This document shows, piece by piece, positions 1 to 64,000 of a stretch of 64,000 nucleotides of DNA. The position numbers were made by a program, and so were the translations under genes. Where the stretch lies: the NCBI RefSeq assembly GCF_009730915.1, contig NC_052489.1, positions 1,054,001-1,118,000 of the forward strand. The letters run 5' to 3'. Each line of letters starts with the position of its first letter. Within the stretch, counting starts at the first letter, position 1. The notes below the pieces were generated by a model. The model saw nothing but the letters and a program-made list of their open reading frames with translations, ran no database searches and was not told the DNA's origin. This stretch comes from Dioscorea cayenensis subsp. rotundata. Its lineage: Eukaryota; Streptophyta; Magnoliopsida; Dioscoreales; Dioscoreaceae.

Positions 1-4
1 ATAC

Positions 5-383
5 CTTGGATGGCCGCAGCCAGAAATGGGTGATTGATGTCCTAAGAAAAACATTAAAAAACACAAGGCTTAAGTTCTTGTTTAGGTGGAGTTCCACATG
101 GTACATTCAAGTTCAACTATATGTCAACATCTTGGATTTTTAGCTTTTAAGAAGAAAGATGAATGTGGCTTACAAGATTCAGCACAGACGACTGTCCCCA
201 TGGGCACTGATTATAGTTGCACTTTTCAGGAGGCCACCAATCAATAGTAGCACAAACGAAATGCTCATTAGTTTCAGCTACAGAAACAGAGCCCTTGACT
301 ATGATCGAAACATTTGTAGATTCTAGAGCTAGAATCCCATAGCCAGAGGCGAAAAACAAAAGCAGTGGAAGCCAAAAGCCCAT
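5..383 (-). CDS. Heparanase-like protein (glycoside hydrolase family 79), 5' end only
   Basis: The first two coding exons are visible: 174-383, starting at the ATG at 383, and a 37-nt exon at 5-41. The gene continues beyond the left edge. The first exon encodes a hydrophobic secretory signal peptide of about 19 residues, then the GH79 N-terminal signature around IDWWPPEKCNYNQCPWG and SSVLNL. The next exon continues it as DINHPFLAAAIQ. Exon 1 ends in a clean GTAAG donor; exon 2 has a TTTTCTTAG acceptor and a GTAT donor. Plant heparanase-like proteins are secreted or membrane-associated endo-beta-glucuronidases of cell-wall arabinogalactan proteins (family knowledge). Catalytic glutamates lie outside the window. 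The leader is probably split: a CGACAAG|GTAA donor at 1354/1353 suggests a 5'UTR exon near 1354-1480 and a roughly 960-bp leader intron ending just before the ATG. The family call is confident; the leader intron is inferred. Confidence 0.85.
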
Positions 384-1500
384 CCTCTCTGTCAGATCTT
401 TCCATCACCAAGTAAAATATGCACAAACAGATAGAATATGATAAGAATATGTAAAATTCAAACTCAGAAGTACAGAAAAAAAAATGAAAGAATTGAGGCA
501 AAATGAGCACGGACAATTGAAAAAGAGTTCGTCTAAACTAAACCGGTGAAATATTAGTCTGTTTGATAGCACCATTATCTAAGGACTGATTGATCATGCC
601 TTGAGTGAAAGGTGGTCTATCATCAACCAAAAGAAAGATACTTTGCTTTATTTTCCTTTGAATCTAAGATAGCACAGAACTAAAGCTGCCACCATTACCA
701 TTACCTGAATTACCACTAAAATATCACCCAAATATAATGATCTACTGAAAGAAAAACATGGGAAGAAAAGACAGCCCTTTCAAATCATCAAACATTTTTA
801 TGGCAAAACTGTTCTCATTCTCAAAGAAATGCAACATCTTAATAATAAGGATAAGTAAACATAAACGTTACACATATCATTTTTCATAACTTCCAAAAAC
901 CAAATCAATTCAGTAAAGCTTGGAACAATATTTCATTGCAAAACACTACAAATTTCAGGCAAGAAACAAAGCACAATTGAACTAAAAATCTTCAGAACAA
1001 AAAATGGAGGAACCTCACCAAACCTTAAAACCCAAAATTCTAAAGCCATCATACAATTAACACAAAGAAACTTAAGAGCTCTGCATTTCCACAAAATTCC
1101 TTCGTAGCATTCCATTAATCCAACGATGCAATGCAAGGGGAAAAGGTCTAAACTTTCTTCATTAGAATCAGAAAAATGAAACCAAAACAAGCTGGAATCC
1201 TCACCCAAATACTCCACAGAAAAATCAAAGCGAAAAACGGCAATTTAAGCAAAAAGGTGAGATTTTTCTCCCAGATCTCCACTCCAACTTCTCCAAAGAC
1301 GAGCAGAAACAATATAGTCTCACTCAAAGACAATGAATTGTGGAGAGATTTACCTTGTCGAGCTGAAATTCTACGAATATTGCGGCAATTTACGCTTTAT
1401 TCGTCCAAATCCAGCATAGTTCCAGGCTTCCAGCTCTGTGCTCTCACTGCAGTGAAACTAGAAAAACTTCGGATTATTAGCGTTTTTTTTTTGTGATATT
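384..1500 (-). other. Probable 5'UTR exon and leader intron of the heparanase-like gene
   Basis: No convincing coding sequence is seen on either strand. On the minus strand a GTAAAT donor at 1353 follows CGACAAG, and GATCTGACAG near 395-404 can serve as acceptor a few bases before the start codon. The short open frames here are low-complexity and lack family resemblance. Confidence 0.45.
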
Positions 1501-2180
1501 TCAATTACAACCTCAAAAATCAGATTTATTTAATATTAATCCAAACAGTTTATTATCTCCTTTTTCTTTTCTTAAAAAAAACTTTTTTAAATATAAATAA
1601 ATAAAAAACAACAAAATTTATCTACAGACTTATCCGCAACTTTAAAGTTGAAAAAGGAAAATAAAAAAAAATTATGATACAAAAAGAAAAAAAAAAAAAG
1701 AAAATCTCATAAACCAACATATCAACATATGAAAAATTAATAATTATTATACATTTAATAGTTTTAATATCTGAAAAGTTTTTTTTTTATCAACCACATT
1801 AAGTAAATTTTTATTTCATTTTTTTTTTATGTGAATCAATCAATATATGACATTTGGCACCAAAGTGGATCATACAAGTCCTCTCACATATTCATGGCCT
1901 TGATTTTTTTTTTTTTAATGTTATTATTATTTTCTGGGACTTATGAGTTATACGTCTGAGATACTCTCAGAGTCCAATAAAAAAGATAGATTTTTTAACA
2001 GTAATTTTTCATATCATTATTCAAACTAAAAATTATTTTTCATAATTGATCTAAATGTCTACAACTTGAACTAACCCCACTAATAATATCATCTTGTTTT
2101 TATTTTAAAATGTAACAAAACAATCTTCACACAAAAATTTTCAAAGTTTTAAAGAGAAATAAATAAAATATTAAAATTTT
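1500..2180. other. AT-rich spacer
   Basis: Between the heparanase-like leader and the SINE-like array. It contains A and T homopolymer runs and no open frame of note on either strand. I see no further structure. Confidence 0.6.
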
Positions 2181-2860
2181 TGAAACAAAATTATCTACCA
2201 ACTTTTTGATTTATTAACACTGAATTTTTTAGGTAAGGTATTTGTATTTTTGTTGAGAGAAGAGGTTTAAACCTCAGCTCATAAGTTAAAAACTTTGAAG
2301 CAAGATAATTTTAATCTAGTCAACGATATCTTGATTTATTGCTACTGGTTCTTTTTATGTAGGGGTATTTGTGTTTTTGATGAAGCAATTAAACCTCAAC
2401 TCATATAAAATAAACCTTTAAAATAAGATGATTTTAATCTAATAAATAATTTTTTAGTTTATTGACATTGGTTCTTTTATATGATATAAGATATTCATGT
2501 TTGTACCAAGAGAAGGGGTTTAAACCTCAGCTCACTTAAAAGTAAACTTTTGGCCAATGACCATTTGGTCTATTGGCATCGGGTCTCTTACGTAGAGTGT
2601 TTGCCTCGAGTGTTGAGTTTGGCTCCCCGAGTTCGATCCCTATCTCGCGCAAGGTGAGGGCATGATTCGCGGTGAGCGTTGCTCCCCCACGTGTTCGTCC
2701 TTGGGTTCTTGTCGCTTTCTCAAAAACTTTTTGAAGTGAAATAATTTTAATTTAGCCAACGAACTTTTAATTTATTAGCATTAAAACTTTTGTAGGATAT
2801 TTGTATTTTTAAAGCAAGATGGGTTTAAACCTCAGCTCACAAAAATGAGGGAGTATGTGT
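2180..2860 (+). repeat. Tandem array of tRNA-derived SINE-like units (about five units of 100-200 bp)
   Basis: Units lie at about 2190-2310, 2311-2435, 2436-2550, 2551-2747 and 2748-2850. Each has an A-box-like segment (TTGATTTATTGCTACTGG or TGGTCTATTGGCATCGGG), then a GTATTTGTRTTTTTG spacer, then a B-box-like segment, then AACTTTTGAAGYRARATAATTTTAAT leading into the next unit. In four units the B-box position reads GGTTTAAACCTCAGCTCA or a close variant. The fourth, better kept unit reads GAGTTCGATCCC at 2629-2640 and has a perfect A box TGGTCTATTGG at 2566-2576. The alternation suggests head-to-tail multimerisation of one pol III-derived element and decay of most copies. A related copy lies near 61780-62035 on the other strand. 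No open frame is present. Confidence 0.6.
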
Positions 2861-3005
2861 TTTAAAGATAATAACTCCACGCTTGTGTACTTCCGGTTTA
2901 TCGGCATTCCATTAAAAAAAAAAAAAAATTGATAAAAATTCAAACGGTTCAGATCACACTTCAACTCTCCAATCAAGCACTACAAGTCTTAATCCATCCA
3001 CTCGT

Positions 3006-3013
3006 TTCGCGAA
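3006..3013 (+). promoter_or_regulatory. Candidate heat-shock element core upstream of plastid ClpB
   Basis: TTCGCGAA gives two inverted nGAAn pentamers about 190 bp before the ATG. Plant ClpB genes are known HSF targets. A third perfect pentamer is not adjacent; GAA-containing segments follow at about 3038-3075. This is suggestive only. Confidence 0.3.
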
Positions 3014-3194
3014 CACTCTTTGTTTTATCGTTTTATAGAAAGAACAGTCTCAAAGCTCAAAGAACCTCCCAGAAACACCCCTCCCTGTTTTCTTATCTAT
3101 CCCTCTAAATTCTCTCTTGGTCCTCATACTTTCGCGGTATTACTCACACACCCCTCGCCGGAGAACTCGAAAACTCTCGCTTGAAAACGCTCCC

Positions 3195-6100
3195 ATGGCG
3201 ACCACCGTCACTGCCCACCACCTTGGGATCCTCCCCTCGCGATCTAATAGCGCTAATGGAGGCCGTTTTCTCCCTCTGCCATCGTTGGCTCTCCATTCTA
3301 AGAGGATGAGATCGGGGCAATCCCTGAAGGCGCTCACTTGGTCGGGGAGCTTCGGTAGGGTTGATGCTGTGCTGTCGAAGAGGCCTGGGAGATTTGGGAG
3401 TCGTTCCAGATCGAGTTTGATCCGTTGCCTGGCGTCGAGTGATGGGAGGGTATTCTTTGCTTCTCTTGTTCTCTTGTGGATTTCTTTTTGTTATGCATTA
3501 TAAAGGTTGAATTTTTAGTTATAATTCAAGAGATTACGAAAATGAGAAGCATGTAACTGAATTCAGTGTTGTTAACCTGAGTTGAAGAAGGATGATGGAT
3601 TATAAGAAAAAAATGAAGAGTTTTTGATTGATTTATAAGTCTCAAAGTGGAATTTGTATGGAAGATGTCTTTTTTTTTGGGGGGGAGAATTCATGAATTT
3701 CATGAGATGTTGATTTTGCATTGCTTGTATGCTTTATAGATTACTCAACAAGAGTTCACTGAGATGGCTTGGCAAGCGATTGTGGCATCTCCTGAAGTTG
3801 CAAAAGAGAGTAAGCACCAGATTGTTGAGACAGAACATCTGATGAAGGCATTGCTGGAGCAAAAGAATGGGCTTGCTCGGCGCATTTTTTCCAAGGCAGG
3901 AGTAGATAATACCCGGCTTCTAGATGCCACTGACAAGTACATCCAGAGGCAGCCTAAGGTTTGTTATAATGTGTCATATCTTCATAGTTCATATGTTCTG
4001 ATACTGGTTATCCTATTTTGGTGATCTATGCTCTTTAGCTGTTTTCCTTGATTTGCAAAGATTGTTCTTTGGGAATATGTGCTGACAGAAAAATTTCTTG
4101 TTTCATATTGTGCATTCCTTCTATAAAAGATGCGCTAGAAATTCACTGCTGTGTTTCTTTTGGAGTGGTTTAAGTTAGTTTTGATCTTAAAAGATGTTCT
4201 AAGACCATTGTCATTGCTGTTCAAGTGTTAGTTTATCAGATGTGAATTCAGGCAGGTGATTTCTGATGTGGCTTCAACTTGAAGTTTGTATAATACAGTG
4301 GCTTAACTAGAGTCAACTACTTGTATATTTTGTCATGAATTTGTGATTTGTGCAGCATTCCAACCATGCTGCTCAGGATGGTTTTATTTTGATGTTCAAC
4401 TGAGGAGAAATTACTGATAGAATGGCTTGAAGACTAAGTTATTTTTTGAAACATTTTAGGTCCTGGGTGAGAGTGCTGGTTCTATGCTAGGACGAGATTT
4501 GGAAGCGCTGATTCAACGAGGAAGGGATTATAAGAAAGAGTATGGTGACTCGTATGTTTCAGTGGAGCATTTAGTACTCGGTTTTGTGGAAGATCGGCGG
4601 TTTGGTAAGCAACTGTTTAAGGATTTTCGGATTACCCTTGAGGCCCTAAAATCTGCCATACAAGCTATAAGAGGGCGCCAAAATGTTATTGACCAAGGTA
4701 TGATGGATTGATGAGTTATTATTATTATTATTTTAATTATTGGGAAAAAGGCATTGATAACTGCATCTGCATAGTCTGCAAGTTTCATTTGCGTATCTTC
4801 TCTGCTTCATCCTATGAAAGGTTGAGCAGACTATCATATGTAAATTTTCATGCCATAGTTGCAACGAGCATATTGCACTCTAATGACTCGCCCTGCACCC
4901 AACTTTTTTTTTATTTAATTTTTTAAATTAAAAAAAATTACTTACTTGAATGAATAATAACAGATCCAGAGGGCAAATATGAAGCCTTGGAAAAGTATGG
5001 GAAGGATCTGACAGCTATGGCTCGGGAAGGGAAGCTTGATCCTGTTATAGGCAGGGATGATGAGATACGACGATGCATACAAATTCTATCAAGGAGAACC
5101 AAGAACAATCCTGTTTTAATTGGTGAACCTGGTGTGGGCAAAACTGCTATTTGTGAAGGGTAAGTAGAAAAGGCTGTCATTTGTACAAAATACATTTTTC
5201 CAATTTTGGATGCTCTCTCAATCTTGTTCAGCACAAATCCTGATGCCAAGTTCATTTTTAAACAGGCTTGCTCAAAGAATAATGGAAGGGGATGTTCCTC
5301 AAGCTCTTATGAACCGGAGGGTAGGTACTCATTGAACATTTAAAGTTTCGAGAGCTAAACATCAAGTTACTTTAATATTTTACATTGAGAATGAAATAGA
5401 AACTTGACCATTGCTGAATCATACTCTATTTTCACTTGTAATTACAAATCACACATTTTTTTATGAATATCAGGAGCTGCTTCCATTTAGGTAATAGGAC
5501 TTATAGTCCATCTACTTCAATAGTTATTAACTGATTCATACTCAGTGGAATTTTGGCATTTCATTTAATTGAAATCTTGGAGTTTTGAATTTTTTTTCCC
5601 TTTTTTGTTTTCATAATACATTCATTTTCATATTCGATCACTTTCATGATGATGTTTGCGATGTGTCATGATGATATTTGACATTGTGCTTCACTTGGTC
5701 TATTACAGTTAGTTTCTTTAGACATGGGTGCACTGATTGCTGGAGCAAAGTATCGTGGAGAATTTGAGGATCGATTGAAGGCTGTGCTTAGGGAAGTTAC
5801 TGAATCAGATGGGCAGATAATCCTTTTCATTGATGAAATTCACACCGTTGTTGGAGCAGGTATGTCTTCCCAAACTTGTTCCATTTTTAGATTGCTGTAA
5901 TTCATACCTGAATCATAGGAAGAGTCCTCTGAGCTCTACCTTTTTTTGAGCATTCTTCGGGCTGTTTCTTGAGAAACTGATCAGGGTCTATAAATATCTG
6001 TGTTTAGGTGCCACAAATGGTGCTATGGATGCTGGAAATCTCTTGAAGCCTATGCTGGGTCGAGGAGAGTTACGGTGTATTGGGGCAACAACACTAGATG

Positions 6101-8293
6101 AATACCGCAAATATATCGAGAAGGATCCTGCCCTGGAACGTCGTTTCCAGCAGGTTTATGTTGACCAACCTTCAGTTGAAGACACAATTTCCATATTGCG
6201 TGGATTGCGTGAGAGATATGAGCTCCACCATGGGGTTCGTATTTCTGATGGTGCCCTTGTGGGAGCTGCGCTACTTTCAGATCGTTATATCAGCGGTCGT
6301 TTCTTACCGGACAAAGGTACCATATTGACATACATGTGTATGATGAGTCTAAAATAATTTTCAGATGTTGTTTTGCTCTTCTGAATTAATATACAGCATT
6401 GAATTTTCGCCTTATCTACACTTGGTTTTTGCAGCCATTGATTTGATTGATGAGGCAGCAGCAAAATTGAAAATGGAGATCACATCTAAACCAACAGCTT
6501 TAGATGAAATCAACCGAACTGTTCTCAAGCTTGAGATGGAGCGTCTCTCCTTAACAAATGATACAGACAAATCTTCAAAAGATAGGCTAGCTCGTCTTGA
6601 GGCAGAGTTAGCTCTGCTAAAGGAGAAGCAAGCCCAATTGACGGAACAGTGGGAGAATGAAAAGTCAGTAATGACAAAGATTCAATCTATTAAAGAAGAG
6701 GTACAGTGCACTCTTCTTCATGAACACAAAATAACTACCTGTGGATCTTAACATTTCAATTATTAAAAGACAACCATCACCTACTGACTACCTCCAATGT
6801 TGATATTCGAAAGAATATATTTATCTGGCAGATAGTATCCTCTTTTGGATTTTTTTTTTTCTCTTATGAGAAGGAAATTCTGGAATCTAAGACTAATGCC
6901 TAGTTTGATATTCTTATGGGATTTTGGTTACTGATTTTCTTTGTTTCAGATTGACAGGGTGAATCTTGAGATTCAGCAGGCTGAGCGGGAATACGATCTT
7001 AACCGGGCAGCTGAATTGAAGTATGGCAGCCTTAATACTTTGCAGCGGCAACTTCAAGAAGCAGAGAAAGAATTGAATGAGTATCAAAATTCAGGGAAGT
7101 CGATGCTTCGGGAAGAGGTAACTGCAGATGATATTGCAGAAATAGTAAGCAAATGGACAGGCATCCCTGTTTCTAAACTGAAGCAATCAGATAGAGAAAA
7201 GCTGTTACATTTGGAAGAAGAGCTGCACAAACGTGTTGTCGGTCAAGAACCAGCGGTGAGAGCAGTGGCTGAGGCCATTCAGCGGTCCAGAGCTGGTCTC
7301 TCTGATCCCCACCGTCCTATAGCCAGTTTCATGTTCATGGGTCCTACAGGAGTAGGCAAAACAGAGCTGGCCAAAGCTCTAGCTTCCTATTTGTTCAATA
7401 CTGAAGAAGCTCTTGTTAGGATTGACATGAGTGAGTATATGGAAAAACATGCTGTCTCAAGATTAATTGGGGCCCCACCAGGCTACGTTGGATACGAGGA
7501 AGGCGGACAACTGACAGAAATAGTTCGGCGGAGGCCTTATGCCGTAATTCTGTTCGATGAGATCGAAAAAGCTCATGCTGATGTATTTAATGTCTTCCTC
7601 CAGATCCTTGATGATGGCAGAGTCACAGATTCACAAGGTCGAACAGTAAGCTTCACGAATTCAGTCATTATCATGACATCAAACGTGGGCTCGCACTACA
7701 TATTAAACTTGGATGACGACTCGAGTGATTCCTCCTATGAGACTATTAAGCAAAGGGTGTTGGAGGCTGCTAGATCAGTATTCCGCCCTGAGTTTATGAA
7801 TCGAGTAGATGAATATATTGTTTTCCGTCCACTAGACCGGGAACAAATAAACACAATCGTCAGGCTACAGGTAAATCTACTAAACTTCAGTTCCGACTTT
7901 GCTGTTAGTCCAAATACTTGATCTCACCATGACTTACCTCTTTTCATGCATGTGTATCAGTTGGAAAGAGTCCAAGCCCGACTTGCAGATAGGAAGATCA
8001 AGGTTAAAGTCACTATTCCGGCGGTCGAGCTCCTGGGAAATCTTGGGTATGATCCCAACTATGGAGCACGACCGGTAAAGCGTGTCATCCAGCAGAATGT
8101 GGAGACCGAAATTGCCAAAGGCATTCTCAGAGGAGATTTCAAAGATGAAGATGTAATCTTGGTGGACACAGAAGTTACAGGCTTCTCCAATGGACAACTT
8201 CCTCAGGAGAAACTAATTTTCAAGAAATTGAGTTCAGGTTCTTCAGATACATCTTCTGCACCAGAGCAGTCTGCAGTCTTGCCAAGCATCTAA
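3195..8293 (+). CDS. CLPB3: Chaperone protein ClpB, chloroplastic (HSP100 disaggregase), complete
   Basis: Coding exons: 3195-3449, 3740-3958, 4460-4697, 4964-5159, 5266-5320, 5709-5859, 6008-6316, 6435-6700, 6950-7870, 7961-8293; all junctions are GT-AG and the frame stays open for 980 aa. The ATG at 3195 opens a Ser/Arg-rich transit peptide of about 80 residues ending near RCLASSDGR, after which the mature sequence [11 protein letters not shown] matches plastid ClpB. Two Clp N repeats follow. AAA1 has Walker A GEPGVGKT (about residues 291-298) and Walker B ILFIDE. A coiled-coil M domain (about 480-620) carries [13 protein letters not shown]-type helices. AAA2 has GPTGVGKT (about 694-701) and the GYVGYEEGG pore loop. 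The protein is an ATP-driven hexamer that, with stromal Hsp70, solubilises aggregates; it matters for plastid development and heat tolerance. It ends in a Ser-rich tail after [10 protein letters not shown]. An in-frame ATG at 3117 is less likely because it would put an unusual extension before the transit peptide. A heat-shock-like element sits upstream. Confidence 0.97.
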
Positions 8294-8517
8294 TCTTCCT
8301 TGTTTCATCTATTGCTAAATAGTTGAAAACTTCAATGTGTTACAACAACTACTATTAAATGTATAGAGTATTGTTTTTTAATCTGAATTTTGCAGGGATT
8401 CATTTTAAGTTTTCATAGAATGGTCACAATGTTACTGTTTCTCAAGGTGGTTCTCTGTACCCTCTATGTTTACAGATAACTCCCTCAAAGTTAGTTTAAT
8501 TGGTTTTGGTGGATGCT

Positions 8518-8549
<32 letters not shown>

Positions 8550-9259
8550 TGTGGTTACGAGCCCTTTGGTGAGGATTATATTGTGCTTGTATAGTAATGA
8601 GCCAAGTGGTGAAAATAAAAAAAGTTAAAAAAATTAAAAAAAAATTATATATATATATATATATATATACATCTTACTTAAAAAACAGGGATTTTGGAAA
8701 AGTGAGGGTTTGGTAAGCAATAATTTTGAACTTTGGAAGGGGGGGGATAAGAAAAATCCCTAGAAAATTGAGTAGTGAAACCTGCCGCTCCGCCAGCATA
8801 TAAAAGTTCTCACCTTTTTCGACGCAATGCTCTGGATTTCTGAAGAGATCCTGCAATGCGATCCCCAAAATCGATTCTTTTCTTTGGTTTTTTCACTGTT
8901 TATGGTTGATTCTTCATTCCTATTCTTCTTATTGATCTCGATGAGGTGTTCGTCCTGATTTAGGGTTTTTCTTGGTTATAATTTTTTATGATGCTAATTG
9001 CAAATGCGACCTTTTTTTTTTCTCCCATATTTGAAGCATAATTCCGTTGATTGACGGCATTGTTGATCGATTGGGAGCGATTTTTCATTATGAGAAATAT
9101 CTATGAAAAATGCCTGGGTTTTATGGAGAACTTTAGGGTTTTTGTCCGAACAACTGTTAATTTTGATTGAGTTTGTGGAAAAAAAACTGATGGGATTTTG
9201 TTAAAGATGTGAAATTTTGATCCGTTAAGGACGATTTGCTCGTTGATGGTTGAGTGGAT
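8294..9259. other. Spacer: ClpB 3'UTR, AT inverted repeat, SCAPER leader
   Basis: It holds the ClpB 3'UTR, then two TA microsatellites (8518-8541 and 8645-8669) that face each other as TATATA-T10 and A9-TTATATA. The second part, from about 8800, is probably the leader of the next gene. No coding sequence is seen. Confidence 0.5.
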
Positions 9260-12200
9260 ATGGAAAACGGCGGAGAAACTGGAGATGATCAGGGTTCGGG
9301 TTGGTTTGAAGTGAAAAAGGTACGTTCTTTCATCCATTGTTCTCTCCCTTAGCTGAGCTTATGGAAATGACTGATTTATTTATATGAACATGAAAATTTG
9401 TGCAATCAATGATGATCGAAAAAAGAACCAATTGCGCTTGATATTTGCCTCAGCTGAATTTGAGAGAGTCCAAGAAAAACTTGAATTTCTAGGGTTTTTG
9501 TGCTTTCTAACTATTCAAATCACGATTGTTAAGCTTGCTCTGGTATAGATTGAGCTGACGATATTCATTGTTGATTTCTTGTGTTTGGTGCAGAAGAACA
9601 GAACCAGTTCAAAGTTAGCCACCCAGAAGGTTTCTGGGGGATCTTCTTCCAAGGCTAACACTTATTTCGCGCGCAATCAAGTTTCTGATAATGATGAAGC
9701 CGGGAAGTTCCATGGCAGAAAGCCAGCACAACCTTTTAAATCAGGGTTTGTCTCCGCTGACGGTCCTGGCTTGCCCTTGGTAAAAGATGATGAAAGTGGA
9801 AAATCAGTTGATAAGGTGGCTGCCAACCAGGAGAATGAACCTCCCAGGAAGGATGCTTCTATGACTATGAAGGTTACGAATTTAGAAGGTGGTGTCAAGG
9901 ATTTCCAGGGAGTTTCTATAAAGAAGAGTGCAGATGATGTTGCTGTTCCCAAAATAAAGTGGGGCAATCTCGAGGATGAATGTTTATTAGTGCCTGGAAA
10001 TTCTGTGGTTTCAAGTATGTCTGTGAAACCTAAGCACAATGATGTAGATGTTAATTTACAAGTTTCACCCTCAACTCCACTTGTAGTGGATGAAACAATA
10101 AATGGATATCAAATTACAGAGCAGTTTCCCAGTGGAGTAGAGTCATCAGTTGGTGAGACTTCTATGGAAGATGTGGAGTTATTGAATTCCAATTCAGAAG
10201 GTGTTCTTAAAAACGTGACAAACCCTGGTGAATCTGACCCAATTGTTCTAGTTGAAGCTATTGGTAATCGTCTCTCCAAAATTGACGAAGAAGCTGAAAG
10301 TATGGCAGTTGAAAGGACTCATAATGCATCCATGATTGGATCTTCAGATATTACCAAAGAGTTTAATGTTCCTGAAAATGTTGGGAGTCAAGCTGATCCC
10401 GAAAGGAGCACTTTGCTTGAGCACCAAAAGAATAGTTTTGAAGATTCTGTTAGTGCTTCAGGTGGAGCTGCCGTCAAAGAGGGAAATGTTTTGCAGAATA
10501 GTTCAGTAGATGGGACTGAACTCGGAGAAAATGAGTCTGCAGAAAGTAAAGAAAGGTTCAGACAAAGACTCTGGTGTTTCCTTTTTGAAAATCTGAATAG
10601 GGCAGTTGATGAACTCTACCTTCTATGTGAGCTGGAATGTGATGTGGAACAGATGGATGAGGCTATTCTTGTTCTGGAAGAAGCTGCATCTGATTTCAGG
10701 GAGCTAAAGTCTAGAGTGGAACATTTTGATAGTATAAAAAGGTCCCCTTCTCAATCACCAAAAACTGGTACATCCCTTAGCTCAAAGACTGACCATCGCC
10801 GGCCCCATGCCCTCTCATGGGAGGTATAGTGCTAACTTTGTTACATATGTTATATAACATAACAATAGCCTTCCTCTTTCTATGCTCATGCTATGCTATA
10901 CTAATACTCCTGATGCAATAATGGAATGATGCTTCCTTGTAAGACTACATGGATAGGAATATATGTAACTACTGAAGAAGATCAAGGTTTTTCATGCACA
11001 TGAAAACACTCATATTTAGTCGTTAGCTAACTCAATTTTCAAGTTTCATGCTAAAGTATAGAAACATTGAAGTCTATCACTGTTGTCCAGGTTCGCAGAA
11101 TGACAAATTCTCCTCACAGGGCAGAAATACTATCTTCTTCACTGGAAGCCTTCAAGAAAATTCAAATGGAAAGAGCCGGGATGCTGGCTAGAGATGATGT
11201 GAAGGCAAGTTCTGCTCATACATCTAGTCTTGAAATCCCTATAGGACCTTACAGGACTTCACCAAAAGCAAGTGATGAAGTGGCCACTGAACATCAGATG
11301 CAATCAGAAAAGCAAGCTGGAGTTTTGGATTCTGATCAAGGATTAATTATTACAAAGAAGCAGAATGTATATATGTCCAATCAAAGCAGAGCAAATACAG
11401 CAGTAAAGGAATGCATGACTCCAGAAAGCCTTTTGGCTTCTGTTTCTGGTAAGTCTAAAAGAGAACCTTTGGAGCCAATTTCTGAAACTCAGAAAGAGTT
11501 GTATAAGAGAGATAAGCTGCCAGTTGAAAATAGGTTACACAAACAATCAAAGACCACAGATGTGGTGAAAAGGCCAAGTTCTCTTACTGATAAGGAGAAG
11601 GAAAAGGAGAAGGAGAAGCGAAATTCAGCCCCATGGAAGTCCATGGATGCTTGGAAGGAGAAAAGGAATTGGGAGGACATACTTAAATCTCCAATGAGGA
11701 CTTCATCTCGGGTTTCTCATTCACCTGGCATGAGCAGAAAAGGTCAAGAGCGTGCTCGTGTCTTGCGTGACAAATTGATGTCCCCAGAAAAAAGAAAGAA
11801 AACTGCTCTAGATATGAAGAGAGAAGCTGAAGAAAAGCATGCTCGAGCAATGAGAATAAGAAACCAACTTGAAAATGAGAGGATGCAGAGGCTACAACGG
11901 ACATCAGAGAAAGTTAACCGTGTCAATGAATGGCAGGCTGTTAGGAGTTTAAAATTGCGTGAAGGAATGTATGCTCGCCATCAGCGCAGTGAATCCCGTC
12001 ATGAAGCATATCTGGCTCAAGTTGCAAAAAGAGCTGGTGATGAAAGCAGTAAGGTCAATGAAGTTCGTTTCATCACTTCATTGAATGAAGAGAATAAAAA
12101 GCTGATGCTTCGTCAAAAGCTTCATGATTCGGAAATGAGGAGAGCTGAAAAATTGCAGGTGATAAGAACAAAACAAAAGGAAGATACAGCCAGAGAAGAA

Positions 12201-15200
12201 GCTGTATTGGAGCGCAGGAAGCTACTAGAAGCTGAGAAGTTGCAGCGTCTTGCTGAAACACAACGGAAAAAGGAAGAGGCGCAAGTGAGAAGAGAGGAGG
12301 AACGCAAAGCATCTAGTGCAGCTCGGGAAGCAAGGGTAATTGAACAACTTAGGAGAAAGGAAGTTAGAGCCAAAGCTCAACAAGAGGAAGCCGAACTTTT
12401 AGCCCTGAGATTAGCTGAAAGGCTTAGGGAAAGTGAGCAACGTCGGAAATTTTACCTTGAGCAAATCCGTGAGAAGGCTTCGATGGACTTTAGAGACCAG
12501 TCATCACCACTTCTGCGGCGTTCTGTAAACAAAGATGGATATAATCGTTCTGCCCCAACAAATAGTGTCGAAGATTTTCACACATGTCTTGCCGCACCGG
12601 GACTCATTACTACAACACAGCAGCAGTCATTGAAGCGGAGGATAAAAAAAATTCGGCAAAGGCTCATGGCTCTGAAACATGAATTTGTTGAACCATCACT
12701 TGGTCCTGAAAATACAGGGGTTGGATACAGAGCTTTAGTTGGAGGTGCAAGGGCAAAAATAGGAAGATGGCTTCAGGACCTGCAAAGACATCGGCAAGCT
12801 AGGAAGGAAGGAGCTGCAAGTATAGGATTGATTGTTGGTGATATGGTAAAGGTGATGCTCTTACTATTTCTTGAGCCATATTGTTCATGTGAGATATTAG
12901 GTATACTTAACGGATATCACCTGTGGAAGTTATGCTTATTGGCTATTGACTGTTGCTATCTTAACCCTAAGTGTCTTATATATTAAGTTCTGATATCCCT
13001 TCAGTATGTTTCTTCATTATCTCCTGGCTAATCTTCTCTTCCTGATCACTTTATGTCAAGCAGTTTTTAGAGGGCAGGGAGCCTGAACTACATGCATCTC
13101 GTCAAGCTGGTTTAATTGATTTTATAGCTTCTGCATTGCCTGCCTCCCATACTTCAAAACCCGAAGCTTGTCAGGTTACAGTTTATCTTTTACGACTTCT
13201 GCGGGTGGTGCTGTCACTTTCAGCAAATCGAAGTTATTTTCTTGTGCAAAATCTTTTGCCTCCTATTATTCCCATGCTGTCTGCATCCCTGGAAAACTAC
13301 ATTAAGATTGCAGCATCATCCAGTCCTGGAGCCACTAACAACATGCCGAGTAAAGCTTCAATTGAGAATTTGGTGTCAATTGCAGAGATACTGGATGGCT
13401 TCTTATGGACTGTAACCACTATTATTGGGCATGCACATGTTGATGAACGACAGCTTCAAATGCAAGATGGATTGGTAGAACTCATAGTTGCTTATCAAGT
13501 AATTCATCGTTTACGCGACCTTTTTGCCCTTTATGATAGGCCTCAGGTGGAAGGTGCTCCATTTCCGTCATCCATTCTGTTAAGTTTGAATCTCTTGACA
13601 GTTTTGACATGCAGACCTGCATCTGCCTCTTCAATTGATTGGGAATCTTGTGTGGCCAAACCAGCAATTGCTTACGAAATTTTGGAAGCTAGTCCCGGAA
13701 AAAAGTCACTTGATTTAAGTAATTCATCTACGATGAATAATCCTTCCGGTGATAGTATTACGGTCATGAACCAGGTTACTGGAGAATCTGATCATAAAGA
13801 TGGGGGGGACAAATTAGCATCCAGAACAGATGATCCTGAAAGTATGGAGGTAGATGTTCAGTCTATGAAGAAGCCTTCTGATAATTCAGTTTATTCAAAC
13901 AATGCAGATGGTGGGCCAGAAGGTTCTACAGGAATTGCCTTGAATGAGCCTCAGAACATTATGTCAGAGGAAAAAGCCAAGTTACGTTTACCACAAAAAG
14001 ATGGAAAGAACCCCATGGATGATAGCTCAGAAAAAAAAGGAGTTGCTGAAAACATGGTACATGAAGATATTGAAAGCAAAAATGAGGTGAACTTGAAACA
14101 GCCTGTGGTATTTCTTCTTTCTGCTGTAGTAGAGACGAGCCTCGTAAGCCTTCCATCTCTGCTGACAGCTGTTCTGCTTCAGGCAAATAACAGAATGTCA
14201 TCTGACCAGGTACATTTGCGAATGCCCGGAAATTATTGTCCCGATGTAATTCTATTTTTCTAATGTATTAGTTCATGGCTATTCACATAAATTCCTTTTC
14301 TTGAAAATTTCTTATATTTTTCTATAATAATATTTGGAAATAATTCTTGTGTTGTTTTTATAGTGAAAGATCAACCAGGACTTCTTCTGTAACACTTCTT
14401 CTGTAACACATCATACATCTTACATGAGCCTTTTGCATAAATCTTGTTCAACCCTTGTCAATCAGCATCTTGTTTTCTCCAAGGTTTGAATATCAGGAGG
14501 ACTTTTCCAATCTCCTTGCATTTCTTAAACACAAAGGTTGAATTCTTCAATCTTATAGTTTCTGCAATTTTCTGATCTTCATACTAGCTATTGAATGTGA
14601 GGTTCAGGTATGCATGAGCTATTTCATGTTCATGTAAATCTTAATAACCATCATTTAAACTTTTCATTCTTGCCTTTTAAGTTTGCTGATCATCATACAA
14701 CCAAGCATGCAAGACTTGTAGATGGGTGTTATGCATGTATTCTTTCTAGTTCGTAAGCATACAGTAATTGATTAGTATGTTGACATTGTCATCTTTTATG
14801 TAGGCATCATATGTTTTCCCGATGAATTTTGAAGAGGTTGCTACTGGTGTATTGAAGGTTTTGAACAACTTGGCAATCTTGGATATCACTCTTTTGCAGA
14901 GTATGCTGGTGAGTATCTTTATTGGTTCATGATTATTGTGCCAGCATATAAAAATTGCTAAACATTTTAACTATTTTTTTTTAATTGTTACAGGCAAGGT
15001 CAGATTTGAAAATGGAATTCTTCCACTTGATGAGTTTTCTACTTTCCCATTGTACAAGCAAATGGAGAACAACTAATGATCGGGTACCTTGAATTTTTGC
15101 CTTTTCCATGTTCCAGCCATATTGTGACATGTTCTATATGCTTTTCAATTTTGTAAATATCATTCTCATCCAGCAACACACATTTTGTGTGGAAACAAAT

Positions 15201-16052
15201 TATTTCTTCAAATTCCACTCATATTTTATTTGTTTCCATTGGTGTTTACTATTACTCATTTATACCATGCTTCTTATTGTATGGTTGCTTTCTTGAGAAG
15301 TAATCAATGTATAAGTTTGTACCTTCACTACTTGCTGCAGGTTGGCTTACTTCTACTGGAATCTCTCTTGCTTCTTGGCTATTTTGCATTATTCCATCCT
15401 GAAAATCAAGCAGTTCTTCGATGGGGAAAAAGTCCAACCATTCTTCACAAGGTATGTTAAATTCCTCAAACTTCAAGCTCATAACAAACGAAACAAGCAA
15501 TACTAATCTTTTATCAAACAGGTCTGCGACCTGCCCTTTGTTTTCTTCAGTGACCCTGAGCTCACTCCTATCTTGGCTGGCACACTCATTGCTGCATGCT
15601 ATGGATGTGATCAGAACAGAGGAGTGGTACAACAAGAATTAAGTATAGACATGCTGCTCTCTTTGCTCAAGTCCTGCAGACAGGGTTTACTTTCACTCCA
15701 TTCCGATTCATCACCACCGGATAATTCAGTGCCAAATGATCAATCTGACGTCAATAGCCAGTTGGTTTTAGAAGCTAAAAAGACACAGCAAGTTGATCTC
15801 TCTATACGATCAAACCGAAGAAATAATCGTGTATTGGGTAGAGGAGGTGTTTCAAGTGGCAGTACAAGAGGTGTCAAAGTGAAAACCCAGAGAGACAACA
15901 ATAGAGGATCGAAGACTTGCGATGAATGGGCTCAGAAGCACAGCTTACCTGCCTCAGAAGCTTCATCTACCTTCATGCTTCACAGAAGGTTACCCAGCAG
16001 TTTCTTGGATAAAGCTGAAGAATTCTTCTCAGCTGCCATCTCACCGTTATAA
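9260..16052 (+). CDS. SCAPER-type protein (S phase cyclin A-associated protein in the ER family)
   Basis: Eight coding exons keep one frame for 1675 aa: 9260-9319, 9594-10823, 11091-12845, 13064-14209, 14804-14908, 14994-15083, 15341-15451, 15522-16052. The N-terminus GSGWFEVKKKNRTSSK is the conserved start of plant homologues. The SCAPER N-terminal domain spans about residues 337-400 (RFRQRLWCFLFENLNRAVDE then LYLLCELECDVEQMDEA). Exon 3 carries a long, highly charged Lys/Glu/Arg coiled coil, followed by LKRRIKKIRQRLMALKHEF. The C-terminal part is helical and resembles an armadillo-like fold (VYLLRLLRVVLSLSANRSYF; DLPFVFFSDPELTPILAGTL), then a basic low-complexity tail. The human relative binds cyclin A and sits at the ER; the plant role is poorly known, so function is not assigned. 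The neighbouring PPR gene is convergent. A TTG microsatellite lies past the stop at 16402-16427. Confidence 0.88.
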
Positions 16053-16401
16053 CCAGACTTAACCACGGGTCACACAAGAAATAAACCATGAGGATTTCTA
16101 TCGTCCGAACCATGGTCTCAAATAGTAATAAAGAAATTACAGTCAGAGTGAAACACTAATGCGTTTACACGAACATTGATCGGGATATGCTGCGCTAACA
16201 TAATCGGAGGGATGAAAAGAAAAGATTAGGTGATTACCACTTGATCATTAGATACAAGTCAAAGTTGATATGAACTGTTGTATAGGAGCCATGGACTTCA
16301 GTCCTGTTTTTCACTCCTTGTAGGATCTTGGCATTATGGCCCTGACCAAGTAAATGAATGTATTTTGTTCTATGAAGCGCAAATACAATGTTTTCTGTCT
16401 C

Positions 16402-16427
16402 TTTGTTGTTGTTGTTGTTGTTGTTGG
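16402..16427 (+). repeat. (TTG)n microsatellite
   Basis: About eight uninterrupted TTG units lie in the spacer between the SCAPER-type stop and the PPR stop. The rest of 16053-16836 is 3'UTR-like AT-rich sequence without coding signal. Confidence 0.9.
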
Positions 16428-16836
16428 ATTACATAACTTGCATGGAAAACATATGGAAAGCCAGAATATATCAATACAAATGAAATTTGTTAATCAAATG
16501 TAATCTACCTGGAATGCTTTCCTTAAGTTGCCAGGTTCATGTGATATAATTATCGACAAATGGGTATCTAAATGGAAATGAAAATACAGTCATACAGATT
16601 AAGCTCTATTTCTGTACATAAGAGTTATCCAGAGTAGCATAATTTGCTGTCAAATTACAGCCTTGATTTAGATCATCCATGAAGGCACTTGAGCTCAAAT
16701 TAAATCTCCTTGCTCTGTTTGGTTTCAACTTCTTGACATGTACACTTGAATCTCAGTGTGTTCACCTTTGACAGCAAAAGCTTAGAGTATGCATTCAACA
16801 AGTTTCTTAACACACGGCACCGCGTGAGCTGAATAA

Positions 16837-18805
16837 TTAAGAATGTTTCCATACTTTATATCTTGGATGTGGCCTGGCTCGCTCGTTTGAGTAGACTTGA
16901 AGCATTAATGCTCTTGTTTTTCCATCTGGTTTAAACCCGATCTCGCACATACGATCGTACCATTTTTTTGCCATTGTAGTCTTGCCTCTTAAAAGAAGCC
17001 CATGAATGATTGTATTGTATATGGAGGCATTTGGCGCAACAGACTGCAACATTGATCAGAAAAACATAATGAAGAATTATCAGCAATTGTGATTGATTAC
17101 ACAAAACAATTAACAAAAACTACAGAAATGAAGAATAATTTGTTCAGGTGCAGGCATACAAGTAAAACATTTCAATAAATTGCTAAGCATCTATCTACTG
17201 ATTCACCGTAATATTCATCCACAAAGAAATAAAGTGGAATACCTCCAATATGTCTACAGCTTCTTTCCAGAGTGATCCCCAAACACAAGATCTTACCAAC
17301 GATAAGTGCGTAAATAAGTCCGGAACGCACTTGTTGTGAATCATACGATGGTAGACTTGCAATGCAACTTTCGGATTCCTCGCAGCCTCACACGTGAAGA
17401 TAACATGGTTATAGGACTCTGTCGACATAGGTATTCCATTTGTTTCCATTTGCCAGAGGAGCTGCAAAGAATGTTCCCATAAAGCAAGCTTCTGACATGA
17501 AAGGAGAGCTACATTACATAAATAAGCATTTAACTGATCACCCTGATCCTTCCTAATGCCCTCAAAAAGCCGAAGAGCATCAGCATACCGACCACTCCTA
17601 TACAAAGAACTTGACAATGCACTCCATGTATAAGCATCTGGTTTATGTTCAGAATTTTTCATGAGCCCATAAATCTTAAAGGCAAGGTCATACTTTCCGG
17701 CTTTTCCAAGACAATTAATCATCGAGTTGTAAGCAATCACATTAGGCTTAATGCCGGCACTCAACATCTTTTCAAACACCTGAAGAGCCAAAGCCCACTC
17801 ACCATCCTTGGTACAAGAAGCAATTATTGCCTTCATAATATCCTCACTTGGTTCCAATCCATTCTGAATCATTTCATGGTAAGCCCCAAGTGCTAGTTCA
17901 GTTTGATCACACTGCACAAAAGTGCTGACTAGCAGGTCATATGTTAGCATTGTTCCAGCAACAGCATTCTGCTTGAGTTTTCTCCACAGAATTTCAGTCT
18001 CGAACCAATTTTTCACTTTTCCACACACTGAGATCATCGTATTGTACACAATTACATCAAAATTCTTTACAGTGGTTACTTCACCTTCTAATGCTTTGAA
18101 CATTCTCAATGCGGAATCACAACCTTGTACACCAGCGACAGCCTTGAGTATTAGACTGTATGTATGACTGGTAGCAATCTCTTTCTTTCTCATCAGTTCA
18201 AAAACTTCCAAGGCATCATCAAGTGATCCATTACGTACAAGACAAGCGATAAGAGAGTTACAAGCGTGTGCATCTGGTTGAAGGCCGGTCACTTCCATTG
18301 ACACAAACAATTCCAAGGCACTTCTTGATTTGTTTGACCTGCTAAGCCTCAAGATTCTTTTTGATAACAACCCTTCATCCCTTTCCTCCAAAAAATGCAA
18401 CTTTCTTTTGGAGAGACCTTGTCCTTTTTCCTGTTCGAGTGACGATAAGCAATAGACAGGTTTGACATTCAGCTCGTCCATTGTTTGTGGAATAAACGGT
18501 GTTACACGAGAAGGACAATCAAGTTCATCTCTATTCAGAAATTGATGATGACCTTCTCCCATCGAAAATGACAAACCAACATCCACATTCTTTTCACAAA
18601 GCAAACCAAATTCGGAACTATAAACTGTCACATTACTCTTTCTTCTTCTTCTTAACCAGAAAGCACTACCCGACAACACCGAACTATCCACCATGGAGGA
18701 ATTTTGACTTCTTCTAACTTTATCCAAGCTAAAATTCATCCCAGAGTAGAAACATAGTACACTACCAACTGCAACACAGTCCCTTAACAACACCATCTCC
18801 ATCAT
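16837..18805 (-). CDS. Pentatricopeptide repeat protein (EMB2076/At3g29290-like)
   Basis: Two coding exons, 17243-18805 and 16837-17043, joined in phase 0 by a GT-AG intron (VDILE | SVAPNASIYNTIIHG), give about 589 aa from the first ATG (MMEMVLLRD). After a weakly conserved N-terminal 150 residues that may hold an organelle targeting signal, degenerate 35-residue PPR motifs run to the C-terminus, with typical starts such as DAHACNSLIACLVRNG, NVIAYNSMINCLGKAGK and DAYTWSALSSSLYRSGR. The sequence ends with GFKPDGKTRALMLQ. PPR proteins bind organellar RNA in editing, splicing or stability; no E/DYW or SMR domain is seen, so it is a P-class member. Similarity to Arabidopsis EMB2076, needed for embryo development, is recalled from memory and not verified. 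It shares a 745-bp divergent spacer with the next gene. Confidence 0.9.
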
Positions 18806-19550
18806 ATTTTGTGCACTTATAGTTCAAACCAAACAGAACAATAATTTTACAAGTGAACTATCAATGGCTAAAGAACATACATAAAGCTTTCCATCCAAAA
18901 TGGAAACAATCGCATCTAACAACACGAAACCTTTTCTCAATATCAAAATTTTTAACTTTAAATCCTGTATACATTCTCATCTTGAAAAGAAAACCTCAGA
19001 ATCAGAAGAGCCTCAAAATCAAAGGTTCAGACACAGAAGAAAAAGGTCACAACTTTGCGACTCTAAAAGTAAAATCAGGTCATGTATACCAACAAGACGA
19101 ACCATAAACGAAGGAAAACCTAGTCTTCATCGTTCACCTCACTCTTCAATCGATTCAAGAACAAAATTTTCTCAAAGAACATAAAAAAGATCGAGGAATC
19201 CACCTGAAAGTTAGAGAAGAACAGCCAAATTGTGACCTTTTACTTCACCTCACAGCCACAAAAGCTTGAAGAAGAAAAGCAACGATCTTTCGCTGTAAAG
19301 GCGTCAAATTTTCCCACTCCAGCGGAAGGGATAACACCGCCCAAGAGCCTCTATAAATATCGAAGAACCCAAAACCCCAGGGACATTTTAGGAACAAAAA
19401 AATGGTTGAATTCCAAGAACACCCTTGCTTTTACTTCCCAAAATAGCCCTATCGCTCCAAATTTCATTCCCCAAATGCGTCAAGGCTGGGGTTGTTCTAG
19501 TTTTCCCTTTTTCTATTTTAAAGTTGGGATTTTGAGAGGGGGAATTGAAA
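18806..19550. promoter_or_regulatory. Shared 5' region of the divergent PPR and 171-aa genes
   Basis: This 745-bp spacer lies between two start codons pointing away from each other. It holds both 5'UTRs and presumably a bidirectional promoter. Short open frames here look incidental. No clear TATA box was picked for either direction. Confidence 0.5.
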
Positions 19551-21452
19551 ATGGGAAAAGGAAAGAAGGGGGAGGAGGAGATAATGGAAGGGATTGCATC
19601 CATTGCTCTTCTTCCCAGTGGATCTATCTCTGGACACTTCATCAAGCTTCCTGAATCTTGTTGCTATGGTCTCCATGGAACTGGTATCAAGTCTCATTTG
19701 ATATCCTTCTTTTTTTTTTTTCTAGAAAAATTGAGTGTTTCTGGTTTAGGAGTTTTCATTCAGTTGATTGTGGCTTTGTAAAAATGAGATTCATTTGATT
19801 ATGTAAACCCTTTTGGGTGATTTGATTCAAATGTGGTATTTTGATTGTGGATTGCTCTTGTATAGATTCCAATGTGGACTGTAAGATGGCAAACAGAGTT
19901 TTTTTTTTCCTCACTTTGTTTCGGTGTTATTTATATGTTCCTTTTTTATGCTTCAAATTTCAAAGTCTAGTCATTGATCAAAGTTTGGTGAAATTTTTTA
20001 AAAAAGAGGGGTTTTTTTTTTTTTGGCTTGTTTGTAAAGATCATGCTTTTGATTTGAAGATCAATAGGTCATTGATAAATTTAGGGAAACAAAAAGTTTT
20101 TTTTTTTTCATTTGTTTATCTGTTCTTTTTCCTTAATTCAAGAAAAGATGGCAGAATGATTTTCATGTTCTTTTTCTTCAATCTAAACTCAACACTTACT
20201 CACTTGTTAAATTCAGAATCATTTGTCCTGCAAAGCTCATAAACTTTATTTGTGTTGTGTCAGAATTGGATTGTGAAAGGGAGTGTAGTAGAGGTGAAGA
20301 TTATCGGTTAATCAAGCTCTCAATTATCGACTATGCAGTAAGACCTTGATAATCTTACTTAGTTTATCTTATTGACTGTAAATAGTAACAAGCTTTGCAA
20401 GAAATTTATTTTATCAATTTTATATGCTTTGTGAAACCTTGCAATGTTTTCACACAGAGCAAGAGAGAGCGAACGGTTGTAGTCGAATGCAGAGGACACG
20501 ATGCTGCTCGGTTTCAAAACATCGATCATGCCCACGGGTGAGTCTTCTTTTATTGTTAATGATTTTGATGTTGCCTGATTCCCAATTGTTTGACTTTGGC
20601 ATTCATTGAAGAACTATTCTCTAAGTGCTATTTCATCTCTTTCGCTTTTATGTGTATCAAATTTGTGGAATGTCTTTTATGTAACATTGAGTGTGTTAAA
20701 TGGTTTTAATGTAGAAATTTCAGCGCTATGCAGTCTCTTGTATTTTATTTTGTTTTGTTTTGTTTTATTTATTTATTTACTTATAGTATCAATATGGAGT
20801 TGAATTTGGCATTCATTTAAGATCTATTATTGTTAAGGGCTATGCCATCTTTTTCATTCTCATCAGTATCAGTGTGTGGAATCACTACTCATGCAGTGTT
20901 GAGTGTTTAAGGTATTTAATGTCGGAGTTTCAGTGTTAGGCAATGTCTTCTTTTTTCCTTTTATATAGTATCAATGCGGAATCGTGTTTCATGCGATGGC
21001 AAATGTTAATGTTGTTCAATTCGTATTTGTTCAGCGCTTTATTTTCAATGCTATGTGATCTTCTTTACTCATTGCATTATCCATGCGTGGAATTGATTGT
21101 ATGCGCAATGTTGCAGCTGGGAAGCAGATGTTGTAGGCACTGTTGAACAGAAGCATGAGAAACAAAAGGTTTCAGTTTCATTCGAGTGTGAAACTTTGAA
21201 GGCCGAAGACGTTGCTGAAGAACACATCAGAAAGTATATGCCCAACCTCACAGGACTTGATGCTGTTGGTATATTTTCATTTGCATATTCATATTTCTCA
21301 ACACCAAACAGATCATTCTTTGTCTATTTGTTTATGTACATATTTCCTGAACTCATTATTTTCGTATGGTTGCAGTTAATGTCGGTCCAATGAAGATTTC
21401 CGGCCTCAGCTTTGAAGCTGATGCAGATCAAGAAGAAACTGAAGATACTTGA
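19551..21452 (+). CDS. Conserved plant protein of unknown function, 171 aa
   Basis: Five exons, 19551-19683, 20264-20337, 20458-20537, 21117-21268 and 21376-21452, all GT-AG, join in frame to 171 aa. The product starts MGKGKKGEEEIMEGIASIAL. It continues through LPSGSISGHFIKLPESCCYG, RGEDYRLIKLSIIDYA, RTVVVECRGHDAARF and VSVSFECETLKAEDVAEEHI, and ends GPMKISGLSFEADADQEETE with an acidic tail. No signal peptide, membrane segment or catalytic motif is evident; it looks like a small soluble protein. The regular exon phases and well-kept hydrophobic pattern argue that it is a real gene, and it resembles a single-copy family found across plants. I cannot name a function. It is convergent with the SNF2-HNH gene, whose stop lies 383 bp past its own. 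Confidence 0.8.
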
Positions 21453-21835
21453 GATAAAATTGCAGACTTCTCTGACTGGAAAAACAATCTGCATCCTACT
21501 TTGTTATTAGTTGTTTCACTTGTAATAGTTTCATGTCATTACAGGCTTCCAATAATATGAAATAGCATTTGTGTTTAATGAGACTTGGATGCATTTCCAG
21601 CTTTTAATTATACAAAAAAGTCAATCAAGGAGGTATACAAAAGATAATGTTTGATGATTAAACACTTGGCTGTGATTTAAAGGTATACAAAGAATGATAT
21701 TGCACATTGAAGCAACACCATTACAAAATCATACAATAAAAATTGGTGTGTTACTTGTACATAATCAGCTGATTCCAAGCAGAAAGCAGCAGTTGATGTC
21801 AATTGCTATTTTTTTTTTTTTTTCTCTCGCTTTGA
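21453..21835. other. Convergent 3' spacer
   Basis: It holds the 3'UTRs of the 171-aa gene and of the SNF2-HNH gene. A T-rich run lies at about 21810-21825. No other feature is seen. Confidence 0.6.
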
Positions 21836-24800
21836 TTATTGATTGCACAAATCCTGGCTTAATTTTGCGGAGTATGAGCTACCAGGGACTTCTACAAACA
21901 GTGAGTCGTCGTCTTGAATGGCATCATGTCCCGCCTTCAATACACATACCTACAAGATATAAAGAAGGTAACAAATCACAACAGTTACGGTAAAGAGAAT
22001 ACAGTGTCCTTTCGGGCGATATCTTGAAGATATGATTAATTTGAATGCAAATTCCATGTTACACAAAAACACGGAGATAGTAGAACAATTTACTACAATA
22101 TGACTAATGGCTATAAAGACATAGCCAATGAATTATATAGACATAGCTTAAATTTCTTCTGTAGAAGGCAAATAAACTCAATGTTGGATTCAATACTTAC
22201 ATCACTTTGCGGATCGGTTAATTCAGTGCTGCCATTGCCTTTCACTTGCATCATGACAAGTTTAAGTTGCTCTTTTGCCCTCTTCCTCATTAACTTTCTT
22301 TCACCTTGTTGAGCTTTGGTCACCTCAGAATGGCATACGACACAAAGAGTCCTCATGTTCTCGAGTCTGCATTCACCTGTTGATACATTCAGATGAGTTA
22401 AAGATTCAACACAAAATCAAAAGGCTTAAATTTTGACAAGAGATGATACCTCCTCCTTTATAGACGGGTATTATATGATCTGCATGCCAAGCATTTCCTT
22501 CAACAGGCTCATATACGAGTTTCTCAAACCTGGAAATCAAACCAAGGTAGTTTTGACTGTTAATTGTGATCCATTAATGTGAAGCAACTTGGACTAAAAC
22601 TCAAAAATTACCATCAGAATTGGCTAATATTATGGAATAATTAACAATGACCAAAAATTTGAACTGGTTATAGTGGTGAATTAAGCCATATAATCACAAT
22701 TGAACCTGAGAAAATTCTTTATAAGTCATAGTTAAGCAAATAAATAGAGATGAATGATTCACAGTTCACTGGAAACACAATTGTTCATGATAAAAAAAAT
22801 GCTCAATACTCACAACTTTCGTTTCTTTGCCAATGTTGGAGCTGTTGTGCGGATATACTCCTTCCTCCTGGCAACAGATAGAGGCCTTATACATTCTACT
22901 AGTGTGTGACAGTCCAGTTTGCAATTAACACAAACACCATGCTCAATTTGGAAAAGTGCCTGCGGTTAAATGCTCTTGGTCAGTATAATTATCCAACTAG
23001 CCTAATGCATATCGATCATAACTTGAACTATCATAAGGCTTAAAATAATAAAAAAGGACTCAAAAGCTGCACACACAGAAATAGAAAAACTAAGTTACAA
23101 TTAAGACATAAACGCTTATTTCAGATGACTGTGATTCCAATCAACCAGAATAGATGCACTGACCTCACGAAGAGCTTTTTGACTTGTTCTAATCCTATAT
23201 TCTTGAAAGCAGCCCAAATTGCAGAAAAGATCCTCAAAATATTCAGGTATCTTTGCAAGTTTTCCCCTGAAAGAAAATGACTTGGTTATCTAACAATGAG
23301 AGAAAACCAATAATTGCAACTGAATCTTCATTAAACCTACCCACCTGCATGGAGCTTGGCAAAGTTTGCAAAGAGGTTCACCAGTGATAGTCCAAGCCTG
23401 TGAATATTCTTTCTCCTTTGCATGGCCACCACTTAAAACTACCTTCTTCCAGAGAGCACCTTCTGGTAGAGGACGGCTTATATCACTTAGAGGTGTAACT
23501 CGTCTCTTACTCCCACCTTTCAACAACCCCTGGTGGCAAGATCACATCCACTGTCTCAATCATGTCAAAAAGAAGAAATAAAACTATAACAGGAAATTCA
23601 AGGTTTGATTTTTCAGAACAACATAGAAGTTACAGCAAGATAACGAAGATAAAAGGAAACTCATAATCTAGATTAAATTCATCTCCAAACTAGCATGTAA
23701 ATGGAAGATAACAGAGATGGCCCAGTATCTCACAAAATTCAAGTTTATATACTACACTGGGAAAGCAATAATATGGTGACTAGGATGAACCACTAAAAGT
23801 TTGATAGAGAAAACCTAAACATAATAGATGGTGGATGGTCAGTGAGATCTCAAATGCATATACCAAGTCATAATTTCCCATTTCCCCCAACCATCACTAA
23901 AGTGGTCATATCTCTTAAAAATAATAAGCACAAAACATATTGCCAACTGCACAAAGTAATTTAAAGCTTGCAGATGACATACTCCACATCCATGATTTAT
24001 AGTGTCCTTCAGATAACACAACTCAAGGCTTAACGGAAGTTGCAGAGGCTTGCCATGGAGCTTATTTTGTTCAATAGGTCTTAATTCATTCCACTCTTTC
24101 ACAAAAGCCTGGAAGACTTCATAAAATGCAGAATTATCCAGCAGGAGCTGCGGAGCTGTTTCCTTATTTATATCACCATTAGAAGATAGCATAGACTCTA
24201 GTTCCTCTTGCCTGAAGTTTTGAAAAACTGGTCTTGGTCTTGAATCTTCTCCCAAGATGCAGACATACAAGTGAATCCGCCGCGTATATCGGCTTACCTG
24301 CCAAAATTAAGAAACATGTAAAGCACAAAAGCCTTCTAAAAAACCAAGGGAAAATGCTATATTAAAAGGTTTAACAAACACACAAATTTGACATAAGGCA
24401 TAATACGCATCATTCGCATTCCCAGTTAGCAAGAATAATGATCGCATTTGCACAAAAACTCAAACAAGTTGTATACAACACTAGTGTTGTTGGGTGAATA
24501 GTCATGTTTTTCTTTCCGTTTTAGTAGCCCATTGCCAATTTGGGCCCTGGTTATGAGGAAGCGATCAAGCAAATGAATTGGATTTGCCTAATCTGGTACT
24601 ACAGTAAAATGAAGAGTGACAAGTTCACTCACATCAAATAGCAACATTTTAGTACCAAAACGTTTTCTCTGAAAGTAGAGCTCCTGCATGGTAGACAGAA
24701 CCTAGCAAGTGTTGAATTGAGAAAAGAGAAAAACAGAACTAATACAAATAGCAGATAGAAATCTTTTCCAAGGCCATCTTGCAAATTGCAAGGTAGACCT

Positions 24801-27800
24801 ATTTTTCTTTCCCCTATAATTCACCAGATTAACTTTTGAACATAGGAGTGTATTCATCCATTATAGAGTTGGTGCAAAAGGATAACCAAAAGATAATGAT
24901 GACAGAATATCACTTAAAGTTTCCAATAATTTTCACCTAAAGATCAAAATAAAGAATGTACCTCAAACCGAAGTGACTCTGCTTGGATAGGACTCCGCGT
25001 ATCAGTTTCTGCCAGTTCACAAATTTTACCATCAAAATTCTTTGGGGTAGTTGACTGCATTTCATCAGTCTGCATTAGCAAATTTAATGCCGTTCTTTCA
25101 AGAAGTGATGGAAACAGTGTAGTTCATCAGTATACATTACAGAACCATAAAGCCCCTTTAACTTGAAATCCAAAAAGTACCTCATGTGTCATATTCTCCA
25201 ACCATTTGATTTTTTCACAACCCTCATCTAGACTGTAACCACAAATATCACTTGACTGTCTATCTTTTGCAGTTAATGTTTGATTGCCTTCTAAATTTGA
25301 ACCCAGGGAAGAATAATCTTGTGTATCTGAATGAGAGATGTTATCCTGCCAGAACAGTATCAGAAGTCAAGTTTGAAAACATAAAGCAAAAGATAAATTA
25401 AGAAAATAAGATTAATAAGCCCGTAACAGCAGCTAAAATGCAAGACGGAAGAAATAGAGACATGCTAGAATTGTTGACCCCAAATTGGGGGCTACTGACC
25501 TGAACCAAGCCATCCTCATCAACACCAACAAAAGCAGCCATACTACCTTCAGATCTTTTAGATGTCTCATTAGACAACACTATGCTCTGCACCTTACTTT
25601 CATCTGCGATATCTGATATTTTATCAGCTCTTCAAGTATAATAAAACTTCAAAACGAAGGCGAAAATCACCTCCTATTTACAAATCATATCAACGTTTTT
25701 TTTCTCATGTGTACCTGCATTTTCAACATCCATGTTAATAGATGAAATGCCCATTCTCGCATCATCAGAGGCATTGATGGAGTAATCAAGCTGGCAAATT
25801 CCATCAACCTGAGATGAAAATTAGGGTTAAACTGGAAGTGAAGCAGAATAGGAGGCCCCATGAAAGCACAATGAGCTTTTCTATCATATTTGCTCACTGA
25901 TGTTATAGAAACACAGAATCCAATAACTAGATTACAGATACAGTGGTATACTTGATCACATCAAGCTTGTATACATCACCTGTATCTCTTTTACGGCATC
26001 AACTTTTCCATTGATCACAGATGAAACCCGGAAAAGGCTCTTATTTAGCTGCAACCAACGTGACTCATCTAATGAATCCTGGAATATGTTCAAGCCTATT
26101 GTTACACAACAAACACAAAAACAGTCAACAATATGACAACTAGACAAGACTACCTTCGCGCAAAAGATATATATATTCACGGCATTATTTTGTCCTCGTC
26201 TGTGGGCCCGATCCTCTGCCTTCACAAGTTGCAGCATACTTAGCATTTTAGTCATACAATAATTAAAATATAATCAGAAAAAGAAAGAAAATCTAAAGAT
26301 AGTTGGGATATAAAATGATCAAATTGATGAACAGATTACTCCAGAAAGTTGACATTTACATAGCAATATAAACCTGAAGCATTTCTGATGCAGATTTAGG
26401 CAGCTCCAAGAAAACAACATTTTGGGCAGAAGAGAAATCCAACCCAACACCCCCAGCAGTTATTCCAATAATTGCAATTTTGACCTGAAATATAATCACA
26501 TTAAACAATAGGTTCTAACGCACTAAGTTTCACAATGACAACTTCAAGGTTTTCCAGTTAATTTTATCATCATGTTGATGGTGAACAGAGGAGCAGAAGC
26601 AAACCTCTGACGATGAAATCTGAAAAGCTTTGACTGCCATTTTGCCTATCTCTAGCAACCTGCTCCCCATCACCCGAACAAATTTGATCTCCTCCTCACA
26701 TATAACTCCTAAAAGGGTTCAACATGAAATTCTATGCTGTGAAATAGATAATGGAAAGTTCCTTTATGGTGTGTGAAATCAGGACATGGACCACACAGTC
26801 TCACGATAAAACATAACCGAAAAGTTATTGTTACCAGATAAACATTCATGCACTAGGATGGATAGCACCTGTGCTTTAGAAAAATACCAAAAAGCTTAAG
26901 TTTTAGTAACGATTTTGCAGCTTTAACCATTACATTATCTCCTTTGCACTATGCACTAACAAACACTTTAACACCAAATTGCTTTATGACATCAGAACTC
27001 ATATTGTTGCCTAGGAAACTACACTTCTTTTTCTTCTTCCTTTACACTTTGCTGATTGTATAGTAGTTCTAAAANNNNNNNNNNNNNNNNNNNNNNNNNN
27101 NNNNNNNNNNNNNNNNNNNNNNNNNNNNNNNNNNNNNNNNNNNNNNNNNNNNNNNNNNNNNNNNNNNNNNNNNNNNNNNNNNNNNNNNNNNNNNNNNNNN
27201 NNNNNNNNNNNNNNNNNNNNNNNNNNNNNNNNNNNNNNNNNNNNNNNNNNNNNNNNNNNNNNNNNNNNNNNNNNNNNNNNNNNNNNNNNNNNNNNNNNNN
27301 NNNNNNNNNNNNNNNNNNNNNNNNNNNNNNNNNNNNNNNNNNNNNNNNNNNNNNNNNNNNNNNNNNNNNNNNNNNNNNNNNNNNNNNNNNNNNNNNNNNN
27401 NNNNNNNNNNNNNNNNNNNNNNNNNNNNNNNNNNNNNNNNNNNNNNNNNNNNNNNNNNNNNNNNNNNNNNNNNNNNNNNNNNNNNNNNNNNNNNNNNNNN
27501 NNNNNNNNNNNNNNNNNNNNNNNNNNNNNNNNNNNNNNNNNNNNNNNNNNNNNNNNNNNNNNNNNNNNNNNNNNNNNNNNNNNNNNNNNNNNNNNNNNNN
27601 NNNNNNNNNNNNNNNNNNNNNNNNNNNNNNNNNNNNNNNNNNNNNNNNNNNNNNNNNNNNNNNNNNNNNNNNNNNNNNNNNNNNNNNNNNNNNNNNNNNN
27701 NNNNNNNNNNNNNNNNNNNNNNNNNNNNNNNNNNNNNNNNNNNNNNNNNNNNNNNNNNNNNNNNNNNNNNNNNNNNNNNNNNNNNNNNNNNNNNNNNNNN

Positions 27801-30800
27801 NNNNNNNNNNNNNNNNNNNNNNNNNNNNNNNNNNNNNNNNNNNNNNNNNNNNNNNNNNNNNNNNNNNNNNNNNNNNNNNNNNNNNNNNNNNNNNNNNNNN
27901 NNNNNNNNNNNNNNNNNNNNNNNNNNNNNNNNNNNNNNNNNNNNNNNNNNNNNNNNNNNNNNNNNNNNNNNNNNNNNNNNNNNNNNNNNNNNNNNNNNNN
28001 NNNNNNNNNNNNNNNNNNNNNNNNNNNNNNNNNNNNNNNNNNNNNNNNNNNNNNNNNNNNNNNNNNNNNNNNNNCATTTTCTGATGCAGATTTAGGCAGC
28101 TCCAAGAAAACAACATTTTGGGCAGAAGAGAAATCCAACCCAACACCCCCAGCAGTTATTCCAATAATTGCAATTTTGACCTGAAATATAATCAATAAAC
28201 AATAGGTTCTAATGCAACAAGTTTCACAATGACAACCTCAAGGTTTTCCAGTTAATTTTATCATCAAGCTGATGAACAGAGGAGCAGAAGCAAACCTCTG
28301 ATGATGAACGAAAAGCTTCAACTGCCATTTGCCTATCTCTAGCAACTGTGCTCCCATCAATTCGAACAAATTTGATCTCCTTCTCACATATAAATTCCTA
28401 AAAGGGTTCAACATGAAATTCTATGCTGTGAAATAGATAATGGAAAGTTCCTTTAAAAAAAATGGTGTGAAACAGGACATGGACCACAGTCTCATGATAA
28501 AACATAACCGAAAAGTTATTGTTAAAACCAGATAACCATGCAATTAGATGGATAGCAATTCTTGCTTTAGAAAAAATACCAAAAAGCTTTAAGTTTTAGA
28601 ATGATTTTGCAGCTTTAACCATTGCTAATATTCCTTTCAAAAATTTAGTTCAATAAACACTTAACACTAAATTGCTTTATGACATCAGAACTCATATTGT
28701 TGCCTAGGAAACTACACTTCTTTTTCTTCTTCCTTTACACTTTGCTGATTGTATAGTAGTTCTGTTAAAAATTACTACCAGTAAAATTCTTAAAGCCACT
28801 CAATTGGAATAAAAGTAATGCCATTGAGGCAACAAGGGAGAATCATTGCATCATACAATGCTCACATGGTGCTAAAGAAATCAATGTTAACAACAAGAAA
28901 TCCTATGCCATATGATTCACCTGTACTTCATCAAGGACCTTTAAATGATGACCAAAAATGATCATTTTCTGGGAATTGAGTCCAACTTCTAAAGTGCTTG
29001 CATCCTCTGGTTCTCTTAGTATAAAATGGTTAGAAAACCACTCTCGGAATCCTGATAGCTTTGCCAAGCCAATCTCCTTATCAGATAGACTTTTTAAAGT
29101 TCTGTTACCTGGAATAATCATATAAATAATTAAATGGGAGCACACAAGGTAACAACTATAGACATGACATCTAAGATAAAAAAGAATTTGAGGCTATAAA
29201 AGAAGAACAAAACCCAAAAAAAAAGGTAAAATCCACAGATAGTAGTATAAGTAAATTATGCACCACATAAAGGAGCTCAAAATGTCCATTAAAGCCTTCT
29301 TATAAATGGCAGTGAATTTTAGGTAACAACAAAAAATACACAATAGATATGCTGCAAAAAATCCTGACGATCAGTGAAGCAGATAACCTCACTGGTAACA
29401 GTAAAAAGTTGGTTTTCAAGCTTAAGTGAAGAAATAACCATGGCATGTGTTTAAATTGACCACTTTTGCATCTCCACCATCATCACTTTTGTGACAGCAT
29501 TGATCTGTGATTGATTCATTCTGATTTTCTCTGCCCACAATAGCTTCTTGCACCTTGCTTGTTTTTGTTGCAAAAAGAATATCTGCTGCCTTCAGCATCA
29601 ATCTAATAATTTGACGGCGCTTGGGAGGCAACTGGGCCAATACATGTTCTTTAAGCCGCCTTATCTATGGCATGAAACAGGTTGAGTACAGTAAGAAACC
29701 ATAATACGAAGAAGAAGCCATATCATGAAAGATATCCAACAATCTCATAATAGGTATTCCAAACATTTTATCGCATGCTCTATTTTCTTCTGTTGTAATT
29801 TTTGTGTCAAAGGATGGAAAGTTTGTCTTCAGATATTCTAAAGGATACATTAGAAGGAAAATACAAACACTTCAATAAATGAAAAATAGATGGAACACAC
29901 ATAGCTTGAAATGATGTTTGTAAGAAGTTATATAGATATCACCAATGATAGAATGATCAACTACCACATGCGAGTACTATTAATCTATTACATATATCAA
30001 TGAGAAATTTTATGTATAATATATGTATGGAACACACATAGCTTGAAATGATGTTTGTAAGAAGTTATATAGATATCACCAATGATAGAATGATCAACTA
30101 CCACATGTGTGTACTATTACAAATATCAATGAGAAATTTTATGTATAATAAATGTATGGATCAAGTTTTTCAAGGAGTTCATTGTGTGCATTATCGCATT
30201 AGGAGGTAAACTTGTTGCACATAGTTCCCTATGTTGAAGCAAGAATCCTCAATCAATAAACATGTGTCAACACAAACTACAACACATCACCACAATCCAA
30301 GCTATTATGATTTCTCAACTCATAAGTTATTGAATACCACTAAAGCTTGAAGGTTTTATCCTCCAAGCAACACAGCTTCAGAGTCAAAACAAGAATCACA
30401 TCAGTTACTACATGTCTATCCAAAAATGACAATAGCAATGTAGATTATTGTATGTACGCTTTTATCAGGTCAATAAGTTCATTTGAGCACGTATCACAAA
30501 CTCATTCTGCAAGAAATGAAAAGCAGAATATCTAATCCTATGTTGATCAACATGTGAAAGTGCCGTGCCTTAATGGCCCAACTATGTTTCCTGTAGTAGA
30601 AAAGCCATAGATATCAAAACCCTAACAAGAATAAGAGCATGCAAATATAGCCAAGAGCAATGACCAAATTCATCTAGAACTTAATTTAGGTTTTGTTATT
30701 ATTACAGAAAGCATATAGCAAGTCCACAAACATATTTATTTATAAAGGAATGAAACAACTCAAAGTTGCATGGAGAATCAGATACATGTCACAACTCTGC

Positions 30801-33800
30801 ATTATAAACAAGCAAACACAAAATCAAATCAAGAGCAGAAAGGTACCATCAGGGTTTGCCGAAGTAATACATTTAACTCCTCAAAGCGAATGCCCTTTGA
30901 GAAATCCTGCAAGAAGCTTAGATGTTAGCTTTTAACACATTTCATGAACATTAATCCAAGAACCAAAAGCATAAAAGATAATAAGTAGAAAAATGCATGT
31001 CTATGCTAAAAACATGTGTATTGGTTGACATTAAACCCCACTTTAAACCCCACTTAGACTAATAAGTAGCACATATAACAAGCTAAGTTCTCTATTATGA
31101 TAAGGGTGAAAAAAAGAACGTGTGCTAACAATAAACATCAAAATATTAACCAATATGTGAGTTTGAAGTGCAAATTACCTTGAAAATTTTCCCCTGGCAA
31201 CCATGAACAAGTTTCATGGAACAATAATTTTTAGCATATTCATATTTGTCATCCCCCAATAAACGCGGCCTGAGGGAGGTAAACAGGGCAAATGTAATAG
31301 TTGCACAAGAACATAAAAATTTTATCTTCAAAAGAGAAAAAAAAAAAAGATTTTCACATAATAATAAAGACAGAAAAAGATAGAATAGATGGTTAAACAG
31401 AGAACTTACCATAAAATATTTACTTGATGATATATGTCGTAAGGCCTATGGTCACCTAGGAGAAATCAAAAGAAATATTAAAACTAAAAATGAATATCAC
31501 ATATAGAAATTGCAAGAAAAAAGTGTTCTAAAAGTGAGCATACAATACATTCTATACCAATAGCAAATGACACTAGAAAAGGAATCAAGTCAGAAAAATG
31601 GAAAGGGAAGCAAGAAACACCAAATCAATGCATAAATAACCTTGTCAAAGATGGTGTCCCTGATAGGAGAATGATGTGGTTGACCTTTGGTGCCAAATCA
31701 AGTATCGCTTTCGTCTAGGTTACACGAATGCAAGAACACCATTAGGAAGCATAATGCAAGAACACATCGTCGTAAGAGTACATAACTTAAGAAACTTAAG
31801 AAACTTAAAAATTATAGAAATACAAGAATGGGATAAAATTGGGAAATTCAAAGCTTTTTGCAGCCAAGATACCTCTCCTGATTCTGATGTTTTCTTTGTA
31901 CATCGTATGTTGTGTGATTCATCAATGATCATAACTTCCCATCTTTTTTCTAGCATACTTTGCTGGAGACGGTTTAACATATTGTATGAAATAACTACCA
32001 CTTTTGGATCTCTCTCCAACCGATCAAGATTATTTTGATGGCCAAATACTGAAAATCCAAAATCAACCATCAATATACACAGGTGGAAACCCAAGAGATA
32101 AACAGTATATTTATATCAATTTAAACTTATTTTAGAGAAGATGAACCAAGAAATAAATAAATAAATTGCTAGGAAAGATAAAAGGTCAATAAAAAATTAA
32201 TTGTTCACATTCATCTAGCATAAATTCCTTATTCTCAGTATAAATTCAAATCCAATCAATTAACAAGATAAAAGTTCTGAGGTTTATCCCCAATCAAAAT
32301 TAAGAGACAAACTCAGCAGCAAAGTATAATCACAATTTAGGGATGTCGCTAAATAATACTAATGTCACAAATGGCATACCCTGTGCCTCAATCCATGTTT
32401 TAAATATATATTACAAGGATAAAGTTGGATGATACCAAGATGGATATCCTTAGGTAGAAGAAAGGGAAGCCAGTGCTCTAATTCCTCAGCCCATGAATAC
32501 CGCAGAACTGCTGGACAGACAACAAGCAAAGGACCAGCCTCCATAAAGCAGCATGCAATTGCGATTGCCTGGATATAAATAAAAAATAAAAAATAGAGCA
32601 TACTAAAGTAAGCAAATTTCAAGTAAACTTCCCATATTATAAATCAAAAGGAATGACAAACCATGATAACCAACAAATTTTATGTGAGACAATATTAAAA
32701 ACAAATAGCAAAGAATTAAGAATATGCAGCTAAAGTATAGTCTAGTCATTCATCAAGTAGGAACTTCCTTTTTCCCAGAGCTAATATTCACTACAACTAT
32801 CAAGAAGTATATTTTCTAGTAGGCTATCAGCAAAAACTTGTGAAAAGTAACAATTTTGATGCTCTTCAATCGATAATACTCGTAATTCCTAAATTGCATC
32901 AACTTAATGAATCAAATCAAAGCATAACCCCGGTTGAATTCTAAAGCTAGCACCAACCCTAAACTATTAAAATTCATGTTAACCGGGTTTTATGGCAGGA
33001 TTTTACTGAAAGGGGAATAGTACTAAATGCTGCTTAACCAAAGGAAACAACAAGATACAAATTCTTCTCAAAAGAACAAGTTCAGAGCGTGCACGGGAAC
33101 CACAAAATGAAAATTTACATCTACAAGGAAACAAAATACAAAAAATGGAAGAGCAAAAGGCATTGCCTGAATAGTCTTTCCCAGGCCCATTTCATCTGCA
33201 ATGAGGCAACGCCCACCTCTTTGAAGACCAAACTTTACACCATCTAACTGATATGGCAAGAGTGCATCCCTTAAGGAATTTGGTAGTGCTTTCAACAATT
33301 CATCAACTTTATCATCAGAGTAATGGCCATCCACACAAGGTTCCCAATGATCACGAATACAACATGAAAATTTCTCAACAACACTCCGCGTACGAAAAGG
33401 AACACCCTGCAACTGAACTCCTGGAATTTTCTTAAGGCAACCTGCAACTAATTCATAGTCCTTAAGCATATAAACACCTCTTTGACGACCCTGGCTCTCG
33501 ATGCACCTGAATGGTACAACCTGGTATCCAAGAGAAGCAATTCAAACAGATGCAAGAAACACGTTAGCAAAATGACAAGAAACCCTTTTGCTGAAGGAAA
33601 ATGGATCAAGAGCCATGACAAATAAGTAATAGATACAAATAAAATGAGGGGCGTGTGTTGTCAAGTAACTCAATAAGGACCAAGAAATCATACAGTGGTG
33701 ATGAGGAGAAAAAAAAAAGATTAATAAAAGAATACAAAGGAAAAAAGTGCGATTCATGACAAACAGTATAACCGTATACAATATGCATCAAGAAACACCA

Positions 33801-34407
33801 AGAAGTTAAGGGAGAACCACCTAATAAAAGAAATGGAAACAAACACAAATTTTGAATAAAATTATGGTATCATAGCACCCAAATGGAATCTTGGAAGTGC
33901 CAAAAAGCAAGATAAAACTACAAAGAACCATAATATCAAAAGAAAAACAAAGAGCACTCTGAACAAAAAAGGAACAAAAAAATCATGCCAAGATTAGAAA
34001 AAGGGTTTACAGAACCTACAAGAAATCCAGTAACAAGAAGCAAAAGAGACCCTCAATACGACACAAAAAATGGATACTTTATTTGAAGTACTGCCAATCT
34101 GCACCTTATAGAGCGACTCCTCAATAATTCCGAAACACCAGGCATCACCGGGGAAGGGCAAACCCTGGAGGGGCTCGGGTGTCGCGGAGAACTCATCTGG
34201 TGAGCAGATCTCAAGGACTACTCGGAATGCGGCAGAGGGTACCGCCGACGAGTGGGTGGGACTGGGGATCTTGCGACACTTGAAGAGCCTCCAGGCGTCG
34301 TGGTTGACCAAGCCCGCCTCCTCAGCTCGCCGCCGCCTCTCGATCGCCGCCATCCGGTTCGCCTCCGCTCGCCGGCGCTGCTCCTCAGTGATCTCCATCA
34401 ACGGCAT
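21836..34407 (-). CDS. ZRANB3: SNF2 annealing helicase with C-terminal HNH endonuclease domain (ZRANB3 / At5g07810 type)
   Basis: 26 exons, 5' to 3': 34078-34407, 33167-33520, 32436-32568, 31873-32048, 31641-31714, 31410-31445, 31179-31269, 30847-30906, 29439-29664, 28921-29108, 28296-28397, 26374-26484, 26154-26219, 25980-26078, 25715-25808, 25500-25612, 25181-25345, 24962-25069, 24633-24701, 23983-24297, 23345-23529, 23164-23266, 22814-22959, 22450-22529, 22201-22376, 21836-21949. They sum to 3714 nt, 1237 aa, with no internal stop. Helicase motifs: DEMGLGKT (about 219-226), DESH (315-318), LLSGTP, VRIDGSTVARDRQ, ITAGGVGLDFSSAQNVVFLE and EDRAHRRGQ. The C-terminus has Cys pairs CKLCQAPC, CNLGC and CVNCKLDC, then the HNH core WHADHIIPVYKGGG and LENMRTLCVVCH. 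ZRANB3-type enzymes remodel stalled forks and cut DNA structures; a genome-stability role is inferred. One intron is GC-AG. Exon 12 is whole only left of a 1000-N gap; exon 11 is intact only to its right. Confidence 0.93.
26380..27074. repeat. Left copy of a roughly 695-bp duplicated block ending at the gap
   Basis: It runs from the end of exon 12 to the gap edge and matches 28075-28763 with scattered substitutions and many short indels. Its copy of exon 11 (about 26606-26710) is degraded: the helicase motif reads VRVMGSRLLEIGKM where the right copy has VRIDGSTVARDRQM. It is most likely error-prone contig-end sequence, not a second exon. Confidence 0.85.
27075..28074. other. Assembly gap of exactly 1000 N
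   Basis: The round length suggests a scaffolding placeholder of unknown true size. It lies inside the SNF2-HNH gene. The sequence left of it repeats the sequence right of it, so the true gap may be zero or negative. Confidence 0.98.
28075..28763. repeat. Right copy of the duplicated block starting at the gap
   Basis: It begins inside exon 12 immediately after the last N and runs through a partial exon 12 (acceptor at 28181-28182) and an intact exon 11 (28296-28397). The homology with the left copy stops at the left contig's last bases, as expected for two overlapping contig ends. Confidence 0.85.
29890..30156. repeat. Imperfect tandem duplication, unit about 137 bp
   Basis: Unit 1 spans 29890-30026 and unit 2 spans 30027-30156. 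Both start ATGGAACACACATAGCTTG and end TTTTATGTATAATA(T/A)ATGT. The second unit is shorter by a few bases near the middle. It lies in intron 8 of the SNF2-HNH gene and shows no coding role. Confidence 0.85.
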
Positions 34408-36496
34408 CAGGGTTTGAGGAGGGATTTGAAGCTTTGGACCGTTGGAAAGCGATGAACTTATATATAGTTCTCTCTGCCTCGAGATCAGTATCTAGTTTGA
34501 TATGCCTCGAGATTGGTGAAAATAATTCAAATTTAATGTATTATTTTCTCTCCCTGAAATTATGTTTAATAAAATCAATGTGGAAGCATTTTAATGATTA
34601 GATTTTTTGGATTAATGACTGAATTAGTTTTTTTTTTATATACAAAAATTATTTCAAGTATGATTAATCCAATCAATCAAATTTGATGGTTTTTATGAGT
34701 AATTGATTGAAAAGTAACATTAGAAATCAAATATAAATGAAAAAATTTTATTATACTGAATGATGCACTTTGACAATTTGCAGGTTATTTGAAAAATCAG
34801 AAAACTGAATTGCAATTGAGAATTCAATGAAGATGTCTTTCAAAACAAAACTAAAAACGAAGAAAAATTCGATATGATAGGAAAACAATATATGTCTGAT
34901 AAAAAGCTACAAAACACAGTAAGTCCCGAGAACAAGAAAGCCGAGTCGACATGTGCTTAACAGAACGCGACAACCATGCCGAAACATTTCAAAGAATGCA
35001 ATAGCTCAAATAATATGCAGCAATTGCAGACAAGAAGACCATTGCAGTAAAAATACTTGATATACATGAAACAACATCTCTTTCTTTCATACTCAAATCA
35101 TTAAATCCAAGAGAGCTACATTTTACAAGTCACACTGAAAACTTGCAAAGACATAATGAAACTGACAATCTCAAGAGAGCAGCAAATGTTATCACAGTAC
35201 ATGAGTTGAGCATATTGTATACATTACTGGCTAGAGAACAGTACAAATAGCCATTACAGTCACAAAGGATCCTCACAAGTGGTGTTCTAATTCTTCGGTG
35301 TTGAGTATCAAAAAGATTAAAAGACTGAGAGACTGACCAACCGGTTTTGCATTCGCGTGCGAATAGAAGACACCCGTATATCCCGTCATAGAAACTATTG
35401 GATGAGAAAGTGAGGGGAGGTCACCATTCAAATGTGAAAGATTCCCGAGCAGTAAACCAATAAGATCGAAAATGAATACCACAAAGAGTTAAAAATTTCG
35501 ACCAAACTTGAAAACCTGTACAAAAAATAGTTAGTGCAATAAATCAAGAAAGACGGCTAAAAGGTCTCCAAAATGTCAATGTAACACAAACTTGCAACCT
35601 ACTCCTGCAAAACCAAAAGAGACAGAATGCAAGAAATTCAAGAAGCATGCCACTCTAATTCTAAAAATTATTAGCTACATAGGTTACTCATAGACATTTA
35701 CATGGTTTTCTTTTGCTTTGAAGTTCAGATTAGAAAATTTCTATGGTAAACAACTATATATATATATATATATCAAATGAGATGTTTCCCTTGTCTATCA
35801 CTGGACATACACTTGTCTCAAAATTAATTAATTCAAGGTTGAGCTTAGTTCATACTCAAAATTAGCTCAAATATTTTTGCTTGAGCTCAGCTCAAACTCG
35901 AGATTAGCTCTAATGTCTTAGCTCAAGCTCTGTTCAATTTTAATTAGAAAGCTTAAGCCCAGCTTGGTTCAGGTTGAAATCATAATCGAGTCAATTTTAA
36001 TTTCAAGAGCTCCAGTGCAGTTCATTTTAGTTCAAAAATAAATGCTCATTTAAAACTTGAATTTTGTTTTATGTAACAAATAATATAAATCATATAATAC
36101 TATAAATAAAATTTGCATTCCTTATCATGAAGTTATAAGGTATAGAAGTTAAAATTGTATAATAATTTATATTTGATAACATTACAATAATGAAATACAA
36201 TACAATACAATATAATATGACACGGCACAACCCATTATCAATTTTGAGCTATCAACCCGGCTTTCAGTTCAAGTTTGATTGCCCGAAATTTTGACCCAAA
36301 CTCACAAAAGGGTTTATCAATTGACAGCCAAATCTAAAATAACATTCACAATTTATGACTTTCAAACATAAAATTTGAATATACACCTGACGGCATAGAT
36401 TTCATGAAACTTCATTAAAATACTATCCAGTGCCCGTCGGATATATAAAATAAAAAAGAATGTGTTTGAAAGTGCACCTGAGAAGCATAGCTGACT
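34408..36496 (-). other. Spacer with probable 3'UTR exon and intron of the F-box gene
   Basis: Nothing coding is convincing. Just after the F-box stop codon a CTTCTCAG|GTGCAC donor (about 36478) and a TTTTGTACAG|GTTTTC acceptor (about 35516) on the minus strand suggest a 3'UTR intron of about 960 bp. That would make 35100-35515 a 3'UTR exon. A TA microsatellite lies at 35756-35773 and an AGCT-rich dispersed repeat at 35830-36060 inside the proposed intron. The SNF2-HNH promoter must lie at about 34408-34700. Confidence 0.4.
35830..36330. repeat. AGCTCR-rich dispersed repeat (degenerate)
   Basis: Repeated segments such as TTGAGCTCAGCTCAAACTCG, TTAGCTCAAGCTCTG and GAGCTATCAACCCGGCTTTC share composition and words with copies at 42650-42850 and 43990-44180. 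There is no open frame. The class is not determined. Confidence 0.4.
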
Positions 36497-37267
36497 TCAC
36501 TCCACATCAGATGGCTCCTCAGAATCAGTGAGCGGTAAGAGAGAGCATATCCCGAGCAAATGCCCGTTGAGGCATACATAGTACTCTGTGCAATCATTGT
36601 AAGCTCCTAACCTGGCGCATGCACTCTTTGGTATCATCTTTGCTTGCAGCATGTTCCACATCTTTGCTTTGCAATATGGGCACATTTCTGTTGGATGAAA
36701 TTCCGCCTTCCTTTCAATAAGCATATGCTTAACTCTTGAAACTGAAAAGGACTTGAATACACCACGAAAGAATCCCACATCACCACGAAAGTATGAACCA
36801 CTATCCTCGTCTCCCTGATCAAGATGCTCACAAGGGTCTGACACATATAATACATCGTTTTTGCATTGTGGCATAAGAAAACTTTTGCCTGAAGTCCTGG
36901 AAAACCTTGTCTTTTGAACGAAGTGGCCTTCAATGTTGATGCTGTTAAACAGACCATTCTTGCTACAGCCTGAACAAAAAATAAGAAGCTTCCCAAGTGC
37001 TTTCCAGTTTCCATCAACACTGTGACTTCCACAAGACTGTAGATCCTGCATCATCTTCGGTGCTCGCGTTCGGCAGAATTCTTTCCACAGGACCCGCTTA
37101 GCAATCTCATCAAACCATTTACATACACAGGATAGAGTCGCAATCATTCTCGGGTTCCAGTTTAGGTGTTGAAACACAAGAAAAATAACATCCTCGCTCA
37201 AATGGCCTTTAGTGCACAAGCAAGAGGATGAGTGAGTGCAACGATAATGCTTCGCAACCAGCATCAT
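36497..37267 (-). CDS. EDL: EID1-like F-box protein (EDL family)
   Basis: A single coding exon of 256 aa starts MMLVAKHYRCTHSSSCLCTK. The F-box follows at about residues 22-62 (LSEDVIFLVFQHLNWNPRM, CVCKWFDEIAKRVLWKEFC). EID1-type C-terminal signatures come next: NWKALGKLLIFCSGC, FVQKTRFSRTSGKSF, DVLYVSDPCEHLDQGDED, MCPYCKAKMWNML and YYVCLNGHLLGICSLLPLTD. F-box proteins are substrate receptors of SCF ubiquitin ligases. EID1 acts in phytochrome A signalling and EDL relatives in ABA and light responses (family knowledge), so a signalling role is inferred. The leader is split: donor CTTCTG|GTGAGG at 38696/38695 and acceptor TTTCACAG|C at 37273/37272 define an intron of about 1.4 kb ending five bases before the ATG. 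The leader exon contains a CT microsatellite at 38745-38775. Confidence 0.92.
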   Translation of the reverse strand: MMLVAKHYRCTHSSSCLCTKGHLSEDVIFLVFQHLNWNPRMIATLSCVCKWFDEIAKRVLWKEFCRTRAPKMMQDLQSCGSHSVDGNWKALGKLLIFCSGCSKNGLFNSINIEGHFVQKTRFSRTSGKSFLMPQCKNDVLYVSDPCEHLDQGDEDSGSYFRGDVGFFRGVFKSFSVSRVKHMLIERKAEFHPTEMCPYCKAKMWNMLQAKMIPKSACARLGAYNDCTEYYVCLNGHLLGICSLLPLTDSEEPSDVE

Positions 37268-37272
37268 TTTAG

Positions 37273-38741
37273 CTGTGAAATCACTTCCTAGTTGGCCAAA
37301 ACCTGTTATAATAGCAGATCACATCATCACTTGGCTAATTTCTTTGGTATGCCAAGATAAGACAGACATAGATGACATTAGTGAGAACAAAAGGCATTCA
37401 CTTAAGCATTCTATAAAACCTTGGAAAAAAGAACCAAAAACAAATAAAACACTATTCCAACAGTAACAACTTAAAAAATATGAAAGTCAGATAAACTAAA
37501 ATCTTCATTCATTACCATTTGTGTCTCACATTAATGAATCAGAGGAGCAATGAGAAAACAAAACATAGATAATTACAGAGAGTCATATAAAATGCAGCTT
37601 TGCCTTCCTTTACGAGGCTATTGAAAGAAGATAAAGGTTCAAAGAAAGCTAAAGCACAATATTAAAAAGGAACAAGCAAAGGATATTGCCAAATATCAAT
37701 ATAAATAAAATATCCTTGTTGCTTCCGGGTAACACAACTTCAGGGGAATTTTCATTCATTAACACAATGAATAATCCATATTTTACGAAGGCTCCATCTT
37801 CCAAAGTCCTGCCTTTTCAAAAACTCCAGAACTTCCCAGTATAATGAATAAACTACAGAACCACGCAACCCTCTCCTATGTCCTATGTTATGAAATTAAA
37901 GCCCTATACGGCTATATGTTAAAAATACTTATCTATGATGCATTTTCACTCTGCAAGAAAACACAAACATAATAGAAGATTGGTACTTCACAATTGCAAA
38001 ACCAAAATAAAAAGTCAATTCATTTCTACTGGATTCCCCAATATATTTGTTGCATTGCAGTTGTAGAAAAAGGTCAAATTTTTCGACAAACACCAACATT
38101 TAAGTTGTGTATCCATTGATGGAAACCACTAGAACATTAAAAGGAAAAGGATAGGAAAATTATGCAAGGAAAATGAAAGAAAAATTAACCTTCATTCATT
38201 CATTTATTTATTTTTGCATTCAAACAAGAACAAGAAAATAACTTTTTCACAACATTTTCATGGAGCAACAAAATCAAAACAAATCCACCTATCATCCCAC
38301 GAACACAAAGTAGATATCCATTCCCACACAAAAGATCTATCCTAAGACCTCCCCAATCAAACCAAACCCCTCCCCCGACCACCCATCCCCTTTGTTTATC
38401 AATTGAAATCCAATCCCATAACACCAACACTAAAAATTTCCAATTTAAACTCCAAAATAAACACATTTCTAATTCCACCCAACTCACCCCGCGGATTCAC
38501 ACAATGCATGCAAGATCGACATCCCAGTTTCTCCCACCCCAACCCATCCACAAAACTCAAATCAAAGCCCGAATAGATTGATTGACAAACAAAAAACCGC
38601 AAAAAAAAGTCCCAAAATAAACATTTTTCCCCCAAAAAAAAAAACACACAAGAGATTTTTTCTCAAAAAATAAACTTTCAAGTTAGAATCCTCACCAGAA
38701 GCCCAAAAAAAATCCCACTTTCTCTTCGAATACAATCACCA

Positions 38742-38776
<35 letters not shown>

Positions 38777-38820
38777 AGAGAAGGAAACAAGAAGAAGATA
38801 TTAGGGCTCGCATGGCGACA
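37273..38820 (-). other. Leader intron and 5'UTR exon of the EDL F-box gene, with CT microsatellite
   Basis: The intron runs about 37273-38695 and the upstream exon from 38696 to about 38800. It includes the CT run at 38745-38775, which reads as GA on the transcribed strand. No coding sequence is seen in the intron. Long leader introns of this kind often raise expression of plant genes. Confidence 0.5.
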
Positions 38821-39732
38821 GAGAAAGCACAATTTTCTAAAAAAACCCTGACAGAAGCTAAAATAATGGAAAATACCACCCTACTCAATACACGCTACCG
38901 ACCAGTTTTGTCGTTATCTTGAGGGCATTTTCGTCAGTTCAAAAGATTCCTCTTTCATATATCTTCAACACATCTCTAAAATTAATATTCACTTTAATTT
39001 TTATTAAAAGCAAAACTTTAAACCCATCTTTCTTTAAAGGGTAAAGTCCATATTTCCAAAAAAAAAAAATCATATTTTCAGAAGGATTAAAGATATAAAG
39101 TAAAAAAAATAAATTAAAAATATATATAAAGGAAAATATGATTTTTATGGAGGGTGCAGATGAAAATTTCCCATTTTTTTTCATTTTAGTCCATGAATTG
39201 CAAGTTCATTGCACCATAAGTTGTAGATAAGCATCATGAAAAACACATCCATCTGCAGCAATTGATTCTGCTGACTGAGAGTTACAGAGAGATGTTGTCC
39301 ACTTGATGTTTGGAAGTGTCATCAGATGATGCAAGTTGATGTCCTTAACTTCAAACTGAAACAATGCAAGTGGTCATGCTTGTTCTTTATGAAAAGCTGA
39401 CAAAGAAATTCACCTTGCAAGTTAGATCTCAGAAATGATATTAACAAGTTCAATTACCTGCAAAACATCGAGAATTTTTCGTATTTCTGGATCCAGTCAA
39501 TGAAGAGAATTTTACATGGAAGAGCAATTGAAGTAAAACTAGCAGAAAAAGATATTTGATCACACACTTGATGACATTAGAGTTGTGGAATTTCTGAAAT
39601 CCATAGCATTAAACACCACACTGATACAATATACAAAGATGGTAACAAGACCTTGTGGAATTCGACGAACCTTTTTTACTTTTCAATCACCAAACAGAAA
39701 GTTTCACGACAAATTGGACCGTTTACTCATTC
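38821..39732. other. Spacer between EDL promoter and RING gene 3' end
   Basis: AT-rich. The part 39190-39732 is probably 3'UTR of the RING gene. No coding region or recognisable repeat is seen. Confidence 0.5.
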
Positions 39733-40566
39733 TTAGGTGATGATTTCTCTAATGAGCCAGTCCAAACTGGGGTACGCAAAGTATAATATCAAGAAAGAAG
39801 GCAAAGCGAAGAGAATGGTGACGAGGACGTAAAGAGCTAAAATGGTGGCACTGGCGGGGATTGCGTACAATATGATGAGGAGGAAAATGATGATGAGCGG
39901 AAACTTAGCTGTTAGATTCACAAAGAAGGCCAAGGATTTACGAAGAGAAGAAGGAATCCTCTCAACATTTAAGTAGTTTGGCATGAGGTTGGCTTGGTCG
40001 GTGCTTGGATGAGGATGGTCTTGATGCACATATGGGGACCTTCGAAGATTATGGTGAAGAAGACTGCTGCTTCGTGGGGCCAATCCATTGTTTGAAGGTC
40101 CATTGTTTGAAGGCCAGACTGGCTGGTGGTCAGTGCAAAATAAAGAATGAGACCGCCCTCGGTCACTGGTCATACTCTCAACCATCCAGAGAAGGAAGAA
40201 GTTCTTCCGGGGAAACTTGAGGTTGCCCTTGTAAACAAGCCGGAATGACAATAAGTGACACCATGGGCAGGAAATGAAGAGAGGAAGCTGGATTGGAAGG
40301 CTCGGGAACTTGACAATGGCCCATTGAAGTCCAAGAACACAATTCTTGCAGAGCGTGTGGCCGCACCACAAGACATAAGGCACGTTCTCCACAATGTTGA
40401 ATGATTCCCAGCATATAGGACATTCTAAACCCTCTTCCCTGCTAGTGCATGAAGAGACCTCATCATCAGAGCAATCAGGATTGGATGGACCTGGTTTTCC
40501 GGATTGTTTCTTGGGTCCAATACTTCCGGCAATGGCATTTGAAGCGAAGCTCCATACAGAGTTCAT
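39733..40566 (-). CDS. RING-type zinc finger protein with C-terminal membrane segments (probable E3 ubiquitin ligase)
   Basis: One coding exon of 277 aa starts MNSVWSFASNAIAGSIGPKK. A RING domain occupies about residues 49-103: CPIC, then CGHTLCKNC, then a longer than usual loop and CPWC, a C3HC4 arrangement. After a Ser/Asn/His-rich linker, two hydrophobic stretches at about 213-272 (KFPLIIIFLLIILYAIPAS and LALYVLVTILFALPSFLIL) should anchor it in a membrane. RING proteins bring E2 enzymes to substrates; the substrate here is unknown. The leader appears split: minus-strand donor AATCTG|GTAAGAT at 41606/41605 defines a 5'UTR exon of about 41606-41720 holding a CT run. The matching acceptor, somewhere between 40570 and 40740, is not certain. 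Confidence 0.85.
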   Translation of the reverse strand: MNSVWSFASNAIAGSIGPKKQSGKPGPSNPDCSDDEVSSCTSREEGLECPICWESFNIVENVPYVLWCGHTLCKNCVLGLQWAIVKFPSLPIQLPLFISCPWCHLLSFRLVYKGNLKFPRKNFFLLWMVESMTSDRGRSHSLFCTDHQPVWPSNNGPSNNGLAPRSSSLLHHNLRRSPYVHQDHPHPSTDQANLMPNYLNVERIPSSLRKSLAFFVNLTAKFPLIIIFLLIILYAIPASATILALYVLVTILFALPSFLILYFAYPSLDWLIREIIT

Positions 40567-41720
40567 AGTTTACGGAAAAAAGGAATATGCTATCAATGCC
40601 ACGCAGACCACAAGTAAAACTCAACTGAAATCATCAGAGTCTATCACCATAGCAGAAACTCAGCAGAAATGTAATCACTATGCTCCATCCACAAGCTTAG
40701 AATTGGAATCTGCAGAACAAAGACATTTGCAAAAGCTATAGATCACTGAGTGAATCACTTAATCTAAAAGCTATAGTATAGATCACTAGGTGAATCACTT
40801 AATCTAATGCTTATCTGACAAATTAAGATAAGAAATAGTTCTTTTTACCAATTTTCCAATTTCACACCATCCTTCTAAATTTCTAATGCCACACAAATTT
40901 CAGTATCCTATCATAATGTCCTTCCAAAACTAAAATCCTAAAGTATTATATCAGAATGTTAAGACCGTACTAACTAGTAACACAAATGGTATCACATTCC
41001 AGCTGCACTAGAGTGTGTCACATGAGCAAGTTAATACTAGAAACAGAGAGCTAGGAAAATCATAGAAAAAAAAACAAATTTATCCACTAATGGGGAAAAA
41101 TAACACTCAGCTGAGAACAAACACCAAAAATTATAAGGTCCAAAAAAATGGTCATCACTCCCTAACAAATAATCACTGAATTGCTCCAAAACATAAGAAC
41201 ATTAACAGATCTGACATAGAAATTGCACTAAAAAAACTGCAATATGACATACATACCTAAAGCCATGAATCAAGTATGAAAAATTCAAAAAGATCAAACA
41301 AAATAACTCCTCAAATCCAACATTAATCTATAATCCAATAAATTCTTCCCAAAAAAAAAAAACCACAAACCTCCAATCGCCAACATAAAAACATCATCTT
41401 TCTACCAAAAACACCAGAAAATCATTCCCAAGAGAAAAGACATGTCCACAAACTCAACTAATCACAAAAACAAATCTTCAAAACTACAGATATAAAATCA
41501 TCAAGAATCACCCCAAAAAAAACCGATTTTTCATTAAAAATCCTCCCTTTTCTCTCTATAAACAAAGAACACATCAAATAAAACCAGATCAGAAGATAAT
41601 CTTACCAGATTCTTGGAAGAATAGCAGCAAAAGGTGAGATCAAAGAGAGCCGCCGAGGCCCACAGCCTCTCTCTCTCTCTCTCTTTCTCGCTCTCTCTCT
41701 AGTCCCCTGAAAACCAATAG
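40567..41720 (-). other. Leader intron and CT-rich 5'UTR exon of the RING gene
   Basis: The donor GTAAGAT at 41605 on the minus strand and the CT microsatellite at 41666-41700 support a spliced leader. Candidate acceptors are GATTTCAG near 40637 and TTCTGCAG near 40713. No coding region is seen between. Confidence 0.45.
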
Positions 41721-42649
41721 ATCTTTCAAGGCATTATATATAATGCCGGCTACTAAAAGTTTTAATTGCGATTTCGTACCTAAACTTTAGAAATTTTACT
41801 TAGAGCCCAAAATAGTCTGATTGAACTTACAATATTGTGGACCGTTTGATTTGGATCGAACGGTGGATTTAGCGGAGAATATCTTCTCTTTCTGAGCACT
41901 AGATGGAAATCTGGATCAGATTCCAAATAACTGACAAAACTTAATCGTCCTTTTACAGCTTACTCCTTTGAAAGATTCAAAATTTCTGTTGTACTTAAAA
42001 ACCCATGGTCTTCAGGACCTGTCTGTAATTTTAAAATTTTTCAAGGGGCTTATAGTTATAAAGAACAAATAATTGATGCGATTTGGACATTTTGTATGTT
42101 GCCACATTGAAAAATGTTTTTGAATTTTAAATTTCGTTTTCATTATTTTTTATTTGGTCAAATATTTGTTTTTCTATTTTTCAAATTATTTAAAATTAAG
42201 ATCAATTAATAAAAATAAGATCTTGAGACATAACCCAGAAATACTCACCCCGTATTTAAATTTAAGGGGTCTCGAGTTAGAACTTCTAAATTAGCAATAC
42301 TGGAAAGATTTGTGTAAAGAGCACTCTCTCTCCATCAAAGTTGTTTTATAGGAGATTAGGGGTATAGCCCTGCATTTGGATTGGTTTTGAGAAAAGCCCG
42401 GAAGTGTTTTTATAAAAGCTCGCAAGCTTCCCGGGTTCAGTATCTATTTATATTGAACTTACGAAAAAGCGTCGTAAAAATAAGTTTAGCGACTAAGCAT
42501 GTTTGGTCACTCTTCACTACGTAAAAGTCTAATCCGAAGCGGAAAATACGAAAAATGCTTAACTTACTCGGGAAAAATACTTTCGGAAGCGACTTCTACT
42601 AAAACTAAAAACACTTTAATAGTACAGTCCAAACAAGCGTCATAAAATG
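41721..42649. other. AT-rich spacer upstream of the RING leader
   Basis: It lies between the RING gene promoter and the repeat cluster. No open frame or recognisable element is seen beyond short repeats. Confidence 0.5.
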
Positions 42650-44180
42650 AGTCATGCTGGCATGAGCTACTAAAGATCGGCTCGATGCAGTGACTCGATT
42701 GATTTGACTTTTTCCGCAGCGAGGAGTTGAGCTCAAGCTACTCGTTTAATTTGGTAAGCCTGCCTCAAGCCTAAAAAATATTCAACTCGTGAGCCTCTCC
42801 AGCCTAAATGAGCTTCTATATATAAAATATTAAGAAATTAGTTATATTTAAATTATAAAAATACCTAACATAGTGTTTGGATTCAAAAGTCGAAGGGAAA
42901 GTAAAGGGAGAGAAGGAGAGGGAAAGTAAGGAAAAGGAAAGGACGGGTTCAACCCTTGTTTGGATAGATAAATTTTATGGAGGGAATCTTGTTTGGTTAA
43001 CGAAGAGAAAGGAAAGGAAAAAACATATAATAATATGATTTACCAATTACTTATTTTTATTTAAACGCATGCATATAAATATCTCAAATAAATTCACACT
43101 TTAAACATAGTTTTTTTAATAAATATTAAAATTATTATAATTATCATTATTATTTTGATTTTAAATTTTGTACTTTAATTTTGCCTCTTCTCAAGTTCCA
43201 CAATTTATATCATATATTATTTAAAAATCAATTTCTCTTACAGCTCTATTGGATCATCACAAGATCACTTTATCATATTATTAGTAAATATATTTTAATA
43301 TTTTAATTCATAGCATAATAATTATATTAATTAGATAATTATTATTTTTTTCACTCAAAAAAAGTTTTAATTTCATTTGTACTTTGAATAAAATTTGGAT
43401 TTCAAAGAATTTTATTGAGATAAGTTTTTCTAAAAACGAATTGACAAATAAAAAACACAACATAAATAAACAAATAAGCAAATAAAAAAAATACATAAAA
43501 ATAAGGATATATGATAAATGTCATATGAATGCTTGATTAAAATAAAATTAGATTGAAAAAAAAAATGTAAAAGAAGAAACTTATGAAGTGACATTATGTA
43601 ATTAATTTAAAAAATGAAGGGTGTTAAAGTCTTTTAAAAATAAAATAAAATTTTTAGGAAGTTCTCCCTCCCTCGGCCCTAAATCCGGGGGAGCCAGAAA
43701 AAGTGGGGTTTCAGAGGTCCAAAGTTAACTCTTCCTTTCCCTTTGTGAAATTTAAAATATCTATCCAAACAAAAGAATGCCCAACTCTGATCCTATAAAA
43801 CCCTCGTTTTACTTTATTTTTCCTCGCCGGCCTCAATCCAAACATATAAGTATATAAAACACACTATTCTAATTTTTAAATTCTAATATTACAAAAACCC
43901 CAAATTATTTATATATGAGGTTTGGAATTTTATTATAAATATAATAAAGATGGGTTGAATTTAAAATTTTATTATGAAATATATTATATTTATTTACATT
44001 ATTTGAAAATAACAGGTTAATTGAGCTTAAATGAGCTCAAGCTTCTCCAGCTTAATTTGAGTATATAACTAATTTTGAGCTTTACGAACCGAACTCGAAC
44101 TACTTGAGCTTTTCGGTAAGACAAACTTGAACATAAAAAACATAGCTTGCACGAGTCCGAGCCGAGCTCGAACCTTTGGG
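42650..44180. repeat. AGCTCR-rich repeat split by an insertion
   Basis: Left part 42650-42850 (GAGTTGAGCTCAAGCTACTCG, GAGCCTCTCCAGCCTAAATG) and right part 43990-44180 (TTGAGCTTAAATGAGCTCAA, CTTCTCCAGCTTAATTTGAG, GAGCCGAGCTCGAACC) look like pieces of one degenerate element. They flank an AT-rich block and the candidate transposon at 42874-43844. The same word set occurs at 35830-36060. Confidence 0.4.
42874..43844. mobile_element. Candidate non-autonomous TIR DNA transposon, about 970 bp
   Basis: The left end begins TGTTTGGATTCAAAAGTCG, with GGGAAAG-rich sequence and TTGTTTGGATAGATA about 80 bp in. The right end, read on the minus strand, begins TGTTTGGATTGAGGCCGGCG and has TTTGTTTGGATAGATATT at a similar distance, followed by GGGAAAGGAAGAGTTAAC. 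These are degenerate inverted repeats of 100 bp or more. No transposase is present; the interior is AT-rich. A target duplication was not found convincingly, so the superfamily is not assigned. Confidence 0.5.
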
Positions 44181-44331
44181 AAAATATAAACGAGATCATC
44201 AACGAACCTGATCACGAGGCAACTGCACTAATCTTTAAATCGCCAGCTTCTCATCCTCGATTCCCAAGTCCTTTCGAAGTCCTTCGATCGTTCGCGTCTT
44301 CTCGAGCTCTCTTGCTCGATCGCTTCCATCA

Positions 44332-47300
44332 ATGGCGACGCCCAAGCCCCAGCGCTCCCCGGCGGAGATCGAAGACATCATTCTTAGGAAAATCTTTCTC
44401 ATCTCTCTCGCCGATCCTTCTCCGGCCGACCCTGCTATCGTATACTTGGAGCAGACGGCCGCCGAGCTTCTCAGCGAGGACCGCCCCCTTCTCCTCCTCC
44501 GTGATTCCATGGAGCGTGTTCTCATCGATCGCCTTTCTACCCCACAGCCGCCTCTTCCCCCGTTTACCTATCTTGTTGCTTCTTTTCGCCGGGCTGCTGA
44601 TGAGTCTAGGAAGATCGCTTCCATGAAGGACCCCTCCGTTAAGGCGCAGATCGATTCCGCTATCAGAGATGCTAAAAAGTTGTTGATTTCGTATGCTCGG
44701 ATCGTGGCCGCGAATCCAGATACCTTCCCCTCTCCGAACCACTCATCTGCTCCGCCGTCTGCTGAAATCTTCTCCTTCCTCCTTGCTGAGGTCGCTTCCC
44801 CGATGGATGCCTTTGGGGGTAGCAGTGGCAGTGGTGTGACGGCACCGCCCGGGTTTTTGGAGGAGTTCTTTAGGAATGGAGATTACGAAAGCTTGGATCC
44901 AGTTTTTGCGGACTTGTATGATAGATTGAGAAGCTCGGTAGAGAGGATTTCTGCATTGGGGGACTTCCAGCGGCCACTCAGAGTACTGTTGATGCTGATT
45001 GGGTACCCCATTTGCGCCAAAGGGTTAGTAAACCATCCAAGATGGATTCCAAAGCTCAGTTATCTGTTGATCGGTCCAGGGAGGACGATAGAGATTACCA
45101 GTATTCTTGGAGCATTCTTTCATGTCAGTGCTTTGCCGGATTATAAAGATTTTAGGAGCACTCCGGATGTCGGGTTAGTATGCCTTCTGACTGTTTATGC
45201 TTTTGAGTTCTTAGTATCAGTTATAGTAATCCTATATTGCCTCTGTATTCAATTATTTTCGAGTATATATTATCTTGTGTCCCTCTCCCAAGTTGCATAA
45301 GCTTTTACTAACACTTAGAATATCAAAAGTTTGATGCTTTTCTGTTTTCTCATTGAGTTTTAGATTTTTGTTACTTTTATGTCATTGATTGCTTCTTCAT
45401 CTAAAATCCATCTTATCATTGGTATACAATGAGTCTTTTCTCTCTATTAGAGTTGTTTGAGTGAGTAGGAATTTGTTGATCAAAGCAAATAAGTAGTAGT
45501 CGTTGTTAAAGGCCATTGTGGCTTGCTATGATGGGTAGACTTTTGGGTTTCATTGTTTGTGTCTTCTTTTGAAGAGGATTTGTTTGAATTGTGTTTTCAG
45601 TTTCTTGTCATAATAGTTAAATTGTCTAGGTATTTTATCTTCTAGTTGTTTGATATGCATAATCGTGGGAGCTTGTAGAATATTTTTAATTGCTTCATTG
45701 AATCATTGGACACACTGTATGCAACAGCCAGCAGTGCTTCTCTGAATCATCCACTCGCCGGCCTGCTGATCTATTATCTTCTTTCACGACAATCAAGACT
45801 GTCATGAATAACTTATATGATGGCCTAGGAGAAGTACTTCTTGCTCTACTAAAGAGTGTAGACACTCGAGAGAAAGTCCTTGAGTATCTTGCTGAGGTGA
45901 TCATGAAAAATTCAGGGAGATCCCGTATGCAGGTAAACTTTGAGATACCTTCTTATGATATAGTAAAACAAATGTTGATATTAACATTATACACGTGCTT
46001 GAACATATTTCCTTTGTTTCATGGTACTTCATACCCACTCTGATACATTAAACTTTACCTTGTAATTTGATTTTCTACAGATTGATCCATTTTCTTGTGC
46101 AAGCACCGGAATGTTTGTAAATCTCAGTGCGGTAATGCTAAGACTATGTGAGCCCTTTCTAGATGGTAATGCATCAAAAGTAAACAAAATTGATCCGAAA
46201 TATGTGTTCCACAACAAACGTTTAGATTTCAAGTGAGAGTCTATCTTTTATTTTTAATTGGGAAACTTACTTTTTTTTTTTGTTTGCTTTTTACATTTGA
46301 AACAGTAGACATCTAACTATTGATAGTTATTTTTTTTAGACAGTTGACATCTATGAATGCATCATCTGAAGAGGTTGCAGCCTGGGTAGAAGGAAGAAGT
46401 GATAGAGAAAACTCTGTGCTAAATTCACCAGAAGCGTCAAGTTCTGGTGGTGGTGATAAATATTCATTTATCTGTGAATGTTTCTTCATGACTGCTCGGG
46501 TGCTTAACTTGGGATTGATGAAAGCGTTATCAGATTTCAAGCATCTTGCTCAGGTATGTTAAACCTCTGTTATATCAGTTCTTTTAATTTTTTTCCTTTC
46601 TTATCAATTTGTTGTATAAATCTTGACTGTTCATTAGTTTATTTCAACCTTTTCAAGGTTCAACACTAACTTCAAGTAATGCTTGTTCTTTGTTATCTGA
46701 AAGATTTTTAGTTATGCTGGCTGCCATTATTTGGTGCTGTTGGAGAATATTGGACCAACTGAAACTTTATCAGCCACAAACTTCTATCTTAGAATGATGT
46801 TCTTATTTTGAAAAGTTGCTCGTCTCTTATATAAATAATGCCATAACCAAAGCACAGAGGAATTCAAAAAAATTAAGATATCTATCATGTTGTTTTATTG
46901 TCTTCTTTAATCAAAGTTGTCAATAACTTTTAACTTCATATGCCAACTTAGGACCTGGCAAGATGTGAAGAAGATCTTGCCACTTTTAAAGCGATGCGTG
47001 ATCAAGGAGGTTCACCACAGCTTGAAGAAGATATTAAACGTCTGGAGAAGGAGATTGAAATGTATTCACAGGAGAAACTCTGCTATGAAGCTCAAGTTCT
47101 TAGGGTATGTCTAGTTGAGATTGCTATCATTTATAGTCAGCACTTATTTTTCTTTGTTTAATAACCATGTATCATTTTGTTATAGATTGATTTAATGATG
47201 TTCAGTTTGCATTTTAATCTCTTTAATTGAGCACCTCACGTGTAGATAAATTCTTTTCTTATCACTGAATAATTTATCCTGATGTTCTAGATGTAGATAT

Positions 47301-50300
47301 AGCTAATGTGTTCATTTCTTCTATAACTTACTTTAAATAGCTTTCTTCTTATACATTTGCATCGATGTCTATTAAGTAATTTTGACTCATTTTCTATCAA
47401 TTATATTAAGGACAAAAGGAGATAGAAGATTCATTTGTATTTATTTCAAAAATACTGTTGAACATTGGATCATTGTTTTGGCTTGATTCAAGGAGAAATT
47501 TGCAATTAATAAAATAAGACTGGTAGAGGTATGACAAGTGGAATGGATTGTTAGATATAGACATGGTACTATGTGTATTAGTTGCAGTACCCAATCATTG
47601 CGAGAGGAAAATAAGAAAAAACTATCTGCATGTTCAGCACATCAGCCATATTCAATTACATTTGCAGACACTCCCTGTTTTAGCTCAGTGCACTACTACA
47701 TCTGATTCATTGGTTGATATCATCTTGCTGCATTAGTTGTGTTATCGATGATGCACATAAGCAGGACTGCTTCAAATAAAAAGTTTTATCTGATCAAAAT
47801 GTTTTATCTTCTGACGACTAGATAAATGTCTAATGCTTCTAGTGATGAAAGTATATGGAAGTTTCCTCTTAATTTTTTGGTCAACCACTGAGCTTAAATC
47901 TCATATGATTCCTCTGTCGGAATGAGTTCCCTGCATAAAAATGAATCAATTGCTTTCCATTAAATTTCTTATGCTTGATGTTTCATTTCATGTGTATTTG
48001 CCTATTTTTTCCAGCAATTATTATTTCTGTCTTACAAATACATGTAGTATTTAATTGTTTGTTTATGTGGGAACTTGAAGGATGGAGCGCTGCTGCAACG
48101 TGCACTATCTTTCTACAGGCTAGTTGTTAAATGGTTGGTTGGTCTTGTTGGTGGGTTTAAAATGCCTCTGCCATCCAACTGTCCGATGGAATTTGCATGC
48201 ATGCCAGAGCATTTTGTTGATGATGCCATGGACCTACTAATTTTCACTTCTCGAATTCCAAGAGCTTTGGATGCTTTTGATCTGGTGTGTTTTCTCTGCT
48301 GAAAATCTTATCTGTTTGATATAATTTCTCTTAAGGAACTGATTGATTTTTGTGTGTTTGACTCTCTTTCTACTTCCACAGGATGACTTTTTGAATTTTA
48401 TTATTATGTTCATGGCGAGTCCATCATATGTCAAGAACCCTTATCTAAGAGCAAAGATGGTTGAAGTGTTGAATTGCTGGATGCCACAAAGAAGGTAGTT
48501 TACTTGCTGACTGTTTTAATTCTTGCATAAATGATTATAAACTTAATTGAGATTATGTTCAGTGGCATATCTGCTACGGCCTCACTTTTTGAGGGACATC
48601 AACTATCGTTGGACTATCTGGTTCGCAACCTTCTCAAGTTGTATGTGGACATTGAATTTACCGGCTCTCATACGCAGGTCAGTTACTCATGTATCATCTT
48701 GCTTAAGGAATACTTATACACCTTGCTGAAACTGATTTCCCTCTCTTAAAGATGGTAATCATGGCTTATCATTATTGTGCAGTTCTTTGACAAATTCACC
48801 ATCCGTCATAATATTGCTGAACTTTTAGAGTATTTGTGGAATGTCCCTAGCCATCGTAACACATGGATGAAGGTGAGGTCACAGTGACTGTTCTTTGGAC
48901 TTGGTGGTTATTAATGTGAAATTTTGTGGTGTAACACTCTTACATCTAGTTACCTTTGGTTGCCGTAGATTGCCAGGGAGGAGGAGAAGGGAGTGTATTT
49001 GAATTTCTTGAACTTCCTTATAAATGATAGCATCTATCTCCTTGATGAGAGTCTGAATAAAATTCTTGAGCTGAAAGAATTAGAGGCAGAAATATCTAAT
49101 TCTGTTGAATGGGAACGGAGATCGCCTCAGGAGAGGGAGGAGAGAATGCGTCTTTTCCACTCTCGAGAGAATGTGAGTTTGATAATCCTTATTTATGCAC
49201 AACTTGCCTCTTTGATTGTTTGCGGCATGCTAAAGTTCTTTTGATTTATATATATTTCTTACTTGTGAAAATGAGTTACAATGAGCTTTACAAAGCCGAT
49301 TATATAAGACGGAAATCCTCTTACACTTCTCCTTATCGTGTATATAGATTGTCCGATTCGACATGAAGCTGGCAAATGAAGATGTTGGGATGCTTGCTTT
49401 CACGTCTGAACAAATACCCGCTCCTTTCCTTCTTCCAGAGATGGTCATGCACTCTCACCTTTTCATGTCATTCCGTCTGCTGCATTATTTCTGCCTCAAA
49501 TATTTTAGATATTTTCCTTCATTGAAGCTTTAGTATTTTAATGGAGCAGTTCTTTTCTTCCAAGTGAAGTATTTTTTAACATCAAATATGCTCTTTTTCG
49601 AATTTAGGATTGCAATATTTGTTTTGCATGGCCTTTGACCTTGCTATTGTAATCCCCAAAACTTTCAATAATAAGCTTACTGCAGGAGTTTTCATAGTAA
49701 TTTAAGTAGTTGTATTCTCCTTTGTCTTTATGTTTGGTAACTCTGTCTGAAACTTCCTTTTTTTTTTTTTTATAATCTTCGTTCAGGTGGAGAGGGTTGC
49801 AAGCATGCTAAATTATTTTCTCCTCCAACTTGTTGGCCCTCAACGGAGATCTCTTACCGTGAAAGATCCTGAAAAATACGAGTTTAGACCAAAGCAATTA
49901 TTAAAGCAAGTTAGTGTTTCCAAGTTCTTCTAAATGCTGATATTGAATTGTTTCTATCTTTATTTTTACCATTTCAGCATTGGGTGGAATATCATATTTT
50001 GTTCTATTGTTCGATAAAGTAATTTTGTCAACGTATTTATTTAGATTGTTGAGATCTACGTCCATATAGCAAGGGGTGACAGAGAAGGCATCTTCCCTGC
50101 TGCTATTTCTAAGGATGGGAGGTCTTACAATGAACAGGTAATTTATTTGACAGAGAATGAATTTTGCCTGTTCTACTCAAAAAATATAAAATTAATATAC
50201 TTAATAAATCACAAAGCCCGATAATACCATCCTTTCTTCAGTTGTTTTCTGCTGCAGCAGATATTCTGTGGAAAATTGGTGAAAATGCAAGGATAATTCA

Positions 50301-50847
50301 GGATTTTGTTCAGCTTGGTAGTAAAGCTAAAAATGCTGCCACTGAAGCGAGGGATGCTGAGGCAGTTCTCGGAGATATTCCAGATGAATTTCTCGACCCA
50401 ATTCAGGTTAATCTTCTTTTCCTGTTTATTTCAATATATGAAATATGCCATTTGAAATATTTCCAAGACTCAAAAGATTTATCACATTCTCTAGCTAACA
50501 AATGGTTTTTAATCGTAATTATACTGATATGTTGTCTGCTCTTGCAGTACACTCTGATGAAGGACCCTGTTATTCTGCCTTCATCAAGGATATCAATAGA
50601 TCGAGCAGTAATACAAAGACACCTTCTCAGTGACAGTGTATGTGTCTCCAGCCACTCTCTTTTCTAAAACAACCTGTTTCGTTTATAGCTGAACATTCTT
50701 GAAAATAATGTGTATATTTTTATATTGCAGACCGATCCATTTAACCGATCACACCTCACGCAAGACATGTTAATCCCTGATGTTGAGCTTAAAGCGAAAA
50801 TTGCAGAGTTCATTAAATCCCAAGAGGTGAAGAAGCTTCGCAGATGA
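44332..50847 (+). CDS. UFD2: Ubiquitin conjugation factor E4 (UFD2/UBE4, Arabidopsis MUSE3 type), U-box E3/E4
   Basis: Sixteen exons: 44332-45173, 45728-45932, 46081-46232, 46340-46553, 46952-47104, 48081-48284, 48382-48494, 48563-48677, 48783-48872, 48969-49172, 49348-49443, 49787-49909, 50045-50137, 50242-50406, 50548-50637, 50731-50847. All are GT-AG; the sum is 2976 nt, 991 aa. The N-terminal part starts [20 protein letters not shown]. The Ufd2 core contains [73 protein letters not shown] and [22 protein letters not shown]-box covers about residues 916-985 ([53 protein letters not shown]). The enzyme extends ubiquitin chains on substrates; in Arabidopsis MUSE3 promotes turnover of NLR immune receptors with SCF-CPR1 (family knowledge). 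The C-terminus after KSQE appears shifted out of frame (see findings). The 5' exon is GC-rich. Confidence 0.95.
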
Positions 50848-51891
50848 AGCAGTCGAACCCGGATGTCATTGATCTTGTTGATAGCGTCTAGCAATGTCCA
50901 ACATACAAAACCTTTCACTTGCAAGGGCTTGCCTGCTGAACAAACTCGTAGGTTACTTTATCATGCTTGAAATTATTTACATAGATCAACATACGGCACG
51001 GCCAGAAATCAATGAAGGTTTTTGACATTTGATTCGTTTCGCAGGTACATCAAATTGTTTAGAGTATGAAAAGAAGCAATGATTCAAAGCTCAAAGTTGA
51101 TGTAAATGCTTAGTTATTATGTACTTTAAACTATGATCAAAATTATATATTAACCTGATGGGCAGCAAATCACTGTTGTTGCTTGACGTACCAAGTGATT
51201 TATTTTAAATTAAAGGGAGAAAAAGGATGTGTGGTTCTCTTTTTTTTCCTTTTACTTGATCTACTACTTTGGTGCATTTTGTATGGTTATATTTGATATT
51301 TTTTACAGCTTTTCAAGCAAAAAACAATTGGATCACAATATATGCATGGTGTCTCAATAAATTCTCTTCACTTGAATTTATTCTTCAGTTATTATTTTGG
51401 TTCTTTCTATTGGTTGTGTTAGCAATGTTGATGTAATTAAGCAGGCTATATACAATTACTCTGTGACTTTTTAAATTTCACTTGTTAGGATGTGGGTAAA
51501 TATTTTGATAGGGCACCAAACTATGTCACGACTCCAATTTGAATCAAAAATGGTTATTTAATTTTAATTTTATTTCACTGGATAATCACATGAGAGATTT
51601 TAGTATATTTTTTATGATATGATGTTACATATTTCTATCAGCATACGAGATAGAATTGTTAATTGGACAAGTAATGTGTCATGTATATTTTGACAGAGAA
51701 TTTTTAGTATTTATATTATAAAAAAATAGGTTAAAATCTCTCAGGTAACCAGCCAATAAAACAATAAGCTGGTAACCCGGTTTTTATTCTCTAAAAATCT
51801 AATTTTCAAGTACCTCCTACCCACCACCTGGTCAAGCCAGCATGTCAACACAATGACAACAAGATGTGGTAACAAAGAAACCATGTGTGTG
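50848..51891. other. E4 3'UTR and spacer
   Basis: It holds the 3'UTR of the E4 gene to about 51160, then AT-rich spacer. GTAC cores occur near 51189 and 51810. No coding sequence is seen. Confidence 0.5.
51810..51813 (+). promoter_or_regulatory. GTAC core, possible copper-response element upstream of the MIR398-like hairpin
   Basis: MIR398 promoters carry GTAC cores bound by the SPL7/CRR1 copper regulator (established). A single core lies about 160 bp upstream of the 5' arm. One 4-bp core is weak evidence on its own. Confidence 0.25.
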
Positions 51892-51902
51892 TATATATAT
51901 AA
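51892..51902 (+). promoter_or_regulatory. Candidate TATA box for the MIR398-like transcript
   Basis: TATATATATAA lies about 70-80 bp upstream of the hairpin's 5' arm, a spacing that would place transcript start near 51930. The segment is followed by an AGG run at 51921-51940. Confidence 0.4.
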
Positions 51903-51954
51903 GTTATGACAGAGCATCATGAGGAGGAGGAGGAGGAGGACCAGAAGAGAGATT

Positions 51955-52118
51955 GAAATAGAGAGTTAAATCCAAAGGAGTGGAATCTGGGAACACAGAT
52001 ATTCATATGATGATAGATGCATGCATTTGCATTTGCATTTGCTAATGCAATTTCTCTATCTTTTTTATTTGTGTTCTCAGAATCTCAGGTCACTCCTTTG
52101 GCTTGTCTCACTCTTTTT
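51955..52118 (+). ncRNA. MIR398: MIR398-like microRNA precursor hairpin (variant mature arm)
   Basis: The 5' arm (51972-51997) reads CCAAAGGAGTG then GAATCTGGGAACACA, close to the known miR398 passenger form GGnGYGnACTGRGAACACA. The 3' arm (52070-52101) reads TGTGTTCTCAG, AATCTCAG, GTCACTCCTTTGG. Without the central AATCTCAG it would be TGTGTTCTCAGGTCACTCCTT, the miR398 mature sequence with one change from the TGTGTTCTCAGGTCACCCCTT form. The arms pair over CCAAAGGAGTG/CACTCCTTTGG and GAATCTGGGAACACA/TGTGTTCTCAGAATC (one mismatch, one G:U), leaving an asymmetric bulge of about 6 nt in the 3' arm. Pairing extends outward (GAGAG with CTCnCTC) and inward (GATAG with CTATC, ATGCAT with ATGCA). The loop has a GCATTT microrepeat. 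miR398 normally targets copper superoxide dismutases and their chaperone under copper control. Whether this copy is processed is unknown. Confidence 0.6.
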
Positions 52119-52383
52119 TACCAAGTTGTGCATCATTCTCTCTTTTCTTCTTTTGATTGTTTCTTTGCCAGAGCTTGGTCTCTATTTTTATTTTATTTTA
52201 TTTTATTTCATATTCTTTTGTAAAAATATGTGTGTGATCTTACAAAATATAAAAATATTCGTGTGCAAGTGTGTTTTATATATAGCTTTTATTATCCTCT
52301 CTCTTCTAAATGCTGTTTTACCTTCTCCTCTTTTTATTATCTTTTAGATTTGATTTTGCTGCTGAGATGATAAGAAAAGAGAG

Positions 52384-52422
<39 letters not shown>

Positions 52423-53099
52423 CTTTTTCAAAATTAATTAGTTGGTTGTTGGTCACAGAGTACCCCACTGTATATATATATAAAGGATGTTTTGGGTGTA
52501 TAGATAGATATATAACTTAACTTTTCATGGTTATATATAATCCAGCATTTTGCTAGAGGTATATATTCTCAGGTGAAACCTCATAATTACACAAATATCC
52601 CGTTTAAAATTTTAACGTCCATTTATTGTAGCAGTAGCAGGAGAGAGATATTTTGTCGGTAAAAGCCACAAATTTGCAAATATATGACTTTTTTTTTTTA
52701 AAAAAAAAATGTGTATACATACACACACAGAGAAACAGTACATTGCCATTTTCTTAATATATATATATATATATATGACTTTATTAGTGTCCAAATTCAT
52801 ATTTTCTTTCATTTTTTTTCAAGCAATGATTTATCAAAATAATATATATGATCAAACAACACATATCTCAATGGCATGACAGCACTAATTTAAAATTGTT
52901 CCAAATTTAAATATTTCTTATAGTAAAGTGGTGGTAACGGTTCCGGGTAAGTCCCGTATCTTCCGATAAAGGTACAAAATTGAATGTTCACTTTTATTTC
53001 TATGCACGCCCTAACTTTATCCAGACGATTTTGTAAAAAATAATAAAAATAATAAATAAATAAAATTAAAATAAATAAAAGGATCCCTATTTATAGAGA
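52119..53099. other. AT-rich spacer with TA microsatellites
   Basis: TA runs lie at 52389-52418 and 52759-52776. Short open frames after the hairpin are pyrimidine-rich and have no family features. The stretch 53030-53080 is A-rich and probably lies in the proximal promoter of the next gene. Confidence 0.5.
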
Positions 53100-53186
53100 A
53101 TGGCTGATGATAAAAGCCAAAACCATGATTGTGTTTTGGTGGTGGAAAATAGAGAAGATAGAGAGGAGCCAGCAAATGCAATCAGC

Positions 53187-54493
53187 ATGAACATGGTCTT
53201 CTCTTCTTCTTCTTCTACTACTATTTCCACTCTATGCTCACACAAGCTCACTCATACCAAGAGAACTTCACAACTCTGCCACAAAAACCCCATCTTTCCT
53301 TCTCCATCTCACCTTCGTCTTCTCCACAAGTCCATCCCACTCGCTGCTTCTGCTTCCATCCTCTTATTATGCTCCTCCCCAGGTACTTGACTTCTTATGC
53401 ATGGTTGTGTCCCTTTGGTATTGTTGGTGAATGGTAGACTTTGAATTAACTCTCAAAATAGACTCTTTTGATTAATTATAAGTGGGCAAGCCATTCTCTC
53501 CAGTGTTTTTGATGAATTATAAGTTTCACATTGTGCTCTTGGATTTCAAGGTGTGTGTTCTGTTTGATTTACAAATGTTTTCATGAATTCATGGGTTCTA
53601 TTGCTGCAGTGATTATGATGGTTAGTTTTTTCTTGAGGTATGAGATTCACTGGCATTTTTCATCATTTGAGTAAGCTCAGATTCATGTTTCTCTATTTCA
53701 TTCTTTCAGTATTTCAGACTGTTCTTCTATTTGATAAGATATAAACTTGCTGTTCTTCTGCGAGAATCCATTGCAAAACTAGATCATTGTTCTCTTGACA
53801 TTTTATTCATGTTCTCTGTTTTTTCTTGTGCTTTGATCTCAGATTGTTACTTCCTTTCCAACTGATATACAATGATTGATGAAACTTGTAACATTACAAT
53901 GAATGCTAAAATTTTTAGCATATCATATCTGAGTTTAATGAGTAATATATGTAGCAGCCAATGCCGGCTTTCTCTCTGGTTTCTCTGGTTTGGAATCAAT
54001 TCCTGGTCCTCAGCTGCCTCAATTTGACTTCCTTACAAAATTTAATGGTATGATTCATAGATATTTTTATTGATTTATCTGAAATCCTTAGTTTGATTCT
54101 TAAATTTACCAATCATGAAATCTTTGTCTTGAAGAGGAAAATCAGAAGAAGTATGCTGAGTTTGATGAAAGGTTCAAATCATCTCCTGTGCTTAAGGATC
54201 TACTTGAAAAGTCCAAATTGAACAAACAAAGGTGATATAAGTCACAGAATTATATCTAATTTGATATGTTAGCTTTGTTTCCAAGTAATATATATATATA
54301 TATGAATTGAATTTTAACTTTTTTTTTCGTCTATTTTTAATGGAATGCAATCAGGAACAAGAGAGAAATCCAAGATAAATACTGCATCCGCGGTGCAGAA
54401 TGGGGTGTAGGTGATTGCTCAACACAAGGAATGACAGAAGAAGAACGAGACGAATTCATCGCCATGTTGAAGAAGAAAAGTGGAGGAGATTGA
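53187..54493 (+). CDS. Plastid PSI-N (PsaN) domain-like thylakoid protein
   Basis: Four exons, 53187-53382, 53958-54047, 54135-54231 and 54355-54493, all GT-AG, give 173 aa. The N-terminus MNMVFSSSSSTTISTLCSHK followed by a Thr/Ser/Arg/His-rich stretch is a typical plastid transit peptide, then a hydrophobic AASASILLLCSS that may act as the lumen-targeting segment. The mature part has FDFLTKFNEENQKKYAEFDE, then LKDLLEKSKLNKQRNKREIQ and DKYCIRGAEWGVGDCS, which resembles the LEKSK region and C-containing part of the PSI-N family, and ends in an acidic/Lys tail. I recall a related Arabidopsis protein, At1g49975, annotated as PSI-N-like. PSI-N helps plastocyanin dock at photosystem I; this divergent paralogue may do something else. 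An in-frame ATG at 53100 would add 29 acidic residues, unlike a transit peptide, so 53187 is preferred. Confidence 0.75.
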
Positions 54494-56224
54494 ACTGGTA
54501 ATGTAACTCTTCATGTCGAGACGATGAATTTCTGTTTGCATTGTTAGATCTTTATCATTCAATGTCCAATTCTGAAAGCACATTAACCACTATTCTTTAT
54601 TTTTTCAATCATTATAAGTTTAAGTGTTCTTGTTGATCTTCTAAACATTAAAACTAGCAATTTGAAGTTATCATATGTCATACCATCAATGTTTTTTCTC
54701 TGAAGTGTTTGACTTCTTGTTTTTGCAGTTCTTGCGTTCCATACAAAGAAAGGAAGGATTTTTTTTGGGAAATCTTCATTACTCAGAAATAGAAGGCTCA
54801 CGAATAAATCGGCAAAATTTCCAAAATTAAATATAGCTTTAATTTCAAGACAATGAGTAATGTAGATTTTAAAATCTCATGTTGTTCTATTATTTTTCGT
54901 CTTTGTTTCTCAAAACTTTTTGTTGCATGAATCAGTTTCTCTTGTATTAATGCTAGTATTTACTGAATCAGTTTGATGGTTAAGGAGAAAACATATGTTA
55001 TACTTCGAATTATCATGGCCAATCCATTTATGATGCAATTATGCAAGTGAAGATGCCTTAAATCAAACATCATTCCTTGTTCGTTTTTCTTTCAATAAAA
55101 TTATGGTTTATCCACATTTATCTTATAAAAAAAAAAGCCTAAGATCAAATACCGCTCTTGAATGAATTTGAATTGTTGGATTGTAGCCTTTCGGTTATAG
55201 AAGGTAGATGAACCGGCCGAGGGATTCGAACTCGAGAGACTCGGCTGATGAACACATTGACTGTATGGGTAAAACATTACAACAGAAAGCAGAGATGTAG
55301 CCGGTCCAGGACCAATAGGTTTTGCAGCAGAACATGGTGTATTTTTCTTTCCATAGTTTTGACTGGAATTTCTAGATTGAAAAGAAATGTTATGTGAATC
55401 CAGTGGTTTCTCAGTCAGAATGTTTTTCAGGTGAAAGGAATTGGTTAAGCTGCAAGCTTTGCTTATAAGTTTGATGGCATCAATGGAACTCCCTTCTTTT
55501 GTCAGTCCTGAATGAACCTTCCTTTGTGTGTGTGTGTGTGTGTGGATGAACTAAAAATCAGTTCTAGAAGACATTCCTCATGATTTCAATGTCAAAATTT
55601 TTGTCATTAACAAAGTTTTGTTTTGCATATGAATACATACATAAATCAGCATGAAATAAAATGGTAATCAGAAGACTGATAATTGAATTCATTCCCCAGA
55701 CACACACAATAATAAACATGAGTCACTAGTAATTCTCAACAAGAAATAATAATTATTAATATTTTAAAGAATGGATGGAAACAAAATAGGTGAGAGAAAA
55801 TTAATTTCGCATATTTATTTACAATTTTTGTTTTATTTAATTATTTGGCTAAATTTTTTTTAAACAAATAGACAGAGCCCAATTTAAGAAGAAGCTCAAA
55901 TAAACTAAAGACCATCAGGCTGTTGGTATCAAACTTAAAGTTCTAAAAATGCGTTATTTACATTTATATCCCTTTATATTTTGTGTAATTTTGTGCAAGT
56001 TACTGCAAATTTTGATTTTTTGCACAAACAACCCTATAAATACATATATGTACAAAAACCATGAAAAGCATAGGCATGATCAAAATCCTCACCACTGCAT
56101 TTATGTACAAAAACTGCATATGCCTGCAGAAGAGAATTCCAACATGAAAACAATGTCTCAAACATAAACCCTAAAAGCAAGATCAACTTCCTAGTTCTCC
56201 AAACAAACTATATTAAGCAACCTA
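54494..56224. other. Convergent spacer between PSI-N-like and MinE genes
   Basis: It contains 3'UTR sequence, a GT microsatellite at 55524-55543, a SINE-like fragment at about 55128-55330 and otherwise AT-rich DNA. No further coding region is supported. Confidence 0.5.
55128..55330 (-). mobile_element. SINE-like fragment (tRNA-derived, T-tailed)
   Basis: On the minus strand GAGTTCGAATCCCTCGG (55217-55237) matches a pol III B box, an A-box-like TGGTCCTGGACCGG lies about 80 bp upstream, and the unit ends in a T run (A run on plus at 55128-55137), as in plant Au-type SINEs. No terminal duplication was established. It could also be a degraded tRNA remnant. Confidence 0.35.
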
Positions 56225-58968
56225 TTAATTCCCATTGGGTACATAGAAATCGAATGTGACATCAACAGTACCAGATGCATCTCCCGTGTCTCGGTACTGG
56301 ACACCTGTGATCTTGCCCTTGCAGTCCTCTTCAGATTCTTGATACTCAGGCTTCACTCGTCGGACCGGGACTGTGACCGAGTACACTGTACCGAGGTCAG
56401 GGTCAGTTGAGACACTTAGCTGGACCTTGTCCTGTGAGTCTATTTCTACAAAATCAGATAAGGCCTCAACAATGTTAGTCACAATCTTTTGCTTGGCTTC
56501 ATCGCTGACAGCACATCGGTCTGAGAAAAGGATCATTTTCAGCCGTTGTTTTGCAACTTTAGCGTTGGAGTTTCTTCTAGCTGTTGATGTGGGGAATAAT
56601 ATCTTCCAGGCCAAGCTCAGACGATCAAAGAAGTTCATGGTGATGGCGTTAAGCAGGAAGCCTTCTGCATCTTGATTAAAGGTTGTTGATGAGAGTTTGT
56701 TATCTGTGGTGCGGAAACAGCGAAAATCTTCACGTCCGATTGAATGTCCTTCCAATTTCATGTGCGGCCATTTACTTGTTATCTTGAGATCATTAGATCC
56801 TCCAGTAAGAAAGCCACCCAACTGTAAATGCTGTGTACCAACAAGAACATAATATTATTAAGAATATAAGATTTTAGACCTCCATAATTAAAATGGGTAT
56901 GCAAGTGGAGCATAAATACAGTAAGTTGAAGGCCACAATATTGACTCATTAGATCATAATACATGCACCCTTAAGAGGTGAAGTCTTGGAATTGGATTCT
57001 AAACAAATGAAGGTTCTGCCGTACGTGCTCAAAACAGGAAAGCATAAGTTTGGGTTCAGCACAAATAAAATACACGCAACTTTCATATGTCAATCAATTG
57101 GTGAACAAAGAGAATTTGCATAAAATAGATGAATTTGCATAAAATAGATGTCGCCAAGTCTTAAGACCAAAACTTAGTAGTTTTTGTAATACATACCACA
57201 GGACATTAAACTCTATGAATCAAGAAAACACATCTAAAAAGTAGCTGGCTTGATATATAAATCGGACTACAGTTGTACTGAAATTACGCAGCATCAGTGA
57301 AAGGTTTGAAGCACATAACACTCTAAATTGATTATCATCACATAATGTTTATCATACTTCTCATGGAATCTAGCTTAATGTAATTGTCATAGTCTACTGA
57401 TCAAGTACAAACAACATTTCAGCCATCAAAACCTAAAGCTCGTTCAGTAGAGAATACTCAAAGGCAGCCATTATATCGCTTGACACGTGTGTGCGCTTAC
57501 CCATCCAGGATAAAGACAGAACAGATACAAAAACAAGTCTCCAATCTAGGCAATCATTAAACGCAAGAGAAAAAATGCTACACGGAAAGAAGCTAACTGT
57601 ATTCCTTATTGTAAAAGGAGTCAAACATCTAAATATTATTTTGGGAGATATACTACAGAATAAGCCGATGGCAATGTCTTAAATTGCTTCATACTTCAAT
57701 AAAATAAACTACAACAGGTAAACTAATTATTTATTGTTCTTTGAAACTGTGTGCTATTTTGTTATTCCTGTTTATTAAAAAATTTCTAGACTACTCCAGT
57801 AGTGGAGCAACAATGATACATATACATTATGTATTAGCCTCATTGCTTTCAATCCAACTATGTGGCATAAGAAGTCATTTGTTTCACTATATCATACAAA
57901 AAATGATGTCAAACATTACTCCTAAACAAGCTTAGATTAATTCCTTAAAGGAACATATGATGGTCAGCCCATCTTTGATAAACAATAACCTACAAATGCA
58001 ATAAACAACCTCCTACTCATATATATTCAAGCAGTTAATTAAAAATTGTGCCAATTTCAACAAAGAGAGCATCAAAAGGCAAGTTTTTATACAAGATCAA
58101 TAACAAAGCACAACATTATCAGGAATGTTATTCTCATTTTAGAAGAATATCATCAAAGTAGTAAAACCAGGACCATCAATACAGAATATAGTGTCACAAT
58201 TCCAATACCGCTCGATCACACGCACACCATCAAACCAAATAAAACATGGTGTCTTAACAAACAATAGAAAAAGTCAATACCAAGAACGTCATACAAAGAA
58301 AATGGAGATAACTTGATCCACCTACACTGATAATCATCCACAATCAACACAAGGAGTCAATATCAGCAAAATGATAATCTACCACAAATGCCAAAATTCC
58401 CAAACCATTCTATCTGATTTTCTTCTCCCAAATCACTAACCAATTTGTCATCCTGATCAAAGATCAAAGCGCTTCAGCTGCAATTTTTATTCAATTTTCC
58501 ATCCAAACATATCCCATACAATTAAAAAAAATTAAAAAAGAAAAGAAAATCATACCCACCAAGATTATCCAATCATTATGCATCAAATAAATTTCATTGA
58601 CTTTATTTTAGTAAACAGATTCCCAAAAACTCATGAATTCCTGGTATGGACGATGCTTCTCACAAACAAATCCATCCGGTAATCATCAAACCCCATATTC
58701 AAGCATTGGCAAAACCGATTGATTAATCACAAAAAAAGAGCAAAATAAAAATGTAAAACGCGCTTGATTGCATCCAAAACGCTACACAAACACAAGAAAA
58801 ACATCCGAAATCACTTCTTCGACAAAAGGGCTAAAAAAACAACAGAAAAATTAGGGGAAAAAAATGAAAATACCGAACCTTTGAAGAAGAAACTGAGGGT
58901 CTGAAGGGATGCTTGGGACGAAGAGAAGCAAATGCCCCAAATGCCTTCAAATCGCCGGCGATCGCCAT
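56225..58968 (-). CDS. MINE1: Cell division topological specificity factor MinE, chloroplastic
   Basis: Two exons are proposed: 58879-58968 (MAIAGDLKAFGAFASLRPKH, a plastid transit peptide) and 56225-56821, separated by a 2.06-kb intron, for about 228 aa. A second acceptor nine bases upstream (exon start at 56830) would add HLQ. The MinE region starts with FLLNAITMNFFDRLSLAWKI, which matches the MinD-stimulating helix, and continues KQRLKMILFSDRCAVSDEAK, ALSDFVEIDSQDKVQLSVST and TVYSVTVPVRRVKPEYQ. The plant-specific C-terminal extension DVTFDFYVPNGN closes the protein. MinE with MinD positions the plastid FtsZ ring at mid-plastid (established). The exon 1 donor, AAAG|GTTCGG, is a weak GT site and its assignment rests on frame and family fit; an extra small exon in the long intron is possible. 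Confidence 0.93.
56822..58878 (-). other. Long first intron of MinE
   Basis: AT-rich with no supported coding exon. The short open frames at 57433-58267 on either strand lack family resemblance. Confidence 0.5.
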
Positions 58969-60547
58969 GGCTCCCCTTCTCTCGGAGCTGGGTCTTTTTT
59001 TTTCTCACCTTTTCCCCTTGAAAGAAACACTCGAATGGATGAAGGCATTTATGTGATTAAAGGTAAATCATAAGGCTATTTTCGTACATATATAATTTTC
59101 ATTGGCTTGAAGAATGGAATCTCAGTAGTAGCACATGGGAGTGATCTTGTCGTTTTTCGGTTTAAAAGACCAAAATACCCTTCATTTCGCTCGTTTTCTT
59201 ATCTTCATTAGTCTTTGTTTTACTCGAATTTCGAGCTCTGATTTGGGATTCGAAGCTGATTCTCAAAATCAAGCTGAATTTTTCTAATTATTGTTTTTAC
59301 TTTTTGTTTGTACGTGTCTGGCTAATTTTTAGAAAATATTTTAAATTTTTTTTAAAAAAAAATTTTGGAATCTGGTGCAAATACTTTTGTGAGTGGATTT
59401 ATATTCTTGGGTGAAGCCTGAGATAAATGCATGATAAATAATTTATAATATATTAGAAATACAACATGTTAATTTATAACTATTTTTAGATCATAAATTA
59501 AAATTACAGTACCTCCCAAAACAATTAAAAAATCAATGTGATGTTTAACTAAACAAACCATGAGAAGATGATAATATTATAAAATACTTGCTTTGTTGTT
59601 GTTTCACATGTCTCTGTTCTCTTTATATCATATATTTTTCTCTATTTCAACAAAATACTTGTTTTATATATTTTTTAATAATAGCATTTGACAAACGTAC
59701 ATCTTTTTATAAATAATATAAACAGATCAGCACTAAACAAATAATTACCCATGACTTTGGCAGTCATCATACCATCGACTATTCAATCGATCGCTTTTAG
59801 ATTTTTATTTGTATTTCTATGTAAAAATGGATAATTAATGTTATACTAAAAAAAGAAACTATATTTGTTTATATTCATACAAACCATAGTTATTTGTTAT
59901 AATATTTTTTATATAAAAAAAAATATTAGCCTTTATCATCCTTCTTATCCATCTCAAATCTCAATAAATAGAAATTGCTTGTTTTCTTTATTTAGTGAAA
60001 AGATTTTGATCATGATCATGATATAATTTAGAAACATTTCACTCAAAACCCTTCTCAAAATGCACTAAAATCCTCATCTACTATCCTTATTTTAAAAAAT
60101 TAAAATAAAATTAAAAAAAAAAACCAAGCAAGGTCAAAATCAAAAGACTCAAAACAGAAGAATAGTGCCTGGGGTAGTATCATAACAACCTACACTTTTT
60201 CAGTCACTTAAAATACCAAGAATGCCCCCTCCCATTTAACATCAAATGCAACCTATATATCATCTTCAAAATAGAACTTAAAATTGAAATTTTTCTTGAT
60301 ATATTTAGATGAAAAAAAATATATATTAAACAGCACAATAAGAAAATGATTTAGTTGTGAATTTCATGAAGACAATCATAGCATCGAAGTCATCCAAAGG
60401 CAGAGGTTAATATTTCTTGGAAAACAAGTAACAGATTATCTTTATATAGTAAAAGACTATAATACCCTCGAATATCAGCATGGAAATCAGACTGGACTGG
60501 TTGCACCTGTGAAGGGCATTTAGGGAAAGAAAAGTTACCGTCAAACC
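58969..60547. other. AT-rich spacer: MinE promoter and phytocyanin 3' region
   Basis: The segment next to MinE (58969-59300) is its leader and promoter. The part 60150-60547 probably contains the phytocyanin 3'UTR. Between them is AT-rich sequence with no identifiable gene or repeat. Confidence 0.5.
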
Positions 60548-61147
60548 CTAGAAAACTCCGGCGAGGAAGACGGCGGCAGCGGCGAAGTTGAGAGAGATGA
60601 AACGGGTGAGAGCGGAGGATCCAGAGGGTGATGGGGCTGATTGCAGTGGCAGTGAGGGCGCAGGAGCTGGGGTTTCGTGGACGAGGATGGAGAGCTTCAT
60701 GCCGTTGTAGCACTGCCCGCGGCTGCAGATGAAGTAGTAGTTGCCGGCGTCCTTGAGCTGGAACGCGAAGCTGTGTCCCCGGCTCCAGTTCATGATCGCA
60801 TTCTCAGCAGAGCAACGATCGAAGGCTGTAGAGTTAACCTGGACAACGTCGTACATCCCTTTCTGATAATAGAACACTGAAAACCAAGAAATCAATGGTG
60901 AGATCCGATTGATTTAAGAGAAATACTTAGATCTATAGAATACGAGATCAAAACCAAGCCATTCGCCGACGAAGAAGCGCTCGTGGGAGGCCCAGTCAGT
61001 GTAGTTGACGTTCGGTGCCCAGCCTTGCTTGCCGCCGACGTCGTGCTTGGTGGCGGAGACGGAGACGCAGAGGAAGAGCATCGCGATGAGTAGGATTGAA
61101 GGCGAGGCTCCGACGGAGAGACGGAGATGGGTCCTTAGGGTTTCCAT
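60548..61147 (-). CDS. Early-nodulin-like / lamin-like phytocyanin, secreted and probably GPI-anchored
   Basis: Two exons, 60955-61147 and 60548-60876, join at GEWL | VFYYQKGMYDVV for 173 aa. The protein has an N-terminal signal peptide (SPSILLIAMLFLCVSVSA) and a plastocyanin-like domain: KHDVGGKQGWAPNVNYTDWA, VVQVNSTAFDRCSAENAI, GNYYFICSRGQCYNGMKLSI. A Pro/Ser/Ala linker (TPAPAPSLPLQSAPSP) and a hydrophobic tail AAAAVFLAGVF follow, typical of GPI attachment. The two disulfide cysteines (DRC and CSRGQC) are kept. The His of the usual CxxxHC copper motif is Gln here, as in many ENODL proteins that do not bind copper, so a structural or signalling role at the plasma membrane is more likely than electron transfer. 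The donor is GTTTTG, a weak but usable site. Confidence 0.88.
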
Positions 61148-62200
61148 TCGCGGAGACGAGAGACAGAGAGAGAGGCCGTTGGGGGTGATGAAGCGTTTGA
61201 GAGGAAACGGAGGGGTATTTATAGGGGAATCGAAGGGCAGGGAATATTGTTCAACTTCCTGTTTATTACGATCCAGCCACTGTGATGAACGGTTGGGGTT
61301 TCGTTATATTGCCTCGGGATGTGCGGTCATATAAATGGATTTATTATTTAATACCGTTGATTAACAGTTAATTAATTTGTTATGATTGTAATAAAATGAG
61401 TTTTATGGATTGGATTTTTTTAGTTTTGTAAAATTAAAAGATTCATGAGACTAAACTATGATAAAATTTTTTATTATTATTTTCGTTTATTAGACACTTT
61501 CTAAAAATGATTAAAAAATATTATGCAATTAATGGTGCTAATATCTAAACCATTCAGGTGTGCATGATAGATCATTCAATTTGTAACTTCATGCGTTTGA
61601 TCTTTACTTGCATATCATAAAACGCGCATGAATAGAGTTTGCATTTTTAAAATGAAACTTCATTAATTCATACATTTTTAGAGCTCCAATCACATCTAAC
61701 ATATTATTTATGCCAAATGATATGCTTTGAAAAAAAAAAAATTAAGTTCTTAATTATGAGTTATCTAAGGGATGAGACTCGTTCTTATTGTCACTTGTCA
61801 AGGAGATACACATACATACAGTTAATATCTCAATATATTCGAATCCGTCTCTTTGGCAAAGACACGAATTCTTTATGAAAAAAACCCGATGTCAATAGAC
61901 ATTATTGTTAGAGAGATGCACGTAAAGTTTATACCATAATATATTCAAACCCGTCTTTTCGGCAAGGGCACTAACCCTTACATGAAAGACCCAGTGCCAA
62001 TTGACCAAAAGATCATTGGCCATATTATATCTATAATTCAATGCATTTATTGATATACAAACATAATCTTCAAAAAAAAATAACATGAAATTTCTGGTAA
62101 AAATAAAAATTAAGAAAGCAGATCAAACAAGAAGAAAAAAAGATGACAACAAAGAACAAAAAAAGAAGAGCAAGATCAGTACTTTCATGAGCTCAAAATC
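61148..62200. other. Spacer with phytocyanin promoter and SINE-like dimer
   Basis: 61148-61330 is phytocyanin leader and promoter. 61340-61770 is AT-rich with no feature. A SINE-like dimer covers about 61780-62035. 62036-62200 is probably DUF538 3'UTR. Confidence 0.5.
61780..62035 (-). mobile_element. Dimeric tRNA-derived SINE-like element
   Basis: Read on the minus strand, unit 1 opens TTGGCCAATGATCTTTTGG and has A box TGGTCAATTGG; its B box GGGTTTGAATAT is decayed. Unit 2 has TGTCTATTGACATCGGGT and B box GGATTCGAATAT. Unit 1 matches the best kept unit at 2551-2747 (TTGGCCAATGACCATTTGG, ATTGGCATCGGGTCT), so both sites belong to one family, here as a dimer, there as a longer array. Confidence 0.6.
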
Positions 62201-63344
62201 TTAAAATTCATCCACAATGACTGAATCCCTGGGAATTTCAAATGCATCCTTTGATCTCAACTTCTTCACTCCTGCAGTGAAGCATACCTTACCAGAACTG
62301 AAGCTCTCTACACTGACATCAGTGACCTTCATCCAGACCAGGACTTTGGTCTTCATCCCTTCAACACCTGAGAGCTTACCTCTTGACAGTACTCCCTTGA
62401 CACGAGCCGCGTATCGGAGCACCGATGAGTCCTTGAAACATACCTCACAGTTGGAAGGCAAGTGAACAATCAGCTTCCCTTTGTTGTCATCAAATTCATA
62501 GCAAATTATGTTCTTCGGGAAGAGGCCGGGAGGTAGGTTGTGCTCGCGGAGGAGATCCGGCAGTGGTTTCTGTTGTCTTCCTGAAGAAAAGTGAAAATAG
62601 AATGAGCTTTTGATCATTGAAACCCGTTTTGATTGCATAAGATCATTGTGGAAATTTTTTCATGATAATTTGTGTGACTAAACAAATACAATTGATTGTT
62701 TTCAATGTTTAATAATATATCAAGATCCTTCCCCTGTTCAAATCATTCTTACAAGCCCCATTGTTGATCAAAACTGCATAAAAGAATACCAGAACAAACT
62801 TCATTTCTTTTCATCAGGAACCTTAAGCTCATTAATTTCACAAATGAATAGCAGGAAAAACTCTTCTTTGTTTAAATTGATATATTCATTCAGGAAAATT
62901 AATCAGCAAACATGTAATTTGGAAATAAGAGTGATTTAGATTGAATTTCAAGGGAATTTAGAACATCTCATTCATAAAAAAGAATCAAAAAACAGATGAA
63001 ACCAGAAAAATGTTTCAAAAATCACAACGTCAAGTAAAACCTCAAGCATTGAATGAAAAAAAAAAAAGCACAAAAATCAAACCTTTTAGCTTTTCCAAGA
63101 CCCATTTTGCCTTCTCCTCTACAGAATTTGAGAACCGCTGTTCAATCATTGGAAAACCATATCAGATCAAAAAACCATAAGAAACATAAATGGCAAAGAG
63201 AAAAGCATGCAAATCAAAAGATTGAATTCTAAACAAGGAAAAAATCAAAGAACCCACAGAGAGATCTCCTCCAATGGATGAGAATTCCTCCTTGGCTTTC
63301 CTGGATATCCACAAGCTCCCCACTCTTGTCAAGGCCTTCTCCAT
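62201..63344 (-). CDS. DUF538 family protein, 173 aa
   Basis: Three exons, 63258-63344, 63083-63137 and 62201-62580, all GT-AG, join to 173 aa. Family signatures appear in order: MEKALTRVGSLWISRKAKEE, SVEEKAKWVLEKLKG, LPDLLREHNLPPGLFPKNI, CYEFDDNKGKLIVHLPSNCE, VCFKDSSVLRYAARVKGVLS, GMKTKVLVWMKVTDVSV and KVCFTAGVKKLRSKDAFEIP. The length is normal for the family. DUF538 proteins are plant-specific, beta-rich and related in fold to lipid-binding BPI-type domains; some are stress-induced, but no molecular function is firmly established. There is no signal peptide. The leader contains a CT/CA compound microsatellite (63354-63405) a few bases before the start codon, so length changes there could alter the 5'UTR. 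Confidence 0.93.
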
Positions 63345-63350
63345 TGCCAG

Positions 63351-63353
<3 letters not shown>

Positions 63354-63405
<52 letters not shown>
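63354..63405. repeat. Compound (CT)n(CA)n microsatellite in the DUF538 leader
   Basis: About 13 CT units are followed directly by about 12 CA units, beginning some 10 bp upstream of the DUF538 ATG on the transcribed strand. Confidence 0.95.
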
Positions 63406-63410
<5 letters not shown>

Positions 63411-64000
63411 CTAGGAGATATACTCCCCACCAAACTAAGATCAGCTGTATCACTCCAACACCTAACAGCAAAGTTTTTCTTTTTCAACACTAAACTCATT
63501 TAATTATATAAATGCATATGCAAACAATTTAACACTAAACTCATTCCTTAACACAACCCCTGATAAATATGCAAGAGCCAAACATTCAATTAAAGAAGTA
63601 ATTTGCACACAATTTATTCTGCTTAGTCCTCAAGTTTCATTATTTTTCTTCAAATCTAAGTTTAAACATGCCCCCACGAACGGCGATCCAATTTATTGTA
63701 AAACCAAGATAGTGACGATAAAACAGGAACCATCCTTCATCATCAATTCAGATTTTGGTTTTATTTCAAAGCAGGACACTCAACTGTTTTCAACAATACA
63801 AAATTAGGAACCAAACTGAATATTGATATCAAAATCACTATTCTTTCCAAACAACAAAAGTTTTTCCAAAAAAAAAAAAGGTGAGAATTCAAAGTGATCA
63901 TAATTTAGTTGTAAAACGTCCAAGTTTATAGAGCTTACCTTGAGAACATGTGGTACCCCAGCATGTACATGTAGGTATAGTTTGACGTAAGCCAAAAAAT
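63406..64000. other. Right-edge spacer, possible partial exon at the end
   Basis: Mostly AT-rich. On the minus strand CTCAAG|GTAAGC at 63939/63938 is a strong donor, preceded by sequence reading AYVKLYLHVHAGVPHVLK to the window edge. It may be the end of an exon of a gene starting outside the window. The product is not recognised. Confidence 0.3.

Follow-up and report, generated by a model that had tools for sequence, protein, structure and literature searches.

The window, the whole 64,000-nt stretch of DNA analysed here, is contig 19:1054001-1118000 of the genome of white Guinea yam (Dioscorea rotundata). Two published primers for the sex marker of this species, sp16-F and sp16-R (PMC5604175), have exact matches in the genome that face each other on contig 11; in that paper the marker lies on pseudo-chromosome 11. 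For D. rotundata, PMC9010478 reports n = 20. It carries a MIR398a-type hairpin whose miR398-like 3' arm is lengthened by 8 nt. The features of the locus, by window position, are as follows.

51720..51764, + strand: dispersed repeat of 45 nt, some 200 nt upstream of the hairpin; 6 other matches lie on contigs 4, 5, 9, 12, 19 and 1257 (87-93% identity).
51810..51813, + strand: single GTAC, at chance level (motif count).
51892..51902, + strand: TATA-like stretch, about 70-80 nt upstream of the main stem (consensus match only).
51943..52119, + strand: basal stem region in the extended minimum-energy fold, with 51943-51951 paired to 52111-52119 and 51961-51964 to 52106-52109.
51972..52101, + strand: MIR398a-type hairpin, main stem and loop (fold z -6.34; RF00695 30.4 bits over model positions 1-109, below the cut-off of 55; pair map).
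51975..51997, + strand: 5' arm, miR398-5p-like, AAGGAGTGGAATCTGGGAACACA, near the printed ame-miR398-4 ggagugaaucugagaacacaag.
52070..52098, + strand: 3' arm, miR398-like, 29 nt rather than 21 (sequence, Rfam alignment).
52075..52090, + strand: imperfect 8-nt tandem duplication TCTCAGAA / TCTCAGGT, 6 of 8 positions alike (sequence; insert simulation).
52085..52090, + strand: asymmetric bulge UCAGGU, 6 nt, within the miRNA duplex (unpaired probability 0.77-0.99).

Elsewhere in the window, ten ORFs chosen from the 58 listed (window 6935-62659) were scanned against Pfam, and nine gave a match. The matches comprise AAA (ClpB-like), PPR, F-box, RING, U-box, MinE, plastocyanin-like and DUF538; an SNF2 match reached 23.2 bits, under its cut-off of 24.9. 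Positions 27075-28074, amid SNF2-like exons, are exactly 1000 N and represent an assembly gap. The gene order of the window may resemble that of Arabidopsis At5g15350-At5g15450.

The 164-nt stretch from 51955 to 52118 folds with an energy of -60.9 kcal/mol. Its 200 shuffles averaged -34.28 (sd 4.2), which gives z -6.34, and none of them was equally stable. The minimum-energy fold and the pair probabilities give an 11-bp stem (51972-51982 with 52091-52101) and a 16-bp stem (51986-52001 with 52066-52081). Between the two stems lie two weak base pairs (probability 0.66-0.67), one A-A mismatch and the 6-nt bulge. A52081 pairs with U51986 (probability 0.96), so that part of the 8-nt insert does pair with the 5' arm. 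Within the main stem, all 5'-arm positions from 51972 to 52001 are paired in the minimum-energy fold except 51985. Further down, the basal helix 51961-51964/52106-52109 has a pairing probability of about 0.27.

The Rfam MIR398 model (RF00695) aligns end to end with the locus, with two inserts, one of 8 nt in the 3' arm and one of 2 nt in the 5' arm. The score of 30.4 bits (E 9.2e-5 in 701 nt, 0.0187 genome-wide) falls short of the cut-off, which is 55, and on the minus strand it drops to 22.4 bits. An Rfam scan of the whole window at the cut-off listed nothing. As a control, 6 of 14 prokaryote genomes match the MIR398 model at E up to 10, none of them over the cut-off. With the miR398a type of the family, which has a -CCUU end, the locus shares the 5' arm AAGGAGTGGAATCTGGGAACACA and the 3' arm TGTGTTCTCAG...GTCACTCCTT; it differs in the 8 extra nucleotides in the miRNA strand, the 6-nt asymmetric bulge and the sub-cut-off score. 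The 5' arm resembles ame-miR398-4, which is listed against gma-miR398b-5p in the available part of PMC6572118. That paper, with its related 5p, was the only one returned by a literature search for the -CACTCC- form and 5p variants; a separate search found no paper containing the interrupted miR398 sequence. A published lupin miR398, CGUGUUCUCAGGUCGCCCCUG, as it appears in the available part of its source, has no counterpart above the Rfam cut-off in the yam genome.

On the + strand, 52070-52101 of the 3' arm reads TGTGTTCTCAG-AATCTCAG-GTCACTCCTTTGG, so that the 21-nt miR398 is not contiguous there; TGTGTTCTCAGGTCACYCCTT has no match with up to three mismatches in the 64-kb window. The sequence-only reading had described a MIR398-like hairpin, an 8-nt interruption of its 3' arm, and a 5' arm that pairs on both sides of the insertion and with part of it, leaving an asymmetric bulge. 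The shuffles and the pair map confirm the hairpin and its pairing; the full-length MIR398 alignment with its 8-nt insert, though scored below the curated cut-off, supports the MIR398 likeness and the interruption. The extra nucleotides are best taken as part of a repeat, with TCTCAGAA at 52075-52082 as the first unit and TCTCAGGT at 52083-52090 as the second. The insert can be placed in more than one way, since the same letters are described by AATCTCAG at 52081-52088 and by TCTCAGAA at 52075-52082. A MAFFT alignment of the two yam MIR398 hairpins (the other is described below), which served solely to show this ambiguity, matched the second TCTCAGG copy, not the first, to the canonical miRNA, and its placement of the 5' arm was poor. 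Among 200,000 random 8-nt inserts, a repeated run of at least 6 bases at this period arose in 0.14%, and at least 6 of 8 matching positions in 1.3%. As random inserts seldom give such a repeat, random insertion appears less likely than either a tandem duplication whose units differ at two bases or a templated repeat to which 2 nt of filler were added.

The 8 nt could also be an assembly or consensus error, the true locus being an ordinary MIR398a-type gene without them. The assembly does have gaps, as at 27075-28074 (1000 N), and PMC9010478 mentions that the v2 assembly may be imperfectly ordered. A simple duplication artefact would not give repeat units that differ at two bases, however, and mixing of copies is unlikely because the hairpin part of a 481-nt query taken around it matches its own locus alone. 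The query found seven matches in the genome, namely itself and six of the upstream 45-nt dispersed repeat. We regard an error of this kind as unlikely.

A search of the whole genome (584.2 Mb, 2249 contigs) with the Rfam model scored 46 of 118,953 first-look candidates, so that further weak copies are possible. It returned five rows, two for a locus on contig 2 (both strands), two for the window locus (both strands) and one on C4. The C4 match (22.3 bits) was judged by eye, from its sequence, to be due to chance. The contig-2 locus (C2:22394206-22394295) is a canonical MIR398 hairpin with an intact 21-nt TGTGTTCTCAGGTCACCCCTG, scores 83.4 bits and is the sole locus passing the MIR398 cut-off in this search; contig 2 also holds the genome's single occurrence of TGTGTTCTCAGGTC. 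The two loci belong to the same family and have the TCTCAGGTCAC core in common, but the contig-2 gene, unlike the window locus, has an intact 21-nt miRNA, its high score and a cluster of GTAC motifs upstream.

This cluster consists of 4 GTAC in the 200 nt upstream of the contig-2 gene against 0.64 expected, a number reached in none of 500 shuffles; there are 5 in 300 nt (0.79 expected, P 0.002) and 5 in 1000 nt (1.91 expected, P 0.038). For the window gene, counts over 500 and 1000 nt upstream found no GTAC cluster of the kind expected for a copper-responsive MIR398 targeted by SPL7, with 4 in 1000 nt against 2.06 expected (P 0.13). A GTAC core and a TATA box had been pointed out upstream of the hairpin. 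The GTAC is present at 51810, but it carries no weight, being 1 in 500 nt where 1.34 are expected; the TATA-like stretch at 51892-51902 is there as a consensus match. The common TATA pattern matches at 51717 and 51892-51902 for the window gene and nowhere in the 300 nt upstream of the contig-2 gene. A scan for sigma-type promoters was set aside, its consensus being bacterial. According to PMC3882225, Arabidopsis miR398a is constant under copper conditions and its promoter is without the SPL7-binding motif (printed as GATC); in common bean, miR398a is scarce and does not change with copper stress. The window gene resembles the miR398a type described for these two species. The common bean observation, as reported there, implies that the loss of a MIR398a-type gene may be tolerable.

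For each of nine registers with a 21-nt 5' strand, the predicted 3' strand is 27 nt (2-nt overhangs). Table 1 of PMC12594335 sets two limits for a plant miRNA: asymmetric bulges of at most 3 nt, and strands between 20 and 24 nt long. By prediction the window duplex breaks both rules, with a bulge of 6 nt, twice that allowed, and a 3' strand of 27 nt. In PMC5322449, mir398b and mir398c are listed as base-to-loop processed. One close analogue is a rice mir398b TALEN line which, like the window locus, has an insertion inside the mature miR398 sequence; as described in the available part of PMC7292542, a 1-bp insertion there gave an abundant lengthened 22-nt form at a raised level. The rice mutation is induced, of 1 bp and has a 22-nt product, whereas the window locus has 8 nt and stands in a reference genome. 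Since the rice insertion raised miR398b, dicing is not necessarily prevented by an insertion in the duplex, a point that argues in part against plain loss. The well-paired 5' arm (all but 51985) in the modelled fold would also fit a hairpin still under selection. It is further conceivable, though we hold it to be doubtful, that the hairpin is transcribed and diced imprecisely into mixed 21-24-nt hairpin siRNAs without a specific role, a reading to which the long stem with its central bulge lends itself.

Target pairing was assessed on Sod_Cu exon matches fetched from 10 loci, with RNAduplex run on sites in 4 of the 10, chosen from a penalty scan. The names CSD1-like, CSD2-like and CCS-like are putative and follow from protein motifs. 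Canonical miR398 pairs with the CSD2-like exon encoding RHAGDLGN (two small contigs) at -30.1 kcal/mol, with the CCS-like exon encoding PLGDLGT at -31.2 kcal/mol and with the unspliced 5' UTR of the CSD1-like gene, where an intron splits the site, at -26.1 kcal/mol. The contig-2 gene has the promoter motifs and the complementary sites expected of a working copy. The first 21 nt of the window 3' arm give -13.8 kcal/mol on the CSD2-like site (34 and 47 of 200 shuffles as good for the two copies), -18.9 kcal/mol on the CCS-like site (2 of 200) and -20.0 kcal/mol on the unspliced CSD1-like site (1 of 200).

In the CSD1-like gene (contig 19:26558401-26561556), GAGAGGGGGTCACCTGAG precedes a GTAAG donor and AACACAGAAAACAATGG follows a TTTTAG acceptor; the split site lies at positions 613-630 and from 1150 onward of that stretch. 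From this arrangement, the full miR398 site looks to be carried by the spliced mRNA only. Contigs 1882 and 427 share the same CSD2-like exon stretch and site and are possibly unmerged haplotypes.

The gene might instead be functional and yield a re-registered or longer small RNA (21-24 nt) with new or shifted targets. The stem is well kept. On the CCS-like site a hypothetical product UCUCAGGUCACUCCUUUGGCU (52083-52103) would reach -31.0 kcal/mol, about equal to canonical miR398 (-31.2), and on the CSD2-like site -27.6 kcal/mol. Shifted products containing the core were equalled by 0-2 of 200 shuffles in RNAduplex, a result that shows only the retained miR398 core. Because of the bulge, no more than about 15 nt of the 5' arm would face UCUCAGGUCACUCCUUUGGCU. 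The penalty scan of the 10 Sod_Cu loci did not tell canonical and shifted products apart: the best score was 7.0 with canonical miR398, four window products reached 6.0, 7.0, 7.5 and 9.0, and 20 shuffled sequences scored 8-11. For the first 19 nt of the 3' arm, the genome has slightly more places with up to three mismatches (self included, whether in genes or not) than for the reversed control: 147 places, 77 of them forward and 70 reverse, compared with 121, of which 50 are forward and 71 reverse. Among the matches listed, every place apart from the own locus has at least two mismatches, and the excess was therefore taken as chance rather than as a sign of new targets. The 21-mer AATCTCAGGTCACTCCTTTGG, proposed from the sequence alone as a shifted small RNA with new targets, has near-matches at 4 genome places against 19 for its reversed control (same mismatch limit, self included), and that proposal found no positive support. 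On balance a functional, re-registered gene is improbable. The narrower proposal, that the micro-duplication shifted the register so that the second TCTCAGGT unit yields a precise RNA of 21-24 nt which still reaches CCS-/CSD-like sites or has new targets, appears very improbable to us; if true, it would be a natural re-registering of a deeply conserved miRNA by tandem duplication.

We favour, with a probability of about 0.68, a MIR398a-type gene that was broken by a micro-duplication and is now decaying or without function, while miR398 comes from the contig-2 gene. A short tandem duplication, its units (TCTCAGAA / TCTCAGGT) differing at two bases, would have added 8 nt to the miRNA strand, so that its expected ends enclose 29 nt instead of 21. 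Two DCL1 cuts would then release a 3' strand of about 27-29 nt, or the cuts would be imprecise, and little or no proper miR398 would be loaded on AGO1. The contig-2 gene would provide miR398 for the CSD- and CCS-like genes. Of the three readings first offered for the locus (a decayed copy, an assembly error or a precursor releasing a shifted small RNA), the decayed copy fits best, because an intact canonical MIR398 with a GTAC cluster exists on contig 2 and the predicted duplex breaks published rules; the shifted small RNA has no positive support. On the predicted structure, the window gene most likely no longer makes canonical miR398. The well-kept remaining stem suggests that the duplication was perhaps recent. 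Resequencing of 336 accessions is described in the available part of PMC7749330, and such data could tell a fixed from a segregating duplication.

If the duplication is real, the locus is a natural test of how far the duplex of a conserved plant miRNA can be disturbed; otherwise it counts as a decaying gene copy of the ordinary kind. By these searches, a real duplication would leave yam a single canonical miR398 gene to serve its copper economy and its handling of oxidative stress.
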